From Nanobdellota archaeon (GTDB lineage Archaea; Nanobdellota; Nanobdellia; UBA10117; ARS21), in assembly GCA_014239585.1 (NCBI GenBank), contig JAAZYP010000004.1, positions 1 to 32,176 on the forward strand: DNA of 32,176 nucleotides, written 5' to 3'. A program made the position numbers and the translations under genes. How positions within the stretch are numbered: position 1 is the first letter of the stretch; each line of letters starts with the position of its first letter. This document shows, piece by piece, positions 1-32,176 of the stretch. The notes under the pieces are model-generated. The model did not search any database. It was given only the letters and a program-made list of their open reading frames with translations, and had not been told where the DNA came from.

Positions 1-28
1 AATAATTCAGAATTTATATAGATTTAGG

Positions 29-349
29 TTAAGTCCGTGCAGTTCTCTTTAATTTCTTCCATTTTTCATTAAATCGTTTGAATGCTTTTCGGAAATACTT
101 CTCATTGTGCACTTCACTTTTTTTAGCAAGTTTATATCGTTTTACTTGATCACGATATTCTTTTTTTGTGGATGCATGTTTTGCCGCAGTTCTGGCACTT
201 TCTATTTCTTTTTCATCACTAAATAATTTTTCAATTGAGTCTATTAAACGGCCCAATGACTTATCCAATTCATGTTCCCGCATAGCAAATTTATGAATTT
301 TATCTCTCATCTTTCGAGTTTTTTCTAAAGTCATTTTTCGCCAAAACAT
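29..349 (-). CDS. hypothetical charged, helical protein
   Basis: Intact ORF 24 nt downstream of dphB on the same strand; Lys/Glu-rich, no recognised domain. Confidence 0.6.
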   Translation of the reverse strand: MFWRKMTLEKTRKMRDKIHKFAMREHELDKSLGRLIDSIEKLFSDEKEIESARTAAKHASTKKEYRDQVKRYKLAKKSEVHNEKYFRKAFKRFNEKWKKLKRTART

Positions 350-372
350 AATTTAATTTGACAAACTTAGAA

Positions 373-1104
373 TTAATACTTTGCGATAATATCGTCTTCA
401 ATAAAATTTAGTTTTCCAGGTAAAATTAAACAAAACGGCGCTTTCCCGAAATTAATTTTTGAGAGTTCAGCCTGATTACCATAGCTAATTAATGCGTCTT
501 TCATTCCTAATCGAGAACATCCAATAAATTTGGTTTTTTCAGAAATGTTTGACTTTCTAGATTTGGAGATTTCTAAAATTCTGGAAATTGCGTCTGAAAT
601 TGAAAGAAAAGATTCGTTTTCCGGATCTAAATCAAGTAAACATAAAGTATGTGCATCAATGGATTGATTCTGTTCCAAATAATCAAAGAATGATTCAGGT
701 TTATAACTTTCTGTCCAAAATGGAATTGATGCCGTCTTTCCGAATTTGTAAAGTTGTAATCCGGTTTCTGCGATGGTAGTCATGATGGATGGCGCATGAA
801 TAATTTCAACTTTAATGTTTTTCTTTTCTGCTTCCTGTAAGATTTCTAAATGAGTTGTTGCAGAAAGCGGATCTCCATAAACTAAAAGAGATGTATTTTC
901 TTTCAGAAATGATTTTTCTTCTTCCACTCCTTTTCGATTTAAGATTTGGACTTTTTTACTAATTAAAGATTCCAGTTCCGCAATTTTAAAATTTGAAAGA
1001 GATGTGTAACTCTCCAAGTAAACTTCGTTTGAATTTTTCAGTGCGTCTAATGCATTTAACGATAAATCTTTTAGTGTATGTCCCAATCCGATTATATACA
1101 TCAT
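373..1104 (-). CDS. dphB: diphthine synthase (diphthamide biosynthesis methyltransferase)
   Basis: N-terminus MMYIIGLGHTLKDLSLNALDAL plus YLESYTS, GDPLSATTH and internal HAPSIMTTIAETGLQLYKFGKTASIPF are characteristic of archaeal DphB. Confidence 0.93.
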   Translation of the reverse strand: MMYIIGLGHTLKDLSLNALDALKNSNEVYLESYTSLSNFKIAELESLISKKVQILNRKGVEEEKSFLKENTSLLVYGDPLSATTHLEILQEAEKKNIKVEIIHAPSIMTTIAETGLQLYKFGKTASIPFWTESYKPESFFDYLEQNQSIDAHTLCLLDLDPENESFLSISDAISRILEISKSRKSNISEKTKFIGCSRLGMKDALISYGNQAELSKINFGKAPFCLILPGKLNFIEDDIIAKY

Positions 1105-1125
1105 TTAAATGCTCCTCCAGAGTTA

Positions 1126-1133
1126 TTTTAAAA
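1126..1133. promoter_or_regulatory. palindromic TATA box TTTTAAAA shared by divergent dphB and trm5
   Basis: Centre 1129.5; starts at 1104 (-) and 1154 (+). Confidence 0.65.
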
Positions 1134-1153
1134 GATTACGAACAGTCAAAATT

Positions 1154-2161
1154 ATGACTTTAGTTTTAAAAGTTAGTAAAAAGAATGGTGAAGATGCAAA
1201 AACTGATTTAATTGCTAAAAATTACTTTAATGGACTTTACAAACCCGATTCAGATAAAAATCATATTTATTTTCCCGTTACTTCTGAATTTAAAACTAAA
1301 TTGGGAACTTTTGAAAATAGAAACTTATCAAAATTCAAATCTAAGCCTGCAAGTTTAAGAGAATTATTTATGAAAGTTTTGCCGATAAAACTCGTTGATG
1401 ATGTTCGTCGGAGTTATGATTTGATTGGAGATATTGCAATTATTGAAATTCCTGATTCATTAAAAAAATATGAAAAGGTTATTGCAAATTCGCTTCTGAA
1501 AACCAATTCTAAAATAAAAGTTGTTGCGAAAAAACCTTCTAAAATTGACGGTAAATACCGAATTCGTAAATTAAAAATTCTGGCTGGTGAAAAACGAACC
1601 ACTACAAAATATAAAGAATCTGATTGTTTGTTTGAATTTGATTTGAATAAAACTTATTTTTCACAAAGATTAAGTAATGAAAGATTGAGACTTGCAAATA
1701 AAGTTAAAGGATCAGAAAAGATTTTAGTTATGTTTTCCGGAATAGCACCATTCGGAATTATTATTGCGAAAAAACATCCATTCGCAAAAGTATTGAATAT
1801 TGAATTGAATCCTAATGCAGTAACTTACGCCAAGAAAAATATTGAATTGAATCACTTAGAATCTCGTGTTTTCTCAATTAAAGGTGATGTTAAAATTGAG
1901 ATTCCGAAATTGAAAGAAAAATTTGATAGAATTATTATGGTTCTACCTCATGATAATGAAAAATTCTTATCTGACGCATTAAAAGTTACTAAAAATGGGA
2001 CTAAAATTCATATGTATACTATTCAGGAAGAATCAAATATCAACAAATTTAAGAAGGAAATTTGTTCGAATCATCCGATTCGAATTGTCAATACCGTTAA
2101 GGCCGGAGATTATGGACCTAAAATGTGGCGATATTGTCTAGATATGAAAGTTATTGAATAG
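1154..2161 (+). CDS. trm5: tRNA (guanine37-N1)-methyltransferase, Trm5/Met10-like
   Basis: Archaeal Trm5-like architecture with a MFSGIAPFGIIIAKKHPFAKVLNIELNPNAVTYAKKNIELN SAM-binding region and a late MVLPHD motif. The ATG at 1154 is preferred over 1109 because it lies 24.5 nt from the TATA centre. Confidence 0.88.
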   Translation: MTLVLKVSKKNGEDAKTDLIAKNYFNGLYKPDSDKNHIYFPVTSEFKTKLGTFENRNLSKFKSKPASLRELFMKVLPIKLVDDVRRSYDLIGDIAIIEIPDSLKKYEKVIANSLLKTNSKIKVVAKKPSKIDGKYRIRKLKILAGEKRTTTKYKESDCLFEFDLNKTYFSQRLSNERLRLANKVKGSEKILVMFSGIAPFGIIIAKKHPFAKVLNIELNPNAVTYAKKNIELNHLESRVFSIKGDVKIEIPKLKEKFDRIIMVLPHDNEKFLSDALKVTKNGTKIHMYTIQEESNINKFKKEICSNHPIRIVNTVKAGDYGPKMWRYCLDMKVIE

Positions 2162-2801
2162 GTGCTATTGGATTTTGAGGTTGAATCGGTGATTGTATTG
2201 GATTTTGAGGTGGAGATTTTCGTTTGTTTATGAAATAAATTATGCCTGCAATCGCGCCGATAATTAAAATTAATCCCAACATATAAAATATAAAATTACT
2301 TGATTCTTCGGATTCAGTTATCGGTTCTGATTCTTCTTCGAGTTCAATTGTTGGTTCGGGTTCAGGTGTTGATTCAGTTGATGAACTACCTCTAATTGCA
2401 CCACTTGTGCTTGATCCGCCGCTTGATCCGCTGCCTCCTGACGATCCGCCTCCCGACGGAGTTTCTTCTTCCTCTTCAACACAATCTGGATTTATGCATA
2501 AATTTGTTGAAATTGCTTCTTCACAATATCCATTTACGGTCAAATCGGTTCCAGTATTTGAAAATGTTTGAGGAATTGTATATGAATCCGACCATGATCC
2601 ACCAACGATTGTTCCTTGTGATGCCCAATACCCGAATATATTTGCTGTTGCTGCAGATCCATCTGGACAATCAGATATTGTAACTTGAACTGTATCTCCC
2701 AATTCATAAATTTCTGAATCCAAGGATATCTCCGCTGCCAAAACTGGTACAAGCAAAACCAAAAATATAATGATAAAATTTGATAAAATTTTAAATATCA
2801 T
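2151..2801 (-). CDS. type I membrane surface protein (signal peptide, Ig-like ectodomain, Gly/Ser stalk, C-terminal TM, NPIQ-repeat tail)
   Basis: Hydrophobic N-terminus, GGGSSGGSGSSGGSS linker, TM FIFYMLGLILIIGAIAGIIYFI, then a basic/proline-rich tail. Confidence 0.75.
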   Translation of the reverse strand: MIFKILSNFIIIFLVLLVPVLAAEISLDSEIYELGDTVQVTISDCPDGSAATANIFGYWASQGTIVGGSWSDSYTIPQTFSNTGTDLTVNGYCEEAISTNLCINPDCVEEEEETPSGGGSSGGSGSSGGSSTSGAIRGSSSTESTPEPEPTIELEEESEPITESEESSNFIFYMLGLILIIGAIAGIIYFINKRKSPPQNPIQSPIQPQNPIAPIQ

Positions 2802-2802
2802 T

Positions 2803-3771
2803 TTATGTAAATGGGTTTAATCCTCCAGTAACAGGATCAATTGGTGGATTAATCGTTCCATCTCCCGGTATTGTCTCTGGATTTGAAGGTAGTGTTCCGA
2901 CGTTTTGAGGTGAATATTTCCAACTTGAAATTGGTTTTCCGCTGAAATCTTCCCATAAGAATATTTCACAATCATATGTTGAATCCCAACCGTTTGGCGA
3001 TGTGGTTTCAATTACTACTTGTTGACTTTGAACTAAATTAATTGGTTCATATGAATACTTTTTGATATCTGATCCGCTAGATATTTGGATAATAATTAAT
3101 GCTTGACCTTCGTATAATCCGTTGTTTAAGGTAACTTTACATTGATCTACGTTAAATTCATAAGGTGCGGACCATCTCAAAACAGGAGTTGTTGGTAACG
3201 AAATATATTCGCAAGTTCCGTCATCTTTGGTTGCTGCAGGATTATAATTCTCTGCATCAAAATCAGTACATCCGCGTATAATCTCTCCGAATGATCCTGC
3301 TGCCTTTTCTTCGCACGGTTCAGATTCTTTCAAGGAAGGACAAGCTTTTCCTCCACCCATTGGATGTTGATTTATATTACGAGTTTTATATTTTACGCCG
3401 ATATCACATTCTGACCATTCACTCCATGCTCCGACTTTACAATCTACGTCTAGATTTGGGCTTCCAGCAATTCCTCCATCCAATACTACAAATCCACCGA
3501 TCTTATTCATATCATCTTTAGATTTTTCATCACCAAAACTTGGATTATCTTTGAAAATTAATCTTAGTTCGGGACATTCATCAAAATCAGAAACTCCGTC
3601 TCTGTCAAAATCTGATTTATCATTAAAATTGTGATTATCTATTGCTGACCAAAATGATTTATCTGTTTTTCCAGTAAATTGTCCGGTTGAACTTAATGTC
3701 AGAAATAGCAATCCAATAACTGCGACTCCGATAATCGTATAAGTGATAATCTTATCTTTATCGAATTGCAT
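2803..3771 (-). CDS. membrane-anchored extracellular protein with TSP type-3-like, TSP type-1-like and GCTD-type modules
   Basis: N-terminal TM (KIITYTIIGVAVIGLLFLTL), DFDRDGVSDFDEC, CKVGAWSEWSECDIGVKYKTRN...GGGKACPSLKESEPC, GCTDFDAENYNPAATKDDGTC. The ORF track start 3813 is not ATG; ATG 3771 lies about 25 nt from a TATA box (centre about 3796). Confidence 0.8.
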   Translation of the reverse strand: MQFDKDKIITYTIIGVAVIGLLFLTLSSTGQFTGKTDKSFWSAIDNHNFNDKSDFDRDGVSDFDECPELRLIFKDNPSFGDEKSKDDMNKIGGFVVLDGGIAGSPNLDVDCKVGAWSEWSECDIGVKYKTRNINQHPMGGGKACPSLKESEPCEEKAAGSFGEIIRGCTDFDAENYNPAATKDDGTCEYISLPTTPVLRWSAPYEFNVDQCKVTLNNGLYEGQALIIIQISSGSDIKKYSYEPINLVQSQQVVIETTSPNGWDSTYDCEIFLWEDFSGKPISSWKYSPQNVGTLPSNPETIPGDGTINPPIDPVTGGLNPFT

Positions 3772-3849
3772 ATATGAAAATGGTAAAAGAAGTATATAAT
3801 ATTTTCTTAGCACTAACTTTATAAACCGAAAACAAGACCAAAAATCATT

Positions 3850-3922
3850 GGGGGCATAGCATAATCTGGCAGTGTATCCGGTTCCAGACCGGGTGGTCGG
3901 GGTTCAAATCCCTGTGTCCCCA
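3850..3922 (+). tRNA. tRNA-Trp (anticodon CCA)
   Basis: Acceptor GGGGGCA/TGTCCCC, anticodon stem TCCGG-TTCCAGA-CCGGG, T-arm CGGGG-TTCAAAT-CCCTG; no intron, no encoded CCA. Confidence 0.93.
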
Positions 3923-3923
3923 T

Positions 3924-3944
3924 AAAACTTTTTCAAAAAGTTTT
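3924..3944. terminator. AT-rich hairpin AAAACTTTTT-C-AAAAAGTTTT directly after tRNA-Trp
   Basis: Perfect 10-bp inverted repeat with T5 on both strands, 2 nt after the tRNA. Confidence 0.5.
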
Positions 3945-3996
3945 GTCAAAATATAATACCAAAAAGGGTTTTATAGGCTAAATTTCTAATATTTTA

Positions 3997-5061
3997 ATGG
4001 TAAAAGTGAATCCCTATGAGGTTTCCGGAGACATTGATTATGGAAAATTAATTAAACAGTTCGGAGTCTCAAAAATTTCACCTGCTCTTTTGAAAAAAAT
4101 TGGAACAGATAATTTACTTGTCAAGCGAGGCGGATTTTATGCTCATCGAGATTTAAACAAAATAATTAATGGAAAATTTGCAATTGTTTCAGGTAGAGGT
4201 CCGAGTTCGAAAATGCATTTAGGACATTTAGCAATGTTCAAAGCAATTCGAGATATTCAAAAAAAACATGGATGTTTTGTATTTATTCCTTTTTCAGATG
4301 ATGAAAAAATGTTGGTTAAAGGTTTAGATTATGATGAAGTCAGAAAAATGGCAATTGATAACGCAAAAGATATTCTTGCACTCGGTTTTGATCCAAAGAA
4401 AACAAAAATTATGTTCGATTTAACTGATATGAATCAAGATATTTACAATTTAGCAATTCGTGCAAGTTCAAAAATTACACTTTCTACTATCAAAGCAATA
4501 ATGGGTTTCAAAGATAGTAAAAATATCGGTAGTTTTTTTTATCCGGCAATTCAAGCCGCCCATATTCTTTATCCGACTTACAAATACAATCTTCCTACTA
4601 TCGTTATGGTTGGAATGGATCAAGATCCATTTGTTAGATTAACTCGAGATATAGCCGGTAAACTCGGTCTTAAAAAACCAGGTGATTTAATTAATATTTA
4701 CTTGCCCGGATTAAGCGGTTCTGGAAAAATGTCTTCTTCAGATGAACGTTCTGCGATTTATACGAATGATTCAAAAAATGACGTTGAAACTAAAATAAAA
4801 CGAGCATTTTCTGGCGGAAGAGAAACTTTAGCGGATCACAAAAAATATGGTGGAAATCCAGATATCGATGCGAGTTATCTTTACTTAAAATATTTTTTTG
4901 AGGATGATGATGAAAAATTGAAACAAATTTATCGCGATTATAAATCTGGAAAACTGTTGACTGGTGAATTGAAAAAATATACGGCAGATAAAGCAAATAA
5001 ATTTTTGGCGAAACATCAATCTGCGCGAAAGAAAATTAAAATTGAGAAATATTTGATATGA
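3997..5061 (+). CDS. trpS: tryptophanyl-tRNA synthetase
   Basis: Archaeal TrpRS N-terminus (VNPYEVSGDIDYGKLIKQFG), class I HLGH and KMSSS motifs, GMDQDPFVRLTRDIA. Confidence 0.95.
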   Translation: MVKVNPYEVSGDIDYGKLIKQFGVSKISPALLKKIGTDNLLVKRGGFYAHRDLNKIINGKFAIVSGRGPSSKMHLGHLAMFKAIRDIQKKHGCFVFIPFSDDEKMLVKGLDYDEVRKMAIDNAKDILALGFDPKKTKIMFDLTDMNQDIYNLAIRASSKITLSTIKAIMGFKDSKNIGSFFYPAIQAAHILYPTYKYNLPTIVMVGMDQDPFVRLTRDIAGKLGLKKPGDLINIYLPGLSGSGKMSSSDERSAIYTNDSKNDVETKIKRAFSGGRETLADHKKYGGNPDIDASYLYLKYFFEDDDEKLKQIYRDYKSGKLLTGELKKYTADKANKFLAKHQSARKKIKIEKYLI

Positions 5062-5363
5062 TAAATAATATTTTATTTGGAATAATTAGTATATTGTGGT
5101 TCATCGATGAAATATTAACCATCATTGATTTGAAAAAATTTGGAATCGATCGTGAAGCAAATCCCTTAGCAAAATATTTTGTCATTCATGGTAAGGGCGC
5201 GTTTACGGCATTTAAAATTCTGAGTTTAGTAATATTTTTTTATATCGTAAAATATTTGGAAATGATGGATTATGCTGCTGCAACAGTTGTATTATTTTTT
5301 GTAGGAATCGTTTATGTAATTGTAGACATAAGAAATTATGAGATTATGAAAGGAAAATTTTAG
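5058..5363 (+). CDS. small multi-TM protein, DUF5658-like
   Basis: Multiple hydrophobic helices and an EANPLAKYFVIHG motif; 4-nt ATGA overlap with trpS. Confidence 0.7.
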   Translation: MINNILFGIISILWFIDEILTIIDLKKFGIDREANPLAKYFVIHGKGAFTAFKILSLVIFFYIVKYLEMMDYAAATVVLFFVGIVYVIVDIRNYEIMKGKF

Positions 5364-6364
5364 ATAAACTCTGCTAATCCTGCTTGTTTGTTTTGTTTTA
5401 ATGCTTTTTGTAGTGATTTAAGATTCTTTTCGACACGTGCTAAACTAAATTTATTTTTATTTACAAGTAAATCAATTACCTTTTTTTCATCGATTTCTTT
5501 TTCTTTTACAGAATAATCATTTACTGAGACTGGTTTTAGAAAAATATCTGAAACTTCTTCATGTCGTGGAACTTGATCGTGATATTCTTCAATTCTTCCT
5601 TCTTTCACAATTTTCATAGATGTCTTTGGGCCAATTCCTTTTATTCCAGAATTAAAATCTGTTCCAATTAATATTGCTGCGTTAATCAAATCTTTTCGTG
5701 AAATTCCGTGATGAATTAATGTTTCATTCAAATCAATAATTTCTGGTTTGATTTGAATCGTACTTCTAGTTCCGGCAACTTTTCTACGTTGAGATATCGT
5801 TAAATTCCGAACTAATTTTGGAGAACCATAAAGGAGTGCATCATAATCTTGAGATGCAACTGCCCAAACACTTCCCTTACTCGCCAAAATTGCGGCCATT
5901 GCTTCACCATCTGCCAATGCTTGAACTACAGGTATTCCTAACGCACGTAAAAGTTCTTTCGCTTCAGAAATCATATCTCCGGTTAATCTTGTTGTTTGTT
6001 GAGCAAATTTTTTGACTGCATCTAAATCTCCTGCTTTTTCGGCTGCTTTTAATTTTTCGGCTGCTTTTTCTTTGATTGCTCTTCTTTTTTCAGTAGTTTT
6101 ATACTTCAATTCAGGAGGTTTTCCGTCAAAAACGAATACTGGTTTAATTCCATATTCCATTAATTTGATTGTTCTCGAAAATAGTCCCATTAAATGTGAC
6201 GTTATTTTTCCCTCAGAATTAGTTAACGGATATCCGTCCGGACCCCGAATTGCAGATAAAAACTGATATAGTACATTATTTCCGTCGAAAGCAAGTTTTT
6301 TGTCTTTCAATTCAGGAAAATCAATTTCTCGTTTTACAACTATATCTTTGAAAGGGATTCCCAT
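5360..6364 (-). CDS. fen: flap endonuclease 1
   Basis: MGIPFKDIV N-terminus, LAFDGNNVLYQFLSAIRGPDG, ASQDYDALLYGSPKLVRNLT, IGTDFNSGIKGIGPKTS; C-terminal PIP-like QAGLAEFI. Confidence 0.96.
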   Translation of the reverse strand: MGIPFKDIVVKREIDFPELKDKKLAFDGNNVLYQFLSAIRGPDGYPLTNSEGKITSHLMGLFSRTIKLMEYGIKPVFVFDGKPPELKYKTTEKRRAIKEKAAEKLKAAEKAGDLDAVKKFAQQTTRLTGDMISEAKELLRALGIPVVQALADGEAMAAILASKGSVWAVASQDYDALLYGSPKLVRNLTISQRRKVAGTRSTIQIKPEIIDLNETLIHHGISRKDLINAAILIGTDFNSGIKGIGPKTSMKIVKEGRIEEYHDQVPRHEEVSDIFLKPVSVNDYSVKEKEIDEKKVIDLLVNKNKFSLARVEKNLKSLQKALKQNKQAGLAEFI

Positions 6365-6400
6365 AATTTGTTAATAAAAATTTGACATAAAAGGATTTGT

Positions 6401-6679
6401 TTATCCAAATGCTCTTCGAACATCAGACGTTTCTACGGTTTGAACTCCATCAACTTCTGCTAATTGTGCTTCTAATGGTTCAGTATCTCCAATTGATTCT
6501 TCCATTAAAAAATTTAATAGAATTGACTTCAAACCAAATGCCAAAGGTTCTTCTTTAACATTTACTAAATCTGAATTTGAATATTTTTTACAAATATCTA
6601 CACATTCTTTGGTAATTTTTTCAAAATTTGCTTCAGGACTTCCCGGAATAACTTTCATAATTACTGCTACTTGTGCCAT
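6401..6679 (-). CDS. ef1b: translation elongation factor 1-beta
   Basis: MAQVAVIMKVIPGSPEANFEKI..., EEPLAFGLKSILLNFLMEES, typical of archaeal aEF-1beta. Confidence 0.92.
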   Translation of the reverse strand: MAQVAVIMKVIPGSPEANFEKITKECVDICKKYSNSDLVNVKEEPLAFGLKSILLNFLMEESIGDTEPLEAQLAEVDGVQTVETSDVRRAFG

Positions 6680-6834
6680 TATAATCCCTTATACCCGCAT
6701 TTACATTCGTACTTAATTGAATTTGTTCTTGCGAATCCCGATCGAGTTAATACAGTTCCACATTTTGGGCACGGAAATGAAACCGTTCCATTTTGATTCA
6801 CTACATTTGCTCCTGTTGAAATACAAACTTTCAT
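6679..6834 (-). CDS. small zinc-ribbon protein (HVO_2753-like), 51 aa; missed by ORF track
   Basis: Manual translation MKVCISTGANVVNQNGTVSFPCPKCGTVLTRSGFARTNSIKYECKCGYKGL*; Cys-rich CPKCG and CKCG knuckles; TAATG 1-nt overlap with EF-1beta; ATG 25.5 nt from TATA centre. Confidence 0.9.
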   Translation of the reverse strand: MKVCISTGANVVNQNGTVSFPCPKCGTVLTRSGFARTNSIKYECKCGYKGL

Positions 6835-6855
6835 GAATTGTGCTACTAAAAATCA

Positions 6856-6863
6856 TTTATAAA
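6856..6863. promoter_or_regulatory. palindromic TATA box TTTATAAA shared by divergent zinc-ribbon and COG2426 genes
   Basis: Centre 6859.5; starts at 6834 (-) and 6884 (+); A-rich BRE-like flanks on each strand (AAAAATCA / CAAAAAC). Confidence 0.7.
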
Positions 6864-6883
6864 GTTTTTGAACTAAATTTAAT

Positions 6884-7324
6884 ATGCTAGAATATGTATC
6901 TACATTCATCGCTGGTGGAACTCCGTTGATTGAAGGGCGACTTGCAATTTTAGGTGCAGCTGCATCCGGATTGAATTTGTGGTATGCATTTCCACTAGCA
7001 TTACTTGGAAATTTGATTATTATTCCAATAACTTTTAAATTATTGAAACTGGCACGGTTTTCAGATACAATTCACAAATTTTTTGGTAAAAGGATTCAGA
7101 AAAAAATTAATGATTATCGACGGGAATTTGAGGAATGGGAAGAATTGGCACTTCTAATTTTTACTGCAATTCCATTACCTTTTAGTGGCGCATATTCTGC
7201 AATTTTAGCTTCTCGAATTTTGAATCTGAAACGAAGAAAGTCTGCATTTGTAATTGGACTCGGAGTAATAATTGCTAATGTTTTGGGTCTACTTTTAAGT
7301 TTGGGATTGATTAAATTATTATGA
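6884..7324 (+). CDS. small multidrug-export family membrane protein (COG2426-like)
   Basis: Several TM segments; PLIEGRLAILGAAASGLNLWYAF and FTAIPLPFSGAYSAILASRIL are typical of the family. Confidence 0.8.
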   Translation: MLEYVSTFIAGGTPLIEGRLAILGAAASGLNLWYAFPLALLGNLIIIPITFKLLKLARFSDTIHKFFGKRIQKKINDYRREFEEWEELALLIFTAIPLPFSGAYSAILASRILNLKRRKSAFVIGLGVIIANVLGLLLSLGLIKLL

Positions 7325-8394
7325 TAAAGGATAAACCTGAAGACTTTATTGTTGATGAAGTTACAAATATTAAACTGAAAAAATCAGGTGATCAAGTTTA
7401 TGTTCTTCTTACAAAAACTAATTGGACCACTCAACGAGCGATAAATGCAATTGCTAGAGCATTGAGAATAACAAAAAGAAGAATTGGTTTTGCTGGAACC
7501 AAAGATAAAAAGGCAATTACAAGTCAAGTCATTTCAATTTTTAAGAAAACAAAGGAAGATATTGAAGAATTGAATATGGCGGATATGGATCTCAAGGTTT
7601 TAGGATATGGAGATGATCCTATTTCATTAGGTCATTTAACTGCAAATAAATTTAAAATTAGATTATATGTTTCTGATGACGAAACAAAACTTATCAAAAA
7701 ACGAATTCCTGAAGTTCGAAAAGGATTCATAAATTATTTTGGACAACAACGATTTTCATCTGGCGGAACTGCTAAAATTGGAAAAGAGATTTTAAAACGT
7801 GATTTTGAAAATGCAGTAAAAATTATTTTATCTGAACATTCTCGACAAGATGAATTTGATAAATTTGTGTTGGATAACTGGAAAGATTGGCCTGCAATTT
7901 TAAAAGAATGCCCCAGATTTTTTGGAATCGAAAGTAAAGTTCTAAATTATTTGGTTAAGAATCCAACAGATTATGCAGGTTCAATTAGAAAAATTGCAAA
8001 ACCTTTACGACGATTATATATTCATGCTTTTCAATCATTGATTTGGAATCGTGCAGTTTCAAGTATACTACTTGGAACTGACATCGAATTGCCGGGACAT
8101 AAAGTGATTATACCTGAAAAACTTCCGAAAAATGAAGAATTGCCTCTTCCCGGATTAGATACTAATTATTCAACTAAATTTGGAAAATTATTGATGAAAG
8201 AATTAAAGATTGAAAAAATTGATATTGATGCATTTAATCTAAAATCTATGCCTGAACTGAAGAGTTGGGGTGCAAATCGAAATATAATCACTAAACCACG
8301 AAATTTGAAATTCTCTAAAGATATATTATCGTTTGAATTAGATAAAGGAGTGTATGCGACCGTATTAATCAGTCATTTAGTCCATAAGACTTAA
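7321..8394 (+). CDS. truD: tRNA pseudouridine synthase D
   Basis: IKDKPEDFIVDEV N-terminus, GFAGTKDKKAITSQ, NYFGQQRFSSGGTAKIGKEILKRDFENAVK. Confidence 0.95.
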   Translation: MIKDKPEDFIVDEVTNIKLKKSGDQVYVLLTKTNWTTQRAINAIARALRITKRRIGFAGTKDKKAITSQVISIFKKTKEDIEELNMADMDLKVLGYGDDPISLGHLTANKFKIRLYVSDDETKLIKKRIPEVRKGFINYFGQQRFSSGGTAKIGKEILKRDFENAVKIILSEHSRQDEFDKFVLDNWKDWPAILKECPRFFGIESKVLNYLVKNPTDYAGSIRKIAKPLRRLYIHAFQSLIWNRAVSSILLGTDIELPGHKVIIPEKLPKNEELPLPGLDTNYSTKFGKLLMKELKIEKIDIDAFNLKSMPELKSWGANRNIITKPRNLKFSKDILSFELDKGVYATVLISHLVHKT

Positions 8395-8418
8395 TACGAT
8401 TCATAATAACCAAAAAAT

Positions 8419-9699
8419 ATGCCTTCATTATTAATTATCTACGCTGCACTGTTCATAAGTACATTTACTGGAGTTCTATTTCTACTAACTTTTTTTGAAA
8501 ATATAAATAAAATGGGAAATCCTCGAATCAAAAAATATCCCTCAGTTTGTATCGTGATTCCCGCACATAATGAAGAACCTAGCATTGCGTCTACCATCGA
8601 AAGTGCGTTGGCAATCGATTATCCTAAAACTAAATTGGAAATTTACGTTGTCGAGAATGGTGGCTCGAAAGATAAGACTTATGAAATTGCGAAAAAATAT
8701 CGAAAAAATGGTGTAACTGTTATTTCACTCAAAAGGGGTGGAAAAGGAAATGCTATGAATTACGTTATCGAAAAAACCAAGAGCGATATATTCGTAACTA
8801 TGGATGCAGATACTTATGCGGATAAAGATGTTTTGAAAAAGATGTTGGGTTATTTTAATGATCCTGAGGTCATGGCGGTTGCACCAACAATGAAATCTAA
8901 AATGACTGAAAACTTATCGCAAAAAATTCAAAATATCGAATATTTAGTTGGTGCATTTCTAAGGAAAGTTTATCATTTACTTGATTCGGTATATGTAACT
9001 CCGGGTGCATTTACGGCTTATCGTAAATCTTTCTTTGATAAATACGGTGGATTTGATACTAAGAATATTACTGAAGATATCGAAATGACTTTGCGAATTC
9101 AATCTAAACGGTATAAAATAACAAATGCAATTGATGCATCAGTTTATACTATCACACCTAAAAAAATGAAAGATTTATTTTGGCAAAGAATTAGATGGTA
9201 TTTAGGATATATTGATTCAATGTTTCAATACAAAAATATTCTTTTTAGTACAAAACACGGATATTTGGGTACAATAATTGGTCCAACTGCAGTTGCATCA
9301 ATATTGTATATGATCTATTTATTCGCAGTAATGATTTCCGAATTAGGAAAAGTCTTAATCGCGGCAGCTTATGCTGGAAGTCAAGGTGTAAATCCGTTAG
9401 TTTTGTTACAACAAATTAAATTAAATTCATTTTATTATCAATTTTCAGTTGTAGGATTTATTGCAGTTTTAGCAATATTGATGAGTATAGTTATGTTCTT
9501 CATGGCAAGACGATTTTCCAGCGATAAATCGGATTATAAAATTGGATATATTGGTTTCTCGATAGTGTATATTTTCTTATTTGCGATTTGGTGGATTGGT
9601 GCAATCTACTATAAACTATTGGGTAGAGAATTAAGATTCGGAGGAGTTGTCTGGCGTAATAGTTTAGTAAATAATTTTAAGCTTGCGCATTCTAACTAA
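8419..9699 (+). CDS. membrane glycosyltransferase family 2
   Basis: PSVCIVIPAHNEEPSIASTIES, DADT, TEDIEMTLRI, QRIRW motifs with C-terminal TM helices. Confidence 0.92.
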   Translation: MPSLLIIYAALFISTFTGVLFLLTFFENINKMGNPRIKKYPSVCIVIPAHNEEPSIASTIESALAIDYPKTKLEIYVVENGGSKDKTYEIAKKYRKNGVTVISLKRGGKGNAMNYVIEKTKSDIFVTMDADTYADKDVLKKMLGYFNDPEVMAVAPTMKSKMTENLSQKIQNIEYLVGAFLRKVYHLLDSVYVTPGAFTAYRKSFFDKYGGFDTKNITEDIEMTLRIQSKRYKITNAIDASVYTITPKKMKDLFWQRIRWYLGYIDSMFQYKNILFSTKHGYLGTIIGPTAVASILYMIYLFAVMISELGKVLIAAAYAGSQGVNPLVLLQQIKLNSFYYQFSVVGFIAVLAILMSIVMFFMARRFSSDKSDYKIGYIGFSIVYIFLFAIWWIGAIYYKLLGRELRFGGVVWRNSLVNNFKLAHSN

Positions 9700-9701
9700 C
9701 T

Positions 9702-10322
9702 ATGAAACAAGGTAAATCTAAAGCCGTTGCTGCACTCGCAATAACTATCTTAATCTTTCTCAGTGGATTTATTCTCGGAAATTTATCATTATCTAGTAAA
9801 ATTGGTGCAGTTCAAGATTTACAAAATGAAATTTATACTGAATCAATTGGTTTTGAAGTATTATTTGATTTGGCCGAAAATAATTTATGTGATGAACAAA
9901 ATATTGCCGAGATTAACTATCAATTGACAGATTTTGGTGAAAGATTAGCTTATCTTGAGAAACAAGATGCAGATATTACTTCGTTAAAAAATCAATATAA
10001 TTCTTTAGAAATCAAACATTTTCTTTTGATTAATAAAATAAATAAACAATGTAGAGACAAATACGATACAATTTTGTATTTCTACGGTCCTGCTTCTGAA
10101 TGTAAAGCTTGTTTATTACAAGGATTGGAACTTTCCACAATAAAATCTCAAAATCCTGAAATCATGATTTATTCTTTCGATTATAATAGTAATTTTGCAC
10201 CAGTTAAGACGCTTGTTAATCAGTATAATGTTCAAACAATACCAACTTTAGTCATTAATGGAAAAAATTATGAAGAATTTTTTACGCGATATGAAATTGT
10301 TGCTTTAGTAAATTCCAACTAA
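9702..10322 (+). CDS. membrane-anchored thioredoxin-fold protein
   Basis: N-terminal TM, then YFYGPASECKACLLQGLEL (CxxC) and YNVQTIPTLVINGK (cis-Pro loop). Confidence 0.78.
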   Translation: MKQGKSKAVAALAITILIFLSGFILGNLSLSSKIGAVQDLQNEIYTESIGFEVLFDLAENNLCDEQNIAEINYQLTDFGERLAYLEKQDADITSLKNQYNSLEIKHFLLINKINKQCRDKYDTILYFYGPASECKACLLQGLELSTIKSQNPEIMIYSFDYNSNFAPVKTLVNQYNVQTIPTLVINGKNYEEFFTRYEIVALVNSN

Positions 10323-10922
10323 TGCGTAACCCAGTCTATCTGATGATTCAATTAATGAATCTGCCGTTTTTCCTTCAACAACCACACAGTCTCCATTCAT
10401 ATATACTCTATCTTGATTACCTATTTTGAAGTCAATTACTAATGTTGTAGGTGTAGAATCACCACATGTTTTGATTGGAATATCTGGATTAATTGGGTCT
10501 GAATCCCTATTAAATGCATCAGTTATCTTAACTGGATTAATTAGACTAATTGATCGTGCTAATTCTAGTTTTGCTACCCCTACTTTAGCGGCAGAATCAA
10601 ATGGGTTAACTGTTGCATAAATTGATTTTGCATCAGATGTAGCGTTTACTGTTGAAAATTCTAGTTCAGTATCGCTTAGATCACGCGGGTCTACTCTGAA
10701 TCCCATCGTATAATATTGTCCTGTACGCATAGGTAAATACGCGATAAATGTTCCTCCGTCTTCTGCGAATAAATATTCTCTTCCATTTTCACTGGTAAAA
10801 TAAAACGAGTCATCAGGTAATTCTGATCCTTTATCTTCTCGATACATGCTTAATCCAGTTAATCCGCTAACTAATACGAAAATTACTAGAAAGGTAACTA
10901 TATCTGAAGGACTGATTTTCAT
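10305..10922 (-). CDS. membrane-anchored extracellular hypothetical protein
   Basis: N-terminal TM (IVTFLVIFVLVSGLTGLSMY), Cys pair in KTCGDS...MNGDCVVVEG; directly downstream of the S-layer gene. Confidence 0.7.
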   Translation of the reverse strand: MKISPSDIVTFLVIFVLVSGLTGLSMYREDKGSELPDDSFYFTSENGREYLFAEDGGTFIAYLPMRTGQYYTMGFRVDPRDLSDTELEFSTVNATSDAKSIYATVNPFDSAAKVGVAKLELARSISLINPVKITDAFNRDSDPINPDIPIKTCGDSTPTTLVIDFKIGNQDRVYMNGDCVVVEGKTADSLIESSDRLGYALVGIY

Positions 10923-10958
10923 GATACTATCAAGAAGATTTAATTAAAAAATATATCG

Positions 10959-10993
10959 AAAAAAAAGAATAGGTGGAGGGGGTAACCCCTCCA
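10959..10993 (-). terminator. GC-rich hairpin plus T8 tract after S-layer gene
   Basis: Minus-strand TGGAGGGG-TTAC-CCCCTCCA followed 7 nt later by TTTTTTTT. Confidence 0.7.
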
Positions 10994-11000
10994 TCAAACT

Positions 11001-13139
11001 TTATTCTGCTGTAGCTTCGCCACCAGAGGTAGCTGTGCTAGGGCCTGTAACAGTCATGCTGTCACCACTTAAGTCATTTGTTGCATAAGCTTGTAGGTAT
11101 CTTGCAGCGTTTCTTGTATCGTCTGCAGACCAACCTGCTACTACTAATGCGGAATTAGATCCACCGAATGCATTATCAATGCTCTTCAGTAAAGCTGCTC
11201 CTTCCGGAATTCCGGAATCTGCACCGTATGTAGGGAAGCTTAATCCCAATGCTTCAGCGGTTAAGCTGTTTACTGCCGGACCACCAACTAAGATTAAATT
11301 CTTAGCAGCTGCGTCAGTAACTTCACTGTCTAATTTTACAACATCTAATCCTGCAACTGAATTAATTGTTACAGAACTGTATTCCGTTGTTGTAGACGTC
11401 TCACCTGGACCAGTTATAATAATGTTTGCTTTAATTTCCTCGGAAGGAATTTCAACAGTCACACTACCTGAACCTTGTAAGTTAGCATCTGGGTCTCTCA
11501 AGATAATTCCACCATCGAATAATACGTCATATTCTCTAGTTCCATATCCTGTTCCACCAACTGCTACGTCAGTTGCTGCTTCATCTTCTGCAGTTCCAAC
11601 ATCAATTTGAGCGGAGTCAGTAGTACTTGACTTAGTAAAGTTAATTACAACGTCATCACTTAATCCGCTAATACCTGTTGTGGATAAAGTTAAAGTTACT
11701 AATCCTGCAGTATTGTTAGTTCCATTAACATCAAAATAACTTCCTGAGTTATATTGAATATCTAATGCACTATTACTATCAATTTCATGCCAATCGCCAT
11801 CGTCGTCTTGATAATGGTATGTCCATTCTCCACTTGCACTTGAATTGATTACCATGTAAACTGTGTCAAGTTCTGTGGAATTTATGTATAGTCCGTCGTC
11901 TGTAGAAGAACTAATTTCAACTACTCCTCGAGTACTATCTGAACCACCAACTTCAATACTTTCTGTGCCACCTGCATCAAATGTAATTGTAGTATATTCG
12001 TTTGAAGTTAAGCTATCAAATGTTACTGTAACGTAATCATTTGGGAAAACTAAAGATTCTCCAATTCCGAATGGTGCCCAAGTGTCGTCTAATTCGTCAC
12101 TTACTGCATCGTATTCAATACCAATGTAACTATTAGATGTTTCATCTAAATCAATTGTCCATTGCCATTCGTTCTTTGAATCTGTATCATCTCCGCCGAA
12201 CATTTCAACTGCGTCTCCGTCAGTTGCTGTGTCAGAAATATCTTCTCCTGCTCTAACAACTGCAAATCTTTCATTTAAGTTATCAGAATAGAAAGTTTCA
12301 GAAACTTCAACATCAATTCCGTTTACATCTTCTGAAGAAGATCCAACGGTTTCTTGTTCACCATCAACATTTAAAACAACATTTGCTGGAGAAGTTCCTT
12401 CTGCAACATTTACTAAAGTAAGTGTTTTGCCGTTAACAACTACAGATTCTCCAACGAATAATGAATATTCATCAGCTAATTTGTATGTGAAAGCACCTGC
12501 AGCCATATCTGTAACTTCTACAGAGTGTCCTAAGATTGAAAGTGTTACTGGATCATCAGTACTAACTCCTGTCAATAGGTTTTGGTTTGCGGTGTTAATG
12601 TTTTCTTCAATTATATATTTGTAAGTAATAGATGCTGCTCCAGTTGTTCCGACATAGGCGTCTGGGCCCATTTTGTCTTCACCATTGGATTCACCAGAAG
12701 CCAAAATTACGAAGGCTGTGCTTGCGTCTACTTCTTCATGAACATCGATATCGGAATCATTCCATTCGATTTCTGAATCAATTAGACCTGCAAGATCTGA
12801 ATCATCTAAACTTGAGAATAGTGCATTTAAATTCGTATTTAATGCGACTTCCCCGTCTTCTCCGCCCGTTGTGACAGTAGTGGAGCCTGCTCCGCTAACT
12901 GTTGCTTGGGTCAGTGTGGAAATTATGTCAACTGCTCCAACAATATCTGCAGCGTCTGCTCCTGATCCTACGACAACCATACCATCTAAGTTTCCATCTG
13001 AAACAAACGGTGCTGGATAATCGCCTAAATCAGCCGCGACTGCGCCCATCATTGTAGCTCCCATCAAAGTAGCTCCTGCACTAATTGCAGCAACTCTCTT
13101 TACAGCGTGTTTTGCTTTTATTACAAAATCTTTTTGCAT
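11001..13139 (-). CDS. S-layer protein (archaeal S_layer_N / S_layer_C type)
   Basis: Signal peptide (AVKRVAAISAGATLMGATMMGAVAADL), PFVSDGNLDGMVVVGSGADAADIVGAVDI, C-terminal KNLILVGGPAVNSLTAEALGL; acidic, many N-X-S/T sequons. Confidence 0.93.
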   Translation of the reverse strand: MQKDFVIKAKHAVKRVAAISAGATLMGATMMGAVAADLGDYPAPFVSDGNLDGMVVVGSGADAADIVGAVDIISTLTQATVSGAGSTTVTTGGEDGEVALNTNLNALFSSLDDSDLAGLIDSEIEWNDSDIDVHEEVDASTAFVILASGESNGEDKMGPDAYVGTTGAASITYKYIIEENINTANQNLLTGVSTDDPVTLSILGHSVEVTDMAAGAFTYKLADEYSLFVGESVVVNGKTLTLVNVAEGTSPANVVLNVDGEQETVGSSSEDVNGIDVEVSETFYSDNLNERFAVVRAGEDISDTATDGDAVEMFGGDDTDSKNEWQWTIDLDETSNSYIGIEYDAVSDELDDTWAPFGIGESLVFPNDYVTVTFDSLTSNEYTTITFDAGGTESIEVGGSDSTRGVVEISSSTDDGLYINSTELDTVYMVINSSASGEWTYHYQDDDGDWHEIDSNSALDIQYNSGSYFDVNGTNNTAGLVTLTLSTTGISGLSDDVVINFTKSSTTDSAQIDVGTAEDEAATDVAVGGTGYGTREYDVLFDGGIILRDPDANLQGSGSVTVEIPSEEIKANIIITGPGETSTTTEYSSVTINSVAGLDVVKLDSEVTDAAAKNLILVGGPAVNSLTAEALGLSFPTYGADSGIPEGAALLKSIDNAFGGSNSALVVAGWSADDTRNAARYLQAYATNDLSGDSMTVTGPSTATSGGEATAE

Positions 13140-13219
13140 TTTAGTTTTTTCCTATTCTAGGTCCAAGATACGTATATCTCTTCATACCTTTGAATATAGC
13201 TTTGTCTTTAGATTAATGG

Positions 13220-13227
13220 TTTAAAAA
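13220..13227 (-). promoter_or_regulatory. candidate S-layer TATA box (minus strand TTTTTAAA)
   Basis: Minus strand AACCTTTTTAAACC; about 84 nt upstream of the S-layer ATG, implying a leader of about 60 nt. Confidence 0.5.
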
Positions 13228-13258
13228 GGTTATTGTCAAAAACCAGATACGAGGCTTT

Positions 13259-13272
13259 TTCCATATATGGAA
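13259..13272. promoter_or_regulatory. 14-bp perfect palindrome TTCCATATATGGAA, candidate operator
   Basis: Read directly; lies between the divergent S-layer and wHTH promoters. Confidence 0.5.
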
Positions 13273-13345
13273 CGGCTTCAGGCATATCGATTATTTTAGT
13301 TTTTATAATACTATCATTTAAAACTGTGTTCTTTGTTAAAATATT

Positions 13346-13630
13346 ATGGAAGAAGACAAGCGGCAAGCAAAAAAGCTTGTTCGTGATTTGAAAATTATTA
13401 CGGCAATTTCAGTTGGGAAAAACCGAAATAAAGATCTGGCGAAAGTTTTAGATACAGACAAATCTTTTGCATCTAAAAAGGTAAAAGAATTAGAAGAACA
13501 AGGACTTATTCGTCGTGAAGGCGATGGTAAAGAAGTTAGGTATGAGCTTAATGAATTCAATATAGTCAAATTCCTACAATCTAAGGTTGTAATCAAATGG
13601 CAAGAAGAAAAGAAAAACAATTCGAAATAA
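13346..13630 (+). CDS. winged-helix DNA-binding transcriptional regulator
   Basis: NRNKDLAKVLDTDKSFASKKVKELEEQGLIRREGDGKEVRYELNEFN is a typical wHTH with wing. Confidence 0.8.
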   Translation: MEEDKRQAKKLVRDLKIITAISVGKNRNKDLAKVLDTDKSFASKKVKELEEQGLIRREGDGKEVRYELNEFNIVKFLQSKVVIKWQEEKKNNSK

Positions 13631-13881
13631 CAATGTATAAATTGCTCGTTGTATTTGCAGTGAGTCTATTTGTAACTATGTTATTTGGAACAAGCATTGG
13701 TAAAGAAATTGGAGAAAACCGCGCGTTGGAAAGTCTTGATATTCCAAGTTATTGTTACGTCAAGCACGGTGATACAAATAAATTAATCTGTTCAGAAGTC
13801 ACTGACTTCACTGCAGATGAAATGTGTGACTTACTTTCCACCTCAGCAAAGAGAAAATTCAAAGTATTATTCATAAATTAG
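13597..13881 (+). CDS. small single-TM protein; start may be 13633
   Basis: MYKLLVVFAVSLFVTMLFGTSIGKEIG TM segment; alternative ATG at 13633 removes the overlap with the wHTH gene. Confidence 0.6.
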   Translation: MARRKEKQFEITMYKLLVVFAVSLFVTMLFGTSIGKEIGENRALESLDIPSYCYVKHGDTNKLICSEVTDFTADEMCDLLSTSAKRKFKVLFIN

Positions 13882-13883
13882 AA

Positions 13884-14330
13884 TTATTTTTTCTTTTTTG
13901 TGGATTCTAACTCTCTTTCAAGAATCTTGGTTTTAGCACTCAGATATAGTACTGCTTTTTCAGTTTCTCGGAATTTAAGTGCTAGATCATTTAATCTATC
14001 TTGATGAGTTTTTGATTTCAGCGTAATTAATTTTGGTTTCATAATTTCAATAGATGAAATCATATAATCTAGTAAAATATCAAAAATTGTGTCTGGATCT
14101 TTCAATAAAATTTCTAATTCAGAATATTGTGAGTACCAATTTTTTGATTCTTCAATTAATTCCGGCTTTGAAATTCGAGCTTCAATTTCTTTTCCTAATT
14201 TGAAAATATCATCAATTTGTTTTCGAAGAACCTTATCTACTTCGTTACTATTATTTCCTTGAACTTGCATAGTAAACAGTACTTGAATCCATCCGTCTTC
14301 AACATACTTCTTGATTTCTGAATTTTTCAT
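13884..14330 (-). CDS. hypothetical helical protein
   Basis: Intact ORF with TATA box (GTTTTTAAAG, centre 14355.5) 25 nt upstream of start; no recognised domain. Confidence 0.65.
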   Translation of the reverse strand: MKNSEIKKYVEDGWIQVLFTMQVQGNNSNEVDKVLRKQIDDIFKLGKEIEARISKPELIEESKNWYSQYSELEILLKDPDTIFDILLDYMISSIEIMKPKLITLKSKTHQDRLNDLALKFRETEKAVLYLSAKTKILERELESTKKKK

Positions 14331-14364
14331 AAAATTATTCTTTAATCTGCGTTTTTAAAGATGA

Positions 14365-15105
14365 CTATTCGCTCCTTAAAACCAGAATTACATTTAACAT
14401 CAATGAAACTAAAATGAATAAATAGAATCCAATAACTATATTTCCGCGGTTATTTGCCTCATAAACCATCTTTACGAGATTATTTTCAGTTGGTCTTTTT
14501 TCAGACTCTTCGATAAATTCAATTATTTCTTGTTTAATTTCTTCTTCAGTTTTTGGTTCTGATTCTATTTCTTCACTAACTTCAGTTGTAACTTCAGCTG
14601 AGGTTTCTTCATCCGTTTCTTCAATTTCGATAATCGAACATTCATTTGCTTCACCTGGAGTCGGACTCCCCGAACACCACTCACCTGCAATAATTTGGAG
14701 AGTTAATCCTTCTTCATCTGCCACATATTCAACTTCAGAAATTATATTTCCGTTTTTTCCATCTAAAATCTGAATTAATTCACCTGTATTCGATAATGAT
14801 TGCCATGAACTATCTACTATCGTTCCACTAAAATCGTTATCTGTCAGAAATTCTTCAGGTTTATTTACAATAATGAAAAATTCATCATTTTCAATTATCA
14901 TATCACCTGAATATGAAGATAATCTATGATTTGTTTCAGCTTCATAAAACTTCCATCCTGAAATATTGATTTTATCTCCTGAATTATAAATTTCAATCCA
15001 CTCTCTTCCGGCATCAGTTCCATCTAAATCATACATAATTTCGGAAATTTCGAGCTGTGCGGATACTGTTGGCAATAGAAATAAAAATAATATTAACTTG
15101 CGCAT
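14365..15105 (-). CDS. secreted lamin-tail-domain (LTD) protein with C-terminal TM anchor
   Basis: LEISEIMYDLDGTDAGREWIEIYNSGDKINISGWKFYEAE...GTIVDSSWQSLSNTGELIQIL...GSPTPGEAN; C-terminal VIGFYLFILVSLMLNVILVL. Confidence 0.85.
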   Translation of the reverse strand: MRKLILFLFLLPTVSAQLEISEIMYDLDGTDAGREWIEIYNSGDKINISGWKFYEAETNHRLSSYSGDMIIENDEFFIIVNKPEEFLTDNDFSGTIVDSSWQSLSNTGELIQILDGKNGNIISEVEYVADEEGLTLQIIAGEWCSGSPTPGEANECSIIEIEETDEETSAEVTTEVSEEIESEPKTEEEIKQEIIEFIEESEKRPTENNLVKMVYEANNRGNIVIGFYLFILVSLMLNVILVLRSE

Positions 15106-15209
15106 AAAAAATTAAGGTTAATATCGAATAAAACAATTTGTAGTTTTTCATCAACGTTTTTCTTGAAAAGATTTTTTTGATATCACTTTTACTAAAATTG
15201 AATTTTTGC

Positions 15210-15230
15210 CTCGTTTTTCCTAAAAACGAG
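15210..15230. terminator. hairpin CTCGTTTTT-CCT-AAAAACGAG downstream of tRNA-Val
   Basis: Perfect 9-bp inverted repeat with 3-nt loop, 2 nt beyond the tRNA-Val 3' end. Confidence 0.5.
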
Positions 15231-15232
15231 AG

Positions 15233-15307
15233 TGGTCCGACCAGGATTCGAACCTGGGATCTTCCCGGTGTAAACGGGACGTCATAACCGAACTAGACCA
15301 TCGGACC
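15233..15307 (-). tRNA. tRNA-Val (anticodon TAC)
   Basis: Reverse complement GGTCCGA...TCCCG-TTTACAC-CGGGA...CCAGG-TTCGAAT-CCTGG-TCGGACC-A. Confidence 0.93.
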
Positions 15308-15349
15308 AATAAAAGGAGGTTATAAAATTCAATTAAAAACGTTTCGAAT

Positions 15350-15874
15350 TTATCGATTTGCAGGCGGTAATTTTGAACTTACGTCGTTTACTTTTGCTTG
15401 CGCTTCATCAACTAATTTATTCCACGAATCAACTAATTGTTGTTCAGCATTTCTCAAATCATTGATTTTTCCAATTGCATTTTTTAATTCGTTAATTTTT
15501 GATTCCATGTTGTTGATCGTACTAATAATTTCAGTATATTTATCTAATCTAATGAATACTTTTGCACCTGGTTTTGGACCTGATTGTATTGGTTGCGGTG
15601 AAGGTAATGGAGATTCAATTTGATTTAATCTATCGTTAATATTATCCATTTTATTTGATACTGTATTCAAATTTTTAGTAATTGGTATAGGTGTTAATTC
15701 AGGTGTTGATGTAACATCTGTCGGTAAAGGTGGTAAATCGGTTGAGGGCATACTCTTGTTTAAACTTAATCTATCTTTCAATGGCACATCTCCTGAAGAA
15801 GATTGAGAAGGCATAAATGGAGGATTTGGTCGAGGGACCGGTTCCGCAGGTGTCTTTTTGCTAAATAATCCCAT
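15350..15874 (-). CDS. hypothetical protein: proline-rich N-terminal half, coiled-coil C-terminal half
   Basis: MGLFSKKTPAEPVPRPNPPF...; KVFIRLDKYTEIISTINNMESKINELKNAIGKINDLRNAEQQLVDSWNKLVDEAQAKVNDV. Confidence 0.65.
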   Translation of the reverse strand: MGLFSKKTPAEPVPRPNPPFMPSQSSSGDVPLKDRLSLNKSMPSTDLPPLPTDVTSTPELTPIPITKNLNTVSNKMDNINDRLNQIESPLPSPQPIQSGPKPGAKVFIRLDKYTEIISTINNMESKINELKNAIGKINDLRNAEQQLVDSWNKLVDEAQAKVNDVSSKLPPANR

Positions 15875-15956
15875 TATGTTTCAAGAAAACAACTCTTATT
15901 TTTATTACTTGCTATTTTATGAGAACATTTATATTCGGTTGATTATTCATAATCAC

Positions 15957-16319
15957 ATGCCGAAGAATGAATATGTTCAAATTGATGATGAACAAACTGT
16001 TTTTGATGCAATGAATCGTATGAAAGATTTGGGAATTGAAGCATCTAATTCTAGTGCAAAATTTAATTCGTTATTGGGTCAAAAAAAGGAACTCTATCAT
16101 TTAGTTAAAGTCTTATCGAAGGAATTAATTCATGATTTGCATGATTTAGGTAATTTTATGAAACCTGCAGATTCGCCTTCGCGAAAATCAGTAATTAAGC
16201 GGTCCGCTCCTACTAAAAAAATTGTAAGAAAGGCCACACCAAAACGACCTATTCGTAAATCAAATTCATCGATGAAAAAATTGAAAGCCAACATGAAGAA
16301 GGCTAAATCAAAGAAATAA
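15957..16319 (+). CDS. hypothetical protein with Lys/Arg-rich C-terminal tail
   Basis: MPKNEYVQIDDEQTVFDAMNRMKDLG...; start 15957 chosen because TATA TTTATAT (15928-15934) is about 26 nt upstream; ORF track start 15858 would overlap the divergent gene. Confidence 0.65.
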   Translation: MPKNEYVQIDDEQTVFDAMNRMKDLGIEASNSSAKFNSLLGQKKELYHLVKVLSKELIHDLHDLGNFMKPADSPSRKSVIKRSAPTKKIVRKATPKRPIRKSNSSMKKLKANMKKAKSKK

Positions 16320-16356
16320 TTAGTTTTTTAAATGAGTTTTAGAAGGAAATCTTATT

Positions 16357-16440
16357 GTAGGTGTTCCAGAGCGGTCAAATGGGATGGACTCAAGATCCAT
16401 TGGCTTAGTGCCTTCGCAGGTTCGAATCCTGCCACCTACA
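16357..16440 (+). tRNA. tRNA-Leu (anticodon CAA)
   Basis: Acceptor GTAGGTG/CACCTAC, anticodon arm ATGGA-CTCAAGA-TCCAT, long variable arm, T-loop TTCGAAT. Confidence 0.93.
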
Positions 16441-16458
16441 TATCACTTTCAACTAAAA

Positions 16459-17250
16459 CTAAATTTTTAATGCTTTTACTCTGACTAATCCACCAATTTC
16501 TTTCAAATATTTCTTTGCAGTTTTGGCAATTTCACCGCTTGTAATTACTATAACTGGCATTTTTTTCTCAATTGCGGCAGTATACGATTCAGCAATATCG
16601 GTTTTATTCAATTTTTTCTTATCTAAAATTCTAACATGAAAACGCATCGGTCCTACTGCAGATGGTGCACGGATAGTACAAGTATTATTCTCTGAATTTT
16701 CATTAATTACTTTTAAATTTCCGTTATTTAGGTATGATACTGCTCGGTCAAAAAATGAATCGAATTCTTCAGAAATAATGGGTTTTACTGGAATCAGAAC
16801 TGATTTTTTAAGTTCAATATTTGGTTTTTGAATAATTACTTCTTCTTTTGCACGTGAAATTAAATTTTTAGTGAAACTAATTACTGATTTTTTTGGTTTT
16901 TCCTTTTTACGTTGGTTTTCATCTTCTTCAATTTTACTCAGTCTCTCTGCGAACGCTTTTTGTTTATCACCAATTTCTTTGGTTTTTATGACTGGTTTTT
17001 TTGTAAATTGGCGCGGAGTCAGATTTATATCTAATTCGCTTAATCTCTTTTTGACTTGATCTTCTTGACCTTCTAAAAAATATAAATTAACTGACCCTAT
17101 CCTTTCTTCGCTTTTTTTTAATTGACCTCCGTCCACTAAATCTGAAAGATATGCATTGGCTACCAAACTATCGCCTCCTGTTTTAGAAACAATTTCTACT
17201 GGTAAAACTGGACCTGTTGATTTTACAACATCTAAAATCTTTTCTCTCAT
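16459..17250 (-). CDS. wHTH plus C-terminal restriction-endonuclease-like (Mrr-like) fold protein
   Basis: N-terminal wHTH-like region; C-terminal MRFHVRILDKKKLNKTDIAESYTAAIEKKMPVIVITSGEIAKTAKKYLKEIGGLVRVKAL resembles the late Mrr core. ATG at 17250 preferred over TTG 17256. Confidence 0.5.
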   Translation of the reverse strand: MREKILDVVKSTGPVLPVEIVSKTGGDSLVANAYLSDLVDGGQLKKSEERIGSVNLYFLEGQEDQVKKRLSELDINLTPRQFTKKPVIKTKEIGDKQKAFAERLSKIEEDENQRKKEKPKKSVISFTKNLISRAKEEVIIQKPNIELKKSVLIPVKPIISEEFDSFFDRAVSYLNNGNLKVINENSENNTCTIRAPSAVGPMRFHVRILDKKKLNKTDIAESYTAAIEKKMPVIVITSGEIAKTAKKYLKEIGGLVRVKALKI

Positions 17251-17293
17251 AATCAAGCTTCATGACTTGCTATAAAAAAATATCTGGGTTGAA

Positions 17294-18097
17294 CTATTTA
17301 GTCTTTTTTTTACGTGCATTTTCCGGATGGTGAATAACGTGTCCGTGATCTATATCTCCTAAAATTGCGTCTGCCAATTTCATTCCGCCAACAACTTCAG
17401 GTAAAATTACAATTTCTGCTCCGGCATGTTTTAGTTTAGATACGATATTTTCGTCATTTGCTCTTGCTGCAATAGTTAATTCTGGATTTAATTCTTTGGC
17501 GGTTAAAATTGTAAGTAGATTATCTCCGTCGTCTCCAATTACTGCTGCTAAAGCATGTGCGTGTATTACTCCTGCATTAGTTAATGCAGTTTCGTCATTT
17601 GCAGATCCTAAAATTGCATTAAAACCTTTACGCTTCAAAGTACTTACTCTTAATTCATCTTTATCGAGAATTACTAGTTTTTTACCTTCCTTTTTTAGCT
17701 TTTCAGCAAGATGTTCTCCGACTCGTCCACCTCCGCAGACAATATAGTGATCTTTCGTATTTTTCATGAGTGTAATATCTTTAACACCGCCGAGTTTTTT
17801 ATTCATTTCGCCTGACAAGATAAATTCTATGAATACATAAAATACATAGAATGCTAAAACTTCTCCCGCAAATGCCAAAAACACATACATTATTTTAGAT
17901 GCTAACTGTGAATTTTCTAATGTTTCTGCCTCGATATGTGTTGCAATGGATAATGAAGTCATCATTCCTTCATCGCGCGTTAAGTCTTGATCTGAAGCAA
18001 TAATTAATCCGCTAAATACGATCAGCAAAGTTAATCCAATTATTCCTGCACTTAGTCGTTGTAATACTTTAGATCTAGGAACTTCAATTTTACCCAT
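17294..18097 (-). CDS. two-TM membrane protein with TrkA-N (RCK) domain, K+-channel-like but lacking TVGYGD
   Basis: Two hydrophobic segments then HYIVCGGGRVGEHLAEKLKKEGKKLVILDKDE...GSANDETALTNAGVIHAHALAAVIGDDGDNLLTILTAKELNP. Confidence 0.85.
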   Translation of the reverse strand: MGKIEVPRSKVLQRLSAGIIGLTLLIVFSGLIIASDQDLTRDEGMMTSLSIATHIEAETLENSQLASKIMYVFLAFAGEVLAFYVFYVFIEFILSGEMNKKLGGVKDITLMKNTKDHYIVCGGGRVGEHLAEKLKKEGKKLVILDKDELRVSTLKRKGFNAILGSANDETALTNAGVIHAHALAAVIGDDGDNLLTILTAKELNPELTIAARANDENIVSKLKHAGAEIVILPEVVGGMKLADAILGDIDHGHVIHHPENARKKKTK

Positions 18098-18142
18098 TTA
18101 AGAGTTTGACCATAGAACAATAAAAATATTCTTATCAAGAAT

Positions 18143-18430
18143 TTATTTTAGAATCCAACCTTTACTAACTACATAGTTTGCTAAATCTTTACTCGGTCCA
18201 TGAGATCCCAAATATGATGCTAAACTCCACTCATGTAAATTTGTTTGAATCTCTTTATATCTTGCATTATTCATCTCAAAAATAACTGGACTTCCTAAGG
18301 TCGTTATAATTACTAAATCGTTTGATCCTGTACCAATCACGCCACCATAACTTGATCTCAAATTCATCGGTGCTGACCAGCTTCCTCCTTTAGACTTTTC
18401 TTGATTCCATGTCTTAAATTCATTTGCCAT
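18143..18430 (-). CDS. hypothetical protein, 95 aa
   Basis: ORF with TATA box about 25 nt upstream of start; no recognised domain. Confidence 0.55.
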   Translation of the reverse strand: MANEFKTWNQEKSKGGSWSAPMNLRSSYGGVIGTGSNDLVIITTLGSPVIFEMNNARYKEIQTNLHEWSLASYLGSHGPSKDLANYVVSKGWILK

Positions 18431-18502
18431 AAGCTTATTATTTGAAATTATATAGTATAACCTTTATGTTATTTTTGATCTCATATTTCTTAAAAAGGTT
18501 AA

Positions 18503-18577
<75 letters not shown>

Positions 18578-18656
18578 GGTTTTTGCTTTAATTTTGAATT
18601 TATAAGCGTTTTGATGAAAGTAATCAACCTTATAAATTTGAGCTAGTAGCAAAAGT

Positions 18657-19310
18657 ATGATTTGTGGTATTGACGAAGCCGGACGCGGACCGATAGTTGG
18701 TCCAATGGTTATGGCAGGAGTTTCGGCATCAAAAGAAAATTTAGACAAATTAAATACTCTTGGGATAAAAGATTCTAAACTTATCAAAAAGGAACGGAGA
18801 GAAGAATTATATGACGAAATAATTAATATCGTCGATGGTTATGAAATCATTTCTGTAAGCGCTCAAGAAATTGATAAATATAATTTTTCAGGAATAAATT
18901 TGAATAAAATGGAAGCATTAATTGCTGGAAAGATAATTAACAAACTTGCTCCGCGAAAAGTTTGGGTTGATTCTCCTGAGCCAGCAAATGGTGGCGCAAA
19001 ATTCGGTCATATGATTCAAGAACATTTGACGGTTGAATGCGAAATTATTGCGGAACATAAAGCTGATTTGAATTATGTTATTGCGGGTGCGGCATCAATT
19101 TTAGCCAAAGTTTATCGGGATCGAGAATTAGAAAAAATAAAAACTGAAATTGGAGTAAATATTGGTTCAGGTTATCCTCACGATCCGCTTTGTGTGGCTT
19201 ATTTGAAGGATAATTTTCGTGGTCCAATAAATAAATATTTGAGGAAGTGCTGGTCAACATACAAACGATTGGATAAACAAGAGAGTCAAACCAATTTAGA
19301 AGATTTCTAG
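18657..19310 (+). CDS. rnhB: ribonuclease HII
   Basis: MICGIDEAGRGPIVGPMVMAGV, IKDSKLIKKERREELYDEI, VIAGAASILAKVYRDRELEKI, GSGYPHDP. Confidence 0.96.
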   Translation: MICGIDEAGRGPIVGPMVMAGVSASKENLDKLNTLGIKDSKLIKKERREELYDEIINIVDGYEIISVSAQEIDKYNFSGINLNKMEALIAGKIINKLAPRKVWVDSPEPANGGAKFGHMIQEHLTVECEIIAEHKADLNYVIAGAASILAKVYRDRELEKIKTEIGVNIGSGYPHDPLCVAYLKDNFRGPINKYLRKCWSTYKRLDKQESQTNLEDF

Positions 19311-19344
19311 TAAGTCTTAAATATTCTCGTCTAGACTAATCTTT

Positions 19345-20640
19345 ATGATTAATCTTTCAAAAAGAATTCCTACTTCTGATGTTCAAAAGATAAAAATTGG
19401 AAGTGAAGTTATTGTTGCAGGTTGGGTTGAACAAAGTAAACTTCTTGGTAAACTCGCATTTTTAAAACTCAGAGATCGAGAAGGATATGTTCAAGTTGTT
19501 GCAACTTCAAATTATTCTAAAATGAAAGATTTGAATTCAATTTCGCGAGAAAGTGTTGTTTCAATTCGAGGTCGGGTTAAGAAAAGTAAGGCTCGATCTG
19601 GCGGAAAAGAATTAGAATTAATTGAATTAAATTTACTTTCAAAGGCGGCAACTCCGTTACCTATTGAATTTTTAGGGAATAAAATCGAAACTGATTTGAG
19701 TAAAAGATTAGACTATAGATATATTGATTTGAGACATCCTCAGCGATTGGCAATTTTTAAAATTCGTGCGATTATTTTATCTGCGATTCATTCATTTATG
19801 CGAGAAAGTAAATTTATTGAAATACAAACTTCAAAATTATCTGGTGCAGGTGCAGAGGGCGGTGCTGAACTATTTGAACTTCCCTATTTTGGAAAGAAAG
19901 TCGCACTGAATCAAAGTCAACAACTTTACAAACAATTGATCATGTTAAGTGGATTTGAACGAGCCTATGAAATTGGTACTAGTTACCGAGCAGAAAAATC
20001 TCATACGCATCGACATTTAACTGAATTTTGGCAATTAGATGTAGAACTATCATTCATTAATGGAATTGAAGACATTATGCGATTGCAAGAGCGGCTTCTT
20101 GTATATATTTTACGTCAAGTTAAGAAAGAAGGTAAATCTGAATTAGAATTATTGGGAAAAGAAATTACGGTTCCAAAATTGCCCTTTCCGAGAATTAATT
20201 ATTCTGATGCATGTAACCTTTTGAAAGTTAAATCTAATACGGACATTGGAACTGAATTGGAACGAAAACTTGCAAAAATAATAAAATCTAAATTCAAAAC
20301 AGATTCATTCTTTTTGACTAATTTTCCTGATGATTTTACTAAATTTTATGCTAAACATGATGAAAACATTGGAAGATATGTTGATTTAATCTACAATAGT
20401 AACGAAATTTCAAGTGGTGGTCAACGAGAACATAACTATGATATTTTAATTCAGCAAATTAAAGATAAAGGATTACGGCCTAAAGATTTTGAATTTTATA
20501 CTACGCCTTTCAAATACGGTGCTCCACCTCACGGAGGATTCGGTATGGGAATTGATCGGTTAGTCACATTCATTTTGGATTTACCTAACATTCGTGAAGG
20601 AGTATTATTCCCTCGAGATGTTGATCGAATTGGACCTTGA
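19345..20640 (+). CDS. aspS: aspartyl-tRNA synthetase, archaeal type
   Basis: OB-fold N-terminus, RYIDLRHPQRLAIFKIRAIILSAIHSFMRESKFIEIQTSKL, YEIGTSYRAEKSHTHRHLTEFWQLDVELSF, GAPPHGGFGMGIDRLVTFILDLPNIREGVLFPRD. Confidence 0.95.
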   Translation: MINLSKRIPTSDVQKIKIGSEVIVAGWVEQSKLLGKLAFLKLRDREGYVQVVATSNYSKMKDLNSISRESVVSIRGRVKKSKARSGGKELELIELNLLSKAATPLPIEFLGNKIETDLSKRLDYRYIDLRHPQRLAIFKIRAIILSAIHSFMRESKFIEIQTSKLSGAGAEGGAELFELPYFGKKVALNQSQQLYKQLIMLSGFERAYEIGTSYRAEKSHTHRHLTEFWQLDVELSFINGIEDIMRLQERLLVYILRQVKKEGKSELELLGKEITVPKLPFPRINYSDACNLLKVKSNTDIGTELERKLAKIIKSKFKTDSFFLTNFPDDFTKFYAKHDENIGRYVDLIYNSNEISSGGQREHNYDILIQQIKDKGLRPKDFEFYTTPFKYGAPPHGGFGMGIDRLVTFILDLPNIREGVLFPRDVDRIGP

Positions 20641-20680
20641 TCATCAAAGTTTTTTTATAGCTCTAAGTCGATAAACAGCC

Positions 20681-23600
20681 ATGCGTAAAACATATATCAC
20701 TAATCTGAAGCTTCGAGGATTTAAGAGTTTTAACAATCATACGAACTTGCAATTTGGTTCAGGATTTAATTGTATTGCGGGTGCAAATGGTTCAGGTAAA
20801 TCGAATGTTTTAGATGCACTTTGTTTTGTTCTTGGAAGATTGTCAACAAAGAGTATTCGTGCAGACAATTATGGTGATCTCATTTATACTAAAGATGGAA
20901 AAAGATCTAAAGGTGGATTTGTTTCGATTACTTTTGATAATAAATCTGGAATTTTTGGCATTCCTGCAGCTAAAGTTGAATTGGTTCGAGAAATTACTGC
21001 TGCAGGAAAAACAAAATATTGGTTAAATGGTAAACGTGCAACCCGAACTCAAGTTTTGGAATTACTTGAATTGAGTCAAATTCGACCAGAGGGACATAAC
21101 ATAATTTTGCAAGGAGATATTTCTTCATTCATAACTATGTCTGGAAAAGATAAACGTAAATTAATTGAGGAAATTGCGGGAATTGGTGTTTATGAACGAA
21201 AAAAAGATTCGGCATTAAAGGAATTAGGTAAAGTTGAAGTTAAGCTAAGAGATGTTCAAATTGTAATGAATGAAAAAAAGACGTATCTAAATTCGCTTGA
21301 AGATGATAAAAAAACTGCAGAAAAATATCAATCTTATCTTTCTGAAGAAAAATCTGCAAAGTCCACTGAACTAACTCTCAAACTTAAACAATCTCTGAGT
21401 AAAAAACAAACTATCAGTTCGAAACTTGAAACTGTTGAGAAAAAACGTTCTAAATTCAAATCTCAGATTGCTGAATCCACTAAGAAAATAGGATTTATTG
21501 AGACTAAAATTAACGATATCGAGGGTAGGATTGAGAAAAAGGGCGGAGAAGAACAATTAGAAATTCAAAAGGAAATTGAGAATTTGAAATTTGATATCGA
21601 AAATGGAAAATCTCTAGTTAAATCTTCAAATAACGAAATTCGTAGGATTGATGAAAGAAAAAAACAACTTGATAAAAATTTATCAAATATTTCCGGAAAA
21701 ATTAAACTCAAAAATAATGATCTCAAAGCATTAAATACTAAATTGGAAACTTTATCTTCTCGTGAAAATTCGATAAAAAAATCATTAGGTGTTTCCGGAT
21801 TATCTGCCGATGATTTGGAAGATCAAATTGATAAAAAGGAGTTAATACTTTCTGAGTTGGAATCAAAAAAATTGAGTTATACTGAGGAGAAAGCCTCATT
21901 GAAGGGGAATTTGGAAGTTTTATCTTTGAAAATTAATTCTTTGAGTGAAACATTGAAAGACGTTATAATCTTAGAAAAACGAATTGAGAAAACAAAAGAT
22001 ATCAAGAATCATTATAAAAATACAATTATTGAAATTAATTCTTTGAGCGATAGAGATTCTGAAATTTTTACCGAAATTAAGGAATTGAGGAAGAAAATGC
22101 TTGATGAAGAAAGTCAATTGACAAAACTTCAATTTGAATTGAATGCTTCTCATGATGCACTCATGCGAGATAAGGCCATTGGTGCAATATTACGATATAA
22201 AGGTAAACTTGGAGAAATTTATGGTACTGTTGCTCAATTGGGTGAAGTTGATGAAGAATATTCTACTGCATTAAAGGTCGCAGCCGGCGGTCGATTGAAG
22301 AATATTGTAGTTAAGGACGAAAGAGTTGCAATCAAATGTTTAAATTATCTACGTGAAAAAAGATTAGGTGTTGCAACTTTCTTGCCATTAAATAAATTAA
22401 ATGTTTATTCTCAAAAATCGGTTCCGCGTGGAAACGGTGTAGTTGGAATGGCTCACGATTTAATAAAGGCTGAATCTAAATTCAAAAAGGTATTTGAAAA
22501 TATTCTCGGAAATACTGTTATTTTGAATGATACTGAAACTGCAAAACGATTAGGTATCGGAAAATATCAAATGGTAACGTTGGAAGGAGATATTTTTTCA
22601 CGAAGTGGTTCTATTAGTGGTGGTTATCGACGAGAAACTAGTTTAGCTTTTTCTAAAAAAACAAACGATGACGAAATTGATAACTTGATGAAAACTGTCG
22701 ATAAGATTAGGACTAAAGTAAAATCTCTTGAAAAGGAAAGAGATGGTATAGACAAAGACTTAATTAAACTTAGAAAATTAAAATCTGAAATTGAATCTGG
22801 ACTGGGTGTTTTAACTGATCCTGAAGAAAGTTCGGCTGAACTAAAAAATCGGCTTTCCAATTTGATATCTGAACAAAAACAAAGTTCAAGTAGATTAAAA
22901 CTTATTGAAAATAATTTTGAAAAGTTGGGTGAATCTTTGCAGAAAATTAAAATCGAACGCAATAGTTTGAAATCGAAGTCTAAAGAACTCAAATTTGGAA
23001 AACAGAAAAAAGAATTAGATAAATTAGAATCCAATCGTTCAAATTTGAATGCTGAAATTGCAACAATCGAGGCAACAATCGAAAATGCACTTTTACCTGA
23101 AAATGAAAATATATCTAAAGTTATTCGAGAATTAGAAAAAGAAAAAGTTGAATTTAATACTCAAATAAAAAATGAAGCTGAGAATGTGAAAATTAAATCT
23201 TCTCGATTAAGGAATATGGAACAAACTGAAAAGGAATTTTATGGGCAACTAAAAAAATTATTTAATGAAAAAAATAAATTTGGAGATTTGCTGAAACGAG
23301 AACATGTTTCAATCAGACAGATTGAAATGGGCGGCCTTGGTGAAAATGAAGAATTTAATTCATTAAATATTGCAATTGCTAAAATTGATTCGGAATTATC
23401 TTCAGTTAAGGAAGAAATTGAACCTTATTCTAATATCAAAACTTTACCCTTTTTGAAAACAATACAAGCTGCTAAACAAAAACAGGCCGAAATGCGAAAT
23501 AAGGTTAATTTGCTTGGGAACGTTAATATGAAGGCTTTGGAAATTTATGAGGATGTTCGAAAAGAATGGGAAAAACTAAATTGGCGAGTAACTAAATTAG

Positions 23601-24106
23601 ACACTGAACGGCAATCAATTGCAGATGTAATTAATGCAATTGAATCTAAGAAGAAACATGTTTTCATGGATACATTTAACAAAATTTCAACTAATTTTTC
23701 AAGAATTTATTCAAATATTAACAATGATCTAGTTAAGGGTGACGTTGTACTTGAAAATAAAGAAAATCCGTTTGATGGCGGTGTTATGATCAAAGTCATA
23801 AAACCTGGTGCAAATTCATTAACTGCTCTATCTGGTGGTGAACGAGCAATGGTCGCAATTTCATTTCTATTTGCAATTGCTGAATTTAATCCGTCACCCT
23901 TCTATTTATTAGACGAAATTGATGCGCCATTAGATGGAGTTAATGTAACAAAAATGGCTGAATTACTTAAAGAATATGCTAAGAACTCTCAATTGATAAT
24001 TATTTCACATAAAGATTCAGTTATGTCTTCCGCAGAATTATTACATGGAATTTGGATGAATAAAAAACGGGGTGAATCGTTTATCAGCAGTATGAAAGTT
24101 AAATGA
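20681..24106 (+). CDS. smc: chromosome segregation ATPase SMC
   Basis: Walker A GANGSGKSN, long coiled coils, hinge LGEIYGTVAQLGEVDEEYSTALKVAAGGRLKNIVV, signature LSGGERAMVAISFLFAI, Walker B YLLDEIDAPLD. Confidence 0.97.
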   Translation: MRKTYITNLKLRGFKSFNNHTNLQFGSGFNCIAGANGSGKSNVLDALCFVLGRLSTKSIRADNYGDLIYTKDGKRSKGGFVSITFDNKSGIFGIPAAKVELVREITAAGKTKYWLNGKRATRTQVLELLELSQIRPEGHNIILQGDISSFITMSGKDKRKLIEEIAGIGVYERKKDSALKELGKVEVKLRDVQIVMNEKKTYLNSLEDDKKTAEKYQSYLSEEKSAKSTELTLKLKQSLSKKQTISSKLETVEKKRSKFKSQIAESTKKIGFIETKINDIEGRIEKKGGEEQLEIQKEIENLKFDIENGKSLVKSSNNEIRRIDERKKQLDKNLSNISGKIKLKNNDLKALNTKLETLSSRENSIKKSLGVSGLSADDLEDQIDKKELILSELESKKLSYTEEKASLKGNLEVLSLKINSLSETLKDVIILEKRIEKTKDIKNHYKNTIIEINSLSDRDSEIFTEIKELRKKMLDEESQLTKLQFELNASHDALMRDKAIGAILRYKGKLGEIYGTVAQLGEVDEEYSTALKVAAGGRLKNIVVKDERVAIKCLNYLREKRLGVATFLPLNKLNVYSQKSVPRGNGVVGMAHDLIKAESKFKKVFENILGNTVILNDTETAKRLGIGKYQMVTLEGDIFSRSGSISGGYRRETSLAFSKKTNDDEIDNLMKTVDKIRTKVKSLEKERDGIDKDLIKLRKLKSEIESGLGVLTDPEESSAELKNRLSNLISEQKQSSSRLKLIENNFEKLGESLQKIKIERNSLKSKSKELKFGKQKKELDKLESNRSNLNAEIATIEATIENALLPENENISKVIRELEKEKVEFNTQIKNEAENVKIKSSRLRNMEQTEKEFYGQLKKLFNEKNKFGDLLKREHVSIRQIEMGGLGENEEFNSLNIAIAKIDSELSSVKEEIEPYSNIKTLPFLKTIQAAKQKQAEMRNKVNLLGNVNMKALEIYEDVRKEWEKLNWRVTKLDTERQSIADVINAIESKKKHVFMDTFNKISTNFSRIYSNINNDLVKGDVVLENKENPFDGGVMIKVIKPGANSLTALSGGERAMVAISFLFAIAEFNPSPFYLLDEIDAPLDGVNVTKMAELLKEYAKNSQLIIISHKDSVMSSAELLHGIWMNKKRGESFISSMKVK

Positions 24107-24879
24107 TGGGAACTAAAAAAATATATGATGCAATCTTTTCTGAAGACGATATTAAATGGCAGTCTATAATCTACGAATTAATCCGAAATAAAAAGGTTGA
24201 TCCTTGGGATATTGATTTAAGTAAATTTTCAGAAGAATATCTGGCAACAATTTCTAAATTAAAAAATTTGAATTTTAGAATTTCAGGTAAAGTTGTTTTT
24301 GCTGCAGCATTAATGTTAAAGATAAAAACTAATCATCTCGGTCTTGAAGATTTTATTTTATTAACGAATGATGAGGATGAACTTCCTGAAGAAGAATTTG
24401 AATATGGTGAAGATGAATATATCGATCCAGATGAACGAAAGATAATGGATCTTGCAAAACACATTCGACATAATACTAAAAAGAAATATTTAATTGAGCC
24501 GCGAACAGTTAGACCCAGAAACAGAAAGGTTACAGTTGTGGAATTGATGAGTGCATTAAAAAAGGCAATTGAGGTTGATAAACGTAGAGAAGTCAGAAGA
24601 GTTAGACTTGATCCAGAAATTGCTCCAGAAGATATATTTGTTTCTAAAAAGGACTTACTTACTGATCGAATTAAATTATTGGATAAAAAAATAATTGAGA
24701 TATTTGGTAAAACTAAAGCAAAAATTTTATTTGAACATTTATTAGATACGGGTGATGAGAACGATCGAGTTCAAACATTTTTACCAATTTTACACTTAGC
24801 AAATAGTGGTAAATTAAATATTCATCAAGAAAAAGCATTTGAAAATATATATTTGGAGGTTCTACGTGGACGAAATTAA
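24103..24879 (+). CDS. scpA: segregation and condensation protein A (kleisin)
   Basis: IIYELIRNKKVDPWDIDLSKFSEEYL, VFAAALMLKIKTNHL; ATGA overlap with smc. Confidence 0.93.
   Translation: MMGTKKIYDAIFSEDDIKWQSIIYELIRNKKVDPWDIDLSKFSEEYLATISKLKNLNFRISGKVVFAAALMLKIKTNHLGLEDFILLTNDEDELPEEEFEYGEDEYIDPDERKIMDLAKHIRHNTKKKYLIEPRTVRPRNRKVTVVELMSALKKAIEVDKRREVRRVRLDPEIAPEDIFVSKKDLLTDRIKLLDKKIIEIFGKTKAKILFEHLLDTGDENDRVQTFLPILHLANSGKLNIHQEKAFENIYLEVLRGRN
24855..24860 (+). promoter_or_regulatory. Shine-Dalgarno GGAGGT for scpB
   Basis: 5 nt upstream of GTG at 24866, embedded in the scpA 3' end. Confidence 0.65.
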
Positions 24880-25336
24880 GGGTCAAATTGAAGCGTTATT
24901 ACACTGTAGACCTAAAGGTTTGACTTTAGCAGAATTATCAAATCATTCGGGAGTTTCATCTAAAGGATTGCTAAAACGATTATTGAATGAACTTCAAGAA
25001 GATTATTCTGAACGGATTAGTGGATTGAAAATAATAAATCGAGATAATCATTGGCGAATGACCGTTAAAGATGAACATATTGAAACAGTTCAAGAAATTG
25101 CGCGTCCCGAAATAAGTAAAGCTGTTCTTGAAACTTTAGCTTATATTGCTCATAAAAAAAGTATTAGGCAAGCAGATGTTGTTCGAATTCGCAGCAATAA
25201 AGCATATGGACATATTAATGAATTACTTGAGAAAGGATTCCTTGAAGCTAAAAAAGATGGTGCAAGTAAAAAATTATGTCCTACCCGAAAGTTTTATGAG
25301 TATTTCAAACTTACAGAAGATCAATCGTTAGAATGA
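24866..25336 (+). CDS. scpB: segregation and condensation protein B
   Basis: VDEIKGQIEALLHCRPKGLTLAELSNHSGVS, ISKAVLETLAYIAHKKSIRQADVVRIRSNKAYGHINELLEKGFLE. GTG start at 24866 preferred over 24839. Confidence 0.92.
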   Translation: MDEIKGQIEALLHCRPKGLTLAELSNHSGVSSKGLLKRLLNELQEDYSERISGLKIINRDNHWRMTVKDEHIETVQEIARPEISKAVLETLAYIAHKKSIRQADVVRIRSNKAYGHINELLEKGFLEAKKDGASKKLCPTRKFYEYFKLTEDQSLE

Positions 25337-27210
25337 AAGTACTTACAAATTTAGAATTAGAGGTTGTTGTTAGAGAACTTAATGATATAATCTTAAATTC
25401 AAAGGTAGCAAAAATATTTCTTCCTGAAACTAGAATTTTACGGCTTGATTTACATAAATCAAATATTGGTAAATCAACTTTGATTATTGATTCGGGAAAA
25501 GGAATTTATCTTTCTGAATTTAAACTAGAAAACCCTACGACACCTCCTTCATTTGCAATGTTTTTAAGACGGCATTTGAATAATTCAATTCTTAAACGAA
25601 TTGAACTTCAGCCCGGTGAACGAATTGTCGAACTTGTATTTCAAACAAAAATTGGTGAAAAGAAATTAATTGTCGAATTACATAGTAAAGGTAATTTTAT
25701 ATTAACTGATTCCGCTAATAAAATTATAAATTCTGCGGTGATTGTTGAAACTTCTAAAAAAACGATAAAAAAGGGTAAAACATATGAATATATTCGATCT
25801 GAATTTGATATACGCAAAGTTAGTCTGCATGATTTCACTGAGGCGTCTAAAAATTGGGCAGGAACATCTTTAATTCGATTTTTAGCAAGTGGATTAAAAT
25901 TGGGAAAAATTTATGGTGAAGAAATCTGTAATCGTTCAAAAATTGATTCCGATAAAGATGTTAATTTACTATCTTTAGATGAAATTAAAGAATTATATTC
26001 TGAACTTACAAAGCTTTTGAATAAATTTGATTCTAGATCTGCAATCTTAACTGAAAATAATGCATTTCCTTTTGAATTACTAAAACATTCTGGTGAAAAA
26101 ATGAATTTATTCAATAATGCGTTGGATAATCTTTATTCAAAAGAACTTGAAAAACGTGCTCAAGATAAACATGAAACAACACATAATCGTGCTAATGTTA
26201 AACTGGGAAAAAATATTGAAAAACAGGAAAAATTAATTTATGAGCTAACTAAACTAAGTGAACAAAATCAAAATCTTATTAAATTAATTTATGAAAATTA
26301 TGAAATAATTTCGAATATTTTAATTAAAATTAATTCTGCACGTAAAAATTATTCGTGGGATGAAGTTGAATCTGCTCTCAAAAAATCTGCAGGAGAAGAG
26401 ACGAAACTTTTGAAAAAAATAAATCGGAAAGATAGTTCGATAATTCTTGATTTGAATGGGACAGCCATAGAAATTGAGATTGATTCAAAAATTGAGAATT
26501 TAATTAATAATCTTTATACTAAAAATAAGAAAATATTACGAAAAATTGATGGTGCTAAATCGATTTTGATTAAATTTCGAAATAAGAAAATTGTTTTACC
26601 TGCTATTGAAAAACCAAAATTAAAACGTCAAATTAAACGCGAATGGTTCGAAAAATTCAGATGGTTTTATACCTCAAGTAATCTTTTAGCAATTGGCGGT
26701 CGAGATGCAACAAGTAATGAAGTTTTGATCAAAAAACATTTGGAAGTTAATGATTTAGTATTCCATACTGAAATGTCTGGATCTCCGTTTTTCATTTTGA
26801 AAGATGGACGCGATTCCTCGAAGCTCGATATTGAAGAAGTTGCAATTGCCACTGCATCTTATTCTCGAGCATGGAAATTAAATATGTTTGATGCAGACGT
26901 ATTTTATGTTAATCCTGCTCAGATATCTAAAACTGCAAATCCTGGCGAATATTTAAACAAAGGTAGTTTCATGGTTAGAGGTAAACGTAATTTTTTGAAT
27001 GTTAAACTTAAAGTTTCAATTGGATCTAAAGATGGGAAGATGATCGGTGGTCCAACTTCAGCAATTTCATCTCAAATTGAAGAATATATCTCGTTAATTC
27101 CCGGTGAACGTAAAAAATCTGATGTTACTAAATCAATTTCGAAAAAATACAATCATTCTTCTGAAGAAGTTATTCGTTTTGTTCCTAACGGTGAATCTAA
27201 ATTACTTTAG
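25333..27210 (+). CDS. rqcH: RqcH / NFACT-family ribosome quality-control protein
   Basis: NFACT-N start (MKVLTNLELEVVVRELNDIILNSKVAKIFLP), central coiled coil, NFACT-R (KFRWFYTSSNLLAIGGRDATSNEVLIKKHLEVNDLVFHTEMSGSPFFIL). Confidence 0.93.
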   Translation: MKVLTNLELEVVVRELNDIILNSKVAKIFLPETRILRLDLHKSNIGKSTLIIDSGKGIYLSEFKLENPTTPPSFAMFLRRHLNNSILKRIELQPGERIVELVFQTKIGEKKLIVELHSKGNFILTDSANKIINSAVIVETSKKTIKKGKTYEYIRSEFDIRKVSLHDFTEASKNWAGTSLIRFLASGLKLGKIYGEEICNRSKIDSDKDVNLLSLDEIKELYSELTKLLNKFDSRSAILTENNAFPFELLKHSGEKMNLFNNALDNLYSKELEKRAQDKHETTHNRANVKLGKNIEKQEKLIYELTKLSEQNQNLIKLIYENYEIISNILIKINSARKNYSWDEVESALKKSAGEETKLLKKINRKDSSIILDLNGTAIEIEIDSKIENLINNLYTKNKKILRKIDGAKSILIKFRNKKIVLPAIEKPKLKRQIKREWFEKFRWFYTSSNLLAIGGRDATSNEVLIKKHLEVNDLVFHTEMSGSPFFILKDGRDSSKLDIEEVAIATASYSRAWKLNMFDADVFYVNPAQISKTANPGEYLNKGSFMVRGKRNFLNVKLKVSIGSKDGKMIGGPTSAISSQIEEYISLIPGERKKSDVTKSISKKYNHSSEEVIRFVPNGESKLL

Positions 27211-27525
27211 ATTTTTTTGAAAATCTGATTCTTGCCATCCAACGTCTACCAAATTATTTTTAATTTGAAGTTCAGATAAACCATTTTTTCTTGAATTTTT
27301 AATATAGCCTTTTATTGGATCTTTTTCTCCCCGAGGAAATTTGAAAACTAAAATTAATAATCCTAATAACGTAGGTATTATTAAGAAAAGTAATGGATTT
27401 ATAGTTGGAACTGTAATTGAAAGTCCTGTTAAATTTCCGCGTGGTAATAAGAATGTTACTGAAGTTATTACCATAATTATACCTAATGACGCAAATATTG
27501 CGGTAAGAATATTATCTTCGTCCAT
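27202..27525 (-). CDS. two-TM protein with C-terminal GW-motif helical tail
   Basis: TM segments LTAIFASLGIIMVITSVTFLL and PLLFLIIPTLLGLLILVFKF; C-terminal GYIKNSRKNGLSELQIKNNLVDVGWQESDFQKNLK. Confidence 0.7.
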   Translation of the reverse strand: MDEDNILTAIFASLGIIMVITSVTFLLPRGNLTGLSITVPTINPLLFLIIPTLLGLLILVFKFPRGEKDPIKGYIKNSRKNGLSELQIKNNLVDVGWQESDFQKNLK

Positions 27526-27597
27526 CTATTTAGTATATTGCCGTCATATATAAATTTTGAGCCATAGTCTTAAATAACTTCATTTCTTAACTGAAGC

Positions 27598-28845
27598 ATG
27601 GATAAATTGCTGCAAAACATAAAAAAACAGGTTACGTTGACAGCAGATGAAAATTCCAGTATTAAAACTACTATAAAAGAATTTAAAAATAAAATTGAAC
27701 CCGTATTAACAAAAAATAAAATTGACGCGAATTTATTTGTGGGGGGCAGTGTTGGTAAAGGTTCAAATCTTCCAAGTCTTCATGATATCGATATATTTAT
27801 TCGATTCAAAAAGGACGGGAACTTGTCTGAAATTCTTGAAAAAACTTTGAAATCTTGTTTTAAAAAAATTACACGATTGAAAGGTTCACGAGATTATTTT
27901 AAAGTTGAATTGAATGGTTTTGAAATTGAAGTTATTCCTGTTCTATATATTACTCGACCAAATCAAGCAAAAAATATTACAGATCATTCTCCCATTCATG
28001 TAAATTGGTCTAAACGAAATTCGGGAAAACTTATTGACGATATTAAAATTTCCAAACTTTTTTTCAGAGGAATAGGTGCATATGGTGCTGAATCATGGAT
28101 AGGTGGATTCTCGGGCCACGTTATTGAAATTTTGACGGTGCATTATGGTGGATTCAAAAAATTATTAAAAGGTATAACTAAATGGGATGAAACTACTTTT
28201 GCTGATTTTGAAAAACATTACACAAATGAAAAAGACGCACGATTATCGATTTCTAAATCTAAACAAGAATCTCCTTTACTTATTGTTGATCCGGTCGATA
28301 AAGAACGAAATTCTGCAGCCGCTGTATCAAAAGAAAAATATGACTTCCTTAAAAAAACCGTAACTAAATTTTTGAAGAAACCGACTTTATCTTATTTCGA
28401 AGAAGAAATTATTACTGCGGAAGATATTAAAAAACAGGTAAAAAAGAATAAATTATTTTTATTTTATGCTAAACCCGAAAGTACAAAGCTTGATGCTTCG
28501 GGTGCAAAAATGTTGAATCATCATAAAAAAATAAAACGAATGTTTTCTGAAAATAATTTTGAAGTTATCACTTCAGGATTTTTCTGGGATAAAAAGAATG
28601 ATGGTTTAATCTGGTTTATATTAAATCCGAAAGAATTGACTAAACAACATATTTTGAAAGGTCCTCCGACCTATGAAAGCGGAATTAATATTATGAATTT
28701 TAAGAAAAAATATTCACGAAAAAAGGTATGGAGAGAAGGTTACAATTATTTTGTTGAAGTTTCTAGAAAATATACTAAATCTGAGCAAGTTGTCAAATTA
28801 ATCAAATCTGAAGAAGAATTTGATTCTTTAACTTTGAAAAAATGA
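27598..28845 (+). CDS. cca: archaeal class I CCA tRNA nucleotidyltransferase
   Basis: FVGGSVGKGSNLPSLHDIDIFIRFKK catalytic motif; IEVIPVL; overall archaeal CCA architecture. Confidence 0.94.
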   Translation: MDKLLQNIKKQVTLTADENSSIKTTIKEFKNKIEPVLTKNKIDANLFVGGSVGKGSNLPSLHDIDIFIRFKKDGNLSEILEKTLKSCFKKITRLKGSRDYFKVELNGFEIEVIPVLYITRPNQAKNITDHSPIHVNWSKRNSGKLIDDIKISKLFFRGIGAYGAESWIGGFSGHVIEILTVHYGGFKKLLKGITKWDETTFADFEKHYTNEKDARLSISKSKQESPLLIVDPVDKERNSAAAVSKEKYDFLKKTVTKFLKKPTLSYFEEEIITAEDIKKQVKKNKLFLFYAKPESTKLDASGAKMLNHHKKIKRMFSENNFEVITSGFFWDKKNDGLIWFILNPKELTKQHILKGPPTYESGINIMNFKKKYSRKKVWREGYNYFVEVSRKYTKSEQVVKLIKSEEEFDSLTLKK

Positions 28846-29441
28846 AAAGGGCAATAATGCGACAATGGAATAAAATTGCAAAAAGTGGGTTTGTTTATCG
28901 CCGAAATTTTAATTATGATTTATCACCGTATTTTACAAAAAAGGGTAAAATTTTAGATATAGGTGGCGGTGCAGGTCATCCTGAACTGAAAAAATTCGGT
29001 AATGTTACTTCATGTGATATCTCGATAGAGATGCTTAAAAAAAATACGCCAAATTCGGTGAATTGTGATGCTTCAAACTTGCCTTTCAGATCTAAATCTT
29101 TCAATTATGTAACTAGTTTTGCCACATTTCATCATTTACCTAAAAAGGAGGGGGAAAAATTCTTAGATGAAGTATATCGAGTCTTGAAAACAGGTGGGAT
29201 TGCATACCTTACTTATGGATATCTTTCTAAAACTGGTAAAATTAATATAAACTGGAGCAATATTTCTCGTACCTATTACTCTTTTGACTCGAAATCTGTT
29301 GAAAAATTGTTAATTAATTCTAACTTTTCAAGTTATGAACTGTTTTCAGGTTCAAAATCTAAAAAAATTGTGACTTATTCTAAAAATAAAGAAGAATTTC
29401 AAGAACACTTCAAAAATATGATTATAATATTGAAAAAGTAG
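28842..29441 (+). CDS. class I SAM-dependent methyltransferase
   Basis: MRQWNKIAKSGFVYRRNF, GKILDIGGGAGHPEL, LPFRSKSFNYVTSFATFHHL, EVYRVLKTGGIAYLTY. Confidence 0.88.
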   Translation: MKRAIMRQWNKIAKSGFVYRRNFNYDLSPYFTKKGKILDIGGGAGHPELKKFGNVTSCDISIEMLKKNTPNSVNCDASNLPFRSKSFNYVTSFATFHHLPKKEGEKFLDEVYRVLKTGGIAYLTYGYLSKTGKININWSNISRTYYSFDSKSVEKLLINSNFSSYELFSGSKSKKIVTYSKNKEEFQEHFKNMIIILKK

Positions 29442-29461
29442 ACGACTATAAGTCGTCTACT
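29437..29461. terminator. 11-bp perfect stem with 3-nt loop at convergent methyltransferase/dnaG ends
   Basis: AGTAGACGACT-ATA-AGTCGTCTACT; contains both genes' stop codons. Confidence 0.6.
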
Positions 29462-30594
29462 GTATAAACCTTAACTGCGGTTGAACGCGAAGGTTTTTTG
29501 CTTGCAATTATATACTTCAATCCTGCTTTGTATGCGGATCTCATTATTGTTGAAGATGTTTTACCATCCATTACAATCGCTTGAGCTCCATCTAACTCTT
29601 CTAGGACCGAATCTAGTTCTTTAACTGGAACTCTTCCCAATATTTGAAGCGTTTCATCTAAAATAACTGCTGCTCCATCGCCTACAATTTCGTCATGCAA
29701 GTCTTTCAACGTACTTGTATCTGAAGGTAAACTTATTTCTTCAACTTCTTTTGAAGCGGTTCGTTTAGTTGTTGGTTTTCTTGAAACTTTTGAATTATTT
29801 TTACCTCGTAAAGCCATTAAAATTTCTTTTTGAGTTAATTCTTCAACTTCCTTACCGTCTGGCGCTTTTACTGTTAAATCAATAGATAATTTCTTAGATA
29901 AAGTTTTAACAATTAAATCTCCGCCTCTGTCTCCGTCAACAAATAAAGTTATTTTTTTACCGTCAACCAACTTTGGTAATGATCGAGGCAATTTAGCTCC
30001 GTTCAAAGCAATAGTATTTCTAATACCATATTTCAAAAGAGTTACAACGTCTGCTCTACCTTCGACAATTATTATTTCTTCTGCATTTTTAAAATCTGGA
30101 CCACCTGGTAATTTATCGCTACCGTATGATTCTATATCGGATGCTCGCACATCTTCTGCAATTTCGACAGTCATTTCTTGTGCGTCAGGTTGCGAATGAA
30201 CTAATTCTTTCAAAAGTTCTTTTGCTCGATTCATAATATAATCTCTCTTTGTGGATCGAACATCTTTGATACTTTCTACATGAATCTTGGATTCAGAAGG
30301 TCCCACTCTGTCAATTGTTTCTACTGCGGCTGCAACTAGTGCAGTTTCAGATTTACTCATACTTGACGGAATAAGAATTGTTCCTCTGCTTTTACCGTTT
30401 TTTGATTCTAATTGGACTTCAATTCTACCGATTCTTCCAGCTTTTTGAAGTTCCCTAAGCTCTAAATTTGGACCTAACAAACCTTCTGTTTGTCCAAATA
30501 CAGCTCCGATTACATCTGGCCTTTCTGCCATTCCTGTTAAATTTATTTTAGCATAAATATTATACTTTATTGATATTGGACTTATTTTTCCCAT
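29446..30594 (-). CDS. dnaG: archaeal DnaG-like primase
   Basis: RPDVIGAVFGQTEGLLGPNLELRELQKAGRIGRIEV, Toprim EEIIIVEGRADVVTLLKYGIRNTIALNG, LFVDGDRGGDL. Confidence 0.96.
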   Translation of the reverse strand: MGKISPISIKYNIYAKINLTGMAERPDVIGAVFGQTEGLLGPNLELRELQKAGRIGRIEVQLESKNGKSRGTILIPSSMSKSETALVAAAVETIDRVGPSESKIHVESIKDVRSTKRDYIMNRAKELLKELVHSQPDAQEMTVEIAEDVRASDIESYGSDKLPGGPDFKNAEEIIIVEGRADVVTLLKYGIRNTIALNGAKLPRSLPKLVDGKKITLFVDGDRGGDLIVKTLSKKLSIDLTVKAPDGKEVEELTQKEILMALRGKNNSKVSRKPTTKRTASKEVEEISLPSDTSTLKDLHDEIVGDGAAVILDETLQILGRVPVKELDSVLEELDGAQAIVMDGKTSSTIMRSAYKAGLKYIIASKKPSRSTAVKVYTVDDL

Positions 30595-30619
30595 TTTATT
30601 TTTTCCCCAACTAAAAACT

Positions 30620-30740
30620 GCTATTCGGCTGTGCTGCTTTTTGCAGCGGTGCGCTTAATGCGCTTCAATTAAAATATGAATTGAGTTAAGTGAATATTTG
30701 TTTTAGTTGATGGTAAAAGATTCGATATATCATTTATAAA
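30620..30740 (-). ncRNA. candidate structured transcript: dnaG 5' leader or stand-alone small RNA
   Basis: Strong TATA TTTATAAA (30733-30740) with AACC upstream on the minus strand; three short hairpins at 30633-30683; no ATG at the expected start. Confidence 0.3.
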
Positions 30741-30749
30741 GGTTTTGGC

Positions 30750-32176
30750 TTATTCTCTGCTTGAGTTTAATGCTTCATCTATTTTATCGTCATCCCAGCC
30801 TTTATTTTTCAATGCTCCTCTAATCTGCTCATTTGAGAACCCCTTTGATCGCTGAGTTTTAATGTATGTTTCAGGTCCAGCTGGTTTAGGTGCAGCATTA
30901 AATTCACTTGGTCCTGTGGATGTTGGTTTTGCTCCGATGTTCATATTGTGACTTCCCAACAATCCTTTCTTCCATGCAAAGAATGTTCCTCCGCCAATTA
31001 TTGTAACAAATGCAAAAATCCCCAAAATCCCCAAAATTGATCCTTCATCACAATCATCAGGGGAATTGATTTGATTTTCACCTTGAGATTTTGAACAATA
31101 TCCATCATTTTTCAAACAATCCAATGGTGTGTTTGAAAGTTCTTCACCTTGCTGACAAATACCGTCATACGGTACATATGATAATTGTGGTTCTGAATCC
31201 GTATTTTCAGTATATCTTGGTTCGATGCTTATTACTTTTCCTTCTGCGTCAACTGTAATCATTTTGTCATCTGCGAGAATTGTTCCGCCTTTCAGAAGTG
31301 CCAAATAAGCAAGTTCTCCATCAGTATAAGTTTTATCTAAAATAATTCTCAATCCCGTATAGTCTATTTCTTCAACTTCCAATTCAGTTAAAGTTAATGA
31401 ATGAGTTATTGATGCTGATGCTCCTTCGTCATCAGTTACAGTTAGATTAATTGTACACATACTTAATGGGCAATCAGTTACATTTGTATAAACATGATCT
31501 GTTCTTACTCCGCTCTTAGTGACAGTTGGTGCGACTTCCCAAGAATAACTAGCGATTGGTGCGCCTTCAGGATCTATTGAAGATGCTCCTGAAAATGAAA
31601 CGGTATCTCCAACTTGCACTAATGTTGGTGCAACAATATTCGGAACTGGTAATTCGTTTTCTTTAGCAATACAAATTTCGTCTAAATTAAATGCTGCAGT
31701 TAGTGCACTTTCATCCAAAGTATATCCTGGCTTACATGCCCATCCTGTATCTTGAATTGGATATCCTCCGAAAGAACTTGGATGCGAGTTTGGTCCATAT
31801 GGACTTGGTTGAACTGCGATTGAAAATAAATAAGCTTGAGAAAATTCAGTTCCATCTTCAACTTTAAAGCTAAATGATGTCGTATTTACGAATCCATATT
31901 CACTTTCAAACGCTAGATTTGGTATTTGAGATGCGAAAATAGTTATTTGAGTTTCCAAATCTTCTTGTGTATAAGCATTACCATTTAATTTTAATTTCCC
32001 GCCGTTAGGTAAAGTCATGATTTTAATTTTTTGGAGTTCATCACCATTATCTAAATCTGTAAATGCGAAATCTTCGGAAGTAAATACATGGCTACCGTAT
32101 TCATAAATTGATTTGGATAATTCTGCTGATTCAGGTATATCGTTAACAGATTTTACTTCTAACTCAAAGCTGGTTG
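30750..32176 (-). CDS. large cell-surface protein (cadherin-like repeat, PKD domain, C-terminal TM, GW-motif tail), truncated by window edge
   Basis: The frame stays open past Met 32018 to the window end (TSFELEVKSVNDIPESAELSKSIYEYGSHVFTSEDFAFTDLDNGDELQKIKIMTLPNGGKLKLNG...). PKD: GDTVSFSGASSIDPEGAPIASYSWEV...VTDDEGASASITHSLTL. TM: GSILGILGIFAFVTIIGGGTFFAW. Confidence 0.85.
   Translation of the reverse strand, partial: TSFELEVKSVNDIPESAELSKSIYEYGSHVFTSEDFAFTDLDNGDELQKIKIMTLPNGGKLKLNGNAYTQEDLETQITIFASQIPNLAFESEYGFVNTTSFSFKVEDGTEFSQAYLFSIAVQPSPYGPNSHPSSFGGYPIQDTGWACKPGYTLDESALTAAFNLDEICIAKENELPVPNIVAPTLVQVGDTVSFSGASSIDPEGAPIASYSWEVAPTVTKSGVRTDHVYTNVTDCPLSMCTINLTVTDDEGASASITHSLTLTELEVEEIDYTGLRIILDKTYTDGELAYLALLKGGTILADDKMITVDAEGKVISIEPRYTENTDSEPQLSYVPYDGICQQGEELSNTPLDCLKNDGYCSKSQGENQINSPDDCDEGSILGILGIFAFVTIIGGGTFFAWKKGLLGSHNMNIGAKPTSTGPSEFNAAPKPAGPETYIKTQRSKGFSNEQIRGALKNKGWDDDKIDEALNSSRE

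What the first reader, a model, noticed from the sequence alone, without database searches (positions are those of the whole stretch)
6832..6886. Second divergent pair with the same 50-nt geometry around palindromic TTTATAAA
The zinc-ribbon ATG (6834, minus) and COG2426 ATG (6884, plus) are again exactly 50 nt apart, with perfect palindrome TTTATAAA centred at 6859.5 (25.5 and 24.5 nt). Both flanks carry A-rich BRE-like sequence on their own strand (AAAAATCA and CAAAAAC). Two unrelated loci with identical geometry suggest a compact bidirectional core promoter module rather than chance.
Basis: partly seen in the sequence, partly recalled or inferred. Interest (0 to 1): 0.72.

Follow-up and report, generated by a model that had tools for sequence, protein, structure and literature searches.

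The report
Shared two-way archaeal promoter (BRE-TATA-BRE)
Two neighbouring gene sets that point away from each other in this tiny Nanoarchaeota-type archaeon very probably share one TATA box that can start transcription in either direction, an arrangement already shown in Pyrococcus; here it is conserved across relatives and visible in bare sequence because the messages seem to start at the start codon.

Summary
ATGs lie at 6834(-) and 6884(+), with TTTATAAA at 6856-6863, 25.5 and 24.5 nt away. The first pair (1104/1154, TTTTAAAA 1126-1133) has the same geometry. The best explanation is an archaeal bidirectional core promoter, BRE-TATA-BRE, serving two leaderless transcripts. In a 231-kb sample of this genome the TATA box of first genes centres at -23 to -29 from the ATG whatever the neighbour's orientation, so two leaderless genes sharing one box must have ATGs about 50 nt apart. 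In 10 of 13 orthologous loci of the order, over five families, the box stays midway (ATG distance 49-55), and spacer conservation is concentrated in the box and a BRE-like flank on each side. Shared boxes carry a second A-rich flank that one-way promoters lack. The module is a known kind: Pyrococcus furiosus BRE-TATA-BRE promoters with starts 49-50 bp apart (in vitro, 2019). No transcription data exist here, so firing in both directions is inferred.

The parts
6856..6863 (.). Shared palindromic TATA box TTTATAAA, centre 6859.5
   Evidence: conserved in 9 of 10 orthologous spacers, TTTAAAAG in the tenth
6848..6855 (+). A-rich BRE-like flank for the plus direction (AAAAATCA)
   Evidence: the corresponding columns are A/G-rich in 10 orthologues, with an invariant A five bases before the box
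6864..6870 (-). A-rich BRE-like flank for the minus direction (CAAAAAC on the minus strand)
   Evidence: T-rich on the plus strand in most orthologues, with an invariant T at column +10
6679..6834 (-). Small zinc-ribbon protein, HVO_2753 family (51 aa); predicted leaderless start at 6834
   Evidence: Pfam PF07754, E 4.2e-10; sequence
6401..6679 (-). Elongation factor 1-beta, next gene after the zinc ribbon (stop and start overlap, TAATG)
   Evidence: Pfam PF00736
6884..7324 (+). COG2426-type small multidrug export (VTT-like) membrane protein; predicted leaderless start at 6884
   Evidence: Pfam PF06695, E 2.3e-23
7321..8394 (+). TruD tRNA pseudouridine synthase, overlapping the end of the COG2426 gene
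   Evidence: Pfam PF01142
1126..1133 (.). Shared TATA box TTTTAAAA of the first divergent pair
   Evidence: a central TTTTAAAA or TTTTATAA box with ATG distance 49-51 in three relatives of the same family
373..1104 (-). Tetrapyrrole-methylase-family protein (diphthine synthase, DphB-like), minus gene of pair 1
   Evidence: Pfam PF00590
1154..2161 (+). Trm5/TYW2-type tRNA methyltransferase, plus gene of pair 1
   Evidence: Pfam PF02475

Best explanation
The 50-bp spacer is a bidirectional archaeal core promoter. TBP binds the symmetrical TTTATAAA. TFB then docks on one or the other A-rich flank (BRE) and sets the direction, so RNA polymerase starts about 25 nt away, at or next to the start codon, giving leaderless mRNAs for zinc ribbon-EF1beta on one side and COG2426-TruD on the other. 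Because one TBP-TFB-polymerase complex covers the box, the two directions should be mutually exclusive at any instant but both served over time. Shown here: the sequence anatomy, the genome-wide TATA-to-ATG distance, the conservation, and the second BRE-like flank. Inferred: leaderlessness, firing in both directions, and exclusivity.
For:: geometry. TATA hexamers before first genes cluster at -23 to -29 (mode -26) for both tandem and divergent genes, and are nearly absent before operon-internal genes; 10 of 13 orthologous loci of the order (families f1, f3, f5, f6, f7) keep the box 23.5-28.5 nt from both ATGs; the invariant columns are the box (nearly) plus one A column upstream and one T column downstream; in two genomes where 500+ nt separate the genes (L015, L021), the zinc-ribbon gene keeps its own TTTATAAA 25.5-26.5 nt upstream; shared boxes have 3.41 T per 6 downstream bases against 2.23 for genome-matched one-way promoters (sd 0.19, p about 5e-5); central TATA in 22 of 26 pairs at 47-56 nt against 7 of 122 at 60-140 nt; 14 of 37 TTTATAAA in the own sample lie 21-31 nt before a called start, against 1 of 90 for AAATATTT; the genome encodes TBP and one TFB. 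(PMC6640164): the same module proven in P. furiosus, start sites 49 bp apart in vitro.
Against: No transcript data. The central-TATA figure is partly forced: if either gene has a TATA near -25, the midpoint of a 50-nt spacer has one. The spacing peak depends on this genome and G042. The minus-direction BRE is weaker than the plus one (mean 4.5 against 6.0 purines of 7), so one direction may dominate. In one order member (L014) the genes are 107 nt apart and no TTTATAAA was found.
Confidence: 0.85

Rival explanations
1. The box is a one-way promoter for one gene only. The other gene is transcribed from a different start, and the midpoint position is a by-product of genome compaction.
For: Weaker minus-side BRE; the palindromic core is no more common at shared than at one-way promoters.
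Against: Conserved box distance to both ATGs across five families and a second conserved flank; a second BRE-like flank specific to shared promoters. No second TATA hexamer at the right distance is seen in the 50-bp spacer.
Confidence: 0.1
2. The palindrome is an operator for a dimeric regulator, not (only) a TATA box.
For: It is a perfect palindrome between divergent genes, the classic place for an operator.
Against: The same 8-mer lies 21-31 nt before a called start in 14 of 37 sampled copies, too many unrelated genes for one regulon. The position matches the genome-wide TATA position, and no regulator gene is part of the pair.
Confidence: 0.03
3. Chance coincidence of two tight divergent pairs in an AT-rich genome.
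For: AT-rich DNA (32% GC) makes TATA-like words common.
Against: TATA words before genes are confined to about -23 to -29; TTTATAAA is rare genome-wide (52 against 175 for its reversed word); conservation in orthologues.
Confidence: 0.02

Closest known systems
Pyrococcus furiosus bidirectional BRE-TATA-BRE promoters (PMC6640164, 2019)
   Same: Single symmetrical TATA box, BRE on both sides, two starts about 49-50 bp apart, direction set by TFB.
   Different: There the evidence came from head-to-tail genes where the second product is a presumed non-functional antisense RNA, and transcripts are not predominantly leaderless. Here both products would be mRNAs of conserved genes and the starts seem to coincide with start codons, so the ATG spacing itself reveals the module.
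Symmetry-driven divergent promoters of bacteria and archaea (Warman et al. 2021, Nat Microbiol 6:746; not held, known here from its citation and from memory)
   Same: Symmetry of the core element lets the polymerase start on both strands.
   Different: The bacterial form uses the -10 element with starts typically 18 bp apart, not TBP/TFB.
Leaderless archaeal promoters (e.g. Haloferax volcanii, Sulfolobus solfataricus)
   Same: Promoter elements so close to the gene that the initiator overlaps the start codon.
   Different: Usually described as one-way promoters; the present case is two back to back on one box.

Membership tests
Archaeal bidirectional BRE-TATA-BRE promoter | One TATA box midway between two divergent starts about 50 bp apart | tested here: met
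   Box 25.5/24.5 nt from the ATGs; conserved in 10 of 13 orthologous loci. Starts are start codons, not mapped TSSs.
Archaeal bidirectional BRE-TATA-BRE promoter | BRE-like A-rich element on both sides of the TATA box | tested here: met
   AAAAATCA and CAAAAAC; conserved in orthologues; class-wide second flank
Archaeal bidirectional BRE-TATA-BRE promoter | Transcription starts on both strands from the one box | not testable with these tools
   No RNA data for this genome
Leaderless archaeal promoter | TATA box about 25 nt before the start codon | tested here: met
   (mode -26, range -23 to -29 for first genes)
Leaderless archaeal promoter | mRNA 5' end at the start codon | not testable with these tools
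   Needs TSS mapping
Archaeal TBP/TFB transcription machinery | TBP and TFB encoded in the genome | tested here: met
   TBP on C11 and a second TBP-like gene on the small contig C7; one TFB on C11

The most novel reading that the evidence does not exclude
In leaderless DPANN archaea the shared-TATA module is a selected, order-wide conserved device that couples two head-to-head operons (here zinc ribbon-EF1beta with COG2426-TruD; DphB with Trm5, mostly translation-related genes) through competition of two initiation complexes for one box, rather than a passive result of compact genomes.
Probability: 0.2. Interest if true: 0.5.

Novelty: new member of a known kind. Interest (0 to 1): 0.33.

Why it matters
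It suggests that two-way promoters, known in archaea mainly from antisense transcription, can be the conserved promoter of two operons of widely kept genes. In leaderless archaea they can be read from bare sequence as an ATG-to-ATG distance of about 50 nt, which gives a way to list them in uncultured lineages and to ask whether the two directions compete.

Tried and rejected
Exact 50 nt as a constant: rejected, spread 49-58. Palindromy of the TATA core as the marker: rejected, equal in one-way promoters (half-sites of 3 to 6 bp p > 0.3). Universal enrichment of the spacing: rejected; without own and G042, 8 pairs at 49-54 against 29 in flanks, p = 0.47, and G034/G044 instead have a cluster at 37-46 nt, mostly with off-centre boxes. 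A wider origin of the zinc ribbon/COG2426 pair: no convincing zinc ribbon was found beside COG2426 in 31 class-level loci outside the order. The alignment could not be used for a named-genome scan; a single-protein scan gave one named relative. Papers: Warman 2021 is not held.

Full report
What is there. The sequence shows minus ATG at 6834 and plus ATG at 6884 with TTTATAAA at 6856-6863. The minus side is a 51-aa HVO_2753-type zinc ribbon followed by EF1beta; the plus side is a COG2426-type membrane protein followed by TruD. The earlier pair, a DphB-like gene at 1104(-) and a Trm5-like gene at 1154(+), has TTTTAAAA at 1126-1133 and the same 25.5/24.5 nt distances.

Why 50. I took ten stretches of the same genome (with the window, 231 kb) and called ORFs. 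TATA hexamers upstream of first genes sit mostly at -23 to -29 from the ATG, mode -26, for divergent and tandem genes alike, and are nearly absent before genes inside operons. That is the signature of leaderless transcription. If two leaderless divergent genes share one box, their ATGs must be about 50 nt apart. Of 42 divergent pairs in the sample about a quarter lie at 45-58 nt, most with a TATA-like box near the middle, so two among the window's seven divergent pairs is expected.

Is the box shared, or is this just compact DNA? First, orthologues. The zinc ribbon and COG2426 genes lie close together and divergent in 13 of 13 order-level loci that hold COG2426. In ten, from five families, the ATGs are 49-55 nt apart and the box is midway (nine TTTATAAA, one TTTAAAAG). 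In two (L015, L021) some 540-570 nt separate the starts and the zinc-ribbon gene keeps a TTTATAAA at 25.5-26.5 nt; in L014 the starts are 107 nt apart. Aligned on the box, most spacer columns are poorly conserved. The fully invariant columns outside the box are an A five bases before it and a T three bases after it, each within a run of moderately conserved A/G-rich (upstream) or T-rich (downstream) columns. That is a BRE-TATA-BRE footprint. The ten sequences are not independent (three from f1, three from f6, two from f3).

Second, the class of shared boxes. In 14 genomes (stretches), shared boxes carry 3.41 T in the six bases downstream against 2.23 in genome-matched one-way promoters (null sd 0.19; p about 5e-5, though the two directions of one pair are not independent). 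The TATA core itself is no more palindromic than at one-way promoters. So the second BRE, not the palindrome, marks the two-way class.

The first pair. In three relatives of the same family (L139, L140, L145) the DphB/Trm5 starts are 49-51 nt apart with a central box; in other families they are closer (about 29-38 nt) or not adjacent. The geometry is thus conserved at this locus too, but only within the family.

Limits. The excess of divergent spacings at 49-54 nt is 20 against 35 in 24 flanking positions over all 14 genomes (p = 0.004), but 8 against 29 without this genome and G042 (p = 0.47). G059 has TATA boxes at the leaderless position yet no pair at 47-56 nt out of 30. The 85% of 47-56-nt pairs with a central TATA (22 of 26, against 7 of 122 at 60-140 nt) is partly forced by leaderlessness. 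My gene caller is simple and start codons are unverified; the zinc ribbon itself is not among the pairs listed, so the target locus does not inflate the counts.

Mechanism. TBP binds the near-symmetric box and TFB on one BRE sets direction (review PMC7289017). P. furiosus has this BRE-TATA-BRE arrangement, with a 49-bp distance between the two starts proven in vitro and an antisense peak about 50 bp upstream genome-wide (PMC6640164). This genome encodes TBP and TFB. I infer that the spacer serves both operons by alternating initiation; the two directions should exclude each other at a given moment because the complexes share the box. That last step is untested.

Lineage.

Verdict. A real, conserved example of a known promoter type. 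The useful twist is that leaderlessness turns it into an ATG-to-ATG spacing readable from sequence. Interest is modest.

Noticed in passing
whole genome G000; sample window + L001-L010: TTTATAAA occurs 52 times against 175 for its reversed word AAATATTT, and in the sample only 8 of 37 copies lie inside genes against 77 of 90 for AAATATTT: the palindromic TATA word looks avoided in coding DNA.
   Followed up: partly
L142, L143, L147, L149 (DphB/Trm5 orthologues); L118-L137: In other families the DphB/Trm5 ATGs are only about 29-38 nt apart, and G034/G044 have ten divergent pairs at 37-46 nt; there off-centre TATA-like boxes appear interlocked, each close to the other gene's start codon.
   Followed up: partly
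pooled divergent pairs of the sampled genomes: Divergent spacings look bimodal: a group at 50-59 nt and a broad rise from 70 nt, as if two separate boxes need at least about 22 nt between centres.
   Followed up: no
window 373-2161 and 6401-8394: Both shared-box pairs join mostly translation-related genes (DphB-like with Trm5; zinc ribbon-EF1beta with COG2426-TruD).
   Followed up: no
G000:C7:180-635: A second TBP-like gene sits on a small contig besides the one on C11; it could be a second TBP or contamination.
   Followed up: no
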